IMG/VR virus record: IMGVR_UViG_3300036045_000020
Location: 1 to 48,493 of that record
Source: a virus
Reading direction: 5' to 3' (one strand)
Length of the DNA: 48,493 bases
Positions 1 to 48,493 of the stretch are shown piece after piece. Both the position numbers and the translations under genes were made by a program. Position 1 is the stretch's first letter. Every line of letters begins with the position of its first letter. Below the pieces are notes generated by a model. The model saw only the letters and a program-made list of their open reading frames with translations, was not told the DNA's origin and ran no database searches.

Positions 1-3000
1 GGCGGTGGAGGACTTAGCATTCCTGATGCGGGTGCCTACGATCCGCTAGCAGGGCTTACGCCCGGTGCTGGCGATGATGATGCATCATCGCTAGTTGAGC
101 AGTTCAAGCAAGATGCCGCAGATCTCAAAGCGGCAGCGGCGCAAGAACTCACCGATGCGGAACATATGGCTTTGGCCGCGTTGGATCGCGCCAAGGCCAA
201 TGCACAGACAGCCATTGCCGAACAAGCCGCCACGATCCTTAGCAACATAACGACGTTTGTCACGCAGGCCCTTGCGCCGATTGGTGGCATAGATGCGGTC
301 ATTGGTGGGCTTGTTGGCGTGTTTACCGCGCTTGGAAGCTTGCTCGTCGGGCCGCTGATCACCGGCGCACTGAGCAGTGTCGCAGGCCTGTTGACGGCAC
401 TGCTGTCGCCGGTCTCGCTGGTGATTATTGCAGCGGGGCTGCTAGGCGCTGCTTGGGCTACCAACGTCGGCAACATTCAGGGTATCACGACCGGAGCTAT
501 TCAAGGTGTTATCGACGCCTTTGCGCGGCTCACCTCTGGCGAAATTACCTTTGAACAGTTTGCACTTCAGATCCTGTCATCGTTTAGTAGCATTCGTGAT
601 GCGGCGGTTACAGCTATTGGCGAACTTGTTGTCAACGCGATCAACGTCATTGGTCAACAGGGGCCAGGTGTTATTGCCGCGCTGCAAAGCTGGTCACTCG
701 CGTTTTTGACCTTTGCTGCTGACGCCGCCCCCGGTATGCTGGCCCAACTCGGCACGCTTGTCAGCAGTGTTATTACGGCTATTGGGGAAGCAGCACCAGG
801 GCTGATTACCGCACTTGGGGCGTGGGCATTAGCGCTGGCTGAGTGGCTTGTGACGGCTGGCCCGCCGTTGCTTGGTAATCTTGGAGCAACAGTAGGGCAG
901 ATCCTTGATGCGTTCGGCGCAGCGCTGCCGGGTATTGTTGGGGCTTTAGCGCAATGGGGCGCTGCCTTTGTTGCCTGGGCCGTGCAAGCGGCTCCGCCGC
1001 TGATGGCGCAGTTGTTGACCCTTGCGGGACAATTGATTGGCTATATTGGCGAGCGCGTTCCTGTCATTGCCAGCCAACTGGCACAGTGGGCGCTTGCATT
1101 TGTGGCCTGGGCAGGCCCCGCCGCTGCCGAACTGATTCTTGCTCTTGGGCTGATGGCAGGGCAAGTCATTGCGCTCGTTGCTGCACAAGCCCCTGTCATT
1201 CAAGCCAAATTGCTGGAATGGGCTGCTGCGTTTGTCGGCTGGGTTGCGACCGATGCCATTCCGCAATTACTCGCAGCGCTTGGCACGTTCAAAGGCGAAA
1301 TCGACGGCTGGATTGGCGCAACCGCTGTCAGTATCCTCTCGCAGGCCGTTAGCATTGGTAGCAATCTGACCAGTGGCATTCGTCAAGGTATTGAGCAGGC
1401 CTGGGAAAGCCTGAAGTCCTGGTTTATGGGACTTGTTGGCGGCCTCATCGGGGCTGGCAAAAGTGCTATTGAATCAAAGTCGCCATCAGAAGCCGCCGCG
1501 CGTGAAATTGGCGAGCCGATCCCGCTTGGTATTGCTGAAGGTGTGACGCGCATGGCGCAGGCCGCGCTCGATTCCGTCACGGTCGTTGGGGAGAATCTGC
1601 TCAACGCCTTGCAGCGTGTGATGGACGAAGCAGCACAACTCGTTGCCGAAAGTGTGCAGCGCGCTATTACGGGAGCGGTAGCGGAGCGCCAAAACGCCAT
1701 TGATGTGTTTGACGAACTTACCAACCTGGCCGAACGTGTGCCAACACCAACCTATGACGATGCAACGCGCGCTATTCAGACCGAGTTGGATACGCTCGAA
1801 AAGGCAGCCAAAGATCGCGAAGCAGCACTCGATGCAGGCTTTGAAGACAACGAGCGCGCCTTGCAAAAGCGGCTCGAAGACGACATTGATTCACTCGAAA
1901 CACGGCTTGAAGAAACGGTCAAACAGCTTGATGGTGCCTACGATGAACTCGGGAACAAAGCTAAAGAGGCCAGTGAAGATCAGAAAAACGTTGCCAGCGA
2001 TCTGCGTGATGTTGATCGAGAACTTGAAAAACTTCAAAAAGAGATCGATGCATTTGAAGGCCCGGATCGTAGTGCGTTTGAAGCCATTACCGAAGCCGAT
2101 CTCAATGCCATTATTCCGCGCGGGCTGGTTTCAGAAGAAGAGCGCCAGCGGCGCATTGCGGAGTATATGGCCGCGCGCGAGGCCGAGTTTCAACAGCAAG
2201 CAGCAGCAGCGCAGCAACAATTTGACGCGCTTCAACGCGACAAAGACGACCTGCTTGCTAAACGCGCAGCCTTGGCCCAGCGAGATAGTGCGCTGACTGC
2301 CGAGCTTGATGCGATTGAAGCTGAACGCACGCGCCTCAAAAACCAGATTGCCACCGAAAAGGATTTGAGCAAAGACGAGATCGAGCGCCGGAAAGACGAG
2401 ATCGACGCCGAAATCGAGCGCCAGAAACAACAACTCAGTGCCGATATTCAAGCCCAACGCAATGCAGCTGCCGCAGAACGCGACGCAATGATTCGCGAGC
2501 AACTGCGACACATGAAGGTGGTAGCTGGATCGGATAATCGCGCCATTGCTGACATTGTGCAACGCGCGCAAGACGAACTGGCCGTCCTTGAAAAAGACGT
2601 GGCCGCATTACGCGATGTCGATGCGGAAAAAGCCGCTGAACTGTACGAGATGCGCTCACGGCATATTCTACAGCTCGCTGAACTGGACAAAGAACTTGCG
2701 CTTGAAACCGACGCAGAAAAGCGCAAAGAGATCGAACGGCGCATTGCGCTTGAACGATCACTCCAAGAAGCAGAGCAAGCCGAATTCAACTACAACCTAG
2801 AACAAACGACCAAGCGCTACGACGATCTCAAAAAGGAACTCGACGCACTCGAAGAAGCGCAGCAACAAAATGACAGCGACGTTGCGCAATCCGCACTGCA
2901 AGATCAAATTAAAGCGATTGAAGCGGAACAAAAGAAGATCCAGGAACAGCAGCGCGTACAAGGGTTGAAAGATGCCATTGCCGACTTGCAGCAAGACAAT

Positions 3001-3390
3001 GTTGACCTCGACAAAGAACGGAAAGATATTCTGCGCCTGCGCAAAGACCTGCAAAGCGAAGGCATCCTGGATGCCAAAACCAAGAAAGAACAAGATGCAC
3101 GCCTTGCCGAAATTGCCGCCGAACAAGCCAAAAACAACGCCGACATACAACTGAAAAACCTTGACCTTGAAAAAGCCGCGCTGCAAGCGCAATTGGCTGA
3201 AGCGCAGCAGCAAGACGCGGCAACCACGCCATCAACCGAAACAACCGATATGGCCGCCCTGCTCCAGCTCTTGACACAAATGACCAATGGCTCGACAACC
3301 AACTACTATCAATATCAGCCGACCTATGGCAGCGGGCCAGATGACCCAGCACGCGCACTGGAATTAATGGAGCGCTTGCGCGGAGGATAA
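1..3390 (+). CDS. Tail tape measure protein, C-terminal part (gene continues from 46169-48493)
   Basis: This is the downstream part of the tape measure protein, which sets tail length and lies inside the tail tube. The frame is open from base 1 with no start of its own; residues from base 1 are Gly-rich (GGGLSIPDAG) and continue the Gly-rich end of the reading frame at 48493. From 661 to 1320 there are five 44-residue hydrophobic tandem repeats (start pattern xPGxIxAL, then W). A motif SPSEAAAREIGEPIPLGIAEG-like at about 1483-1545 is typical of tape measure C-terminal halves (serine-proline, then G-x-GxAEG). From about 1740 to 3200 the protein is a long charged coiled coil rich in Glu, Lys, Gln and Ala. 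It is followed after one base by the distal tail protein, the standard siphovirus order. ATG at 166 is an internal Met, not the true start. Confidence 0.93.
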   Translation, partial: GGGGLSIPDAGAYDPLAGLTPGAGDDDASSLVEQFKQDAADLKAAAAQELTDAEHMALAALDRAKANAQTAIAEQAATILSNITTFVTQALAPIGGIDAVIGGLVGVFTALGSLLVGPLITGALSSVAGLLTALLSPVSLVIIAAGLLGAAWATNVGNIQGITTGAIQGVIDAFARLTSGEITFEQFALQILSSFSSIRDAAVTAIGELVVNAINVIGQQGPGVIAALQSWSLAFLTFAADAAPGMLAQLGTLVSSVITAIGEAAPGLITALGAWALALAEWLVTAGPPLLGNLGATVGQILDAFGAALPGIVGALAQWGAAFVAWAVQAAPPLMAQLLTLAGQLIGYIGERVPVIASQLAQWALAFVAWAGPAAAELILALGLMAGQVIALVAAQAPVIQAKLLEWAAAFVGWVATDAIPQLLAALGTFKGEIDGWIGATAVSILSQAVSIGSNLTSGIRQGIEQAWESLKSWFMGLVGGLIGAGKSAIESKSPSEAAAREIGEPIPLGIAEGVTRMAQAALDSVTVVGENLLNALQRVMDEAAQLVAESVQRAITGAVAERQNAIDVFDELTNLAERVPTPTYDDATRAIQTELDTLEKAAKDREAALDAGFEDNERALQKRLEDDIDSLETRLEETVKQLDGAYDELGNKAKEASEDQKNVASDLRDVDRELEKLQKEIDAFEGPDRSAFEAITEADLNAIIPRGLVSEEERQRRIAEYMAAREAEFQQQAAAAQQQFDALQRDKDDLLAKRAALAQRDSALTAELDAIEAERTRLKNQIATEKDLSKDEIERRKDEIDAEIERQKQQLSADIQAQRNAAAAERDAMIREQLRHMKVVAGSDNRAIADIVQRAQDELAVLEKDVAALRDVDAEKAAELYEMRSRHILQLAELDKELALETDAEKRKEIERRIALERSLQEAEQAEFNYNLEQTTKRYDDLKKELDALEEAQQQNDSDVAQSALQDQIKAIEAEQKKIQEQQRVQGLKDAIADLQQDNVDLDKERKDILRLRKDLQSEGILDAKTKKEQDARLAEIAAEQAKNNADIQLKNLDLEKAALQAQLAEAQQQDAATTPSTETTDMAALLQLLTQMTNGSTTNYYQYQPTYGSGPDDPARALELMERLRGG
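661..1320 (+). repeat. Five 132-bp (44-residue) tandem repeats in the tape measure gene
   Basis: Units begin at 661, 793, 925, 1057 and 1189. Each encodes 44 residues with a shared pattern: (G/A/L/V)P(G/V)xIxAL near the start, Trp at position 11, a second aromatic or Trp near 18, a Pro-containing turn near 23-25, and a hydrophobic Gly-rich end. The units have diverged in DNA sequence but keep exact length. Tape measure repeats are known to scale tail length; the number of units here is seen directly. Confidence 0.85.
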
Positions 3391-3391
3391 G

Positions 3392-4285
3392 ATGACCCTG
3401 GCACGGATTGAAGCACTACGAGGCGAAGAAGTCCTTGACCTGCATCAGATTGATGGAGCCTATCTGCGCACATCGGAAGACGGCTTTGGGCTCGCCCCGG
3501 TGCGCCGCCTCACCGAACGCGGCCCGTTGCAAGACGGCCTGAGTGATATTGGCTTTCGCCTTGATGCACGGCAGATTGCGCTTGTCTTTGATGTTGATGC
3601 TGAGGATATTGTCAGCTATTACGCGGCGTGCGATGCGCTCCTTGATATGTTCAAGCCGTCGCTTGTGCCGCTCAGACTCCGCTATACGCGCGAAGATGGC
3701 GCGGTGCGCCAGATCGACGTGCATTACAGCGGACAAATGCGCTATAGCTCGCAAGATCGCCGCGCGTTGTATCGGTCTGTGGCTATTGAATTGGTTGCAC
3801 CTGATCCAACGCTGTACGATCCAACCGCCGAGCAATACTCGTTTGGCATTGCCGCAGGTGGCAGCGCGCTCACGGTGCCAACGCCGGTGCCAACCCCCGT
3901 GGGCACCTCGACTGTCAATCAGACAACAACCATCACCTACGGCGGGCGCTGGAAGACCTACCCTGAAATACGCATTGTGGGGCCGATCACAGGCCCGGTC
4001 ATTCGCAATCTGGCAACCAATGAGCAATTAGCGTTTCCTAATGTTACCATACCAGCAGGAACAGAATACCTGATTGATACGCGCTACGGCTATAAAACCA
4101 TTCGCACGGCATCAGGCGTCAACAAGATCGGCGATCTCAGTGCTGACAGCGACCTCGCGGGTTTTCATATTGCTGCTGCGCCCGAAGCGCCCCAGGGCTT
4201 GAACTCATTTCAAGTCACCGGCAACGGGGCTAATTCCCAAACGCAAGTCTACGTCTTTTTTTATAAACGATTTATTGCGCTGTAG
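3392..4285 (+). CDS. Distal tail protein (Dit-like)
   Basis: 297 aa, starting one base after the tape measure stop. Position directly downstream of the tape measure, and a sequence with an N-terminal beta-rich half containing a passage on ligand-free beta strands (RRLTERGPLQDG, then IALVFDVDAEDIVSYYAACDALLDMF) followed by LVAPDPTLYDP near residue 140, fit the distal tail protein family, which forms the hexameric hub at the tip of siphovirus tails. The C-terminal half (about residues 150-297) is a separate beta-sandwich, as in evolved Dit proteins with an extra carbohydrate-binding-like domain. The family call rests on context and on general resemblance; the boundary of the second domain is inferred. 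Confidence 0.72.
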   Translation: MTLARIEALRGEEVLDLHQIDGAYLRTSEDGFGLAPVRRLTERGPLQDGLSDIGFRLDARQIALVFDVDAEDIVSYYAACDALLDMFKPSLVPLRLRYTREDGAVRQIDVHYSGQMRYSSQDRRALYRSVAIELVAPDPTLYDPTAEQYSFGIAAGGSALTVPTPVPTPVGTSTVNQTTTITYGGRWKTYPEIRIVGPITGPVIRNLATNEQLAFPNVTIPAGTEYLIDTRYGYKTIRTASGVNKIGDLSADSDLAGFHIAAAPEAPQGLNSFQVTGNGANSQTQVYVFFYKRFIAL

Positions 4286-4311
4286 CATCACTACAACGCA
4301 GGAGGGACATC

Positions 4312-5454
4312 GTGGCACAAAAATCACTCTGGTGGGATACTAATGGCACCGGCGACGGCGCTGCAAACTATACCGAAGCTGAATGGTTCGGATGGCTCCG
4401 TCGCACGTTTGGCGGATCGGGCGTGCATCGGGGACACGCCAATGAACTTGCCGTAAGTGGCACGGCTTCGCCGCTCAGTGTGGCGACCGGGGCCGCCGTG
4501 GTCTACGGTAGTCCCTACGAAAGCGATGCGGTCGAAACGCTGGCGGTTTCGACACCAGCCGCATCCACGGGCGGGCGCGTGGTGTTGCGCAGTGATTGGA
4601 CAGCGCAAACGGTGCGTCTTGCCATCAAAATGAGCGCAGGCGGCGTAACAGCGCCGCCTGCCCTTACACAAACGCCCAACACAACGTGGGAGATTTCGCT
4701 TGCCTCGTTTGTCATTTCCAACACGGGCGTGATTACGCTGAGTGATGAACGCGGCTTCCTCGAATACGCCACCAACCACGTCAAGCGGGGTGGCGACACG
4801 ATGAGCGGGAACCTTACGATTAGCAATGCCGCCCCGGTCACACGCTGGAACGAAACCGATGCAACGGCCAATAATCGCGTGTGGGATGTGCTTGTCGATA
4901 CCGCGAAGTTCTTCCTGCGTGTTGGCAATGATGCACTCAGTAGTTTTACCAACGTCCTGCGCATCTCGCGTAGTGCAAACGCCATCACCGAGATTGATTT
5001 CCTCGTCAACGACGTGCTGCGGCGTAATGCCAATAAGATTTGGGATGCGGGCAACGATGGCGCAGGGAGCGGCCTTGATGCCGATCTGCTCGACGGACTT
5101 AATAGTACAGCCTTTCTTTTGCTGTCATTGCTCAATCGACGCGGCGGCAATGCCAGCGATTGGAGCATTGGCGGCACGTCAAATTACACCATAGGCAACA
5201 TCCGCATTCAGTTTGGCGCTGCGGTTCCTTCAGCGGCAGCAGGCAGTGTCACGGTGACGTTCCCTGTGGCCTTTAGTAACAAACCCGTCGTACTTATCGG
5301 ATCGGGCTTTCGTGCCAGCCCAACACCTGGCAACTATATGACCTATCCACAAACCATTTCAAGCAGCAGTGTCCTCATTGACTTTAGTTCAACTGCTGAT
5401 GACACCAATCCCGCAACATACCCGATTTATTGGATCGCACTGGGGCCAGCATAA
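4312..5454 (+). CDS. Tail fibre / receptor-binding protein
   Basis: 380 aa, GTG start at 4312 preceded by a strong ribosome site (AGGAGGGAC). The N-terminal ~150 residues look like a tail-attachment domain (SLWWDTNGTGDGAANYTEAEW), the middle includes a short trimeric fibre-like stretch, and DADLLDGLNSTAFLL near residues 257-272 is the D-LLDGL-S-xF signature common in phage tail fibres. The C-terminal ~100 residues (from NYTIGNIRIQFG) form a beta-rich tip like fibre receptor-binding heads. It sits between the Dit-like protein and the tail hub. It probably recognises the host surface; the receptor is unknown. Confidence 0.72.
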   Translation: MAQKSLWWDTNGTGDGAANYTEAEWFGWLRRTFGGSGVHRGHANELAVSGTASPLSVATGAAVVYGSPYESDAVETLAVSTPAASTGGRVVLRSDWTAQTVRLAIKMSAGGVTAPPALTQTPNTTWEISLASFVISNTGVITLSDERGFLEYATNHVKRGGDTMSGNLTISNAAPVTRWNETDATANNRVWDVLVDTAKFFLRVGNDALSSFTNVLRISRSANAITEIDFLVNDVLRRNANKIWDAGNDGAGSGLDADLLDGLNSTAFLLLSLLNRRGGNASDWSIGGTSNYTIGNIRIQFGAAVPSAAAGSVTVTFPVAFSNKPVVLIGSGFRASPTPGNYMTYPQTISSSSVLIDFSSTADDTNPATYPIYWIALGPA

Positions 5455-5774
5455 TGCACACACTGACCAGTTTGTTTGTAACCGCACTCATCACCACGAC
5501 ACTTGCCGTTGAGCCGGTTCACTTCACCGGCACCATCACAGGAGGTGAATTTACCAATCTTCTTATTTTGCACAGCGAGCGCAACGACACTTATCCCAGT
5601 TGCACCGTGTTTTACACCGACTATTTTGAGTGCGATGCCATTGCGCGTGACACCTTTCCGGTGATTGTAACACCCTCGTATCAGCCAACAGCAGGTTGTC
5701 TGACGCTTACCGTTGATGATCAGGTGCTCATTGAAACGTGTGATCAGCGCGTGTACCTTCCTATAATCCCATGA
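5454..5774 (+). CDS. Small secreted protein of unknown function in the tail operon
   Basis: 106 aa. The ATG at 5454 overlaps the fibre gene stop by one base (TAATG), so this start is preferred over an in-frame upstream codon. Residues 1-20 (MHTLTSLFVTALITTTLAVE) look like a signal peptide with a short hydrophobic core. The mature part has four or five cysteines and ends in VYLPIIP, similar to the YLPL-type motif in secreted Chloroflexota proteins. The downstream tail hub overlaps it by ATGA. A secreted protein inside a tail gene run is unusual; it could be a conversion or exclusion factor, but no function can be assigned from sequence. Confidence 0.7.
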   Translation: MHTLTSLFVTALITTTLAVEPVHFTGTITGGEFTNLLILHSERNDTYPSCTVFYTDYFECDAIARDTFPVIVTPSYQPTAGCLTLTVDDQVLIETCDQRVYLPIIP

Positions 5775-6868
5775 GCGCTGAGTATAAACTGCGCCTGTAT
5801 ACGCCGCTTGGCGTGCCGGTCGCCGAAATCACCGACTTCCTCAGCTTGCAAGTGATCAAGCGTTTGAATGAGCCAGGACTGGCGCGCGTTACGCTGCGCG
5901 CTGATCATCAGACCATTGAAACATTGAGTCACAATAGCCTGATTGAGATCTATCGGCGCAACGCCGTGCAGGGCATCGGCTGGTACCGCCTGTTTGGGGC
6001 CTTGTATGTTGATGAAGGTATTGAGAGCAATGACGACGGCTCTGACACGTTCAGTACCGAATGCCCTGGCGAATTGTCGCTGTTGACCTGGCGCAGTGTG
6101 CTCTGGAAGTCAGGCACGGCTAATCGCAGCGTGTTTAGCAATGTGCGCGCTGAGACCATTGTCAAAACACTGGTTGAGCGCAACATCACGAGCGCAGCAA
6201 CCGCAGCCAGCGGGCGCGAACGCGACGGCAGCCTTGCAGGGCTCACCATCACCGTTCAGCCTGACAGTGCAGGCGGCAATCTGCTTAACATCGAGTGCGC
6301 GTGGGATGGCTTGCTCAGCGTGCTACAAAATGTTTGCGGAACTGTGGGCGGCGGCGATATTGATTTGATCAAAACGGGTGCTGCTTCGTGGGAATTTCGC
6401 TGGTACTCAGGACATCGCGGCACCGACCGCAGTGCGACCGTCACGTTTGCCCGTGAGTATGGCAATATGGGCAGCCCATCCTATCGGCGTGATCGCCGCG
6501 ACGAGCGTACCGTGGCCATCGTGCTTGGCCCAGGGCAGGGCGCACAGCAGACCATCGATCTGCGCACCAGCATTGACTATAGTGCAACCAATAATACAGA
6601 GTTAATCGTCAGCGCAACAGGGGAGCAATCCGCAGCAGCGCGCGATGTGACCGGCGATATTGCGTTGGATGAGCGCAAAGCCCGCTATCAATTTCGCTTC
6701 ACTCCATTGCAAACGCCAAGCTCGCAAATTGATCGCGATTACTTCCTGGGCGACCTGGTACGGGCACGCTATCGCACGGTAAACGTGGTGCAAAAAATCG
6801 TTGGCGCAACATTCAGCCTGAACAGCAACGGCAACGAACAAATTAGTGTGGAGATGCGCGATGTATGA
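5771..6868 (+). CDS. Tail hub / tail-associated protein (Gp37-like)
   Basis: 365 aa, ATGA overlap with the previous gene. The N-terminus (YKLRLYTPLGVPVAEITDF, then LNEPGLARVTL) and overall size resemble the siphovirus ReqiPepy6 Gp37-like family, whose members are baseplate hub proteins built from the gp27/Tal fold. It would cap the tail tube and open at DNA ejection. No peptidoglycan-cleaving domain is visible at the C-terminus, so this is a short hub. Position after the tape measure, Dit and fibre supports the call. Family assignment is by recalled similarity. Confidence 0.72.
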   Translation: MSAEYKLRLYTPLGVPVAEITDFLSLQVIKRLNEPGLARVTLRADHQTIETLSHNSLIEIYRRNAVQGIGWYRLFGALYVDEGIESNDDGSDTFSTECPGELSLLTWRSVLWKSGTANRSVFSNVRAETIVKTLVERNITSAATAASGRERDGSLAGLTITVQPDSAGGNLLNIECAWDGLLSVLQNVCGTVGGGDIDLIKTGAASWEFRWYSGHRGTDRSATVTFAREYGNMGSPSYRRDRRDERTVAIVLGPGQGAQQTIDLRTSIDYSATNNTELIVSATGEQSAAARDVTGDIALDERKARYQFRFTPLQTPSSQIDRDYFLGDLVRARYRTVNVVQKIVGATFSLNSNGNEQISVEMRDV

Positions 6869-7361
6869 TGATGTCCTTGCAGAACTCGTAAAGCGCGTGA
6901 AAACACTGGAGCGGCACGTTGCGCGTCTTGAGCGGCGTGAACAGCCATTGCAGGCCGTTGGCACGTTCACGCCGACGTTCATCGGCACCACAATCGCAGG
7001 AACGTTCACCTACGTTGCACAGCGCGGCGTGTATCGGCGCATTGGCGATGTTGTGTTGTACTCGGCGCAATGTGCCATTAATGCCATTGGCACAACACCG
7101 ACCGGCACCATCCGCATGAGCGGCCTGCCGTTTGAATGTGCCAATATCAATGGCACAAACTATCCTGGTGCCATTGGCATTAATAGCAACGTTGACTATG
7201 GCACAAGTTGGCTTGAGCTAACGGCCGTGGTGACGCCAGGAACGTCACAGATCTATTTGTATCGCGTGGTTGACAACACCGCCGCCGCCGAATTCCCAGC
7301 GAGTCAGTTCACCAATGCCAGCGCGAATCTGATCGTCGGCGGCTGGTATGTGACCGCATGA
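6861..7361 (+). CDS. Small fibre-tip-like structural protein
   Basis: 166 aa. ATG at 6861 has a GGAG ribosome site at 6850-6853 with 7-base spacing and overlaps the hub gene by 8 bases. The first ~30 residues (YDDVLAELVKRVKTLERHVARLE) form a heptad coiled coil that should trimerise. The remainder is a beta-rich domain with TFIGTTIAGTFTY and YRRIGDVVLYSA, which resembles the jelly-roll tip domains of phage fibres and collagen-like tail tips. It most likely decorates the tail tip or a side fibre. Specific binding partner not known. Confidence 0.62.
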   Translation: MYDDVLAELVKRVKTLERHVARLERREQPLQAVGTFTPTFIGTTIAGTFTYVAQRGVYRRIGDVVLYSAQCAINAIGTTPTGTIRMSGLPFECANINGTNYPGAIGINSNVDYGTSWLELTAVVTPGTSQIYLYRVVDNTAAAEFPASQFTNASANLIVGGWYVTA

Positions 7362-7597
7362 TTGCCTTTCTTATCGCCCTACTCACCTGGGCACAGCAGA
7401 GTGATGCGTCGGAGGCCTACGCGCTGGCCTGGCCGCGCCTGTATCCCGCGACGTGCGTTCAGCAACAATGCAGCGCCCGCGTCCATAGCGTGCCGTTGGG
7501 CAAGCGTGTCTACATTATTGAGGTCTGGCCAGGAGGAATAGAGCAACGTTATCACGTCGCCGGGGAGCGGCTGTCCTTGCCGCTGGTTGGGCAATGA
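7358..7597 (+). CDS. Small secreted protein, unknown function
   Basis: 79 aa, ATGA overlap with the upstream gene. The N-terminus (MIAFLIALLTWAQQSDASEA) is hydrophobic and resembles a short signal peptide with a cleavage site near AQQSDA. Two cysteines lie close together (TCVQQQC), and the C-terminus is a short beta-rich tail. It is the second small secreted-type product in the tail operon, after the gene at 5454. Nothing in the sequence gives a function. Confidence 0.6.
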   Translation: MIAFLIALLTWAQQSDASEAYALAWPRLYPATCVQQQCSARVHSVPLGKRVYIIEVWPGGIEQRYHVAGERLSLPLVGQ

Positions 7598-7923
7598 GGT
7601 ACCGGCGCGGTGTGCCAGTCGTGGACTGTGACGGCGTGCGCTGGGAGAGCATGTGCGCACTCGCACGGCACCTGGGCTGTACGCCTGCCGCACTCTACCG
7701 GCATGTCGAGCCGCACGACGACGGGTACCGGCTCGTGAGCGCGCCGCATCCAGCAAACGTGGGACGGCCAACCTGGACAGGGCGTGACGAACGCCTACTT
7801 ACGCTGATCCAGCGCCTCGCGCGGAATTGCAACGATGCAGCACTCGCGCAGCAACTGGCGGCGCGTATTGGCGACAATGCAGCGGCGGCGGTGCTGGCGA
7901 CGCTGCAAGCAGAGCAGGGATAA
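7594..7923 (+). CDS. Putative helix-turn-helix protein at the end of the late operon
   Basis: 109 aa, ATGA overlap with the upstream gene and the last gene of the late + strand run. Residues 21-38 (MCALARHLGCTPAALYRHV) have the spacing of a helix-turn-helix, and PTWTGRDERLLTLIQRLA in the second half resembles a SANT/HTH-type helix. It could be a small DNA-binding protein acting on the nearby att region or on late expression. It could also be a structural protein with chance resemblance. No further domain is visible. Confidence 0.5.
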   Translation: MRYRRGVPVVDCDGVRWESMCALARHLGCTPAALYRHVEPHDDGYRLVSAPHPANVGRPTWTGRDERLLTLIQRLARNCNDAALAQQLAARIGDNAAAAVLATLQAEQG

Positions 7924-7990
7924 ACACCTCAACGTGCAGTGCGTGTATGTGTGTGTGTATAAACACCACAAAACACCACAAAACACAATA
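7921..7990 (+). repeat. AC-rich direct repeats, candidate integrase arm sites
   Basis: The 10-base unit AAACACCACA occurs at 7961-7970 and 7971-7980, with degenerate copies AAACACAATA at 7981-7990 and AAACACCTCA at 7922-7931. The mirror side of the att core (8161-8185) is GT-rich. Short direct repeats on both sides of a core are typical of arm-type sites bound by the N-terminal domain of tyrosine integrases. The 10-base period would put sites on one DNA face. Function is inferred from location. Confidence 0.45.
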
Positions 7991-8073
7991 CAACACACTC
8001 TATGAAAAAGAAATAACGCATACCAATGCAGAAAACAACAAACAACGCAGTGTTGTTCTTGTACAAGCTTCGG

Positions 8074-8119
8074 CCTTTTAAGCAGATGGTCGTGGGTTCG
8101 ATCCCCACCCGGCCCACCA
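8074..8119 (+). other. attP: attP core carrying the 3' half of a tRNA-Lys(UUU) gene
   Basis: Reading 5' to 3': anticodon loop CTTTTAA (8075-8081, anticodon TTT), 3' anticodon stem GCAGA, variable loop TGGTC, T stem GTGGG with loop TTCGATC and CCCAC, acceptor strand CCGGCCC, discriminator A and CCA (8117-8119). The sequence upstream of 8074 does not continue a tRNA, so this is not a whole tRNA gene. Temperate phages often integrate into tRNA 3' ends and carry the matching segment to restore the tRNA. The integrase gene lies 80 bases away with its 3' end facing the site. Confidence 0.85.
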
Positions 8120-8125
8120 GATTAG

Positions 8126-8160
8126 GAAGCCCAAATGTCATAGTTTGACATTTGGGCTTC
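8126..8160. terminator. Strong hairpin beside attP
   Basis: A perfect 15-bp stem (GAAGCCCAAATGTCA, 8126-8140, with its complement 8146-8160) closes a 5-base loop TAGTT. It lies 6 bases after the tRNA CCA end and between the att core and the convergent 3' end of the integrase gene. There is no long U run, so it may act as a bidirectional terminator, as a processing signal for the restored tRNA, or as part of the recombination site. Confidence 0.6.
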
Positions 8161-8201
8161 TGCGTGTGTGTGTGTCTATGTGTGAGTGTATTGCTCATAC
8201 G

Positions 8202-9434
8202 CTATCCCACCTTTCGTTGCGTTACAATGGTACTAACCCGCTCAAGGACGATTCGCATGGCCTCAACCCGGGCATGCGTATAGTGTTGTGTGACCGTTTG
8301 CGCTTCATGTCCCAGAATAGCCCGCTTCAGCGCCTCCGTTGCGCCGTTCTCATCGAGCAGCGTGGCGAGTGCGTGGCGCAGATGGTGCAGTTTGGTCGAC
8401 TTCGGGAGCCCCGCAGCATCGCGCAGTGCATACCAATCGTCCGAAACGGATCGGGGCCACAATGGGCCGCCGTCGCGATTACAAAACACCAGATCGTGAT
8501 CGTGCCATGTCTTTGCTCGCTTGAGGCGCGCAGCCAATTGTGTTGCACGATGCTCGCGTAGAAGCGTGCGCAGCGCCGTCGGTATGGGCAACACGCGCAC
8601 GCCGGCATCGCTTTTCGGTGGCCCAATGTGCAACCGCGCGCGCTCATGCTCAGGACGTTCGTGCGACGGCATATCACTTTTGCGCCCACTCAACTCCTGC
8701 ACCTGCTGCGCAATGCGTATCGTGCCGCGTTCCAGATCAATATCCGCCCAGCGCAGCCCCAACCCCTCTCCGCGTCGTAAGCCTAATAACGCATAACAGT
8801 ACCACAGCGCAGCACGTGGGTGCTCGGCAGCTACCACCAGCAATGCCGCAATAGCAGCATCAGCCGGGGGGTCGATGGGAGCAGGCTTATCGCGCGGCAG
8901 GATAACCCCAGCCATCGGGTTGTCGGCAATCAGTTTGCGCGCCACAGCAAGATCAAGCGCCTGACGGAGGCGCGTGGCGCACAGCCGTGCCGTGCGTGTG
9001 CCCTGACGTTCAGGATGCGCTGACCTAATCCCATCAACGATCTGATTTAAAAAATGCTGAATGTGATGCGCCCGCAGGTGCTCAAGTGCACGATCGCCCA
9101 GGACTGGCAAAATATACGTTTCGATTTGATAGCGATAATCATTGATGGTGCGTGGCCGTAAATCACGCGCCATCTGCGCCAGCCACGTTTCGAGCCACTG
9201 CGCAAGCGACTGACTACCAGCGCCAAGATCAATCTCGCGCCGCTTCAGCTCTTGGAGTTCGGCGAGAGCCATTTCGGCGGACGTGCGGTCAGGCGCGTTG
9301 CGTCGGACAAGTCGCCCGTTGATGTCGAGCGCGACTTGCCAGCCGACAATGCGCCCTTCGCGGTTTTTCCGCTCGTAGATACTCCCTGTCCCTTTTGGCC
9401 TGCGGCTGATTTTTTTGCGGCGCTTGGCGGCCAT
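8202..9434 (-). CDS. int: Tyrosine-recombinase integrase
   Basis: 410 aa from the ATG at 9434, chosen because it has AGGAG 7 bases upstream; longer in-frame starts lack this. The N-terminus is basic (MAAKRRKKISRRPKG) with an AP2-like arm-binding beta sheet (GSIYERKN..GRIVGWQVALD, residues 18-37). A SAM-like core-binding domain covers about 75-175, and the catalytic domain about 185-405. The catalytic set is complete: R220 (LGLRRGE), K274 (GPPKSDAG), H350 and R353 (HHLRH), H376 (LGHE) and Y385 (HYTH). It would integrate the phage at a tRNA-Lys gene via the adjacent attP. Its start lies inside the upstream small gene. Confidence 0.95.
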   Translation of the reverse strand: MAAKRRKKISRRPKGTGSIYERKNREGRIVGWQVALDINGRLVRRNAPDRTSAEMALAELQELKRREIDLGAGSQSLAQWLETWLAQMARDLRPRTINDYRYQIETYILPVLGDRALEHLRAHHIQHFLNQIVDGIRSAHPERQGTRTARLCATRLRQALDLAVARKLIADNPMAGVILPRDKPAPIDPPADAAIAALLVVAAEHPRAALWYCYALLGLRRGEGLGLRWADIDLERGTIRIAQQVQELSGRKSDMPSHERPEHERARLHIGPPKSDAGVRVLPIPTALRTLLREHRATQLAARLKRAKTWHDHDLVFCNRDGGPLWPRSVSDDWYALRDAAGLPKSTKLHHLRHALATLLDENGATEALKRAILGHEAQTVTQHYTHARVEAMRIVLERVSTIVTQRKVG

Positions 9435-9625
9435 GACTCGTCTCCTGCAGCGATCTGCTCTAAAAGTGTTTCTACCGCTTCTTGAAACGTACGACGGTCT
9501 TTGCCGCGCCCAAAACGCGGCAAGAGCCCAAGGCGCGCGCATTTTTCAACAAGTGCTACGCTTACCGGCGGGCCATTGCCGCCAAGTACTATTGCAGCTT
9601 GCTCAAACGTGATCGGTGTGGCCAT
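9245..9625 (-). CDS. Excisionase-like / helix-turn-helix protein overlapping int
   Basis: 126 aa, ATG at 9625. Residues 1-60 (MATPITFEQAAIVLGGNGPPVS..KCARLGLLPRFGRGKDRRTF) resemble a MerR/excisionase winged-helix fold, including the 'LLPRFGRGKDRR' wing. Residues from about 65 on are low-complexity Ser/Ala/Lys/Gly and lie wholly over the start of the integrase gene in another frame (190-base overlap), so this tail may be unstructured. Its location directly upstream of int fits a recombination directionality factor. The family is small and variable, so the role is inferred. Confidence 0.55.
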   Translation of the reverse strand: MATPITFEQAAIVLGGNGPPVSVALVEKCARLGLLPRFGRGKDRRTFQEAVETLLEQIAAGDESWPPSAAKKSAAGQKGQGVSTSGKTAKGALSAGKSRSTSTGDLSDATRLTARPPKWLSPNSKS

Positions 9626-9636
9626 GGTAGTACGCC

Positions 9637-10710
9637 TTATGCAGTCGCGTCAAGCAGATTAAACAGTGTCGGTTGGCTCAGATGCACGTCAAGGTCTTCG
9701 AGAAACCGCGCTGCCACCATGTAGTAGCTGCGCTTGAGTTCAATCCCGATCCCGCGCCGCTGAAGCTTCAGCGCCTGATGCGGCACCGAGCCAATGCCGG
9801 CAAAATAATCCAGCACGAGATCGCCCGGATTGCTCCAGCGCGTGATACAGCGCTCGATGAGATCAAGTTGAAGCGGACAAATGTGCTTCTCGTCTTCGTT
9901 CTCCTTCGCCAGTCGCCCATTGAGCACTGCAATCCGGCTAATGTCCCACCAAGCCCACGCATTGTCAGTCGGCACCGGCTGGCCATGCGCGCGGCCCAGC
10001 TGCATCCGGCGATCCAGTTCTTCGAGGTACGCGACGTGTGCTGCATAGCTGTAGCTGTCCTGCTCGTATGGCAACAGTGACCGCTGGCCGTTGCTGCGCC
10101 AGAGACTATTCGCGTCGAGCTGCCAACGCGGGAGCGTATAGGCGTCTGCATCAAGCGTCACGCGGCTATCGCTCCACTGGCCGCCTTCAGCGGTCTTTGT
10201 GTGTGGCCGACGGAACAAAAGTAGGTACTCGGGCATGCCAACCCCGAAGCGACTCGCATCCTTTTGTAATTCGCTGTAGGGCAGGTTGTTCGTCTGGGCG
10301 TTCTCGCGCACGGGATCGGTTGCAACCGTGATACGTCCGTAATAGAGCCAGCCGTGCTTGCGCATCGCCGCGGTCACCTTGTCGCTGAACGGCTCGATGT
10401 GCCGAAAGCCATCGTTGCGGCTGCCGTAGATGATGCGATCCTTACAATGCACAATCGCAAAGCGGCCCGGGATTGTCACGCGCAGCAGCTCGGGGAGCAG
10501 GTAATCGCACTGCGCGAAAAAATCATCATCATCGTCACAGTTACCAAAATCGTTCAGCGATGGGCTGTACGCATACTGATCGCCGAACGGCCAGCTGGAA
10601 ATGGATAGGCCAATCGAGGCGCTGGGCAGGCCTGGCAGGGCCAGCACGCAGTCGCCGTGGTAGAGCGCATAGCGCTCGCCAAAAGCACTTTCAAAACATT
10701 GTCCGGTCAT
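9637..10710 (-). CDS. DNA methyltransferase, beta-class N4/N6 type
   Basis: 357 aa, ATGA overlap with the upstream gene. Motif order is catalytic first, SAM-binding last: LSISSWPFGDQYAYS at residues 34-48 takes the position of motif IV, and VLDYFAGIGSVPHQAL near 311-326 is motif I with GIGIELKRSYY following. This order and the size match phage COG0863-type DNA methylases. Related phage enzymes carry SPPF at motif IV; here it reads SWPF, losing the first proline. It probably methylates adenine or cytosine amino groups, perhaps to protect phage DNA. Activity with the altered motif is uncertain. Confidence 0.82.
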   Translation of the reverse strand: MTGQCFESAFGERYALYHGDCVLALPGLPSASIGLSISSWPFGDQYAYSPSLNDFGNCDDDDDFFAQCDYLLPELLRVTIPGRFAIVHCKDRIIYGSRNDGFRHIEPFSDKVTAAMRKHGWLYYGRITVATDPVRENAQTNNLPYSELQKDASRFGVGMPEYLLLFRRPHTKTAEGGQWSDSRVTLDADAYTLPRWQLDANSLWRSNGQRSLLPYEQDSYSYAAHVAYLEELDRRMQLGRAHGQPVPTDNAWAWWDISRIAVLNGRLAKENEDEKHICPLQLDLIERCITRWSNPGDLVLDYFAGIGSVPHQALKLQRRGIGIELKRSYYMVAARFLEDLDVHLSQPTLFNLLDATA

Positions 10711-11936
10711 GGCAGTATCACCCTTCCCAAATCGCTAAAGGCTTTAATGAAGCCACACACGTTTACGCCGTAGTACGCCACCGTTTGGGCTTTCTTCGCC
10801 TGGCCGCCCTCGCTGCCGTCGGCGCGCAGGAAACGCAACCGCTCGCGCAGCATGACCACTGGGCGCTGTCGCCACAACTCTTCCCACCAGACGTAACCAG
10901 GAGCGGTATTCACAAGCAGTACAGCTGTCTCAATCTCGCCAAACACGTACATTCGCTCCAAGTGGGCCACCCAGGTCGGTGTATCATCAAAGGGTGGGTT
11001 GAGCCACACGCGACCCTCCCACGGCCGTGCCAAACCCGACATGAGTTCGTCTGCGGTGTAGTAGATCCGCGCCTGAATCCACTGCTGCGCAACATCGCAG
11101 CTTGCAGGGTCAAGATCGATCGAGCCACCCAGAGCGCGCCGCGCTCGCTCAATGATGTGCGGCGGGGTGTACCAATCGTTGGTTGCCTGAGAGGTCAGCA
11201 CCTGCATCGACTGCTTCACGCGGCACGCTCCATCCACTGATGCTGGCGTGGCCGTCGCCACGAGTTTAAACAAGGTTGCGGCGAACATCGCCGTCAGTTG
11301 GCGGTTCGTCGCACCGACCATATTGGCGATGATGTCAGCCTCGTCGAGCGCCATACCAGACCAGGCTGCACCATCAAACTGATCAACGCAATCGTAGTTT
11401 GTGACCACGAGCGCGCAGCCGCTGGCGTCCGCCTCCGCTTGCGACCGTGCGTAGGCCAGATCAAGGCCAAGGGCAGGCGCTTCGTCGCGCACAAACTGGT
11501 GCGCGACCGCCAGGGGTGTGATGAGCAAACAGCGCCCGCTGGTGTGTGCAGTGACGAGGCGCATCCACTCCAATATCTGGCGCGATTTACCAAGGCCCGT
11601 ATCTTCAAAGAGGGCTGCGCGCCCACGCGCACAGGCCAGCTGAATCGCGTGGCGCTGAAACGGGAAGAGCGACGGGTGAAGGTCGTGATCAGCGACCTCG
11701 AAGCCAACCGCTGGCGGTACAACAGCGCGTTGCGCAAGAAACTGCGCATACGCGTGGCGCGTCGGTGCCTTGTGTGACGGTGCGCTAGGCTCACAGTTTT
11801 TTCGTAATGCTGTTGGGGTTGGCGCACCACGACTACAACCATCGCGAGACGCACGCCAGTACTCACCATGTGGTCTGTTTTCGCGCTGAATAGCCCAGCC
11901 TGCTACATAAAAACGTTGCATCTCGTAGTACCTCAT
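10707..11936 (-). CDS. Fusion of truncated SF2 helicase domain and Dam-type adenine methyltransferase
   Basis: 409 aa, ATGA overlap with the gene upstream. Residues ~85-235 form the first RecA-like domain of an SF2 helicase: FQRHAIQLA, Walker A EDTGLGKS (111-118), DEAD-type box ALDEAD (196-201) and motif III ATATP (227-231). The second helicase domain is absent. Immediately after comes a complete phage N6-adenine methyltransferase of the Dam/PF05869 kind: MQVLTSQATNDWYTPP (244-259), motif I SIDLDPAS (272-279) and motif IV WLNPPF (311-316). Met244 looks like the start of a former independent gene (ATG at 11207), though no good ribosome site precedes it. A deletion joining two neighbours is the simplest explanation. 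Confidence 0.82.
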   Translation of the reverse strand: MRYYEMQRFYVAGWAIQRENRPHGEYWRASRDGCSRGAPTPTALRKNCEPSAPSHKAPTRHAYAQFLAQRAVVPPAVGFEVADHDLHPSLFPFQRHAIQLACARGRAALFEDTGLGKSRQILEWMRLVTAHTSGRCLLITPLAVAHQFVRDEAPALGLDLAYARSQAEADASGCALVVTNYDCVDQFDGAAWSGMALDEADIIANMVGATNRQLTAMFAATLFKLVATATPASVDGACRVKQSMQVLTSQATNDWYTPPHIIERARRALGGSIDLDPASCDVAQQWIQARIYYTADELMSGLARPWEGRVWLNPPFDDTPTWVAHLERMYVFGEIETAVLLVNTAPGYVWWEELWRQRPVVMLRERLRFLRADGSEGGQAKKAQTVAYYGVNVCGFIKAFSDLGRVILP

Positions 11937-13126
11937 TCCAACGTCAGCAACAACTCTTGCCGTGTGCGCTCATCGATCACCTGTGGAATGAGCTTCGTCG
12001 CGTCAGGATCGGCATCACTCCACTTGTTTGGATATGTGCGTGCAGCGATCAACTCGCGGATACGCGCCTCTTCCTCAGCATTGATCAGATCAATATGCGC
12101 AAGCCCTTGCACATCAGCAGCTGTGTTAACCTCGGCCTGAATCGCGAGCACCTCGCCCAGTGCTCGGACACGCGCCGCCAGCGTAAGCGGCCCTTTGCGG
12201 TTCGGATTGGCGCTCAACTTGCCGTCCTTGTTTCGTTCGCCGTCCTTCTGCTTGCGATGCTTAAACTCGCGTAGCTCGCGGTTCAGTGGTCGCACGCGCT
12301 TGAGCGGCGCAAGATAGCTCCAGTCGGGTAAACTCAAAAGATAGTCAAGCGCCAGATCACGTTCAGCAAGCGCACAGCCGATGCAACCTGTGCGTGCGTT
12401 GAGTTCGATTGCCTCATCGCCGCCGTAGACTTGCGCAACGAGCTTCGTCGGCAACCCGTGCAATTTTGAGGCTGTCAAAAAGTCCCAGACGTTGCACACG
12501 CGCCAGTGTAAAAGCGGCGCAAGCGTATCAGCAACTGCGTGCGGCAACGTCTCCTGAAACCAGCCCTGGCCACATTCTCCAGCATTGCGCCCACAACTTA
12601 TTGCAATGCGCTCGTCGCGTGCCGCACTTTCTCCCACGCGCACCCCGGTCAACATCAGAAATTTCTCACCGTGCTGATCACGCAGCGCTTTGAGTGCTGC
12701 GGCCATCGGCTCGACTTTGAGTTGCGGCGTACACCAGCGCAGCGTGTTGTTATTCGGCGGTGGTACACCGCGCCCAAGTACATACACCCAGTAGCGGTCA
12801 TCCAACTTTGGCAGTACAACCTGCGTTTGCACACCGCGCGCGTGAAGCGCATCCAGCATCGCCATCGCACCAAGATGGAGCGGCGGCAACTCCTGCCGCG
12901 TATCGGCATAGAGCACCGTTAGGCTGTCAGGCGGGCTCAAACGGCCTTGATTAATGAGGTAGAGCACAGCTGCGACCGTCGCACTGGAGTCTTTGCCGCC
13001 ACTATACGCAATGGCCCAATGGCGATACTTAGCGCCATACGCAGTAAGGCTCTGCGCAGTAAGATCAAGTGCATCAGCAACGCTTTGACGTGCGTTTTCA
13101 AACAGGCTCAGTTGATGACGGCTCAT
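11933..13126 (-). CDS. DndC/PAPS-reductase-like PP-loop protein
   Basis: 397 aa from the ATG at 13126, which overlaps the upstream stop as ATGA. The PP-loop SGGKDS (residues 42-47) binds ATP in adenylating sulfur-transfer enzymes. YADTRQELPP (73-82) follows as in PAPS reductases and DndC. TGVRVGESAARDER (160-173) and paired cysteines TGCIGC (247-251), plus C132, resemble the Fe-S-binding cysteines of DndC, the DNA phosphorothioation sulfurtransferase. Phages often carry such proteins without the rest of the Dnd set, and none of DndB, DndD or DndE is visible here. It sits among two methyltransferases and a nuclease, suggesting a nucleic-acid modification role rather than sulfate assimilation. 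Confidence 0.8.
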   Translation of the reverse strand: MSRHQLSLFENARQSVADALDLTAQSLTAYGAKYRHWAIAYSGGKDSSATVAAVLYLINQGRLSPPDSLTVLYADTRQELPPLHLGAMAMLDALHARGVQTQVVLPKLDDRYWVYVLGRGVPPPNNNTLRWCTPQLKVEPMAAALKALRDQHGEKFLMLTGVRVGESAARDERIAISCGRNAGECGQGWFQETLPHAVADTLAPLLHWRVCNVWDFLTASKLHGLPTKLVAQVYGGDEAIELNARTGCIGCALAERDLALDYLLSLPDWSYLAPLKRVRPLNRELREFKHRKQKDGERNKDGKLSANPNRKGPLTLAARVRALGEVLAIQAEVNTAADVQGLAHIDLINAEEEARIRELIAARTYPNKWSDADPDATKLIPQVIDERTRQELLLTLE

Positions 13127-13560
13127 CGTTCCAATGCCCTCCGTAGCAGTGCAACGCATTCAGCCCCGTGTTGCCGAAGTGCGCTGCCACTAAAGCGCAG
13201 CACGCGCCACCCTAACGCAGCAGCACTGTTCAACTTCTCGCGGTCGCTATCGGTGTTATGCCGCCCGCCGTTTGCGAGATATTGACCGCCATCAAGCTCC
13301 ACGGCGACGCGCTGATCAGGCCACGCCCAATCAAAGCGCCACTGTCGCCAGGGCTGGGCAAAGGAGTACTCTGGCTGACCTGTGGGCACATCGGCCCCGT
13401 GCGCTATCAAGGCCTCGCTCCACAATGCTTGCAGCGGGCTTGACTCGGCAACAGAGGCAGGCGCTGCAACTGGCTCCTTGCGCTTTTGCGTCGTGTGCAG
13501 CGCTGGGTTCAGCCGCTGCACGTCGTCGCTCATTGGCGGAAGGCTGTCAAAGTGTGGCAT
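13123..13560 (-). CDS. Small PD-(D/E)XK-type endonuclease
   Basis: 145 aa from the ATG at 13560, which shares one base with the primase stop (TGATG). The core WRFDWAWPDQRVAVELDGG with RHNTDSDREKLNSAAALGWRVLRFSG downstream matches the DUF559/Vsr-like nuclease family: Asp in FDWAWPD, then E-x-D in VELDGG, and the conserved 'K-N-x-A-x-x-x-GWRVLRF' strand. Phage members of this family are thought to resolve or trim DNA in replication and recombination. The first ~45 residues are linker-like. It is coupled to the PP-loop gene downstream by ATGA. Confidence 0.82.
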   Translation of the reverse strand: MPHFDSLPPMSDDVQRLNPALHTTQKRKEPVAAPASVAESSPLQALWSEALIAHGADVPTGQPEYSFAQPWRQWRFDWAWPDQRVAVELDGGQYLANGGRHNTDSDREKLNSAAALGWRVLRFSGSALRQHGAECVALLRRALER

Positions 13561-14531
13561 CACGCTGCCGCCTTTCTGCCCTGCATCAGCGCCCACCCTA
13601 GATCCGCTTTGGGCGGCGTTCCCTGAGGCCACTGGTAGACGGTGGCCTTGACCCCTGCTGCAAGCAACTCGTTGGCAATCTGCGGCCCCTTGCGCTCTGG
13701 CGCGGCGGGCATCACCTTAATCTTGCCTGCTGCAATGCGTGCAAGCATCTCCCCCCGCCACTCCTGTAACAATTGCTGGTACGTGGTGGTGTTCCCACAA
13801 CCAACCATGTCGTTATCTAACCACACCAGCACATGCCGGGGCCTGCTTGCAGCGATCTGCTGTGTCCATTCGCTACGCCACGCCACGCCGCCCCCGGCCA
13901 ACGCTACAACCCCCGGCTCAGCCTCTTGGGCCAGTAGACAATCAACCATGTTCTCGGCAACAATCACCACGGCCCCCGGCCTGAGTGCGGCGGCGTTGAA
14001 CAGTACATCTTTGCGCGAGCCCCCAGCGGTGAGCCACTTGGCATCGCTGTCGCCGTCTCGGTAGGCGCGACCGTGAAACGCCACGACCTGACCGCCAGCG
14101 TAGACCGGAACAATCAGGCGGCGCACAGTGCAGCGTGAAGACGGCAGCACACCGACGCCCAACCGGTAGCGGGCGATCGTATCTATCAACAAGGGCTTAT
14201 AGCCTTGCCAGTCTATAAGGCGCGTGGAAGCCTCGCAAAACTGCTGAACGTAGCGATCGGGTGCGAGCTGCCAGCGGCGCGGCGGGGCAGGCTCCTGGTA
14301 GCGCTGAGTCCGCTGTGGGGCCATGCCCGCACACCCCACCTGCTCGGCCAACACCTTGAGGCCACCCTGTGCGCCGCACACCCAGCACACATAGCCCTCG
14401 GCAACAAACGAAAAATGCTTCTGTGACCGCTTGGCCTCCTTGCCGCAGAACACACAATCCGCGTGATACCGCCCGTCGCGACGCAGTTCAGCGCCAAGTT
14501 GATCAGCGAGAGTCGTAAGAAGATTTGTCAC
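13560..14531 (-). CDS. DNA primase with zinc finger and TOPRIM domain
   Basis: 323 aa. The GTG at 14531 is chosen: it lies 1 base after the DUF488 stop and has a G-rich ribosome site (AAGGGGGTG). A CHC2-like zinc finger comprises C26, C29, C49 and C52. The TOPRIM part contains VIVAENMVD (E193) and VLVWLDNDM (D239, D241), the acidic residues that bind metal. It would lay down RNA primers at the phage fork together with the helicases at 16003 and 18820. It is shorter than DnaG and lacks a DnaB-interacting C-terminal domain or an attached helicase. Confidence 0.87.
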   Translation of the reverse strand: MTNLLTTLADQLGAELRRDGRYHADCVFCGKEAKRSQKHFSFVAEGYVCWVCGAQGGLKVLAEQVGCAGMAPQRTQRYQEPAPPRRWQLAPDRYVQQFCEASTRLIDWQGYKPLLIDTIARYRLGVGVLPSSRCTVRRLIVPVYAGGQVVAFHGRAYRDGDSDAKWLTAGGSRKDVLFNAAALRPGAVVIVAENMVDCLLAQEAEPGVVALAGGGVAWRSEWTQQIAASRPRHVLVWLDNDMVGCGNTTTYQQLLQEWRGEMLARIAAGKIKVMPAAPERKGPQIANELLAAGVKATVYQWPQGTPPKADLGWALMQGRKAAA

Positions 14532-14532
14532 G

Positions 14533-15165
14533 TCACACCCCCTTGCTCCACTGACGCCCGTGTTCACAAGTAGCAAAGTGCGTAAGGGCCTCGCGCTGCC
14601 CGCCCTCACCGCGTGTCTTCGCCAAGTCAAGCGGGATCGCCTTGCCGACAGCGGTGCGCGTCCAAACGATCGCAGCGCCGCAGCTCTTGCAGGTCGTGGG
14701 CTGCTCACCGTGGGGAATGGGATAGTAACCGTCGGTAGAAACGGCGGCCGTCTCGGGCTTTGGCGGATACAGGTGCTCAATGTCGGGCAAGCCCGTGCCA
14801 TCAATCAGACCAAAGCGGTCGGCCAAAAACTCAGCAGCCGTTTTGCGGTGACACTCGCCGTGCTCCTTGCAACCACACATCAGGATGAGCGGCCCACGGC
14901 GCACGGCAAGCTCGGCGCGGTTCAAGCAGGCTTCGGGGGCGGCGAGAACGATGGGGCCGTCGTTGTTGTAGTTGCGGTTGCCCAAAGCTGGCACGTGCTC
15001 GTAGCGAGTGCCAAGCAGCTCCCGCAGGGCCTCGCGCCGCCACTGCGGTGCGCGCGAGCGCGGGCTGTAGCGGATGTCCCAGAGGAGCGCTCCACGCTCA
15101 CCAACGGCCGCCTTGAGTTGCTCCGGTTTCCAACCGCTGTACCCAATGGTGTAAAGACGTGTCAT
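14533..15165 (-). CDS. DUF488-domain protein with C-terminal zinc-ribbon-like segment
   Basis: 210 aa, ATGA overlap with the upstream gene. The N-terminal ~120 residues match DUF488: RLYTIGYSGWKPEQL, LLWDIRYSPRSR, and LMCGCKEHGECHRK, whose Cys-His cluster is characteristic of the family. The C-terminal part has CKSCGAAIVW and CEHG, a possible zinc ribbon. The molecular function of DUF488 is not settled. Its placement beside an ASCH protein and the PP-loop/methyltransferase genes is compatible with work on modified nucleotides or RNA, but this is inference. Confidence 0.82.
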   Translation of the reverse strand: MTRLYTIGYSGWKPEQLKAAVGERGALLWDIRYSPRSRAPQWRREALRELLGTRYEHVPALGNRNYNNDGPIVLAAPEACLNRAELAVRRGPLILMCGCKEHGECHRKTAAEFLADRFGLIDGTGLPDIEHLYPPKPETAAVSTDGYYPIPHGEQPTTCKSCGAAIVWTRTAVGKAIPLDLAKTRGEGGQREALTHFATCEHGRQWSKGV

Positions 15166-15467
15166 AATAGTGGTTTTCCCTCGTTCCAGGCCTTGAGTCG
15201 CTCGCGCTCGGCTTGCTGCTCTGCTTCCAAGGCTTGGCGCTCCTCTTCCTCGATCTCCGGTGGCTTAGTCACCACTGCCACCCCGTAGCGAGCAAGCTGT
15301 TTGCGGTAGTGCCAGGCCACTTTGGTCAGTGCCGAGCGCTGGCGCTCGCTTAATTCCCTCTCGGGCGGGAAGGTCGCCAGGTCGTGGACGAAGCGCTTTG
15401 TCCACGACCCCGACTGAAACGAGCAGCGGGCCAAGGCCTGGATGGTGCGGTAGTCGCTCTCGTTCAT
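15162..15467 (-). CDS. Hypothetical phage protein
   Basis: 101 aa from the ATG at 15467, coupled by ATGA to the ASCH gene upstream; its own stop overlaps the DUF488 start. It is highly helical and charged: a middle helix-rich block (RELSERQRSALTKVAWHYRKQLARYG) and a Glu-rich tail (EIEEEERQALEAEQQAERERL). I recall similar small proteins near replication genes in other phages but no assigned function. A DNA- or protein-binding accessory role in the replication operon is possible. Confidence 0.68.
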   Translation of the reverse strand: MNESDYRTIQALARCSFQSGSWTKRFVHDLATFPPERELSERQRSALTKVAWHYRKQLARYGVAVVTKPPEIEEEERQALEAEQQAERERLKAWNEGKPLL

Positions 15468-16003
15468 GGCTGCACCCAATCCTCGATTGCCAGCTCCGTC
15501 AGATCGCCGACCCAGCGCAAACCTTGACCGCCTTTATGCGGTAACGGCTCACGCAGCGGACGCACATCGGACAGCATCCACAGCCAGCGCCCTGCGCGGT
15601 AATCGCCGAACAGGTACTCGTGCTCCTCCAACAGGCACTTGGCCGCTCCTCCTTGCGCGCTGGTGTAGGCCACCGTGTCGCCGGGCACCACGCCGTCGCC
15701 AGTCGGGGTGTAGCCGTTGAGCATGCAGACCGCGACAATGACGCCACGCGGCAGGCCGTCAACAATCGTGTCGACCAACGAGCGCTCAGGTATGTGCATG
15801 AACTGATCAACAAGGGCGGAAAAGAACGGCTCGGTCGTAACCGTCCGGCGCAGTCCGCGCCGACCACCAATCGGCCCCAGGCCCTGCGCAGCGTGGATAG
15901 CCAGCGGCCCCGTGTAGCTGGTACGCCATGAACGGGTTTCAATCTGCTTGGCCCCAATTGCCACCAAAGTGGCCCAGGGCTGGGTCAAGGAAAGCACTCG
16001 CAT
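15464..16003 (-). CDS. ASCH-domain protein
   Basis: 179 aa. ATG at 16003 is preferred over GTG at 16006 because AGGAGG sits 7 bases upstream; the gene overlaps the helicase stop. The N-terminus (RVLSLTQPWATLVAIGAKQIETRSWRTSYTG) is a clear ASCH fold with the QPWAxxI/V and IETRSW motifs that line the RNA/nucleotide-binding cleft. YxPTGDGVVPGDT and WMLSDVRPL complete the barrel. ASCH proteins bind RNA or modified nucleosides; some cleave N4-acetylcytidine. Here it lies in the replication/modification operon. Substrate unknown. Confidence 0.85.
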   Translation of the reverse strand: MRVLSLTQPWATLVAIGAKQIETRSWRTSYTGPLAIHAAQGLGPIGGRRGLRRTVTTEPFFSALVDQFMHIPERSLVDTIVDGLPRGVIVAVCMLNGYTPTGDGVVPGDTVAYTSAQGGAAKCLLEEHEYLFGDYRAGRWLWMLSDVRPLREPLPHKGGQGLRWVGDLTELAIEDWVQP

Positions 16004-18759
16004 CACGCGGCCTCCTGAAGCGCACTCGCGGCCTGAGCAGCGTCATAACGCCCGATGGCTTGTCGTGCTTGGTAGTAGGTAATCAGGTTGGCAGCGGCCC
16101 CCGCCGTGAGTTCGGCTATCGCGGCCCGCTTCATGTCGCCGCGAGCCAGCTTCGCCAGCCAGTTCGCCTGGTTCTCGCTGATTGGCCGCTGCTGCCAACT
16201 GCGGCCCTTGGTACCAAGTTCGCGGGCCGCATGCTGTACAGCCAATGCCTCACCTTTGACAAAGGGATCTTCAGCTGGCAAGGGCCGCGCGGCCCAGGCC
16301 CCGACCGATTTCCAGCCACCGTCGGCCTGCTGCTCGCCGTTCCGCCAGATGGCCCACAATTGCCGATCGCGGATAGCCAAGATGCGCTCAATACCGTCAC
16401 TGCCCCGCCCACAACCAAGTGTAAGCAAGTCGTCGTGACGGTACCAGGTAAAAGGACTCTGCTCCAAGTAGCGCAATTCTTTGGCAACAACCTGTAAATC
16501 CACGCCGTTCGCATCAAATGCCTCGCCATCAAACGTAAAGCCGATCTGGGCTACGCCAGGCTCACGCTGCTTAGCCAGTTGCCGGAGCAGTTCCTCGCGT
16601 GGAATGGGGCAGCCGAGGATGTCGCCAAGCATCGCCACGTTGCGGGCGTTCTCGGGCAGGTAGTCGAGGATTAGGCAGTCGGTCTTCGCCAGCGTGGGCC
16701 GCAGCCCACGACCGATCATCTGGATGTACAGCCCGTCGCTTTTGGTTGGTCGAGCCAAGTGGATACAAGCAATCTCCGGCACATCCAACCCCTCTGTCCA
16801 CAGGCCGCACTGCCCCATTACAACAACATGCCCATTGCGACGAGTAATAATCGTGTTGGTTTGGTTTGTCACACACCAAACCTCTTCATCCAGCCAATCT
16901 GATTCAAATTGCGCTGGATTACCCCCGCTTGTCAGAACCGTGTGATTGTTGGTCTGTACCCACGCCCGATCTCGAATTCGCAACTTGCCAATAACTTGCT
17001 CTTCTCCATTTGGCCCAACACCGTTTGATCGTCGTGTTAGCTTGGAGGCAAAGCCTCGTACTGCGGCCCATACCTGCAAACGGTCAAACATAGTCCAATC
17101 GTTGCCAATAATTGTTGGTGAATCACCAGGGCGCGTGGTTCTGTGGTACTTCTCACCGTCCCCAACCCATAAACCATACACAACACGCTCGAATTGCGCC
17201 CGCGTGCAATTGGTAAGATTTGGTGATAGTGACTTATCGATCCAGGCGTGAATTCGTCCCCATCCATTTCTTTGTAGCTGACCGCCAATACCCCCCTTTG
17301 GTATTCGATAGCGGCGTTTGAGGTATGCACCTTTGTTTGTCTCCTGAAACGTTTCAGATACTTTCCAGTCAAAACCACATCCATCAAGAATGCGTTCAAT
17401 CTCGCTACACATTGCGCTATTAGCGGCTTGAACAATCTCAATGCTTGCCCGCTTTTGGTTCAGCGTGCCATCTGTTGCAAAAATTCCAAGAAACTCTAAT
17501 TCGGCATCGGTCAGTGGCACGCCATCAAAAACCTCAACACCTGCCAACGGCAATTGATAGTGTCCGTTCGCATTGGGAAGTTTGCCAGCTTCGGCAAACC
17601 TCCATCGCACGCCAGACGAGGATCGCACAAGCATGTGATGGCCTTCAGTAACGCGAATATCAAGTGTTTGGTTTTTGAGATACACCATCCTCTCTTGGGG
17701 ATCGCGCCGCCGCCGCACAATGCGCGAAATTGGTTCCCATGTTACGTGTCCTGTATTTGGGTCTACCGCCGCAGTTGTGTCGTCTTCTTGGATGTCATGC
17801 ATTCCTAGCCATCCACGGCGTGTAAGAATTTCGGTTTGACTATCGAGACAATTCACCAAGACTTGATACGTCCCAGCCCGGAAGTCGGCGAGGATCTGAC
17901 GACGCACAACCTTGTCGGTACCACCGTCGGCACTTGCTGCGGTAAAGCCGGCGGCGCGAAAGTCGGCGGCTAGGTCGTGTGCTCCCTGGACACTTGTGGT
18001 AAAGGCAATTGCGGGCCGATCGGCGGCCAGTTCGCGGTGGGCGGCCACAACCAGGGCCCGGCAGGCCGGGGTGTCAAAGCGCTCGGCCAGCTGCTGCTGC
18101 TGAAAGTCGCCGCCCACGGTGCGTACGCCGCTCAGGTCGATGTGCGTCGAGATGGCGTACCAGGTGGGCTTCACCAGGTACGCCTCGCGCACCAGGTCGG
18201 CGATTGTGATGGTAAAGGCCGTGGTGTCGAAGGCGTTGGCCATGGCCAGCCCGTCGCCTCGCATCGGCGTGGCCGTAACACCAAGGTGGCGCAGCGCGGA
18301 GTTGGCCGCGCGCAGCCCGTCGCACACCTTCAGGTAGGCCGGGGCAATCGCGTGGTGGGCCTCGTCGGTGATCAGGTAGTCGACCGGGCCGTGGGCCAGC
18401 AGCTTCTTCAGATGCGTCTCACGACTCAGCGTCTGCACCGTAGCGACAGTCAATTGACGATCATAGTCCTTTTGTTCGCCCATCAATAAGCCCAGCCGGG
18501 GGCAACTCAATGCGCCGTTCGTCAGCCAGTCGCCACCAACGGCGCGGAGGCGCTCAATCGGCTGATGGATCAATTCCTCGCGGTGGGCAAGAATCACTGC
18601 CCGCTGGCCGTTTTGCAGCACGCGCAGCAGCAAAGCAAGAAAAATGACCGTCTTGCCCGCGCCAGTGGCCGCAACCCCCAGCACGTCGCGCTGGCCATTG
18701 TTCCAGGCCGTGATCGTCGCGGCAATTGCGTCAGTCTGATAGGGTCGAAGCTGAAACAT
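16003..18759 (-). CDS. SF2 DEAD/DEAH-box helicase interrupted by an intein
   Basis: 918 aa precursor; about 571 aa after splicing. Helicase parts: Q-like region LRPYQTDAI (4-12), Walker A ATGAGKT (31-37), DEAH box DEAH (132-135), motif III TATP (162-165), motif V split by the intein after VLVN (residue 303) and resuming at CGLWTEGLDVP (651-661), and motif VI QMIGRGLRP (680-688). The C-terminal ~200 residues are an accessory region with W-rich RHDDLLTLGCGRG. It probably unwinds DNA during replication or recombination (UvsW/RadD-like). ATG at 18759 is preceded by GAGG. It heads the coupled run ASCH-DUF488-primase. Confidence 0.92.
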   Translation of the reverse strand: MFQLRPYQTDAIAATITAWNNGQRDVLGVAATGAGKTVIFLALLLRVLQNGQRAVILAHREELIHQPIERLRAVGGDWLTNGALSCPRLGLLMGEQKDYDRQLTVATVQTLSRETHLKKLLAHGPVDYLITDEAHHAIAPAYLKVCDGLRAANSALRHLGVTATPMRGDGLAMANAFDTTAFTITIADLVREAYLVKPTWYAISTHIDLSGVRTVGGDFQQQQLAERFDTPACRALVVAAHRELAADRPAIAFTTSVQGAHDLAADFRAAGFTAASADGGTDKVVRRQILADFRAGTYQVLVNCLDSQTEILTRRGWLGMHDIQEDDTTAAVDPNTGHVTWEPISRIVRRRRDPQERMVYLKNQTLDIRVTEGHHMLVRSSSGVRWRFAEAGKLPNANGHYQLPLAGVEVFDGVPLTDAELEFLGIFATDGTLNQKRASIEIVQAANSAMCSEIERILDGCGFDWKVSETFQETNKGAYLKRRYRIPKGGIGGQLQRNGWGRIHAWIDKSLSPNLTNCTRAQFERVVYGLWVGDGEKYHRTTRPGDSPTIIGNDWTMFDRLQVWAAVRGFASKLTRRSNGVGPNGEEQVIGKLRIRDRAWVQTNNHTVLTSGGNPAQFESDWLDEEVWCVTNQTNTIITRRNGHVVVMGQCGLWTEGLDVPEIACIHLARPTKSDGLYIQMIGRGLRPTLAKTDCLILDYLPENARNVAMLGDILGCPIPREELLRQLAKQREPGVAQIGFTFDGEAFDANGVDLQVVAKELRYLEQSPFTWYRHDDLLTLGCGRGSDGIERILAIRDRQLWAIWRNGEQQADGGWKSVGAWAARPLPAEDPFVKGEALAVQHAARELGTKGRSWQQRPISENQANWLAKLARGDMKRAAIAELTAGAAANLITYYQARQAIGRYDAAQAASALQEAA
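16810..17850 (-). other. Intein with LAGLIDADG-type endonuclease in the SF2 helicase
   Basis: Residues 304-650 of the helicase (347 aa). It begins with Cys (CLDSQTEILTRRGW, block A), has block B TEGHHMLV (371-378), and two degenerate dodecapeptides LGIFATDG (424-431) and YGLWVGDG (528-535) of a LAGLIDADG homing endonuclease. The C-terminal end is RRNGHVVVMGQ followed by Cys+1 (651). The last residue is Gln where most inteins have Asn, and the preceding residue is Gly instead of His; Gln-ending inteins are known but uncommon. The insertion site is the conserved helicase motif V. Confidence 0.92.
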
Positions 18760-18791
18760 AGAGCCTCATGTGTAAAGCGTTTTTTGAAGAG

Positions 18792-18841
18792 AAACCGTGG
18801 ATCAGTCCTATAGATATTCTTATAGGACTGATCCACGGTTT
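18792..18841. repeat. 21-bp perfect inverted repeat overlapping a stop codon
   Basis: Arms 18792-18812 (AAACCGTGGATCAGTCCTATA) and 18821-18841 flank an 8-base loop (gatattct). The right arm contains the last codons of the helicase at 18820 and the stop lies at the loop edge. On the transcribed strand the hairpin is followed by CTCTTCAAAAAA rather than a U run, so it is not a textbook terminator. It may attenuate transcription between the two helicases, stabilise the upstream mRNA end, or be a recombination site. Arms are shown without mismatches. Confidence 0.7.
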
Positions 18842-20805
18842 TCAGATCGCAAAGGGTTGACACACGCGCGAACGAAAGGCCCGCGCGTGGCCGAGGGTAC
18901 TGGCTCAATTTCCCGCCAGCCCTGCGCAAGTAGCCCCTCAAACCACTTTGTGGCCGTCTTCCTGTCGGTTTTCAGTTCGCTTGTAAAATCCTGCGTCGTT
19001 ACCCGGCCTACGGCCACCGCACGGGCGGTGGCCACGCGCAGCACCTCCGGCCACCGATACGGATCAACACCGTCGGGCGCGTCAAACAATTGATGTAAGC
19101 TCACCAATTCGACAGGGATACCAGGCAGTGGCACGTTGGTTAGCAGCCACACGTCAACTGACCGGCGCAGCGGTCGAGCGCGATGCAGTGCCTGCACAAG
19201 CTCCGCTTCGCGCACTTGCTCAAGCAGCACCTGCAGGTCGTGGTCGTTCCAAAATCCTGCGACGGGGTAGGCCCAGGGCTGACCGGGAAACGGCCGATCC
19301 TGCGTCGTCCAGGTGACATCAAAGGGACGGTCACGCTCGCTGTACACCATCGTGGCGGTCGTGACCACGTCATCTGTTCCGGGTTGCGGGGTGCCAATGA
19401 CAATGAGGCAATCACAGTTTTGCAGGCGGTTGGTACCTCGACTGCCGTGAAAGTGGGCAGCGGCAGCGTTTGCGCCAAATACCTGAAGCAAATCTTTGTA
19501 CGTGACATATGCAGGACGCTGATAACCACGGTTGAGAATAGCAGCAACCTGTGCCTGAACGTGCTGTAACTTGGGGCGTCCGTCCGCCGCAGGGCCAACG
19601 TCCGTTTTGGTGTTGAGACTTGCCCACACCTGGCGCACGCGGCCCTGCAATTGCACATCGGGCCGAACAATCTTGACGGAACGGTTAAGCAGTTCACGAT
19701 ACAGCGGCCCCGAGGCCGTCGCGTCAAGCCAGATGACATGCGGCGGCAAAAAGCGCGGTCGCCGACGCAGCAGCAATGTGAGACCGCTGGTGTCGATGCG
19801 CACCCGTGGGATCGCGTCGACACCAGCGAGCTGGGCCTCAGCCTCCCGCTTCAGGGCATACAGCGTGTGGAACAGATGGCCGTAGGGCGCCTGCTCGGCG
19901 GCGTCGGCGTGGCGCAGCTCGGGCGGCTCGATCTCGGCGAGTGCCACCTCGCCGCAGGCCTGCGCAACAAGGCGGGCTCCGCCCAGGGCGGCCAGCAGGG
20001 CCGGCCCGCTCCACACACCGCCCTCGCGCGGCGTCATCGCCAGGCGGCGCAGCCCCCGCATCAGCTGCTCGCGCGGGCCCTCGTCCATCCCGGCAGGGAT
20101 CATGTCGCCGGCCGGTATGTGCCACGGATGTAAAAAAGCGCGCAAGGGAAGCTCATCGCCAATGAGCAGGTCGGTTTGTTCAAGGCGCGGGTGCCCTAAG
20201 GCCAAATGTTCGTATTGGGCATAGATGATAGGCTCGCTGCGGTGTGCTTGCGCATGCCATGCACACTGCTGATGGATGTAGCTCCACCCGCAAATGCGCG
20301 GATTGGCGCAAAAATCCAACGCGGGATAGCCGCGCCGCATCCACTGCTCAATGTGCGATGCATAGCGACATGTTTGACCAGCCCCTTGCCCCTGCCCCAG
20401 GGTGCGCGGCAGCCAGTTGTACCACCATGACGGGCGCTGCATAAGTGCCTGCAGATCGCTGAAAAAGTCGCGGCGTGGGCCAAGATAGAGGACACGGCCT
20501 GCGCCTGCAGCACACGTTTCAGCCGTTTCCACGGCTATTGTGGTTTTGCCGATCCCAGCTGGCGCAGCAATGAGCAGGACGTGATCCGGTGCTGGATCGG
20601 CCAAATAGGTTGTGATGGCATCACGGATCATCTGCTGCCCCTGATCTAAAGTTAATGTGCCGTACTGCTGTCTGTCTGGCGGTGCGGGTCGAAGCCCCCG
20701 TCGGCGTGGGCTTGGATCGAACGGCTCAGGCTGAAGCACACGTTCGGGCAGTGTGGGCGCTGGCTGCTCCAACTCAGCCAGCGCCTGGGCAATGACGTTT
20801 GTCAT
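18820..20805 (-). CDS. Putative Fe-S superfamily 2 helicase (XPD/DinG-like)
   Basis: 661 aa, 3 bases after the Bet stop. Walker A IAAPAGIGKTT (79-89) and a DExx box GDELP (216-220). Between them four cysteines, C146, C166, C172 and C181, have spacing close to the Fe-S cluster of XPD/DinG helicases (the last pair is C-x8-C). LDATAS (360-365) serves as motif III and QALHRARP (538-545) as motif VI. A winged-helix-like C-terminus is suggested by VTTQDFTSELKTDRKTATKWFEGLL (~607-632). It likely unwinds DNA alongside the neighbouring primase and second helicase. The helicase class is inferred from motifs; the Fe-S cluster is a hypothesis. Confidence 0.72.
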   Translation of the reverse strand: MTNVIAQALAELEQPAPTLPERVLQPEPFDPSPRRRGLRPAPPDRQQYGTLTLDQGQQMIRDAITTYLADPAPDHVLLIAAPAGIGKTTIAVETAETCAAGAGRVLYLGPRRDFFSDLQALMQRPSWWYNWLPRTLGQGQGAGQTCRYASHIEQWMRRGYPALDFCANPRICGWSYIHQQCAWHAQAHRSEPIIYAQYEHLALGHPRLEQTDLLIGDELPLRAFLHPWHIPAGDMIPAGMDEGPREQLMRGLRRLAMTPREGGVWSGPALLAALGGARLVAQACGEVALAEIEPPELRHADAAEQAPYGHLFHTLYALKREAEAQLAGVDAIPRVRIDTSGLTLLLRRRPRFLPPHVIWLDATASGPLYRELLNRSVKIVRPDVQLQGRVRQVWASLNTKTDVGPAADGRPKLQHVQAQVAAILNRGYQRPAYVTYKDLLQVFGANAAAAHFHGSRGTNRLQNCDCLIVIGTPQPGTDDVVTTATMVYSERDRPFDVTWTTQDRPFPGQPWAYPVAGFWNDHDLQVLLEQVREAELVQALHRARPLRRSVDVWLLTNVPLPGIPVELVSLHQLFDAPDGVDPYRWPEVLRVATARAVAVGRVTTQDFTSELKTDRKTATKWFEGLLAQGWREIEPVPSATRGPFVRACVNPLRSENRGSVL

Positions 20806-20808
20806 TGC

Positions 20809-22707
20809 CTATGCTACAGCGACGGTCGCGTCGACCGCCTCTCCCACCACTGCCGCCTGAGCGGTGTCGGCTGCTGCCGTATACACCGCCCCCCAGTCGC
20901 GAATCTCGTCAAGGCTCATCCCTGCAACGGCTGTCTTATCCGGTAAGGGTATATCAGCACCGGCCTTCTTTGCGCGTCTGGCGGCCAAGCGCATCGTATT
21001 CAGTGCTGCCTCGCGCTCGGGATCGACCTCAACAGTGGGTGGGGCTATCAGCTTCTTGATTGGAGGCATCGCATCAGCATTGATTACCTCACCAGTACGC
21101 ACGTCCGACGGTGGGGCTGCGGGGAGTGTCGGGCGGTGCGTGTGTTGTACAACCGCCACAGGCTCGTCGCGGATCTCGTCACTGGTGTACAGTCCGCTCA
21201 TGTCCGCTGGAAATGCGCGGCGCAGGGCCAGTGCCTCCGCGCAGTTGCCACAAAGCATTGAAAAGCCATTGCGGCGCACGACAATTACACCAGAGGGCAC
21301 GGTGACGCACCACACATTGCCCGATTCGTTGTTTGGCTGAAGGGCTAGCCCCGAACGCCTTTGACCTCGCTTAAAATCGTTGTAGTCACGATTCCAGCGC
21401 ACCACGGGGATTTCAGAGCGCGTGCTGATGGTCACGTAGTAGTTTGGCTTCGTGCCAATGTCGGAGGTTCGGCTACGGCGCTTGCTTACACTGTACCCAG
21501 CCACGACACACGCAAGCTCAAACGCCTCAATGTGGTCAAGGCGTGACGTGTAAAATCGTCGTACACCACTGCCCTGCTGATGACCATCGAAGGCGATGAG
21601 TGTGTCAACGAAGATGCGCGCTTCGCGCTGGGTAAGGTTAAGGATCTGTTCGGTCTGAATAACTTTCCCTGGCGCAACCAAAGGTTCAATCATCGTACGG
21701 GCAATGTGTCGGTAGACAAAGCGCGTCTTATCAGTTTTAGTCGTGATGGTGCGTGTTGCAGTGTGGGCAATATCGCCGGCGGTGTGCCGCACCTGCTCAT
21801 CCTCTGCCATATTGTTTGCGCGCAAAAATGCAATTTTGTGGGGGCGTGACACTTCTATCTTGAAGCCCTCGATCGTATCGGCCCCATCCGCAATATAAGC
21901 AGCAGCCAGCTCGATCGCCGTTTTGGTAAGCGCGGCAAACACCTTTGATCCGGTAACGCAGCGAGGTATCCACCAGCGAGGGCGCGTGCGCGCCATGTGG
22001 TACATCGTACCAGCCTCTACCTTGCCATCGGTTGTGACCATATCGTGATTGGGCGTGACGCAAAAATTCAAATCATCGCTGTCAAGTATGACCATATCGC
22101 CGTGGTATTCCTGAACAAATGGCTGTGCGTCGGTCGTTTCGAGGCCGTTGTCAACGACCTGCAATATTCGCCCAGTAACCTGGCTGAACTTCTGAAACCC
22201 GCAGTCGGTCAGCACCTCGGTTTGATCGTCAAAACACTTCGCGAGCATAATGTGGGGTTTGTCGGCCCACATCTGCGTTGGCGTGCCGTCCTTTTTCGTT
22301 TGCACGTATTCCTCGTAATGCGCCGTGGCCGCGACCTCGTGCCACTGGCCGCGCACGTATTTCAAAATGTAGGCTGTTGCGCTGTGTAACTGCCCAGCGG
22401 TGTCATATGTGTATGTCGGCGCGCGCCCTGGCGCATAGTTCCCCGTGCGGTCAGCAATCAGGCGCAACCCGTCAATGCCCGTTTGCGGCTGACGACTGGT
22501 GCGCCACTGGCCGTCGACGTTCTGGCGGCGCTCAATCAAATAAATCTGACGTGAGAACGGATCCAACCCTGATCGTTGCGCAAGCGAGAGAAACAGCATC
22601 AATTCGTCATCGCTTGCACCTTTGGCAATGGTATCCTTGACCAGTTCAACCTTCGCGTGATCAAAGCCCGTCGCATCAGCAATACGGGCTAACGCTGTTG
22701 TGCTCAT
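20809..22707 (-). CDS. bet: Bet/RecT-family single-strand annealing protein with an intein
   Basis: 632 aa precursor; about 301 aa after splicing. The N-terminal part (DDELMLFLSLAQRSGLDPFSRQIYLIERR, then QPQTGIDGLRLIADRTGNYA) and the post-intein part (CAEALALRRAFPADMSGLYTSDE) are diagnostic of the phage lambda Bet family, which anneals complementary strands for recombination-dependent replication. The intein splits KPHIMLAK from CAEALALR, the most conserved helix. No exonuclease partner (Exo/RecE) is recognisable nearby. The gene sits between the sigma factor and the Fe-S-type helicase in the early operon. Confidence 0.92.
   Translation of the reverse strand: MSTTALARIADATGFDHAKVELVKDTIAKGASDDELMLFLSLAQRSGLDPFSRQIYLIERRQNVDGQWRTSRQPQTGIDGLRLIADRTGNYAPGRAPTYTYDTAGQLHSATAYILKYVRGQWHEVAATAHYEEYVQTKKDGTPTQMWADKPHIMLAKCFDDQTEVLTDCGFQKFSQVTGRILQVVDNGLETTDAQPFVQEYHGDMVILDSDDLNFCVTPNHDMVTTDGKVEAGTMYHMARTRPRWWIPRCVTGSKVFAALTKTAIELAAAYIADGADTIEGFKIEVSRPHKIAFLRANNMAEDEQVRHTAGDIAHTATRTITTKTDKTRFVYRHIARTMIEPLVAPGKVIQTEQILNLTQREARIFVDTLIAFDGHQQGSGVRRFYTSRLDHIEAFELACVVAGYSVSKRRSRTSDIGTKPNYYVTISTRSEIPVVRWNRDYNDFKRGQRRSGLALQPNNESGNVWCVTVPSGVIVVRRNGFSMLCGNCAEALALRRAFPADMSGLYTSDEIRDEPVAVVQHTHRPTLPAAPPSDVRTGEVINADAMPPIKKLIAPPTVEVDPEREAALNTMRLAARRAKKAGADIPLPDKTAVAGMSLDEIRDWGAVYTAAADTAQAAVVGEAVDATVAVA
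21244..22236 (-). other. Intein with degenerate LAGLIDADG motifs in Bet
   Basis: Residues 158-488 of the precursor (331 aa). It starts with Cys in block A (CFDDQTEVLTDCGF), has block B VTPNHDMV (217-224), candidate dodecapeptides LAAAYIADG (268-276) and FVDTLIAFDG (366-375), and ends RRNGFSMLCGN before Cys+1 (489). The penultimate residue is Gly rather than the usual His. Both endonuclease motifs keep an acidic residue at the expected place, so DNA cleavage may persist. The terminal block (V-I-V-x-R-R-N-G) is similar to that of the intein in the SF2 helicase. Confidence 0.9.
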
Positions 22708-22728
22708 CGTGGTACTCCTGTATGATTG

Positions 22729-23568
22729 CTAGGCGACGCGCTCACGCACGCCGGCATAGTGCCGCAATGTCCGTAGTGCCGCAGTCTCGATTTGGCGTGC
22801 GCGCTCGCGGGTCACGCCAAGGACGCGCCCGATCTCTTCAAGCGTGCGCGGCTGGCCATCAACCAGGCCATAGCGCAACTCAAGCACCGTGCGCTCGCGG
22901 TCGCAACAGTGCCGCAGCAAGGCGCGCACAAACGCGCGTTGATCGCGTTGCGCGATGGTCTGCTCAACATCATCAGCACTTGCCAGTTGATTCAGTAAGG
23001 TGCGATCACTGTCGTCCCAGGCGTCCGGTAATGGTGCATCAAGTGAGGCGACATGCCGCATGCGTGCGCTGTCTAATCGTGCTGCGACGCGCGCCACGGG
23101 CCAGCCGACGGCATCTGCCACCTCTGCAAGTGTTGGGGTGCGCTGCAATGTGCGCGTCAAAAGCGCCGTTACCGTGCGCAACTGCTGCTGATCGTCTTGC
23201 ACATGCACCGGAAGACGAATCATATGCCCGTGATCCGCAAGCGCGCGGGTGATCGCCTGGCGTATCCACCACGTCGCATAGGTCGAAAAACGCACCGCGC
23301 GATCAGGGTCAAATTTGTCAGCAGCCCGAATCAATCCAATACACCCTTCCTGTACCAGATCCGTCAACGTGAGATGTGCGCTGTGGCCGGTATAGCGCTG
23401 CGCAATGCTGATCACAAGCCGGATATTGCACGCGATCAGGCGCGCGCGCGCTTCTGCATCGCCGCGCGCGACCGCGCACACAAGGGCGCGCTCATCGGCA
23501 GGACTCAGCAGCACATGATCCGATCCGGCAATAGCTTCTCTCTGTGCATCATCGGTATACCTGCTCAT
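22729..23568 (-). CDS. RNA polymerase sigma factor, sigma-70 family
   Basis: 279 aa, GGAG ribosome site 8 bases before ATG 23568 and ATGA overlap with the gene upstream. Region 2 is complete: LIACNIRLVISIAQRYTGHS (44-63), LTLTDLVQEGCIGLIRAADKFDPDRAVRFSTYATWWIRQAITRAL (67-111), including the -10-recognition helix. Region 3 spans ~118-190. Region 4 (222-270) has RERTVLELRYGL and a helix-turn-helix TLEEIGRVLGVTRERARQIE for the -35 element. This is the RpoD/SigA type rather than the short ECF type. Region 1.1 is absent. It probably redirects host RNA polymerase to phage promoters. Confidence 0.9.
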   Translation of the reverse strand: MSRYTDDAQREAIAGSDHVLLSPADERALVCAVARGDAEARARLIACNIRLVISIAQRYTGHSAHLTLTDLVQEGCIGLIRAADKFDPDRAVRFSTYATWWIRQAITRALADHGHMIRLPVHVQDDQQQLRTVTALLTRTLQRTPTLAEVADAVGWPVARVAARLDSARMRHVASLDAPLPDAWDDSDRTLLNQLASADDVEQTIAQRDQRAFVRALLRHCCDRERTVLELRYGLVDGQPRTLEEIGRVLGVTRERARQIETAALRTLRHYAGVRERVA

Positions 23569-23735
23569 GTCGGCATCTCCACGACTGTGCGGCGTATCGC
23601 TTCGGCTTCATCGCGAATACGATAGACACGCGTCAACAGATACGGGTCACGTTGCGCAATCGCTTGTGTTTCAATCTGCTCAATAAGTGCCACGATGATC
23701 GCCGCACTGAGGGCGATCTGATCAGCGTGCTCCAT
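23565..23735 (-). CDS. Small helical protein, unknown
   Basis: 56 aa from the ATG at 23735, which follows the previous stop (23746) and has a GAAGG sequence just upstream. An in-frame ATG at 23786 and TTG at 23810 would lengthen it to 73 or 81 aa but overlap the membrane protein gene and lack a ribosome site. Content is helical: IALSAAIIVALIEQIETQAIAQRDPYLLTRVYRIRDEAEAIRRTVVEM. ATGA overlap with the sigma factor. No function can be inferred; a small partner of the sigma factor is one possibility given the coupling. Confidence 0.55.
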   Translation of the reverse strand: MEHADQIALSAAIIVALIEQIETQAIAQRDPYLLTRVYRIRDEAEAIRRTVVEMPT

Positions 23736-23745
23736 CTGCCTTCGC

Positions 23746-24120
23746 TCAGCCGCGCGCTTCCCGGCCACGGCGTGTTCCTTCCGCATAGCCGACTTGGTAG
23801 CCCGTATCAAACGCTGCGGTATCGTTGCGCGCGAGCCGCCCGCGCACGTAATAGGCGGTTGTCACAACCGCACCGCCCATGCCCGCAATGACGCACCAGG
23901 CCGTTGCAGCACGGTATTCCTGCTCGGCGACACACCAGCCAATGAATGCGGTGCTCAAGGTGGCGGTACCGAGTGCATACGCGGCTGGTCTGCTCAACCG
24001 CCACCGTTTTTGCCAAAGTGCCATATGTTCAGCCGCAAGCGCGCCCGCCGCAAGCGCGCCAGCCGCAGCCATCGACGGCAACGCAGATGTCACAGATCGG
24101 ACAGGTGATGCTATCGTCAT
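23746..24120 (-). CDS. Small membrane protein, unknown
   Basis: 124 aa, ATG at 24120, two bases after the upstream stop. Three hydrophobic segments are visible: about residues 15-34 (Ala/Gly-rich), 47-64 (AYALGTATLSTAFIGWCV) and 73-92 (AWCVIAGMGGAVVTTAYYV). A soluble basic tail follows (GRLARNDTAAFDTGYQVGYAEGTRRGR). It lies early in the - operon between small genes and the sigma factor. Early membrane proteins in temperate phages sometimes act in exclusion or host takeover, but nothing here proves it. Confidence 0.6.
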   Translation of the reverse strand: MTIASPVRSVTSALPSMAAAGALAAGALAAEHMALWQKRWRLSRPAAYALGTATLSTAFIGWCVAEQEYRAATAWCVIAGMGGAVVTTAYYVRGRLARNDTAAFDTGYQVGYAEGTRRGREARG

Positions 24121-24122
24121 AC

Positions 24123-24338
24123 TTACATCCAGGCACGAATTTCATCAGGGTGTGCGCCGCCGCGATGGAGACGCACCCACATATCGCGAAGATCGGGATC
24201 GCCCGCTTTGTAGGCGTGTCGCAACAGTTCGGCAAGGTCTGGCGTGCGCCGAAGCTGCGCGACCAGTGTTTCGTCGCGCGCCAGTAGCTCGGCGTGCAAC
24301 GCGGATGGACTAAGTTCGTCAAGGCGGTAGTTCGTCAC
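24123..24338 (-). CDS. Small hypothetical protein
   Basis: 71 aa. GTG at 24338 is chosen: GGAGG lies 7 bases upstream and the GTGA overlaps the end of the frame-disrupted gene upstream. Helical, charged sequence (NYRLDELSPSALHAELLARDETLVAQLRRTPDLAELLRHAY) with a C-terminal WVRLHRGGAHPDEIRAWM. No recognisable domain. Coupled upstream and downstream in the early operon. Confidence 0.62.
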   Translation of the reverse strand: MTNYRLDELSPSALHAELLARDETLVAQLRRTPDLAELLRHAYKAGDPDLRDMWVRLHRGGAHPDEIRAWM

Positions 24339-24566
24339 GCAACCCCCTCCGGCGTCTCTGGCGCGTGACGATACGTGGCGCACACATGAAGGAGCATCGC
24401 TTTGTGCTGCTGCCAAAACCGTCAATGATGACTGCCCAGCGCAGTCCAAAGAAGATCAATGGTGCGTTTTGTGCGCCCCCAGGTTTGGGTGGCGCAGTGT
24501 TACAGCTTCAACCGAGTACAGCGTGTTCCCTGTCCAGCGATCAGTAATGGTGGTAGTGGTGGTCAT
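24335..24566 (-). pseudogene. Small gene broken by two -1 frame changes
   Basis: The start ATG (24566) follows the upstream stop as TGAGATG, and the first frame reads MTTTTTITDRWTGNTLYSVE up to a stop at 24456. Coding-like sequence then continues in the -1 frame (NAPLIFFGLRWAVIIDGF) and again in the next -1 frame (WQQHKAMLLHVCATYRH to a stop at 24335-24337), which overlaps the next gene's GTG as GTGA. Adding one G to the run at 24476-24480 and one T to the run at 24415-24418 would give one continuous 77-aa protein of 234 bases. Either homopolymer sequencing errors, or real decay. The function is not known. Confidence 0.6.
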
Positions 24567-24567
24567 C

Positions 24568-25428
24568 TCACGCTGCCTTTACTGGCCCGCGTGGGCCGGG
24601 AAGGATGGGCTTCTGGTGCTCCATCAGCTTCTTGAGCGTTTCGTGCGAGACAACGATGCCTTTGCTTTTGCTCGGCTTGGGGCGCTTTTTGTCGCTCAAT
24701 TGGGTAGCTGCACGCTGCGCACTGGGTGCATCGTCAAAAAAGGCGACGGGATCGCCGTCGACGCACACGGCATATTCCTGCACAGTTTGTGTCGTCACCG
24801 TGATTGGTTGCGGGGGCGGAGGCGGGCCTTTCAGCCAACTGTCGATCTGCGCGGCGCGCTCAGGACTCATCGGAGTGTCGTCGGCGGGTTCAGGTTCAGG
24901 GCCATCGTCCCAGGGGTCGCTCGTGGGTTGCTGCCTCTTAGCTTGCACGTACTCAGTATGTACGTCGGCGAGCGAGCGCCAGGGGGCCGCATCATCCGCC
25001 AGCGCGTCGCTATCGGCCTGAGCGTCGGCGTCGACCTCGCCCGGTGTGCGCCACGGCTGCCAACACGCATCACAGAGGTCGATCTGCATGGCCTCGCCGT
25101 CCTCGTCGGCCACAACGACGGCGTGCGTTGCAGGCTGTTTGCACTCGTCACATATGGCGGACGCATCAGCGTCTGCCGCACGATGCAGGGCATTCAGCAC
25201 GGCTGACGCAGCAAGCACGCTACCGTCCTCCACACTGTCGAGCACCGCTTCGGCCTGCGCAATGGCCTGCGCTGGCTGATTGAGGAGATCGTACACAAGA
25301 TCGTCGAGTGCGCGCTCACCGTCGCTGTACGTGCGGGCGAAGCCAACAAGCTCACCGTTGAGCAGCAGGGTGAAATCCTGGCTCTCGCGGTTGTAGACGA
25401 TCTCTTTGGTGTGGGTGGGCGTGGGCAT
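24568..25428 (-). CDS. First early-operon protein with zinc-finger-like cysteines, unknown
   Basis: 286 aa from the ATG at 25428 (AGGAG upstream); it is the first gene after the consensus early promoter. Start region PTPTHTKEIVYNRESQDFTLLLNGELVGFARTYSDGERALDDL is a compact domain. Two CxxC pairs, ICDECKQPATH and LCDACW (about residues 92-122), suggest a zinc ribbon. The C-terminal half has a Pro/Asp-rich linker, then TVQEYAVCVDGDPVAFFDDAPSAQRAATQL, which mirrors the N-terminal pattern, and a basic tail (KKRPKPSKSKG). Probably a DNA- or RNA-binding early regulator, but no named family is recognised. Confidence 0.65.
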   Translation of the reverse strand: MPTPTHTKEIVYNRESQDFTLLLNGELVGFARTYSDGERALDDLVYDLLNQPAQAIAQAEAVLDSVEDGSVLAASAVLNALHRAADADASAICDECKQPATHAVVVADEDGEAMQIDLCDACWQPWRTPGEVDADAQADSDALADDAAPWRSLADVHTEYVQAKRQQPTSDPWDDGPEPEPADDTPMSPERAAQIDSWLKGPPPPPQPITVTTQTVQEYAVCVDGDPVAFFDDAPSAQRAATQLSDKKRPKPSKSKGIVVSHETLKKLMEHQKPILPGPRGPVKAA

Positions 25429-25463
25429 GGTGGTGGCTCTCCTGTGCGATACGAATAAGTATG

Positions 25464-25475
25464 TACCTATAGGTA
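25464..25475. promoter_or_regulatory. Operator palindrome O1 (TACCTATAGGTA)
   Basis: Perfect 12-bp palindrome overlapping the downstream edge of the early promoter's -10 element. The same word occurs at 25503-25514 and as TACCTATAGGTT at 25826-25837. The repetition around three promoters marks it as the binding site of the immunity repressor, the Cro-like protein, or both. Confidence 0.8.
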
Positions 25476-25502
25476 TTATAGCACGCATACCGCGCTTGTC
25501 AA
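25475..25502 (-). promoter_or_regulatory. Early promoter, consensus sigma-70
   Basis: On the - strand, TTGACA (25502-25497) and TATAAT (25480-25475) are both perfect consensus hexamers separated by 16 bp. It reads into the 286-aa first gene of the early operon. Palindromic operators at 25464-25475 and 25503-25514 flank it on both sides, a layout suited to tight repression in the lysogen. Confidence 0.88.
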
Positions 25503-25514
25503 TACCTATAGGTA
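25503..25514. promoter_or_regulatory. Operator palindrome O2 (TACCTATAGGTA)
   Basis: Second perfect copy of the 12-bp palindrome, directly upstream of the early promoter -35 element and 4 bases from the Cro-like gene stop. Its centre is 39 bp from that of O1, close to four helical turns, which would allow cooperative or looping binding. Confidence 0.8.
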
Positions 25515-25517
25515 CAA

Positions 25518-25742
25518 TTACGCATATTCGGGTAAAGCGCCCACCGTATCTTGAGGCGCAAACTCTGTCAGTACCGTAATAAGCAGGTGATCAACAGCCG
25601 TCCAATCACCACGCCGTAGTTCACGGATGGTTTTTGAGCTTGTTGAAAACGCGCGGGCAAGTGCTTCATATGAGCCGTATTTTTCGAGCACCGCTTGCTC
25701 GATCGCCTTGCTTACAACGTCGGTAAGATATTGCTTGTCCAT
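25518..25742 (-). CDS. Cro-like helix-turn-helix protein
   Basis: 74 aa, ATG at 25742, transcribed towards the early genes and away from the repressor at 25859. Residues 20-43 (EKYGSYEALARAFSTSSKTIRELRRGDW) read as a helix-turn-helix with the usual A-x-x-F/L spacing of lambda Cro-type proteins. Its own promoter (25775-25803) and the operators on either side fit autoregulation. In temperate phages the divergent small HTH gene on the early side favours lytic growth. Identity rests on position and size. Confidence 0.68.
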   Translation of the reverse strand: MDKQYLTDVVSKAIEQAVLEKYGSYEALARAFSTSSKTIRELRRGDWTAVDHLLITVLTEFAPQDTVGALPEYA

Positions 25743-25760
25743 AATCTACCCATTAGTTAA

Positions 25761-25772
25761 TACTTGTAGGTA
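25761..25772. promoter_or_regulatory. Variant operator (TACTTGTAGGTA)
   Basis: Differs from the 12-bp palindrome at two positions. It lies between the -10 element of the Cro-like promoter and the Cro-like start, where a bound repressor would block transcription. A further weak match (TACCTCACCGTA) lies at 25804-25815, just upstream of that promoter. Confidence 0.55.
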
Positions 25773-25774
25773 TG

Positions 25775-25803
25775 ACTATAGCACAGGCTTTGAGAAATAT
25801 CAA
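25775..25803 (-). promoter_or_regulatory. Promoter of the Cro-like gene
   Basis: On the - strand, TTGATA (25803-25798) and TATAGT (25780-25775) with a 17-bp spacer. It reads into the 74-aa gene at 25742 with a leader of about 25-30 bases. It is divergent from the repressor promoter at 25818-25846, and the two -35 elements are 14 bases apart, so binding at one is likely to affect the other. Confidence 0.75.
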
Positions 25804-25817
25804 TACCTCACCGTATC

Positions 25818-25846
25818 TTTACGTGTACCTATAGGTTTGCTATACT
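25818..25846 (+). promoter_or_regulatory. Promoter of the CI-like repressor gene with operator in the spacer
   Basis: TTTACG (25818-25823) and TATACT (25841-25846), 17-bp spacer, start codon at 25859. The TACCTATAGGTT palindrome (25826-25837) lies entirely within the spacer, so a dimer bound there would compete with RNA polymerase, giving negative autoregulation or Cro-mediated shut-off. Confidence 0.75.
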
Positions 25847-25858
25847 GAAAGGCATTGT

Positions 25859-26230
25859 ATGGACGCATTTATCACATACATAGAAACATTGGCGGGATTG
25901 CGCGGCATGACACTTGCAGAAGTGCAAGATTGTGCTGGGGTGCGTCAAAACTACTGGTCTCGGCTGCGCAATCGAGAAACAAAAGTGCCTTCGGTTGAAG
26001 TAGCAGCGGCTTTTGTTCAAGCAGTTCGGGGAGATCAGAATCGCGCGATGGGATTGATACTTGATCGTCAGGCGACAAGCAATGACGGAGAAACTGCAGC
26101 GCGGCTTGATGCAGCAAATGAGCTAACGCCAGAGGATTTTGATCGCTTTGCCCGCTTTACTCGCGTTCAACGTCAGGCGTTTTTTCATTTTCTTGACACA
26201 CTTGAAGCTGGCGGCGAATCTGATAAATAA
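25859..26230 (+). CDS. CI-like immunity repressor, short form
   Basis: 123 aa; AAAGG 6 bases before the ATG. An XRE-type helix-turn-helix fits residues 10-40 (LAGLRGMTLAEVQDCAGVRQNYWSRLRNRETKVPS), followed by VEVAAAFVQAVRG. The C-terminal part is short and helical (ELTPEDFDRFARFTRVQRQAFFHFLDTLE). There is no S24/LexA-like peptidase domain, so induction by RecA-stimulated self-cleavage is unlikely. It faces the early promoters across shared operators and most likely maintains lysogeny. Its 3' end overlaps the convergent membrane-protein gene by 74 bases. Confidence 0.76.
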   Translation: MDAFITYIETLAGLRGMTLAEVQDCAGVRQNYWSRLRNRETKVPSVEVAAAFVQAVRGDQNRAMGLILDRQATSNDGETAARLDAANELTPEDFDRFARFTRVQRQAFFHFLDTLEAGGESDK

Positions 26231-26471
26231 TATGGCGTCGCTCTTGGTGGATTGAGCGCTTCAGGCCGTAGGCGTACAAGGACGCCCACACGAGCGCGAG
26301 CGCATTCAGGATTGTCGCAACCGCTGCATGGCCAGGAGCAGCCCACGCAATCGTTGGCGTAATGATACCAGCGCCAATGATGACCATGCGCCAGTACCAC
26401 AGTATTGGTGCGCATTGGATGGACATCCGCCCAATGCGACGAACGTTGCGATCAAGCTGCGGTGCATTCAT
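26157..26471 (-). CDS. Small two-TM membrane protein, convergent with the repressor
   Basis: 104 aa from the ATG at 26471, which has AAGGAGG four bases upstream. Two hydrophobic segments: about residues 22-42 (APILWYWRMVIIGAGIITPTI) and 47-68 (APGHAAVATILNALALVWASLYAY). The C-terminus is cationic (RSIHQERRHIIYQIRRQL). It has a promoter of its own (26517-26545) and faces the repressor, so both can be expressed in the lysogen. Position suggests superinfection exclusion, but that is only inferred. Confidence 0.62.
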   Translation of the reverse strand: MNAPQLDRNVRRIGRMSIQCAPILWYWRMVIIGAGIITPTIAWAAPGHAAVATILNALALVWASLYAYGLKRSIHQERRHIIYQIRRQLQVCQENEKTPDVERE

Positions 26472-26516
26472 GGAGCCTCCTTGCTCATGCGCACGCTTGT
26501 GCGCGGATACCGATCC

Positions 26517-26545
26517 ATCATAGCAACGATGTATACGCGCTTCAA
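26517..26545 (-). promoter_or_regulatory. Promoter of the small membrane protein
   Basis: On the - strand TTGAAG (26545-26540) and TATGAT (26522-26517), 17-bp spacer, about 46 bases before the start codon at 26471. No copy of the immunity palindrome overlaps it, which would leave it active in the prophage state. Confidence 0.65.
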
Positions 26546-26711
26546 GATGCAGATTGCCACTGAGCCGATTACGGTATATGCGTAACACGCGCCGTTTTGG
26601 ATCTCTCTATTGTACATTGCACAGTGCATCCATCACCTCGCACATCTGTTCGGACGGATAGCCTAGCACAGCCAGACCGCTGCGCCAATGAGATAAAGCT
26701 GAGAGGATGCT

Positions 26712-27545
26712 ATGCATCGCACCGTCTTCATCGTGTTCTTTGCTTTGGTTGTTGTTGCACACGCATTTGCCAGCCCTGCCCAGGACACTCCAACCGTCTA
26801 TCTTCCACTTGTGCGTAACGGGGCACCAAGCCCAACAGGCGTCGCGACCGCAACCGCTTCGGCCACACATACACCAACTGTCACACCAACTGTCACACCA
26901 ACGGCAACGTTTGCGACGGCAATGGCAACATCGACCACCGAGCCTTCTACAACAATGAGCGCAACACCGACGAGTACTCCAAGCCCGACACACACGCCAA
27001 TAGCTGGAATACTTCCCATCAATGGCGATTTTGAGCAAGGCGATACCGGCTGGCGACGTGATGATGATGCGTACATTGTGAACAGTGCAACGCTTGCGCG
27101 TACTGGGCAATGGTCTGCCTTACTCGGTAGTAGCGATGGTAATGCCGACGAACTTGCGCAAATACTCACGGTGCCAGTAGACCAACCGTATTTACACTAT
27201 TGGTATACCGCGTTATCACAACACGTTGATTGTTACGAAGATGCTGCCTTTGTCTACATCGATCCGAACCCCGACGATTTTGAGATTGGCACGATGGTTG
27301 AGTCCCACTTTGATTTTTGTGAAGACCGTGAATTTATTGAGTACCGTGAAGTCATTATTGATCTTTCTGCATATGCAGGCCAGCGTGTTGAATTACTGTT
27401 TCGGATGTCGACTGATCCGAATTACAGCAGTTACTGGTCGCTTGATGATATTGCATTCCAGTCGACTGCACAACTACAGGCAGTAACACCATCGACACAT
27501 GCACGTGCAGCGATTGAAAGGCAATTCCAGGCACTGAGTCCATAG
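26712..27545 (+). CDS. Secreted protein with Chloroflexota-type motif and jelly-roll domain
   Basis: 277 aa. The ribosome site GAGAGG precedes the ATG at 26712. Residues 1-20 are a signal peptide (MHRTVFIVFFALVVVAHAFA). PTVYLPLVRNG (27-37) is the YLPL motif that I associate with exported Chloroflexota proteins. A Thr/Pro/Ser-rich linker (~40-98) is followed by a MAM/carbohydrate-binding-like beta domain: LPINGDFEQGDTGW, WSALLGSSD, VELLFRMSTD, SYWSLDDIAF, with two to three cysteines in the middle. The gene is monocistronic and set apart in the immunity-proximal accessory region, so it is a likely lysogenic-conversion (moron) gene acting on the host surface. Binding target is unknown. Confidence 0.72.
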   Translation: MHRTVFIVFFALVVVAHAFASPAQDTPTVYLPLVRNGAPSPTGVATATASATHTPTVTPTVTPTATFATAMATSTTEPSTTMSATPTSTPSPTHTPIAGILPINGDFEQGDTGWRRDDDAYIVNSATLARTGQWSALLGSSDGNADELAQILTVPVDQPYLHYWYTALSQHVDCYEDAAFVYIDPNPDDFEIGTMVESHFDFCEDREFIEYREVIIDLSAYAGQRVELLFRMSTDPNYSSYWSLDDIAFQSTAQLQAVTPSTHARAAIERQFQALSP

Positions 27546-27573
27546 GCAGTTTGTAGCGCACCGCGCAGAAGAC

Positions 27574-27605
27574 ACCAACGCCCCGATCAAGATCGGGGCG
27601 TTGGT
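27574..27605. terminator. Bidirectional terminator-like hairpin
   Basis: ACCAACGCCCCGATC (27574-27588) pairs perfectly with 27591-27605 around a 2-base centre (AA), which would open to a larger loop in RNA. It sits between the + strand secreted protein (ends 27545) and the - strand gene ending at 27650, a typical convergent terminator. On the + strand it is followed by CTTTG. Confidence 0.75.
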
Positions 27606-27649
27606 CTTTGTGGTCTGGTGTACTAGTTCTTGGTTCTTGATTCTTGTGT

Positions 27650-27825
27650 CTACCCAGCGTCATAGGCGTGCTTCGCCCTGGCGACGGCGGCCCGGTTGAC
27701 GAGCGAGCGCACCGTTGTATCAGGTTCATCTGTGAACCTGATACGATACTGGCTCCATCCGCATCGAGCACGGCGCGAAAGGTGGCAAACTCGACACAGA
27801 GACCAGGTTGAATGGGTGCGCTCAT
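27650..27825 (-). pseudogene. Small gene with a -1 frame change
   Basis: The ATG at 27825 overlaps the upstream stop as ATGA and has AAGGAG 8 bases upstream. It reads MSAPIQPGLCVEFATFRAVL, but coding-like sequence then continues in the -1 frame (QYRIRFTDEPDTTVRSLVNRAA to a stop at 27650). With one base added between about 27745 and 27765 the whole reads as a 58-aa protein. The switch lies beside a perfect palindrome at 27717-27744. Either a sequencing error or a broken gene. No function inferred. Confidence 0.5.
27717..27744. repeat. 12-bp-arm palindrome inside the frame-disrupted gene
   Basis: GTATCAGGTTCA (27717-27728), 4-base loop TCTG, and TGAACCTGATAC (27733-27744), no mismatches. It lies within coding sequence just downstream of the apparent frame change. 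It could be an operator, an RNA hairpin, or a small palindromic insertion. Confidence 0.65.
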
Positions 27826-28550
27826 CGTGGGGGCTCCTTTCCGCATTGGCGGCTATGCCGACCGAGATCAGCAAACGAGAACGGCCCGGCTCCACAGCGC
27901 TTACAGATATGCGGTGTTGGGGCAGTTTGTCGGGTAGCTGCCTGCAAAACCGGCCCTGCGCCCGCCAGATCGGGGGTTTGTGGCGTCCCCGCCTGCAAGA
28001 CCGGCGCAGGAAACACTATCTGGCGCGGGAGCGTGAGCGGCTGCGCACCGACCGGCCCGGCCCACAACGGCACGGTCATACCCTCGCTGGCAGGCACGGG
28101 CGACAGCAGGGCGGGGGGATGTTCCTCCGTGTTCGGCACGTTCGGCGCATCGAGCCGGTGGAGCAGATCCGCCAGCGCATACGAGAGCAACCCGAGCGCC
28201 AGCGCCTCCGCCGTCGCCAGCCCGAGCGCTAACCCGTCGAACGTGGCGACAAACTGCGCCCAGGTTTTGAGCCCGTCGCCCGTGCGTGCGTTGTAGTCGG
28301 CGATGATGTTTAGCAAGACGCCCACGGCCAGCGCACCGACGATGACGCGCCCGGCGGCACGCTTCGCCGCCGGACTCAACGAGAGCAGGCCGAGCGTCAG
28401 GTAGACCAGCTCAATCCCCAACGCGGCAGCCCCTGCTGCCCACGGCCCGCGCGCCGGTTCGAGTGCCCGATAGATCCCGACCGCCGAGGGGAGGCTGAGA
28501 CAGATCAACGTCGCGACGGCCAGGCCAATCTTCCAGCGTGCGTTCGTCAC
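27822..28550 (-). CDS. Multi-TM membrane protein with C-terminal zinc finger
   Basis: 242 aa, GTG start at 28550 (GGAGG 7 bases upstream) overlapping the FtsK-like stop as GTGA. Four hydrophobic segments in the first ~135 residues (for example LAVATLICLSLPSAVGIY, GAAALGIELVYLTLGLL, GRVIVGALAVGVLLNII, LGLATAEALALGLLSYAL). A Pro-rich linker is followed by a C-terminal finger CKRCGAGPFSFADLGRHSRQCG, with Cys, Cys, His and Cys in zinc-finger spacing. A membrane-tethered nucleic-acid-binding protein is plausible. It pairs with the ATPase upstream. Confidence 0.68.
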   Translation of the reverse strand: MTNARWKIGLAVATLICLSLPSAVGIYRALEPARGPWAAGAAALGIELVYLTLGLLSLSPAAKRAAGRVIVGALAVGVLLNIIADYNARTGDGLKTWAQFVATFDGLALGLATAEALALGLLSYALADLLHRLDAPNVPNTEEHPPALLSPVPASEGMTVPLWAGPVGAQPLTLPRQIVFPAPVLQAGTPQTPDLAGAGPVLQAATRQTAPTPHICKRCGAGPFSFADLGRHSRQCGKEPPR

Positions 28551-30181
28551 GGCTGCACCTCCCCTAACGCGCCGCCCAACGCGCGGCGCAAGATGTCAGC
28601 CACCCGGCGCGCCGCTTTTGCGTAGCCGTCGCCGCCGCTGCTCCCGCCGTTGAGCTGTTCGGCCAACGCTTTGACCGATTTTCCCGCCACAAACGCGGCC
28701 ACGATCTGCGCCTCTTCAGCGGTGAGCTGTGCCGCATTGGAACGCCCACGAAGGGGCGCAGCGGTCGCCCCTTCGGGTGCCCCTTCGGGTGCCCCTTCGC
28801 CAGACGTAGCGGGCGAAGGGGTGCGAAAGCCGATCGGCGACGTTGCCGAAGGGGGCGACGAAGGGGCGGAGGGCGGGGTGTGTTCTTCCCTGTTCGGCGC
28901 GGCGTCGAGTAAGCCCGCCACACGCGCCACGTCTGCCGGCGTCATCGCGGGAATGACGACCGGACGCAGATCGCCCGCCGTCGAGAGCAGGTAGCACGTC
29001 CCGGCGGGCAGGTCGAGCAAGTCACCGGGCAGATCGTCGGCGGTCAAGCCGGTGAGCATGCGCGCTTGTGCCGGGCGCAGCCGATGCACGTAGGCCGAGG
29101 CGAGGCTGTCGCGCAGTTCAGAGCCCCCGGCGCGGCTGCCGTTCCACACCTGGCCGCACACGAGCGCGTACAGCCCCAACTTGCGCCCCTCTTGCCCGAT
29201 GCCCTCGACGAGCGCGGCCAGCGGTTCGGCCAATTCGCCCCGCTGCAAACTGGAGAACTCATCCGCCAGCACGATCCAGGGGGTCGCCCGCTGCCCGCTG
29301 GCGATGCGGCGCTGCAATTCGTGGGCGGCCAGCTCGACGGCGGCCTGCATCGCGCGCGGCGTGTCGGCCACAGCGCACACGAACGACCGGCGCAGCGGGG
29401 CCAGGCGCATACTCAGGCTTTCCGGGTGCTGCGCGTGCGGGTCGAGGATGAGCAGCCGCGCGCCATACAGCGCGGCCTGACTGGCCAGAAAGACCGCCGT
29501 CCAGCTCTTACCGCTGCCGGAGAGCCCGCCCACGGCACACGAGTACAGATCGAGCCAGGAGCCCGCCAGTTCTGCGCCCGTGTCACGGTCGAAGCCAAGC
29601 ACGAGCGGCTGGCCGCGCCCGACGCGCCCGGCGTCGAGCAGCTGTGCGAACGTCGGCACGCTCACACCCGGCAGTGTGCTGGCGGGTTCAGCACCAGGAA
29701 GCGCAACAGCTCCGTGCTGTTCAGCTCGATAATCAAGGCGGGGCGCGTAGTGCTCGACGACGTGCGGCGCGTAGTGGGTGCTGGTGCTGCTGCTGACACT
29801 GTGCGGTACCGGGGCGATGCTGGCGCGCGTGATGGCGGCCTGGTGGTAGGCCCCGAGCGCGGCGACGGCGGCATCCTGGCGGTCGAGCAGTACGGGCAGT
29901 TGCCCGCGCGCATCGGGGCGGGCGAACTGGCGAAACCTGGCAAGGGCGGCGACCGCCCACGCGCCGGTGATCACGAGCAGGCCGACGACGACCGCCAGCG
30001 GCAACACGCGCCAGGCCGCAGCCAACAACAGATCAAGCGGCGTCAGCGCATCGGCGATCAGCAGCTGGCGCTGTTCGGCAGCGGCACGCACCGGATCGTA
30101 AGTGGGTTCAATTTGCAGCAGCGCCGCGCCGATGGCAAGCAGCAGCACGGCAGCGATAAGAAGTACAAGTAGTCGTAGCAT
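28547..30181 (-). CDS. FtsK/HerA-family DNA translocase-like ATPase
   Basis: 544 aa from ATG 30181 (GAAGGGG 8 bases upstream; an upstream in-frame ATG at 30208 lacks this). Two N-terminal hydrophobic segments (3-22 and 58-80) anchor it to the membrane. The ATPase domain has Walker A GGLSGSGKS (218-226) and Walker B IVLADEF (303-309), with ILDPHAQHPES in the FtsK/TraB style between them. The C-terminus has EGAPEGAPEGA repeats and then a helical tail (SKSVKALAEQLNG) resembling a helix-turn-helix. Such ATPases move double-stranded DNA in plasmids, actinomycete-type conjugative elements and cell division. They are rare in tailed phages. Coding sequence here is visibly GC-richer than neighbours. 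Confidence 0.82.
   Translation of the reverse strand: MLRLLVLLIAAVLLLAIGAALLQIEPTYDPVRAAAEQRQLLIADALTPLDLLLAAAWRVLPLAVVVGLLVITGAWAVAALARFRQFARPDARGQLPVLLDRQDAAVAALGAYHQAAITRASIAPVPHSVSSSTSTHYAPHVVEHYAPRLDYRAEQHGAVALPGAEPASTLPGVSVPTFAQLLDAGRVGRGQPLVLGFDRDTGAELAGSWLDLYSCAVGGLSGSGKSWTAVFLASQAALYGARLLILDPHAQHPESLSMRLAPLRRSFVCAVADTPRAMQAAVELAAHELQRRIASGQRATPWIVLADEFSSLQRGELAEPLAALVEGIGQEGRKLGLYALVCGQVWNGSRAGGSELRDSLASAYVHRLRPAQARMLTGLTADDLPGDLLDLPAGTCYLLSTAGDLRPVVIPAMTPADVARVAGLLDAAPNREEHTPPSAPSSPPSATSPIGFRTPSPATSGEGAPEGAPEGATAAPLRGRSNAAQLTAEEAQIVAAFVAGKSVKALAEQLNGGSSGGDGYAKAARRVADILRRALGGALGEVQP
28767..28800 (-). repeat. 12-bp tandem repeat coding for EGAP
   Basis: GCCCCTTCGGGT occurs at 28767-28778 and 28779-28790, with a partial third copy at 28791-28800. 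It encodes a GAPE-type linker in the FtsK-like ATPase between the motor and C-terminal domains. Confidence 0.7.
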
Positions 30182-30195
30182 TGCGGTGTCCCCTT

Positions 30196-30233
30196 CCAGT
30201 GTTAGCATGTGCTACCAGTGTTAGAATGTGCTA
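30196..30233. repeat. Two 19-bp tandem repeats upstream of the FtsK-like gene
   Basis: CCAGTGTTAGCATGTGCTA (30196-30214) and CCAGTGTTAGAATGTGCTA (30215-30233), one mismatch. Each contains a dyad (TAGCACATGCTA in the first). Two 19-bp units place the dyads about two helical turns apart on the same face. Likely operator for the small DNA-binding protein encoded at 30290, or a partition/iteron-type site. Confidence 0.65.
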
Positions 30234-30261
30234 CCCGCGTTCGGTGTCCCCTGGCGCGGGT

Positions 30262-30288
30262 GCCCTCGGTGTTCAAGGCACCGAGGGC
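30262..30288. terminator. Hairpin terminator after the 75-aa gene
   Basis: GCCCTCGGTG (30262-30271) pairs with CACCGAGGGC (30279-30288), 7-base loop. It directly follows the 3' end of the - strand gene at 30290. There is no strong U run. Confidence 0.6.
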
Positions 30289-30289
30289 G

Positions 30290-30517
30290 TTATGATTCGG
30301 CACGTGTGCGGCGCGCATGCCGTGCTGCTTCAAGCGTCGCATGATGCAGGTCGCGTAAGCGCGCAATTTCCGCGTCGACAACAGCGCGCACCAGTTCGGT
30401 CATACTGCCATAGCCCCCAAGACGCGCCAGCAGGTGCGCGTCTTCCACGTCATCTGGCGTGCGCCCCCAGTAGGTTGCTATGCCGTAGCGACGCTTTGCA
30501 TCTCCATCGCGTGCCAT
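30290..30517 (-). CDS. Small DNA-binding-like protein (ribbon-helix-helix?)
   Basis: 75 aa, ATG at 30517 with AAGGAG upstream and a strong promoter at 30563-30590. A short strand (RRYGIATYWGRTPDD) then GYGSMTELVRAVVDAEIARL are compatible with a ribbon-helix-helix fold of the CopG/plasmid type, and the C-terminus is a basic helix (HHATLEAARHARRTRAES). It is followed by a terminator, then the tandem repeats and the FtsK-like gene, so it may repress that module. The fold is inferred from a short sequence and is uncertain. Confidence 0.5.
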   Translation of the reverse strand: MARDGDAKRRYGIATYWGRTPDDVEDAHLLARLGGYGSMTELVRAVVDAEIARLRDLHHATLEAARHARRTRAES

Positions 30518-30562
30518 ACCCGCTCCTTTGTGTGTATCCGACTATCAAATATACGCGGCGGA

Positions 30563-30590
30563 GTTATAACTGAGTTTGCGTTTTTGTCAA
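30563..30590 (-). promoter_or_regulatory. Divergent promoter for the 75-aa gene
   Basis: On the - strand TTGACA (30590-30585) and TATAAC (30568-30563), 16-bp spacer. Its -35 element and that of the late promoter (30595-30600) form a perfect inverted repeat, TGTCAA-GGGC-TTGACA, only 4 bases apart. Confidence 0.75.
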
Positions 30591-30594
30591 GGGC

Positions 30595-30623
30595 TTGACA
30601 TATGCAACGCATGTCGGTATAAC
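30595..30623 (+). promoter_or_regulatory. Late-operon promoter
   Basis: TTGACA (30595-30600) and TATAAC (30618-30623), 17-bp spacer, about 44 bases before the endolysin ATG at 30667. The spacer carries an imperfect dyad (GACATATGC and GCATGTC). No other equally good + strand promoter was seen before the structural genes, so this may drive the whole late region. Confidence 0.7.
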
Positions 30624-30666
30624 GTCGCAGCGATTTGCAGATTTGTACGTTTGTTTGCTTCTTCTT

Positions 30667-32055
30667 ATGGACTTCAGCAACAGCATTGATAGCGCGGATC
30701 TCCATCCGCGCGACGGCCCGCAACCGCCCCAACCCCACGCGCCGCCCCCCGACGCGGTGGTACTTGGCGCATCGCCGTGGAGCGACTATTCAACAATCGG
30801 CACGCCGCCGATGATTGGCCGCGCCCTGACATTGGATCAATTCCGCGACTATCTTGCTGGCTATCAGTTTGGTAGCCTTGCGCCTGATCGCGCCGTGCTG
30901 CACCACACGGTCATTCCAACGATTTCGAGCTGGCGCGGTCTTGCGACCATGCAGGCCATGCAACGCCACTACCGTGATCTGGGCTGGTCATCAGCGCCGC
31001 ATATCTACGTCGGCCCCGAAGCGCAGGAAAACATTTGGTTGTTTACGCCGCTGAGTCGGATTGGCATTCACGCAGGCACTGGCAATGGCGGTGTGCGCGA
31101 TGGTTGGTACAGTATCGGCGTGGAGATGGTAGGCCACTATGATCGGGTGGCTCCGGGGGGTACTATCTGGGAAACGACGCGCGCAGTGCTGGCGCTGCTC
31201 TGTCGACGCTTTGGCCGCGCGCCTACTGACCTGCTGCGTTGGGATAATCGTCCATGCCCCACTATTGCCTTTCATCGCCATTTTCCGACCAAGAAATCCT
31301 GCCCCGGGTGGGCCGTCAGCGAGGGCTTTGTCCTGGGCGGGGTTGAGGCCGCGCTCCAGCAGCTGCATGCGCGCGTGGCGTACACCGAGTACAGCTCGAT
31401 CATGGCCGATTGGCACGGCGATGCTGCACAACTCGCGCATGCGTTTGCCGCGCGTTGTCGTGTTGCGGGCAGCCCGTATGCTCTTGAAGTTGCTCGCCCC
31501 ATCGAGACGGTGATCGTTCCGGCCTATATCGCGACGGCACGCGCCGTCGGCATTGATCCGATTGTCGCCTTAGCCCAGTGCGGCCACGAGACCGGCTGGC
31601 TCACGTCGGCACTCAGCCAGCGCCGCGATAGAGACGGTAACGATCTGCGCAATCCCGCAGGGCTGGGCGTGAGCGGCGAAGAGGCCAATGCACCGCGCGC
31701 AGGCTTTGCCTGGGACGCAGATCAGAGCATCTATCGCCGTGCGCTTGGCTTTCCTGATTGGCAGGCGGCGATCCGGTCGCACATTGGTCGACTGCTGGCC
31801 TATTGCTTGACTGATCGCGAGGCGACCCATGTGCAGCGTGTGTATATTGATGAAGCGCTAGCACGTCGCCCGCTGCGTCCCGTCGTGCGCGGCAGTGTGT
31901 CAACGTTGGCACATCTGGGAGCGGCGCGCAACCCCGCTAATGCTGCGGCTTTGGCGGCGGGTGTGTCGTCGCGCGAATGGTCGGTGCAAGGCTGGGCGTT
32001 TGAGGGGTGGGACTACGGCGAGCGCCTTGCGGCGGCGGCGCAGTCGTTGCGATGA
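30667..32055 (+). CDS. Bifunctional endolysin: amidase plus glucosaminidase-like domain
   Basis: 462 aa from the ATG at 30667; no clear ribosome site. Residues ~70-220 are an Amidase_2 domain: RAVLHHTVIP (H79/H80), SIGVEMVGHYD, and AFHRHFPTKKSCPGW (H203, K209/K210), the Zn ligands and catalytic set of N-acetylmuramoyl-L-alanine amidases. Residues ~281-400 look like a glucosaminidase/lysozyme-type domain: IATARAVGIDPIVALAQCGHETGW with Glu308, and RNPAGLGVSGEE. The first ~35 residues are Pro-rich. It cleaves host peptidoglycan at lysis. It is the first gene of the late operon, upstream of the terminase. Confidence 0.84.
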   Translation: MDFSNSIDSADLHPRDGPQPPQPHAPPPDAVVLGASPWSDYSTIGTPPMIGRALTLDQFRDYLAGYQFGSLAPDRAVLHHTVIPTISSWRGLATMQAMQRHYRDLGWSSAPHIYVGPEAQENIWLFTPLSRIGIHAGTGNGGVRDGWYSIGVEMVGHYDRVAPGGTIWETTRAVLALLCRRFGRAPTDLLRWDNRPCPTIAFHRHFPTKKSCPGWAVSEGFVLGGVEAALQQLHARVAYTEYSSIMADWHGDAAQLAHAFAARCRVAGSPYALEVARPIETVIVPAYIATARAVGIDPIVALAQCGHETGWLTSALSQRRDRDGNDLRNPAGLGVSGEEANAPRAGFAWDADQSIYRRALGFPDWQAAIRSHIGRLLAYCLTDREATHVQRVYIDEALARRPLRPVVRGSVSTLAHLGAARNPANAAALAAGVSSREWSVQGWAFEGWDYGERLAAAAQSLR

Positions 32056-32480
32056 ATCCGCTTGCGGCCCTGGGTCGCTCCATCGCGGTGCTCTTTCGGC
32101 GCGGTGGGGTTGATTTTCAGCAAGCCACGCTGGGCGATCTTGAAGCAGGCCAGATTGTCGGCGGCGACGTTCACGGGATACCATCGGGTCAACTGCTACC
32201 GCTTATTGCCGATATGCTTGCGAATGAAGCCCAATGGCGGCGGGCGGATGTTGCGGCGCGCGAGATTCGCCAGCAAGACATTGATCGCCAATTTGAGAAG
32301 GTGATGATGGAGCAGGCCGCCACGAACGCACGTCTTGATCGCTATGCTGCGTTGTTGCTCGTTGGCGGCGGCGTTCTGCTCGTGCAAACGTTGATGCTTA
32401 TTGTTGGCGTTGTTATCGTCGTGTCGTTGCTTTGGCCGCGCCTTATTGCGTTTGGGGTACTACTCTGGAGTCTCTTATGA
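32052..32480 (+). CDS. Membrane protein, holin or lysis candidate
   Basis: 142 aa, ATGA overlap with the endolysin. The N-terminal two thirds are soluble and charged (LADMLANEAQWRRADVAAREIRQQDIDRQFEKVMMEQAATNARLD, a coiled-coil-like helix) and the last ~45 residues hold two hydrophobic stretches, LLLVGGGVLLVQTLMLIVGVVIVV and RLIAFGVLLW. Position right after the endolysin suggests a holin or a membrane-anchored lysis partner; C-terminal rather than N-terminal membrane segments are less typical of holins. Confidence 0.55.
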   Translation: MNPLAALGRSIAVLFRRGGVDFQQATLGDLEAGQIVGGDVHGIPSGQLLPLIADMLANEAQWRRADVAAREIRQQDIDRQFEKVMMEQAATNARLDRYAALLLVGGGVLLVQTLMLIVGVVIVVSLLWPRLIAFGVLLWSLL

Positions 32481-32827
32481 CCGAATACGATCACGATAGC
32501 CCGCGTCGGCGCAGTATTCGCGACAAGATTGCGTTTATCACAAGCCACGCGACTCGCGCCGATGTGCGGAAGGCTGGTTCAGAACTTGGCGCACAACTTG
32601 AAGAGATGTTTCGCGCGACGCGCTCTGATGCGGCAGCAGCACTCGGCATGGAAATCGCCGATGTTGATGTGCGCCTGGATGCGCTCGAAGGGCGACTTGC
32701 ACATATTGAGCAGTTAGTAGACGAAGTGCATGCCCAAAGCGCAGCTCGGCAGCAACAAGCGGATATGATGCTCAATTTGCTTAAACAGATTCAGGTTGCC
32801 TTGCACACCAATGGAGACGCCGCATGA
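32477..32827 (+). CDS. Small coiled-coil protein of the lysis cassette
   Basis: 116 aa, ATGA overlap upstream and downstream. Highly helical, with heptads across DVDVRLDALEGRLAHIEQLVDEVHAQSAARQQQADMM. The N-terminus is basic (RRRSIRDKIAFITSHATRADVRK). No membrane segment. It may partner the flanking membrane proteins. No family recognised. Confidence 0.58.
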   Translation: MTEYDHDSPRRRSIRDKIAFITSHATRADVRKAGSELGAQLEEMFRATRSDAAAALGMEIADVDVRLDALEGRLAHIEQLVDEVHAQSAARQQQADMMLNLLKQIQVALHTNGDAA

Positions 32828-32934
32828 TCTGGGATTGGAACGCGTGGTGCCTCGTGACGACGATTGCGCTGATGCTGTGCTTCGGCATTGTGCTAGCGCT
32901 GGTGGATCTGGCGGAGGATGAGCCCGTTGAGTAA
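32824..32934 (+). CDS. 36-aa single-pass membrane peptide
   Basis: ATGA overlap with the upstream gene, stop at 32932-32934. The peptide MIWDWNAWCLVTTIALMLCF, then GIVLALVDLAEDEPVE, has one central hydrophobic helix of about 20 residues with a Trp-rich N-terminal edge and an acidic tail. Location in the lysis cassette fits a small holin or anti-holin. Too short for similarity-based naming. Confidence 0.55.
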   Translation: MIWDWNAWCLVTTIALMLCFGIVLALVDLAEDEPVE

Positions 32935-34303
32935 TCCCGTCATTGCTGCACAAACAGCCCAATTTAACGGGCTCAGTACCTCAATGGCGATCACGATGCC
33001 CGCAGGCATTGCGAACGATCAGCTGTTGTTGGTGCTCATGAATGTGCGGCAGGACGGTGATCTGACTGCGCCCTCGGGCTGGACACAGATCGCCAACGCG
33101 GTGCAGATCAGCGTGTCCAATGATCTGTGGTGTCGACTGTACGCGAAGAAGTCGGTGAGCAGTGACTCGGAGGCGGTGTACACGTGGTCAACGGGCGGCG
33201 GCACGAATCGCGATTGGCAGGCCCGCGCGCTGTATATTACTGGCGCTGACGTAAGCGGGGCCATTGCCGATGTTTTGGACGGTTCAACATCTAGTGCGCC
33301 ATCGTCATCAAGCAGCAGTATTAGTGTTGCCAGCATCACGACGACGCGGGCGAACGGTCTGTACCTCTGGTGGTTGGCGTGGACATCAAGTGACATCACA
33401 TTGACTGGCCCAACAGGCCCATCGCAGCTTTGGAAAAGCACCGCCAACGGGAACGCGAATCAATGGCCTTTTTCGGAAAACCTCGGCGCAGCGGGCGCAA
33501 CCGGCACCCGTAATGCAACCGCAAGTGCCTCACGGTTCCACGTACAGTTAAGTACGGTAATAAAGGCGCTGGCGGCCACAACGATTACCGGAGCCGTGCC
33601 AGCGCCAGCCCCGACAAGCAATGGCACGCTGAGTGCTGGCCCGCTGACAGCAAGTGGTACAGGGGCTGCGGCGGCTTCTGGGGCAGGTGTGCTTGCAGTT
33701 GGGCCATTGGCTGTGAGTGGAGCCGTTGCGTTTGCTTCAAGTGGCACCGGCGCGGCCACACTTGGGCCAGTGACACTACAAGGCGCTGGCGCCGTTGCCG
33801 CCTCGGGCGCTGGCGCGGCTGCATTGGGGCCGCTTGAAAGCGCGGGCGCGGCGAACACTGGCGCGGCGATTGGAGCCGGTAGTGCAACTGGTGGCCCACT
33901 GACGCTCAGTGGCAACGCTGCACCGGCGGCGATTGGCACCGGCGTTGCTAGCATTGGTGCAGCCGTAACTGTGGCGGGAAGTGCTGTTGCCCCCGCCCCC
34001 GCGAGCGAAAGCATTGTGGCGTTGGGGCCATTAACGCTTGTCGGCGCAGCAGATGTCACGAGTGCTGCTGCTGGCGCGCTCACGCTTGGCCCGCTGTTGA
34101 CGGCAGGGGCAGGGGCAGCTGCCAGTAGCGGTATGGGGAGCGCGCTCGTTGGCAATGTGTTGATTGTTGGCAGTGCGCAGGCCGCTGCGATCGGGAGCGG
34201 CGGCGCGCTGCTTGGCACGGTGGCTTTGCCTGGGGATCGGCTGGCGCGGGTCAACCCGCGCAACCGCACTGCGGCCATTGTTGCACAGAGCCGGAGAGCG
34301 TAA
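32918..34303 (+). CDS. Surface protein with C-terminal 21-residue Gly/Ala repeats
   Basis: 461 aa from ATG 32918; a TTG at 32930 is better spaced (9 bases) from GGAGG and is possible. The N-terminal ~225 residues are a beta-rich globular domain (SGWTQIANAVQISVSNDLWCRLYAK, VYTWSTGGGTNRDWQARALYI). From about 33600 to 34240 the protein is nine or so degenerate ~21-residue repeats built on SGxGxxxLGPLxxxGxxxxxA, suggesting a beta-solenoid shaft. It precedes the fiber-tail adaptor, so it may be a fibre or a head/tail decoration. Receptor or partner unknown. Confidence 0.6.
   Translation: MSPLSNPVIAAQTAQFNGLSTSMAITMPAGIANDQLLLVLMNVRQDGDLTAPSGWTQIANAVQISVSNDLWCRLYAKKSVSSDSEAVYTWSTGGGTNRDWQARALYITGADVSGAIADVLDGSTSSAPSSSSSSISVASITTTRANGLYLWWLAWTSSDITLTGPTGPSQLWKSTANGNANQWPFSENLGAAGATGTRNATASASRFHVQLSTVIKALAATTITGAVPAPAPTSNGTLSAGPLTASGTGAAAASGAGVLAVGPLAVSGAVAFASSGTGAATLGPVTLQGAGAVAASGAGAAALGPLESAGAANTGAAIGAGSATGGPLTLSGNAAPAAIGTGVASIGAAVTVAGSAVAPAPASESIVALGPLTLVGAADVTSAAAGALTLGPLLTAGAGAAASSGMGSALVGNVLIVGSAQAAAIGSGGALLGTVALPGDRLARVNPRNRTAAIVAQSRRA
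33600..34240 (+). repeat. About nine ~63-bp (21-residue) degenerate tandem repeats
   Basis: Units such as SGAGVLAVGPLAVSGAVAFAS, SGTGAATLGPVTLQGAGAVAA and SGAGAAALGPLESAGAANTGA follow one another with the core xLGPL. Period stays near 21 residues; later units are more diverged. Expansion or contraction could vary fibre length. Confidence 0.7.
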
Positions 34304-34585
34304 ATGCCAGCAAGTGCGGTCTGGGCTGAGGCGAAAGATCCGAGCGATGTGCTGGACTATTACGCCGCATTTGACCTTGATAGCGGCGATGCAATCAGTA
34401 CGCACGTTGCGACCGTGACCGCCGGAGTTGTCACGATTGCCAGCAGCGCCCTGGCAGATACGCAAACCGTGCGCCTGTGGCTCAGTGACGGCATTGTGGG
34501 CGATGTTGACATTACGATGACAGTTGTGACGAGCGCTGGGCGGACATTACAGCGCACATGGCGATTACATATTGAGGAGCGATAA
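34304..34585 (+). CDS. Phage fiber-tail adaptor-like protein
   Basis: 93 aa. The pattern DPSDVLDYYAAFDLDSGDAISTHVATVTAGVVTIASSALADTQTVRLWLSDGIVGDVDITMTVVTSAGRTLQRTWRLHIEER matches by memory the short fiber-tail adaptor family, in which a D-x-LDY motif and the C-terminal R-x-x-R-I are conserved. It likely links a fibre to the tail. Next gene overlaps by one base (TAATG). Confidence 0.72.
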   Translation: MPASAVWAEAKDPSDVLDYYAAFDLDSGDAISTHVATVTAGVVTIASSALADTQTVRLWLSDGIVGDVDITMTVVTSAGRTLQRTWRLHIEER

Positions 34586-35022
34586 TGGCGCATCTGTTTT
34601 CAACGGGGCACCGCAACGCGGCCAATGACAACGGCCCGAGTACAATCTACGACACGAACGGGCGGCTCGCCTTTTTCAGCGGCACCGACCCGACCGACCC
34701 AAACGCCGCGATTGCAAATACCAAACTGGCTGAATTCACGCTGGCAACTGATGCCTTTGGCGCATCGGCGAGCGGCGTGGCCACACTCGCGGCGGTCAGC
34801 CAGGTGAGCGGCCTTGCCGCCGGTGACATTACCTTTGCGGTTTTTTATCGCTCAGGCGATACCGCGCTGACCAGTGCCGCAGGAACCAGCGACCGGCGTT
34901 GGATCATGACCGATATTCGTACAACGGCGGGCGGCGATCTGCAAGTGAACACACTCACGGTCAGTGTGAATTTACCGATCAGCCTAACGAGTTTTACGCT
35001 GACGTATCCCGCGAGTGCGTAA
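34585..35022 (+). CDS. Minor structural protein, unknown
   Basis: 145 aa, TAATG overlap upstream. A beta-rich sequence with NGPSTIYDTNGRLAFFSGT near the N-terminus, an Ala-rich middle, and a C-terminal half of alternating hydrophobic strands (LPISLTSFTLTYPAS). It has no recognisable catalytic motif. Location between the adaptor and terminase genes fits a minor tail or head decoration. Confidence 0.6.
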   Translation: MAHLFSTGHRNAANDNGPSTIYDTNGRLAFFSGTDPTDPNAAIANTKLAEFTLATDAFGASASGVATLAAVSQVSGLAAGDITFAVFYRSGDTALTSAAGTSDRRWIMTDIRTTAGGDLQVNTLTVSVNLPISLTSFTLTYPASA

Positions 35023-35051
35023 GACTCTGTTAGCAGTGTTATATCAGAGCT

Positions 35052-35411
35052 ATGGCGAAAAGTGGCGGTACATTCCAACCAGGGCAATCCGGTAATCCTG
35101 GCGGCCGTCCTTCCAAGCGTCGTAAGGAACTTGACGAGCTGCTGGCTGCTGAGTTTACCGATGCCAAGCGCCGCGCGGTCATTCGTGCGCTGATTGATGA
35201 TGCCACCAGCGACCTTTTTGAGGTGCGTCATGAGGCACGCAAAACGTTGCTCGCCTATGCGTTTGGTAAGCCGGTTGAGCGTAAAGAAATAAGTGGCCCC
35301 GATGGAGATCCCATTGCATTCGTTGACATCAAACAACGCCTTCTCCATCGCCTCGCTCAGGAAACTGCCGCTGACGAAGCGGATAGCGATCCTGGAGAGT
35401 TTGAGTCCTGA
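35052..35411 (+). CDS. terS: Probable terminase small subunit (DUF5681-like)
   Basis: 119 aa. The N-terminus GGTFQPGQSGNPGGRPSKRR is the signature of the DUF5681 family, which lies immediately before the large terminase in many phages. A helical middle (ELDELLAAEFTDAKRRAVIRALIDDA) and acidic C-terminus follow. It would recognise packaging sites. It overlaps the annotated start of the large subunit by 119 bases if that gene begins at 35293. Confidence 0.68.
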   Translation: MAKSGGTFQPGQSGNPGGRPSKRRKELDELLAAEFTDAKRRAVIRALIDDATSDLFEVRHEARKTLLAYAFGKPVERKEISGPDGDPIAFVDIKQRLLHRLAQETAADEADSDPGEFES

Positions 35412-36654
35412 AGAGGCCGCAGCACTGTATTATGCGTGGGAAGTCTGGGCACGGCCTGAGCAGTTGGCACCCTCAGGGGCGTGGTACTGCTGGCTGTTAT
35501 TGGCCGGGCGTGGCTGGGGCAAAACGCGCACGGGCGCGGAGTGGGTGCGCAGTCGTGTTGAGAGCGGGCACTATGGGCGGATTGCGCTGGTGGGCGAAAC
35601 GGCGGCTGATGTGCGCGATGTGCTGGTTGAAGGCGAGTCGGGCCTGCTTGCTATTTCGCCGCCTTGGGGTCGCCCGCTCTATGAGCCGAGTAAGCGGCGG
35701 TTGACGTGGCCCAACGGAGCCATTGGCACGTGTTATTCAGGCGACGATCCCGATCAACTCCGAGGCCCGCAACACGATACCGCTTGGGCCGATGAGTTAG
35801 CTAAGTGGCGCTACCATCAGGCCGCCTGGGATAATCTTGAAATGGGCCTGCGGTTAGGGCCAGCGCCGCAAGTGTGTGTAACCACGACGCCGCGCCCTAT
35901 TGATTTGATTAAGACGCTTAAAAACGATGCAGGCACGGTGCGACCAGAGGCAAATATCGACACGTATCAAAACATCGCGAATGTCAGTCCCGTGTTTATC
36001 AAGCGCGTCTTGCGGCGTTACGAAGGCACGCGCCTTGGTCGCCAGGAGTTGCGCGCCGAAATCCTCGACGATAACCCTGATGCGTTGTGGAAACGAGAAC
36101 TCCTTGACTATGTGCGCTGTGCGGCAATGCCGCCGCTGGTGCGTGTGGTTATTGCCGTTGATCCTTCGGGCAGCTCGAACGGGGCAGAGTGCGGGATTAT
36201 CGCCGCAGGCCTCGGGGAAGATGGGCACGGCTATGTGTTTGATGATCGCTCGCTGCAAGGCTCGCCTGCACAATGGGGCAAGGCAGTCGTAAGCGCCTAC
36301 ACCGTGCATCACGCGGATCGCGTCGTGGCTGAAGTCAACTATGGTGGAGAAATGGTTGAAAGCGTGGTGCGCAGTGCCGCAATTGCTGATGGGGTGCGTA
36401 TCGCGTACAAGGCGGTTCGGGCCAGTCGTGGCAAGTATGTGCGCGCTGAGCCCATCGCGGCACTCTATGAGCAAAAGCGCGTGCATCACGTCGGCTTTTT
36501 TGCCAAACTCGAAGATGAGCTGTGCCAATGGACGCCAGGCAGCGCGAGCCCGAATCGCCTTGATGCGTTGGTTTGGGCGCTGACGGAACTGATGGAGCGC
36601 AGTCCTGTTGATAGCACTGTGCCGCCGTCACAATCGTATGTTGCGTATGGATAG
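35293..36654 (+). CDS. terL: Terminase large subunit
   Basis: 453 aa from ATG 35293; the exact start is uncertain because the first ~35 residues overlap the small subunit and the family region begins near LSPEEAAALYYAWE. ATPase domain: Walker A AGRGWGKT (71-78), DTAWADE Walker B (162-168), coupling motif TTTPRP (197-202). Nuclease domain: VIAVDPSGSS (287-295) for the first acidic residue and SPNRLDALVWAL near the C-terminus for the third. It belongs to the Terminase_6 type with a RNase H-like C-terminal domain. It packages DNA into the prohead through the portal encoded next. Confidence 0.88.
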   Translation: MAPMEIPLHSLTSNNAFSIASLRKLPLTKRIAILESLSPEEAAALYYAWEVWARPEQLAPSGAWYCWLLLAGRGWGKTRTGAEWVRSRVESGHYGRIALVGETAADVRDVLVEGESGLLAISPPWGRPLYEPSKRRLTWPNGAIGTCYSGDDPDQLRGPQHDTAWADELAKWRYHQAAWDNLEMGLRLGPAPQVCVTTTPRPIDLIKTLKNDAGTVRPEANIDTYQNIANVSPVFIKRVLRRYEGTRLGRQELRAEILDDNPDALWKRELLDYVRCAAMPPLVRVVIAVDPSGSSNGAECGIIAAGLGEDGHGYVFDDRSLQGSPAQWGKAVVSAYTVHHADRVVAEVNYGGEMVESVVRSAAIADGVRIAYKAVRASRGKYVRAEPIAALYEQKRVHHVGFFAKLEDELCQWTPGSASPNRLDALVWALTELMERSPVDSTVPPSQSYVAYG

Positions 36655-36659
36655 TACCT

Positions 36660-38246
36660 ATGCCAGTATCACCATTTGAAACCTGGACGGCCAAAGACGC
36701 GGCGGCGAAGATTGCTGAGAACACGGCATATACAACGCACAAGTTGCTGTTTGACGGTGATCATTGGCAAGGCGGGGCGCAGTGGGTTGGGCCATTGCCG
36801 CCGCAAGACGCGCCCGGCTATCAAGAGACGTTGACGGCCATTCGGAAAAGCTTTGTGAGCAAGAACGCCATTCGAGAGACCGTCGGACGCCACAGCGCCG
36901 CCGTCATTGGCAACGAGCCTATCTGGGCCGTGACGGTTGCACGCGCGCTTGTTGATGATGAGGTACCTACACCGCAAGAGCAAACACTGATTGATGCGGC
37001 CGAGGCCGCATTGACAACGTGGTGGGATATGCGCGGGGCGATTGATCTGCTGCATCAGGCAACGCGGGCCGTGTTGTTGGGTGGTACGCCGCTGTTGCGG
37101 CTCTATGTGCCGCAGGGCCTGCTTGAAAACGGCGCAGTGCCGCGTGGCACGCTCGACGAGAGCTTGAACCGCATTTATCTTGATGTCATTGCTCCGACTG
37201 CTGGAGTTATCTACAGTGATCCCGATACAAAGCTTGACTGTGGCATTGTGCAGTATCAGCGTGACGATGGTACGACGATCACCGAGTTAAGTTATATCGA
37301 TCCAGATACCACCTTTACCATATTGAAGTTGTTTCAAGGCAGCGAGGTGCAAGAAACGGCACTTGATTTCGGTGGGCGCTTGCCGGTATGGGCACTAGAA
37401 CGTGATGCATTCATCACGGAGCAAGTGGTACAAATGCAAAACCTGCTCAATATGGCGCTGACGATGCTTGGTCGCAATGTCGTTTTAGCTGGCTTTGTTG
37501 AGCGCACGATTTTTAATGCGGAAATGCCTGGTGAGTGGCTGGTTGATCCAGCGACCGGCAAAAAGACGTTCAAGCCAGCGCCGTTTCATACTGGCGCTGG
37601 CGCGGTCAATGTGTTGCGCGGCATTCAAATCGAGCAGGACTCAGGATCAACGACGTTGGCAACACCAGCCATTGTGTATCGCGATCCGGTGTCCGTTACG
37701 ACCTTTGCCGAAACACGCCGCGAGGCCTATGTCAGCATTCTCGAAGAAACGCACCAGCTGCACGCGCTGATCAGCGGTGATGCGACCGCAAGTGGCGAAA
37801 GTCGCAAGCAGGCGCGCACGGATTTTGAAAGTAGCGTGACGCCCACGGCGCGTGCGGTTGAACAGGCGGGGCGCTGGCTGCTCGAAACATTGCTGGCAAT
37901 GGCTGGATTGTTTAGCGGCAGCCCCGGGCGTTACGCGGCGTATCGCGCCACGTTTACCTGTCGCATTGATGTCGGCCCCATTAGTGCCGATGAAATGCGG
38001 GTTGCCAAAGAGATGAAAGATGCGGAGTTGTGGAGCGAAGAAACGGCGATTGCGCGCACGGGCATTGATGATGTGGCTGCTGAACAAGAGCGCATTGCAG
38101 TAGAGCGCAGCCGTCGCCAACAACCAAGTGAACTTGATCAAATCCAGACGGAGCGCGCACGCTTGAACCTGGAGCGTGATCGTGCGCAAGATACGCAGGA
38201 TCCACTAAATCTAACCGATATTGACAACGAAGGAGACCTCACATGA
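36660..38246 (+). CDS. Portal protein
   Basis: 528 aa, five bases after the terminase stop. Sequence and size fit the SPP1-like portal family: N-terminal PFETWTAKDAAAKIAENTAYTTHKLLFDGDHW, IRKSFVSKNAIRETVGRHSAAVIGNEP, and a hydrophilic, helical C-terminus (EQERIAVERSRRQQPSELDQIQTERARLNLERDRAQD). Position directly after the large terminase and before the head morphogenesis gene is canonical. Forms the dodecameric ring for DNA entry and exit. The following gene overlaps by ATGA. Confidence 0.85.
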   Translation: MPVSPFETWTAKDAAAKIAENTAYTTHKLLFDGDHWQGGAQWVGPLPPQDAPGYQETLTAIRKSFVSKNAIRETVGRHSAAVIGNEPIWAVTVARALVDDEVPTPQEQTLIDAAEAALTTWWDMRGAIDLLHQATRAVLLGGTPLLRLYVPQGLLENGAVPRGTLDESLNRIYLDVIAPTAGVIYSDPDTKLDCGIVQYQRDDGTTITELSYIDPDTTFTILKLFQGSEVQETALDFGGRLPVWALERDAFITEQVVQMQNLLNMALTMLGRNVVLAGFVERTIFNAEMPGEWLVDPATGKKTFKPAPFHTGAGAVNVLRGIQIEQDSGSTTLATPAIVYRDPVSVTTFAETRREAYVSILEETHQLHALISGDATASGESRKQARTDFESSVTPTARAVEQAGRWLLETLLAMAGLFSGSPGRYAAYRATFTCRIDVGPISADEMRVAKEMKDAELWSEETAIARTGIDDVAAEQERIAVERSRRQQPSELDQIQTERARLNLERDRAQDTQDPLNLTDIDNEGDLT

Positions 38247-38515
38247 GCCAGCATTTCTACACGACCGCAAACGGAACGCGACTACCCATTGACAACGCAA
38301 CGACTGCACTGATTGATTGTATTGAGGAAAGCACGCGCCAGATCCTTGTTGCGTTACAGGATCTGCGCGGCACATCTGTAACCGGCGAAGAAGTCGAAGC
38401 AACAGCGTCAGAGTTTGATACAACGTCATTCAACTTTCACATCATGACGAAACCGGGCAACGAACAATCGGCGCTTACGGCCTTTATTGATAGTTTGCAG
38501 CGCACGACGCAATGA
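38243..38515 (+). CDS. Small hypothetical protein between portal and head protein
   Basis: 90 aa; AAGGAG 7 bases before the ATG and ATGA overlaps on both sides. Sequence: N-terminal NGTRLPIDNATTALIDCIEESTRQILVALQDL helical part and an acidic, Thr-rich middle. Not recognised. Could be an accessory head protein given its position. Confidence 0.58.
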   Translation: MSQHFYTTANGTRLPIDNATTALIDCIEESTRQILVALQDLRGTSVTGEEVEATASEFDTTSFNFHIMTKPGNEQSALTAFIDSLQRTTQ

Positions 38516-39228
38516 ATGAAGCTGCCTTTCGCGCAATGCTCACGCGTGCCGTGCGGCGGCGCTGGCTCACGCGCACGCAGGCTCAGGCCTATCTGCGCCA
38601 ATTCCAGGCGGGGCAAATCGCACCAGCGCAACTTCCCGCTGCTCCGAGGTTTGTGCGCCCTACGGCGCTACGGTCTGGTCAGCGCGACGCCCTGCAAGAT
38701 CAGTTTGAGCGCGATGCCGCTGCACTTGTTGAGACCTTTGTCATACGTAGTAATGTGGAACAATGGCACCGCGAGACAGCACAAACACTCGCCAATTATC
38801 TACTTGCCCAGGCACTCAGTGCCGATCCGTCGCGTGCCGATATGAGTATGGTTGTTACGGCCATCACCGAACAGCAATCGTTTTTGCAACGCTTTGCTGA
38901 AGCACTTGCTATTGCGCTGCTGGCAGGGCTGTTGCCGTCGCCAAAAGCACTGACGGCGCGCCTCCAATTGTATAGCGGCGCAGGGCGCGCGTTGTGGTAT
39001 CTGCGCTACGAACTGCGCTATGATGGCCCTGGTATTGTGGTTGATTACGACAGTGTTGATGACAAAGGGACGTGTGCCCCCTGCATCGAAGCCGAGCGCG
39101 GTGGGCCGTATCTGATGGGACAAGGGCCGATGCCAGGGGCCGTGTGTCGAGGCCGGGGGCGCTGCCGCTGCCAACGTCGATCGCGCTATGATTTGGCAGC
39201 GTATCAACGTCTTGCATTGCGCCAATAG
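38512..39228 (+). CDS. Head morphogenesis protein (Mu F / SPP1 gp7-like)
   Basis: 238 aa, ATGA overlap upstream. The C-terminal part holds the recognisable motif: VDYDSVDDKGTCAPCIEAERGGPY, then PMPGAVCRGRGRCRCQR, with the conserved C-x2-C and a later C-rich run typical of phage minor head proteins. The N-terminal part is a helical bundle. Such proteins are internal capsid components that help head assembly. The domain is called on recalled family similarity. Confidence 0.75.
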   Translation: MNEAAFRAMLTRAVRRRWLTRTQAQAYLRQFQAGQIAPAQLPAAPRFVRPTALRSGQRDALQDQFERDAAALVETFVIRSNVEQWHRETAQTLANYLLAQALSADPSRADMSMVVTAITEQQSFLQRFAEALAIALLAGLLPSPKALTARLQLYSGAGRALWYLRYELRYDGPGIVVDYDSVDDKGTCAPCIEAERGGPYLMGQGPMPGAVCRGRGRCRCQRRSRYDLAAYQRLALRQ

Positions 39229-39251
39229 CATTGCTTGACAAATAAAGTATA

Positions 39252-39318
39252 TTGTCGGTGGCGACAGGCTGGGTTATGAGCCCAGCCGCGCACGGTTCGA
39301 CTCCGTGGCCCGCTTCCA
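39252..39318 (+). other. tRNA-like segment lacking a matching 5' acceptor strand
   Basis: D arm TTGT/ACAG with an 8-base GG-containing loop (39252-39267); anticodon arm CTGGG-TTATGAG-CCCAG (39269-39285), which as read has anticodon ATG; variable CCGCG; T arm CACGG-TTCGACT-CCGTG (39291-39307); a 3' acceptor strand GCCCGCT, discriminator T, and encoded CCA (39308-39318). The region where the 5' acceptor strand should be (before 39252) is AT-rich and does not pair. So this is a tRNA without its 5' acceptor strand or a degraded/pseudo tRNA rather than a normal gene. It sits between the head morphogenesis and scaffold genes. Confidence 0.6.
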
Positions 39319-39342
39319 ATCTTGTATAGGCAAGTCATTTTT

Positions 39343-40038
39343 ATGTACAAGCTTTTTCATGTTTACGCGCTCGTTCTTCTCGTGCTGCGTTTGTTTCGGT
39401 TCAGTGATCCTGCTGCATCTGGCCAGGGTAGCACTGGCAATGGGGGCAACACGAGTGATGATCCCCCGTCATGGCTTGACGGCTTGCGCAATCTCATTTC
39501 GCGCCACAACAACGATAGTGGCCGTGTAGCCGAGCTGCTGTATCAAGAGAATTACACACATCGCCAACGTATTCGTGATCTTGAAGGCAAGCAGACGCCA
39601 GATGGCGCGACTGTGTTGACCGGCGACGAAGCGGCACGCTGGCAAGCGGTCAAAGATGTGGATGTGCCAGCACTTACCACCGAGCGCGATACACTCAAGC
39701 AGCACGTCGCCACAGCAGAGCGTGAACGCATTGGCAATGCAGCTGCCAAACTGTACGATTGGGAAGCGACGGTGCTGCTGCAGCTGCCCAATCTTCCTGA
39801 GATAAAGCTTCTTGAGCAGAACGGCACATCTACCGCTGTTGTTGCGGTCGACGGCAAGGACATCCTCTTGCCTGACTATATTGATCAGCACTACGCAGCC
39901 TTTAAGCCCGCCTTGCAGCCAGGGACGCAAAGCAACGGGACGCGCTATGTGTCGCAAAGTGCGGGCACGCAGCGCCCTGCGGCTGATCCGGTAAAACGGC
40001 ATATCGATAGCCGGTACAAGGTGCCAGGCAAGCAGTAG
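39343..40038 (+). CDS. Scaffolding protein
   Basis: 231 aa from ATG 39343 (an upstream in-frame TTG at 39322 is less likely). The first ~20 residues are hydrophobic. The middle is helical (VDVPALTTERDTLKQHVATAERERIGNAA) and the region DGLRNLISRHNNDSGRVAELLYQENYTHRQRIRDLE is characteristic of a scaffold group found beside major capsid genes. YIDQHYAAFKPALQP near the C-terminus is also familiar from that group. It would template prohead assembly. Call supported mainly by position and general resemblance. Confidence 0.68.
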   Translation: MYKLFHVYALVLLVLRLFRFSDPAASGQGSTGNGGNTSDDPPSWLDGLRNLISRHNNDSGRVAELLYQENYTHRQRIRDLEGKQTPDGATVLTGDEAARWQAVKDVDVPALTTERDTLKQHVATAERERIGNAAAKLYDWEATVLLQLPNLPEIKLLEQNGTSTAVVAVDGKDILLPDYIDQHYAAFKPALQPGTQSNGTRYVSQSAGTQRPAADPVKRHIDSRYKVPGKQ

Positions 40039-40050
40039 GACAATCTCCCA

Positions 40051-40674
40051 ATGGCACAACTCAGTTTTTCTGGCAATCAACTCACCGCGCCTGTTTGGGC
40101 CGGTGACTTCCTCAATCGCGAGCATCTGCTTCCTGGCGGTGCCAAGCTCGACAAGACCCAATTCAACGCGGCAGATGCCGTGGTTGTCACTGTGGCGACT
40201 GGCGGCGCAGCGCAAGCAGCAACGACGATCCCCGTTGCTGCGCTCAGTGGCCCCATTCCCAACGGCACGGTGCTGCGCTTTAGCATCGACGAGTTTGCGC
40301 GTTTGACCGCTGCCGCCGCTGCCGGGGCTACATCCCTTGCGGTCGAAGCACTTGTCAACGCGGTCGAAGCAGGGGACGTAGCGACGTATGCTGGATCAGG
40401 TGCAAAGAAGAAAGTGGTCAAGTCGGGCACGTTGATTGGCCGCACCTATACAGAGCGCGCCAACAACACGGCCTTTGGCCCCGCCGCCGATGCCGATGAT
40501 GAAGTGTATCTCGTGGCCTTTGATGTTGATGACGTGGATCGCCTCAACGATGTTGATTTGTATCGGCACGGCGGCCTCGTCAAAGAAAATCTGCTTCCTG
40601 TGTTTTTCGCGTTGAGCAGCACCTTGCAGGGCAAAATCCGCACGCTCTACCAAACCACTACCGGGAGGGCCTAG
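40051..40674 (+). CDS. Head decoration-like structural protein
   Basis: 207 aa. Beta-rich with a repeated pattern of short strands: AATTIPVAALSGPIPNGTVLRFS and AGATSLAVEALVNAVEAGDVATY. Such segments are common in capsid decoration or head-stabilising proteins next to the major capsid gene, though no exact family name is firm. Probably binds the capsid surface. Confidence 0.6.
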   Translation: MAQLSFSGNQLTAPVWAGDFLNREHLLPGGAKLDKTQFNAADAVVVTVATGGAAQAATTIPVAALSGPIPNGTVLRFSIDEFARLTAAAAAGATSLAVEALVNAVEAGDVATYAGSGAKKKVVKSGTLIGRTYTERANNTAFGPAADADDEVYLVAFDVDDVDRLNDVDLYRHGGLVKENLLPVFFALSSTLQGKIRTLYQTTTGRA

Positions 40675-40677
40675 CGC

Positions 40678-41766
40678 GTGGATATTTACACCCTGATCCA
40701 GAGCATGCGCAACGATGGCACGTTTATGCGCCTTGCCACCAACCCGCGTGCGCAGTTCGGCATTCCCGCACGGCGCTACATTGGGGCGGAGCTGCTACCC
40801 GAGCGCACGGTGACGATGAACGCCTATCGTGAAGATGCCGTGCGCTATCGTACCGTGCTTGCCAACAACGGCACGCGCTACAGCCCGGCGCAGAAAAAGG
40901 GTTCAGCGCTCGTGGGCTCGTTCCTCGTCGAGTTGTCGCACTCCGACATTGCAACCGAGCTGACGGCCCGCGAGTACGATATCCTGATCAGCCTGCTTGG
41001 GGGCAATCAAGATATGCAGGCGGTGGCTCAGGTGATTAACTTCACCGATGTCACGGTCAACCTGGCCCTTGCCGAGCGCAATGAGCTGATGCGCTGGCAG
41101 GCTATCGTCGATGCGCAGGTGACGCTCGAAGGCGATAACGGCTACAGCGAACTGGTGGCGTATCCGAACCCGGCAAACCATCGCGCAGCGGCAGGCGGCG
41201 CGTGGTCAAACGATAGCTATGACCCATGGGCCGATATTACGGCGATGAGCGATATGCTTGAAGCCAAGGGCCAGACCGTGCGGCGCATCATCACGAGTCG
41301 GCAGGTTCTCTCCAAGCTTGCCAACAACGCCAACGTCAAGGGGCGTGTTGGCCTGGCCGTGGTGAGCGCGTCGGGGCAAATTCAGGGCATCGCAGGGCGT
41401 GCAACGCGCGATGCCATCAACAATGCGCTGGAGCGCGACGGCCTGCCGCCGATTGAGACCTACGATCTGCAATATCGCACCCAGACCGGCACGGGGCACT
41501 TTCTCAAGCGCGATGTCTTTGTGATGGGCTGCACCACAGGCCGTGACGAAACAATCGATCTTGGCGATGATGAGGTGCTGACAATGCAAGATACCATCGG
41601 CTATACCGCAATGGGGCGCGCTGCTGGCCAGGGGACGCCAGGGCGCGTCATTCGTGCCGAGGCGTTTAGCAACAAGCCGCCGCGCTTGGAGGCTGAAGGC
41701 TGGCAGGCATCGCTGCCGGTCGTGCTCGATCCTGAAGCTGTCGGCGTTATCACAAGTATTACGTAG
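40678..41766 (+). CDS. Major capsid protein (HK97-fold, E-like)
   Basis: 362 aa, GTG start at 40678 with GGAGG 9 bases upstream. Sequence features of the E-like capsid family: MDIYTLIQSM start, helical spine region ending LAERNELMRWQAIVDAQVTLEGDNGY, IITSRQVLSKLANNANVKGRVG, and an IGYTAMGRAAGQGTPGRVI C-terminal domain. Position after the scaffold and decoration genes is canonical. Expected to build the icosahedral head. Confidence 0.84.
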   Translation: MDIYTLIQSMRNDGTFMRLATNPRAQFGIPARRYIGAELLPERTVTMNAYREDAVRYRTVLANNGTRYSPAQKKGSALVGSFLVELSHSDIATELTAREYDILISLLGGNQDMQAVAQVINFTDVTVNLALAERNELMRWQAIVDAQVTLEGDNGYSELVAYPNPANHRAAAGGAWSNDSYDPWADITAMSDMLEAKGQTVRRIITSRQVLSKLANNANVKGRVGLAVVSASGQIQGIAGRATRDAINNALERDGLPPIETYDLQYRTQTGTGHFLKRDVFVMGCTTGRDETIDLGDDEVLTMQDTIGYTAMGRAAGQGTPGRVIRAEAFSNKPPRLEAEGWQASLPVVLDPEAVGVITSIT

Positions 41767-41988
41767 ATGGACAATCAACCAGCACCCACCGTGCAGATGC
41801 GTTTAATCAAGACCTATGTTCACCAGGGCGTGTTTTATGGCCCTGGGCTGGTTGAGGTTCCCGCAGCGCTTGCTGCGCACATTGGTGCCCCAAGCCACGA
41901 CACAGTAGAGAATGAGGCGCAGGAGCAAGTAGATGACGACAGTGCCCCAAGCCAGCCTCGCCGAAGAACTCGCAAGCCTGTGTCGTGA
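41767..41988 (+). CDS. Small protein after the capsid gene
   Basis: 73 aa, starting directly after the capsid stop (TAG-ATG). An N-terminal core of beta strands (MRLIKTYVHQGVFYGPGLVEVPAALAAHIGA) and a disordered acidic, then basic, tail (RRRTRKPVS). Such proteins are often head-tail connector accessories. It overlaps the next gene by 56 bases. Confidence 0.6.
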   Translation: MDNQPAPTVQMRLIKTYVHQGVFYGPGLVEVPAALAAHIGAPSHDTVENEAQEQVDDDSAPSQPRRRTRKPVS

Positions 41989-42385
41989 GCTGGGCTTTGC
42001 GCACACTGCCCGCCCACGTGCCGATGATCGCGGCGATGACCATGAGCGTCACGCCTACACTGCGCGTGACGGGCTTGCAATGCTTGAGCTGACGACGCTT
42101 GATGGTGTGCTGGTTGCACTTGATTTCGTGTTTGGGCTTGCCGCTGACAGTATGGTGACACTTCAGCGCAACAATGCGCTCATGAATGTGATGTTTGGCA
42201 TCGTGTTGCCGACGTGGGCCGCAGGTAATACGTGGTTATTGCAGACGCTGCGCACTATCAACACGGCGCAAGGTGGCACACGGGCAACCACGCACGACGA
42301 TTGGCGCATAACACTGCGCTGGAGTCCTGTTTCGTCGCTGCTGATCGGAAGGTTAGAACACGATGCCAAGCCCAACGGGATATAG
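41933..42385 (+). CDS. Hypothetical protein in the head-tail connector region
   Basis: 150 aa, ATG at 41933 overlapping the previous gene by 56 bases. Sequence has helix-rich (EELASLCRELGFAH) and beta segments (GLAMLELTTLDGVLVALDFVFGLAADSM) with YTARD in between. No domain recognised. It is not a typical connector; could be a small enzyme or minor head protein. Confidence 0.58.
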   Translation: MTTVPQASLAEELASLCRELGFAHTARPRADDRGDDHERHAYTARDGLAMLELTTLDGVLVALDFVFGLAADSMVTLQRNNALMNVMFGIVLPTWAAGNTWLLQTLRTINTAQGGTRATTHDDWRITLRWSPVSSLLIGRLEHDAKPNGI

Positions 42386-42770
42386 CGAATCAAGCTTTGT
42401 GGAGTATCTCCGCGACGAGGTGCTGCTCGCGACGGCGGACGTGCTTGGTTGGACGGGATCAAGCGCGTTGACCAAGCCCTGGCGTGGCCCCGTTCGCCGC
42501 GCACTGCGCCTCTGTGGTGTAGCTGACATGACAAGCGCCGATGTCGGCAAGCTTGAAGCAATGGGTCGCATTGCGGTCTGGGAAGCGGTGAGTGCAGAAG
42601 TGATGACCGCCATTAACTACGAGGCCGATGAAGCGCGTTATGACCGTGAGGCCCTGTTCGCCCACGCGCAAAAGCAACTGGCTGATGCGCGTACCGAGGC
42701 CCGCAAAGCGGGGTATCTGAGCCGTGATCCGATAATTAGTTATCACGCTGATATTCAGGCGGTGTACTGA
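42363..42770 (+). CDS. Head-tail connector (adaptor)-like protein
   Basis: 135 aa, overlapping the previous gene by 23 bases. Helical protein with SFVEYLRDEVLLATADVLGWTG, WRGPVRRALRLCGVADMTSADVGKLEAMGRIAVWEAV; sequence and position fit the head-to-tail adaptor group (gp6/gp15-like). It would sit between the portal and the stopper. Confidence 0.62.
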   Translation: MPSPTGYSESSFVEYLRDEVLLATADVLGWTGSSALTKPWRGPVRRALRLCGVADMTSADVGKLEAMGRIAVWEAVSAEVMTAINYEADEARYDREALFAHAQKQLADARTEARKAGYLSRDPIISYHADIQAVY

Positions 42771-43219
42771 TGTTGCCAATGCGCCAGGGAGAACGGATAG
42801 CGCAGCAGAGCGCTGCCCACGTCTCGTTTCGTGATCAGTGTGTGCATCTGGTGTACACCCCGACTGCGCCAGTCAATCAAGACGCACCGCAAGGCGTTGA
42901 TGCGTTTGGGCAGCCCGTGGCACTTGACGTGTTTGGGCAGCCGACAATGACGTATCAAGACGATGCCACGTATCCGTGTGGGTTCAGTCTACGTAACACA
43001 ATGCGGGAAACACAGACTGGCGATGCACTCGTGACAGTTGCACAAGCGCAATTTCGATTGCCCCGAACTGCACCCATACAGAGCGAAGATCGCCTGCGCC
43101 TTATTGTGCGCGATGGCGAAGCGCTTGCTATTCCAGTTGAGTACAAAGTGGTATCTGATCCGGTGCGCGGCCCGACGGCCCTTGTAATCAAAGTTGAACG
43201 TGTCAAGGCAAGCCAATGA
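42770..43219 (+). CDS. Head closure (stopper)-like protein
   Basis: 149 aa, TGATG overlap upstream. Beta-barrel-like strands in the second half (LVTVAQAQFRLPRT, LRLIVRDGEALAIPVEYKVVSDPVRG) are typical of head closure proteins (SPP1 gp16-like). Position third in the connector run supports the call. Confidence 0.58.
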   Translation: MLPMRQGERIAQQSAAHVSFRDQCVHLVYTPTAPVNQDAPQGVDAFGQPVALDVFGQPTMTYQDDATYPCGFSLRNTMRETQTGDALVTVAQAQFRLPRTAPIQSEDRLRLIVRDGEALAIPVEYKVVSDPVRGPTALVIKVERVKASQ

Positions 43220-43626
43220 GCAAAAACGCCTTTACGTGGCACGGCAAAGCCATTCAAAACCGGATGCAGCTTGCCAAGCGCGATGTGCTGGCCGAGCTTG
43301 CACAAGGCGCACGCGATGAGGCGCAAAGCCGCGTGCGAGTCGATACGGGCTTTGCGCGTGACAACACGTTGGCACTGTTTCCTAACAATGGGTCAATTGC
43401 GGGGAGAGAAGAAAAACGCCAGAGTAGTCGAACGGGCTATCTCGTGTGGCGTGACTCGGCAGCGACACCGCCGCTTGATGCCAACACCAGTGCGGTGATG
43501 TGTGCGGCCATCTACGCCATTTTTATCGAGATTCGCTTTCCGTTTTTGTATCCCGCAGCGCTTGCGAGCGTCCAACGGTTTAGCGCCATTGCTGGCAGTG
43601 TCGGCAGTCGGCACAATCTCACATGA
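43216..43626 (+). CDS. Neck protein (HK97 gp10-like)
   Basis: 136 aa, ATGA overlap upstream. The pattern of a long helix with a basic face (FTWHGKAIQNRMQLAKRDVLAELAQGARDEAQSRVRVDTGFARDNTL), including RVDTGF, is typical of HK97 gp10-like neck/tail completion proteins. C-terminus is hydrophobic with FPFLYPAALASVQRF. Confidence 0.68.
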   Translation: MSKNAFTWHGKAIQNRMQLAKRDVLAELAQGARDEAQSRVRVDTGFARDNTLALFPNNGSIAGREEKRQSSRTGYLVWRDSAATPPLDANTSAVMCAAIYAIFIEIRFPFLYPAALASVQRFSAIAGSVGSRHNLT

Positions 43627-44036
43627 TAGCTCTCGCAGTGGTACGTGCGTTTTTGGCGACGCAACCAGCGCTTACACAGGTATGCGGGCAGCGCATGTAT
43701 GCGGGCAGTAATCTGCCGTCGAGCTATCGGCCTGAACAGGGTGAAGCACTGTTGTTCAGTGTCCGAGGCGGGCAGTTGCACTATAGCGAGATGGTCAAGG
43801 AACCATCCGTCCAATTCGTGTGTTGGGCACCGGATGACGTGCGCGCAATGCACATGGCCGAAGAGGTCTTGTATCGCGTACTCAATGGCGCACAAACAGC
43901 AACGATTGCGAGTGCGCGCCAGGACGGGCAACCGCAAGGCCCATTCCGCGACCCAACCACGAATTGGACATTCGCCCTGGTGTTTTACGACATCAAACTC
44001 AAAGTTCGTGATCGTGCCGCAAGCCAGGGGCTGTAG
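43623..44036 (+). CDS. Tail terminator protein
   Basis: 137 aa, ATGA overlap upstream. Size, order just before the major tail protein, and a fold-like sequence (LPSSYRPEQGEALLFSVRGG, QFVCWAPDDVRAMHMAEEVLYRVLNG) match the tail terminator family (lambda gpU / DUF3168-like). It would cap the tail tube and bind the neck. Confidence 0.66.
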   Translation: MIALAVVRAFLATQPALTQVCGQRMYAGSNLPSSYRPEQGEALLFSVRGGQLHYSEMVKEPSVQFVCWAPDDVRAMHMAEEVLYRVLNGAQTATIASARQDGQPQGPFRDPTTNWTFALVFYDIKLKVRDRAASQGL

Positions 44037-44066
44037 CAGCATTCATTTTTATCACAGGAGCAGGCT

Positions 44067-44969
44067 ATGCCACTGGAAGTTTCTGACATCATTCTCAGTC
44101 CGGCCATTCTGTACTACAGTGACGATCTGAGCGTACAACCCCCGCCAGATACGCTTGCAGCAGGGCAGCCGTGGGGTATTGGCGCACAGCAAACCGTGGT
44201 GCTCACGGGTGCAACTGGTGGTACGTTCACGCTGACGTTCAATGGTCAAACGACCGGAGCCATTGCCTATAACGCTGCTGTCGCAGCCGTCAATACCGCG
44301 CTTGAAGCGCTGAGTAAACTAGGCGTAGACGGCGTAGAAGTGACCGGATCGCCAGGTAACTACACCGTCACGTTTACCGGCAAATATGCCGGATTCGAGG
44401 TGCCGCTGCTGACGGCCAATGCGACGAGTTTGACGGGTACCACGCCATCCATTGCCGTAACGCAAACCGTTGCGGGCAGTGGTTGGAAGCGGTTCGGCTT
44501 TACGGCTGAACCCCTGACAACGGGCTATAATTTTGAGGTAGCCCGTGCCGACATTCAAGAAGCGTTGGGCACCGTGAAGGTGCGCAAGACCTCGCATGAG
44601 ATGATGCTCGAAACCACCATTGCCGAGATCAATCCCGTGATGCAGTTTTTGCAGTGGGGGGGCAAGCTGACGATCGTGCCAGCGGCCACGGGGCAGCCAG
44701 GGAAGACCGTGCTTGACGTAGGCGGTTCCAATATCCTCAAAAATCGGCGCTTTGGGTTCGAGGCGCGTGATGTCGACGATGACGGCAATGATTTGCCACT
44801 CCGGGTCATTCTCTGGCGTGCAACCGCCACCGAAGGCAGCGAGCTTGAGTTTAGTAAGAGCGACTTTACCGGCGCGCCCGTGAAGTTTGAGGCACTTGAA
44901 GATATGTCGCGCCCCTACGATGAGCGGTTCTTCCGCTGGTATCGCATTACGGCTCCAGCGCTGCCATAA
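44067..44969 (+). CDS. Major tail protein with inserted Ig-like domain
   Basis: 300 aa, GGAG site before ATG 44067. Residues ~41-135 contain a domain seen in many phage structural proteins: QQTVVLTGATGGTFTLTFNG, TTGAIAYNAAVAAVNTALEALSKLG, and GSPGNYTVTFTG; it interrupts the N-terminal arm of the tube protein. The flanking segments (DILLS...SDD, and RADIQEALGTVKVRKTSHEMMLETTIAEINPVMQFLQ) form the tube fold. Position between terminator and chaperones is canonical. Confidence 0.78.
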   Translation: MPLEVSDIILSPAILYYSDDLSVQPPPDTLAAGQPWGIGAQQTVVLTGATGGTFTLTFNGQTTGAIAYNAAVAAVNTALEALSKLGVDGVEVTGSPGNYTVTFTGKYAGFEVPLLTANATSLTGTTPSIAVTQTVAGSGWKRFGFTAEPLTTGYNFEVARADIQEALGTVKVRKTSHEMMLETTIAEINPVMQFLQWGGKLTIVPAATGQPGKTVLDVGGSNILKNRRFGFEARDVDDDGNDLPLRVILWRATATEGSELEFSKSDFTGAPVKFEALEDMSRPYDERFFRWYRITAPALP

Positions 44970-44985
44970 GCCTGCCACCATAAAA

Positions 44986-45010
44986 GCGCGTAGATGCCTT
45001 GTCTACGCGC
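44986..45010. terminator. Hairpin between the major tail protein and chaperone genes
   Basis: GCGCGTAGA (44986-44994) pairs with TCTACGCGC (45002-45010), 7-base loop. A 9-bp perfect stem just after the most abundantly needed tail gene would reduce downstream expression relative to the tube protein, as attenuators do in other phages. Confidence 0.6.
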
Positions 45011-45031
45011 TTCTCAAAGGACACACGGACT

Positions 45032-45544
45032 ATGACGACCGAAACACATGAGCACAACGGGAACGTTGTTCCCATTCGCCAGAAAGGGCGCGCAACCCCC
45101 GCGCCGCTGCCTCAAGGCCCGCACGCTGTCGTCGTGCTCGGTGAGCGTTCGTATGTGGTGACACCGCCAACCTGGAGCAAAGAAGAGGCGTGGCGCGATG
45201 CACTCACTGAGCCAGTGCGCGCCATTATTGGCCTGATGAACCAATGGCTTGGGCAGCAAAACGGCACTGACACAAGCACGGCTGTTGATGCACTCAAGCA
45301 GATTGATCTGAGCCAGCTGATCGCACAGTTCGAGTCAGCGGTGTTGGGGATGCCTAGCCTCGTCTTCGAGGCCGTTCTCAGCTATGCGCCTGCCATCGAA
45401 GCGGATCGCGAGTACATCCGCGAGCACGCCTACAGTTATCAACTGTACGACGCGCTCTGGAAGATTGTGCAGCTCGCCTACCCTTTGGGACAAGTAGTCA
45501 AGATGTTCAGTGGCCCGACGGTCTCTTCGACCTCGAAGAACTGA
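45032..45544 (+). CDS. Tail assembly chaperone (gpG-like)
   Basis: 170 aa from ATG 45032 with AAAGGA 9 bases upstream; a TTG at 44999 lies in the preceding hairpin and is rejected. The first ~30 residues are charged, then LPQGPHAVVVLGERSYVVTPPTWSKEEAWRDAL is compatible with the conserved chaperone core. Near the C-terminus YPLGQVV codes across the slippery heptamer at 45481-45487. It is followed by a stop at 45542-45544. Binds the tape measure protein during tail assembly. Confidence 0.78.
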   Translation: MTTETHEHNGNVVPIRQKGRATPAPLPQGPHAVVVLGERSYVVTPPTWSKEEAWRDALTEPVRAIIGLMNQWLGQQNGTDTSTAVDALKQIDLSQLIAQFESAVLGMPSLVFEAVLSYAPAIEADREYIREHAYSYQLYDALWKIVQLAYPLGQVVKMFSGPTVSSTSKN

Positions 45545-45831
45545 CACTGACACTGTGGGGTATTGATCGTACCGATGTGCGTTTTGAGTCAGCCCTACGC
45601 ACGCTTGTGCCATCATACCTACGGCGACAACGCTTTGAAGCGCGCCTACACGCGATGGAACTTGCACGCGCTTTGCACGGTGGGCAGGGCGTAGCACCCT
45701 CCCGTGCTGCTATGGGCGCTGTGCGTACGTCCGAAACACCAAACGGCATTAGCACCAAGGGGCGTGCATTTACGCGCGTGCCACGGCAACAACTCTTGCA
45801 GCGCGTTCAATCTCCGGTGGTAAAAGAATGA
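45032..45831 (+). CDS. Tail assembly chaperone fusion (gpGT-like) by -1 ribosomal frameshift
   Basis: The chaperone frame can switch by -1 at C CCT TTG (45481-45487), a perfect X XXY YYZ heptamer positioned in the zero frame, to CCC TTT GGG. The -1 frame stays open to 45831 and encodes QDVQWPDGLFDLEELTLTLWGIDRTDVRFES, then a helical basic domain (LRRQRFEARLHAMELARAL). A fused product of 266 aa results. A -1 shift giving a G-GT pair between major tail and tape measure genes is conserved across siphoviruses. The extension also has no start codon with a good ribosome site near its beginning. Confidence 0.8.
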
Positions 45832-46049
45832 ACGATGATCGCACATTCTGGCTTACGATACGGCGCGGCCTGATCCTGATCAAAAACAACGTAGATCAGC
45901 GTGCGGTCGTCGCTGGCCTAAGCATCATTATTAGCGCCATTGAGACGCGGTATGGTGCTGGGCCGCTTCACACTACACGATCAGGGCGGCGCTATCGCCG
46001 CATTGTGCGATCTGTGTTTTTGAAACGTTTGGGCAATCCATTCGAGTAA
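45828..46049 (+). CDS. Small basic protein before the tape measure gene
   Basis: 73 aa, ATGA overlap with the chaperone extension. Basic and partly hydrophobic (FWLTIRRGLILIKNNVDQRAVVAGLSIIISAIETRYG); C-terminus RRYRRIVRSVFLKRLGNPFE. No domain recognised. Followed by a 119-base gap with a hairpin. Confidence 0.58.
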   Translation: MNDDRTFWLTIRRGLILIKNNVDQRAVVAGLSIIISAIETRYGAGPLHTTRSGRRYRRIVRSVFLKRLGNPFE

Positions 46050-46123
46050 AACATACCTACGCTGTCATCTCCTCGCGCATTGTCGCCAGCAGATGCCGGA
46101 ACCGTGCCTGTCGCTTCTGACAC

Positions 46124-46150
46124 GCCCGAAAGCACACAACGCTTTCGGGC
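46124..46150. terminator. Hairpin upstream of the tape measure gene
   Basis: GCCCGAAAGC (46124-46133) pairs with GCTTTCGGGC (46141-46150), 7-base loop, followed by GTTGTCTTTT. It resembles a terminator with a short U-rich tail and lies 18 bases before the tape measure ATG. It may attenuate tape measure transcription, since that protein is needed in few copies. Confidence 0.6.
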
Positions 46151-46168
46151 GTTGTCTTTTGGGCGACA

Positions 46169-48493
46169 ATGGCGGTTACGCTCGGCGATGCCATTTTCTT
46201 CTTTCGCGGCGACGATGCTGATGTAAACACGAAGTTTACACAGGTCGAGGCCACGCTGCGCACAGGATCGGAGCGCGTCAACTCCTTCCTGCGTGACGCG
46301 TTTGCCGTCGCCCTCGGCAATACCATTAGTGCAGGCCTGCAAGCCGCGAGCAATGCGGTCGCTGGCTTCCTCGGCAATACGGTCAACGTTGCCGCTTCCT
46401 TTGAGCAGCAGCTTTCCGGCATTCAGGCTGTGCTTGGCCCCACGACGGCTGAGATGGAAGCGCTGCGTGCCAAAGCCCTTGAACTTGGATCAACCACAGC
46501 GTTTAGTGCATCGGAGAGTGCCGAAGCCTTTCAGATGCTGGCCGCCAATGGCCTGAATGCCACGCAGATCCTCAACGGCGCTGCGGATGGCACGCTGGCC
46601 CTTGCGGCGGCAACCGGAACCAATCTTGCCAACGCTGCCAACATCGCCACGGATACGATGGCGATCTTTGGCATTGCGGCGGAAAATATGGGCCAGGCCG
46701 TCAACGGCATTGCGGGCGTGACGGTCGCCTCGAAGTTCGGCATTGATGATTATCGGCTTGCGTTAGCCCAGGCCGGTGGTGTCGCCGCATCCGTCGGCGT
46801 CGACTTCAACGATTTCAATACCTCGATAGCCGCCATCTCTCCGCTCTTTGCGTCAGGCTCTGATGCGGGCACGGCCTTCAAGACGATGCTGGGCATGCTG
46901 GTACCCACAACTGGCCCCGCTATTGACACGATGCGCCAGCTTGGGCTGATCACGGCTGACGGCAAAAATCAATTCTTCACGGCCTCGGGCGAGATGAAGA
47001 ATATGAGCGAAGTCAGTGCCTTGCTCGATGGCGCGCTCTCAGGCCTGTCGGAAGAGCAACAGAACCTTGCGCTCAAAACCATCTTTGGCCAAGACGCGAT
47101 GCGTGCGGCCATTGGTCTAGCAAAGGTCGGCGGCGATGGCTTTAACGAACTTGCGGCACAAATTGCCAAAGTCAGTGCCGCAGAGCAGGCCGCCATTCGC
47201 CTTGACAACTTTAATGGCGCACTGGAAGCAGCGAAGGGTGCTGCCGAAACACTGCAAATTGCCGTCGGTTCGGCCCTGCTCCCCGTCCTGACAAACCTGC
47301 TCAACAGCGTTGTGACGCCAGGGATCAACACGCTTACCACCCTCACCAATGCCGTTCTTGGCAACAAAGAGGCGTTTGCAGCACTCCCCGCCCCCCTGCA
47401 ATTCGTGGTCAACGCCGGGCGGCAAGTCCTGGCGTTCTTCCAAGGACTTGGCGCGCCTATCGTGGCCGTGGGTACCGCACTCCAAGGGCTTATCCAACGC
47501 TTCAGTGGCTTTGCGCCGTTGGCTGCGGCTATCTTTAGCCAACTGGCAGCACAAGCCGCAGGCTGGGGGGCCAACATCACGCAGCAGCTCAGTGCTGGCA
47601 TTATGGCCGCCGCTGCGCCACTGATTGCCGCCCTTCAGCGCATCGGGGCCATTATTCGGTATTGGCTTGCCCCACGCTCTCCGCCCGCAATCGTGCCTGA
47701 CCTTGATCAGTACGGCAAAGATGCCGCGCAGCTCTATGCCGATAGCTGGGGCGATGCGGATTTCTCGGCACTCCAAACGTTGGGCGGCGAAATTCAAACG
47801 ATCCTCGGTTCGCTTGTTGATACGGGCCAGATGACGCAGGTGGATGTTATCCCGCTGCTGTTTGGTAGTCGTGATGCGCTTGCAACCGCGATTGAAGAAT
47901 TTCGCACGCTGGGCAGCGTGTCTGAAGAAACACTTCAGCAAGTGGTTGCGGCTGCGGGGCCAGCAGGCGGGGCGGTCGAGCCGCTGATCCGTTCGTATTT
48001 CGAGCTGCAAGAAGCTACTGCTGCCGTTGCGCAGGCGCAAGACGATCTGAATACCGTCACGGAGCACTACGCCAGTGTGCTTGATCCGCTGAATGCGGAA
48101 CTTGATGCTATTCGTGATCGCCAGCAAGAAATCCGCGATATGCAGCGAATTGAAAAGCTGCAAGAGGATCTGAATAGCGGCAAACTCGACGAGCACGAGG
48201 CAGAGCTGGCACGGCTCGAAATCGAAGCCATTCACAAGCGTCAGCAGATTGAGGCTGTCGAAGAAGAGCGCGATGCTGCCGTTGACGCCGCTGAAGAAAA
48301 GCTCTCGGCTGCTGAAGCCGAACAGCAGGCAAAGCAGGCCGCCTACGAGCAGCAGCAAAACATTCTTGCGGCAACCAAAGAGCAGAATGACCTTATTGCG
48401 CAGCAGACACAACTGCTTGCACGCCTTGCCGAAGAACAGGCCAGTGCTGCTGAGGCCGCCGCAGCAGGGGGCGGCGGCGGTGGGGGAATGGGT
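46169..48493 (+). CDS. Tail tape measure protein, N-terminal part (gene continues at base 1)
   Basis: 775 codons open to the window end, giving with bases 1-3390 a protein of about 1,904 residues. N-terminus AVTLGDAIFFFRGDDADVNTKFTQVEATL; next, an Ala-rich amphipathic region with AASFEQQLSGIQAVLGPTTAEMEALRAKALELGSTTAFSASESAEAFQMLAANGL, a conserved tape measure core (xxFExxLxxIQAxxGxTxxEMxxL). A coiled coil begins around 48010 (QEATAAVAQAQDDLNTVTEHY) and runs with Gln/Glu/Ala heptads (QAKQAAYEQQQNILAATKEQN) to the Gly-rich end. The ATG at 46169 has no clear Shine-Dalgarno. The ends of the window join in frame without a gap. Confidence 0.92.
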   Translation, partial: MAVTLGDAIFFFRGDDADVNTKFTQVEATLRTGSERVNSFLRDAFAVALGNTISAGLQAASNAVAGFLGNTVNVAASFEQQLSGIQAVLGPTTAEMEALRAKALELGSTTAFSASESAEAFQMLAANGLNATQILNGAADGTLALAAATGTNLANAANIATDTMAIFGIAAENMGQAVNGIAGVTVASKFGIDDYRLALAQAGGVAASVGVDFNDFNTSIAAISPLFASGSDAGTAFKTMLGMLVPTTGPAIDTMRQLGLITADGKNQFFTASGEMKNMSEVSALLDGALSGLSEEQQNLALKTIFGQDAMRAAIGLAKVGGDGFNELAAQIAKVSAAEQAAIRLDNFNGALEAAKGAAETLQIAVGSALLPVLTNLLNSVVTPGINTLTTLTNAVLGNKEAFAALPAPLQFVVNAGRQVLAFFQGLGAPIVAVGTALQGLIQRFSGFAPLAAAIFSQLAAQAAGWGANITQQLSAGIMAAAAPLIAALQRIGAIIRYWLAPRSPPAIVPDLDQYGKDAAQLYADSWGDADFSALQTLGGEIQTILGSLVDTGQMTQVDVIPLLFGSRDALATAIEEFRTLGSVSEETLQQVVAAAGPAGGAVEPLIRSYFELQEATAAVAQAQDDLNTVTEHYASVLDPLNAELDAIRDRQQEIRDMQRIEKLQEDLNSGKLDEHEAELARLEIEAIHKRQQIEAVEEERDAAVDAAEEKLSAAEAEQQAKQAAYEQQQNILAATKEQNDLIAQQTQLLARLAEEQASAAEAAAAGGGGGGGMG

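Follow-up and report, generated by a model that had tools for sequence, protein, structure and literature searches.

The window (the whole stretch of viral DNA analysed here, 48,493 nucleotides in length) carries a tightly packed early operon on the minus strand, in which neighbouring genes overlap by 4 bp or a few bases (Table 1). The first-pass annotation had noted two methyltransferases, a DndC-like PP-loop protein, a PD-(D/E)XK nuclease, a DUF488 protein and an ASCH protein in one coupled run with the primase, and had proposed that together they could modify phage DNA or recognise modified bases. All the named genes are indeed present in a single coupled run, to which a short hypothetical ORF and a helicase also belong. 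The helicase gene contains an apparent intein (an insert of ~346 aa, 16810-17850). The ASCH protein scores 19.2 bits against PF04266, below the cut-off of 21.2, and the G.K..E(T)R.W signature is present in 24 aligned relatives. The PP-loop gene starts with the ATG at 13126, which shares the sequence ATGA with the stop codon before it; the ORF could extend as far as 13159, but this longer form is probably not the one used. A search for tRNAs in the window found none.

Table 1 Genes of the early operon in the window
Feature	Coordinates	Strand	Evidence or remark
N4/N6 DNA methyltransferase	9637..10710	-	PF01555 (N6_N4 MTase), 66.9 bits vs cut-off 26.7
RecA1-Dam chimera	10707..11936	-	PF05869 (Dam), 33.1 bits vs cut-off 28.1
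PP-loop ATP-pyrophosphatase, most likely a phage-type DndC-like sulfurtransferase	11933..13126	-	PF01507, 38.6 bits vs 22.5; phrog_12882, E 2e-151
DUF559/MTES_1575-type PD-(D/E)XK nuclease-like protein	13123..13560	-	PF04480; start ATG 13560
DNA primase, zinc-ribbon + TOPRIM-like	13560..14531	-	GTG start at 14531 likely
DUF488 protein	14533..15165	-	PF04343, 42.3 bits vs cut-off 22.2
Short hypothetical ORF, within the same run	15162..15479	-	
ASCH (PUA-like) protein	15464..16006	-	phrog_3193
RadD/ResIII-type helicase, head of the run	16003..18759	-	Coupled, upstream of the ASCH gene

The proposed six-gene module does not hold together. The complete set was not found to recur in other phages, where relatives of the DUF488, ASCH and nuclease genes occur without the rest. 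For DUF488, only two viral relatives were found, neither accompanied by the remainder of the set, and the module was rejected given that no PP-loop gene is present at these two loci or at the 32 loci of the ASCH relatives. What does recur is the pairing of the PP-loop gene with a methylase. The DUF488, ASCH, nuclease and primase genes are co-transcribed neighbours of the PP-loop gene rather than fixed parts of a system, and the PP-loop protein is the core of the finding; it is for this protein, on the strength of the methylase enrichment and the cyanobacterial dnd islands described below, that a link to DNA modification is supported, and not for the six genes jointly. A role in DNA modification was reportedly predicted by Iyer et al. 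in 2013 for phage PP-loop enzymes and for ASCH proteins as readers.

Both methyltransferase genes encode recognizable methyltransferase domains, but together they represent one rearranged helicase-methyltransferase. The two genes are collinear, in the same order, with a single common phage helicase-methyltransferase (phrog_16/phrog_62, ~830-900 aa). In the chimera, aa 62-235 correspond to RecA lobe 1 of an SNF2-type phage helicase, with the GLGKS, LDEAD and ATATP motifs present, and match aa 3-176 of the helicase-methyltransferase relatives; where the second helicase lobe is expected, there is a Dam-type adenine methyltransferase (aa ~245-390, with NPPF at aa 313). The N4/N6 methyltransferase, in which motif IV is SWPF, aligns with about aa 465-870, the C-terminal half of the phage protein. 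A narrow scan of viral contigs with six peptide patterns of the chimera returned nothing. Because the helicase half in the window lacks the second RecA lobe, the methyltransferase partner of the PP-loop protein may be decaying.

The PP-loop protein belongs to a family that is widespread in phages of Rhizobiales, Bacteroidota and Pseudomonas, among them isolates such as Rhizobium phage RR1-A and Pseudomonas phage Dobby. It contains the SGGKDS loop, conserved across the family save for Gly54 in a few copies, and six cysteines (Cys143, 189, 196, 222, 259 and 262 in the numbering of the 408-aa ORF). All six are kept in the 60 phage and 23 dnd-linked copies, and among the 49 other genomic copies there is a single exception, at C196. 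C143, C259 and C262 are also present in six of six DndC sequences, and C189, C196 and C222 in none of the six. The extra cysteines that precede the CxxC in DndC (ECP and SCGNSRFGC in Salmonella DndC) are missing in the window protein, where the aligned stretch is GDEAIELNARTGCIGC.

Among curated models, DndC is the closest in sequence to this protein, which is 27% identical to the DndC of Salmonella, itself located within a dndBCDE operon. The resemblance pointed out in the first-pass annotation is thus real and extends to three shared cysteines, but the score against the DndC model TIGR03183 (117.1 bits) is below the cut-off of 290.4, whereas a true cyanobacterial DndC scores 678.6 bits. In the phylogenetic tree, DndC sequences form a separate clade with a support of 100, and the PP-loop family lies outside it. 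By sequence, the family is a sister to DndC, yet distinct from it. The AlphaFold model of the protein (pLDDT 85.5) has the fold shared with CysH, GMPS, NcsA, LarE, TtuA and TilS, and structure searches yielded generic PP-loop matches only; no solved DndC structure was among these matches, which is uninformative either way. Most likely, the protein is a sulfurtransferase of the DndC superfamily that acts on DNA alongside a methyltransferase. The data establish the family, its cysteines, the gene order, the methylase enrichment, the placement in dnd islands and the tree, whereas DNA as the substrate, the transfer of sulfur, the partnership with the methyltransferase and a protective role are inferences.

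As originally noticed, DndD and DndE are absent: models built in this analysis detected neither in the window or at 85 PP-loop phage loci, and likewise found no TIGR04096-like genes in the window or the phage loci. Among 50 PP-loop phage records, there is no DndD over the cut-off and no class-V aminotransferase (desulfurase). A complete phage Dnd system was therefore rejected and, because DndD, DndE and the desulfurase are missing, phosphorothioation by a Dnd complex is unsupported for the phage. To our knowledge, no DNA sulfur modification has been described outside the cellular dnd, ssp and BREX-4 systems.

DNA methylases are enriched in phages that carry the PP-loop gene, being present in 40 of the 50 records compared with 10 of 30 control records, which came from ASCH-carrying phages. 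The excess holds for C5 methyltransferases (33/50 vs 7/30) and for N4/N6 methyltransferases (25/50 vs 7/30), as well as for methylases located within 3 kb (28/50 vs 5/30; p 0.0009, Fisher test); in 21 of the 50 records, none of the three methylase families searched for lies inside this distance. These C5 methylases contain an SP[DE]C motif, not PPCQ. The reverse association is weak: of 80 related C5 methyltransferases of phages (loci nearest one seed sequence), a single one has a PP-loop gene within 6 kb, and obligate pairing with phage C5 methylases was rejected on this count. Besides methylases, the neighbours of the PP-loop gene include helicases and primases and are highly diverse (terminase, primase, resolvase, ParB).

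Members of this family, at 45-63% identity to the window protein, are present in chromosomal dnd islands of cyanobacteria, for example in Leptolyngbya and Nodosilinea. The loci with the phage-type protein encode DndE (21 loci), DndD (20) and a TIGR04096-like protein (23), along with a true DndC as a gene of its own, a DGQHR protein and HARE-HTH. The phage-type gene is mostly arranged head-to-head with that of TIGR04096 ('phosphorothioation-associated putative methyltransferase'), a partner of ~700 aa that is named by NCBIfam and receives no name from PADLOC or Pfam. Of 292 cyanobacterial genomes sampled, 4 contain the phage-type protein; all 4 encode TIGR04096, head-to-head in 3. TIGR04096 itself is present in 83 of the 292, mostly without the phage-type protein, which is therefore an accessory. 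In cyanobacteria, the phage-type protein is a dnd-island accessory paired with the putative methyltransferase TIGR04096. In the tree, the dnd-linked copies form one clade nested within the phage diversity, with a cyanobacterial prophage copy branching first, and the cyanobacterial copies were probably captured from phage. The portions of the dnd literature available to us make no mention of a second PP-loop component in these islands.

The reading we tentatively favour, with a probability of roughly 40%, is that a phage-borne DndC-sister sulfurtransferase puts sulfur on phage DNA near the sites of a co-encoded methyltransferase and thereby alters recognition by the host. Under this scheme, the PP-loop protein would adenylate its substrate with ATP via SGGKDS, and sulfur, donated by a cysteine desulfurase of the host (IscS, for instance), would be carried on conserved cysteines; C259/C262 and C143 could be DndC-like Fe-S or relay positions, and C189, C196 and C222 a second, family-specific set. 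Sulfur would then be placed at or near the sites handled by the co-encoded SAM methyltransferase, in the window presumably the rearranged helicase-methyltransferase (the RecA1-Dam protein together with the separate N4/N6 methyltransferase), such that the marked phage DNA might look different to host nucleases or readers. The previously suggested defence against host restriction is a plausible candidate function. It is unlikely, but worth considering, that this family of phage origin makes a DNA sulfur modification dependent on a methyltransferase rather than on DndD/DndE, with sulfur placed, for example, at or together with methylated bases, and that in cyanobacteria the family was domesticated to supplement the phosphorothioation islands.

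The gene order could also reflect no joint system at all but accessory genes that are unrelated to one another and happen to share an early operon, the methylase association being due to the clustering of such genes. We regard this as somewhat unlikely: although the six-gene set does not recur, the PP-loop neighbours are highly variable and the reverse test gave 1/80 (again for loci nearest one seed sequence), the methylase enrichment is greater than in the ASCH control, another accessory-gene set, and head-to-head pairing with a methyltransferase is conserved in cyanobacteria. A counter-defence function, in which the PP-loop protein mimics or hijacks DndC and joins the host DndD/DndE/IscS (or Ssp/BREX-4), thereby either acquiring the host sulfur mark for phage DNA or poisoning the host complex, seems distinctly unlikely. 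A DndC sister with three shared cysteines, lacking Dnd partners of its own in phages and, in cyanobacteria, lying beside dndCDE with a true DndC also present, would suit such a role; however, a mere decoy would not need an intact catalytic loop and six cysteines, and the family is widespread in Rhizobiales, Bacteroidota and Pseudomonas phages (hosts taken irrespective of dnd status).

Thiolation of tRNA or nucleotides by a TtcA/NcsA/TtuA-like enzyme, aiding phage translation or nucleotide pools, appears quite improbable. The fold is that of NcsA, TtuA and TilS and the cysteines are of the Fe-S type, but in phages the gene sits among DNA methylases, helicases and primases, in cyanobacteria among dnd genes, and DndC is the closest curated family by sequence. 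An assimilatory PAPS reductase, the product of a cysH auxiliary metabolic gene and a frequent annotation for genes of this kind, is very improbable. PF01507 is matched above the cut-off and the fold overlaps that of CysH, but the CysH equivalog PRK02090 scores 19.7 bits against a cut-off of 154, compared with 117 bits for the DndC model, the family is located in dnd islands, and the protein has ~150 additional C-terminal residues and a different cysteine set, with the ECG motif internal (195-197) rather than C-terminal. The CysH identity was rejected on the model scores and the cysteine layout.

Under the favoured reading, sulfur may be a phage means of altering DNA or DNA recognition. A widespread DndC-related phage family, represented in isolates, with its own cysteine set and repeatedly found beside methyltransferases, makes phage DNA sulfur modification directly testable and calls into question the common practice of annotating these genes as sulfur assimilation (cysH) or 'PAPS reductase'. 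Cyanobacterial dnd islands, in turn, gain a second PP-loop component with a methyltransferase partner.

Several known systems invite comparison. The RecA1 lobe and the C-terminal methyltransferase half of the phage helicase-methyltransferase (phrog_16/62) are both found in the window, but with Dam replacing lobe 2 and in two genes rather than one. CysH shares the PP-loop fold and PF01507 with the window protein, which differs in its extra C-terminal domain and its DNA-enzyme neighbourhoods. SspD/BrxP, from the phosphorothioation systems Ssp and BREX-4, belong to the same superfamily and give weaker PADLOC matches, with scores clearly lower than that of DndC. TIGR04096, although from a family other than the methylases of the window and absent from phage loci, is a SAM methyltransferase that partners the same PP-loop family in cyanobacteria. 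DndC (TIGR03183) lacks the three extra invariant cysteines of the phage family, whose phages are without DndD/E, but shares with the window protein the SGGKDS PP-loop, the RWCT cysteine, the C-x2-C and ~27% identity along most of the length, and the family of the window protein is itself linked to dnd genes in cyanobacteria.

The window (48,493 bases of viral DNA) carries tape measure, terminase, integrase, RecT-like and sigma-factor genes. The genes considered here belong to an early operon on its minus strand, in which most junctions are overlaps, either of the 4-bp ATGA type or of a few bases. The first-pass annotation had described a possible six-gene nucleic-acid modification module in this operon, and the named genes indeed lie in one tightly packed run with the primase; when searched for in other phages, however, the set does not recur, apart from the pairing of the PP-loop gene with methylases. 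The observation is genuine yet over-bundled, and its value lies in the PP-loop family and the location of this family in cyanobacterial dnd islands.

Genes of the early operon in order of transcription, with domains assigned using Pfam, PHROGs, NCBIfam and PADLOC
Order	Gene	Coordinates	Strand
1	RadD-type helicase with apparent intein	16003-18759	-
2	ASCH	15464-16006	-
3	unknown ORF	15162-15479	-
4	DUF488	14533-15165	-
5	primase	GTG 14531 to 13560	-
6	DUF559-type nuclease	ATG 13560 to 13123	-
7	PP-loop protein	ATG 13126 to 11933	-
8	two-domain protein	10707-11936	-
9 (last)	N4/N6 methyltransferase	9637-10710	-

The intein-like insert of the helicase (~346 aa, 16810-17850, minus strand) begins at a Cys (VNC|LDSQTEIL) and ends with VVVMGQ|C; the relative in L007, a compared locus, is far shorter (569 aa). 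Also on the minus strand are a 661-aa ATPase-like protein (18820-20805) that fits no clear family and is conserved alongside the helicase in L007, and a 632-aa RecT-like annealing protein (20809-22707) whose long C-terminal part matches only weakly.

The window's "two METHYLTRANSFERASES" are one protein, rearranged: two genes with methylase domains are present as annotated, but they are collinear with a single helicase-methyltransferase. In ~25 phage loci that encode a relative of the PP-loop protein, an SNF2-type helicase is followed by an N4/N6 methyltransferase, usually within one protein of about 810-910 aa. The two-domain protein aligns to aa 3-176 of this protein, the first RecA lobe (motifs GLGKS, LDEAD and ATATP). 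The window lacks the second RecA lobe (about aa 178-460), and a Dam-type domain (PF05869, NPPF) takes its place; the frame then ends, and the second gene, in the same order, begins at ATGA and aligns to the C-terminal part (about aa 465-870). A scan of viral contigs with six peptide patterns yielded no second RecA1-Dam chimera. The window's chimera could be either an enzyme with two working methylases or a remnant in decay.

The PP-loop protein matches phrog_12882 over nearly its full length (E 2e-151). Its description as DndC-like holds insofar as the DndC model matches it with 117 bits and it shares three cysteines with DndC, but the score is below the cut-off of 290; the CysH model gives 19.7 bits (cut-off 154). 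Relatives were detected in 16 phage records, 11 of them across most of the length (among these Pseudomonas, Rhizobium and Microcystis phages), in at least 122 stretches of IMG/VR and in at least 88 stretches of GTDB genomes. Six cysteines (143, 189, 196, 222, 259 and 262 of the 408-aa ORF) are all retained in 85 of 85 viral copies and throughout the wider set, the sole exception being C196 in one genomic copy. The AlphaFold model (63 rows) adopts a PP-loop ATPase fold with a mean pLDDT of 85.5, residues 175-194, including Cys189, being modelled poorly. One compared locus (L059:5917-9173) encodes a tandem pair of PP-loop proteins, the first with an intein-like domain, and 10 loci have DUF5131 (phage Gp37-like) genes of cluster c3 (for example, L016:2547-3269) no more than 3 kb from the PP-loop gene.

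C5 methylases are present in 33 and N4/N6 methylases in 25 of 50 dereplicated PP-loop records, compared with 7/30 for each in records with ASCH relatives, the control for an accessory early gene. Up to 3 kb from the PP-loop gene, methylase matches are 8-10 times as dense as elsewhere in these records. A methylase lies within this distance in 28/50 PP-loop versus 5/30 control records (control distances calculated by hand), with a Fisher p of 0.0009 that serves as a guide because record lengths vary and the records are phylogenetically non-independent. In the isolates RR1-A and Dobby, the PP-loop gene overlaps the C5 methylase gene, and in phiC725A and Mae-JY29, it is followed by methylases. The reverse association was not seen, with a PP-loop gene within 6 kb of only 1 of 80 related C5 methylases. 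Most C5 methylases beside the PP-loop gene (in L031, L073, L077, L083 and other loci) have the motif IV SP[DE]C..[HF]S.A[KR]GG, in which a residue separates Pro from the catalytic Cys, rather than the canonical PPCQ; in L075:8883-11465, an apparent intein interrupts the C5 methylase directly ahead of the catalytic Cys (...VVANCTNHSLAKG).

A GTDB scan returned 80 loci with 45-63% identity to the window protein, 37 of which, by our count, are cyanobacterial, and dnd genes lie within 8 kb of the phage-type PP-loop gene in 27 to 29 of these 37. L138 (Cyanobacteria FACHB-502) shows the arrangement most clearly: TIGR04096 (a phosphorothioation-associated putative methyltransferase; 867 bits against a cut-off of 150) is followed by the phage-type PP-loop gene, HARE-HTH, the DGQHR dnd protein, DndE, DndD and true DndC, the last three each exceeding the curated cut-off. 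Because a true DndC is present as well, there are two PP-loop components, and the phage-type protein is the additional one rather than DndC. In about 20 loci, TIGR04096 and the phage-type gene are arranged head-to-head. Of 292 evenly sampled cyanobacterial genomes, 83 carry TIGR04096 and 4 the phage-type protein; all 4 also encode TIGR04096, adjacent in 3. Two cyanobacterial ORFs of the phage-type PP-loop protein (L137:7992-9467 and L187:7992-9107) include a HARE-HTH-like stretch, which may point to a naturally occurring fusion; PMC10853773 describes HARE-HTH as a recogniser of modified bases. In a quick tree, every dnd-linked copy falls in one clade nested within phage copies, and the first branch is a prophage copy from the cyanobacterium Lyngbya HA4199-MV5, whose genome also has a dnd-island copy. 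The simplest reading, with the direction suggested by the nesting, is that a phage gene was captured by a dnd island and then descended mostly vertically.

We favour a role of the PP-loop protein as a sulfurtransferase with DNA as the putative substrate, which would draw sulfur from a host desulfurase and act on DNA together with, or beside, a methyltransferase. Neither DndD above the cut-off nor a class-V aminotransferase was found in any of the 50 PP-loop records, so that the sulfur would need a host source. DndC- or PAPS-reductase-like genes have been mentioned, as annotation or curiosity, in Sinorhizobium prophages (PMC12429752), podovirus AP-20-A (PMC13299392), a Thermus phage (PMC11437467) and M. 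abscessus prophages (PMC8092301); the retrieved passages of the dnd papers PMC10853773 and PMC8569181 make no reference to a further PP-loop protein within the dnd islands of cyanobacteria.

By score, clade and extra cysteines, the PP-loop protein falls outside DndC, although it is proposed to work in a like manner. Only Cys 143, 259 and 262 of the six are common to DndC, for which PMC10853773 reports a 4Fe-4S cluster held by three cysteines, plus a separate cysteine dyad. We infer that this layout fits a DndC-like enzyme whose second site has changed.
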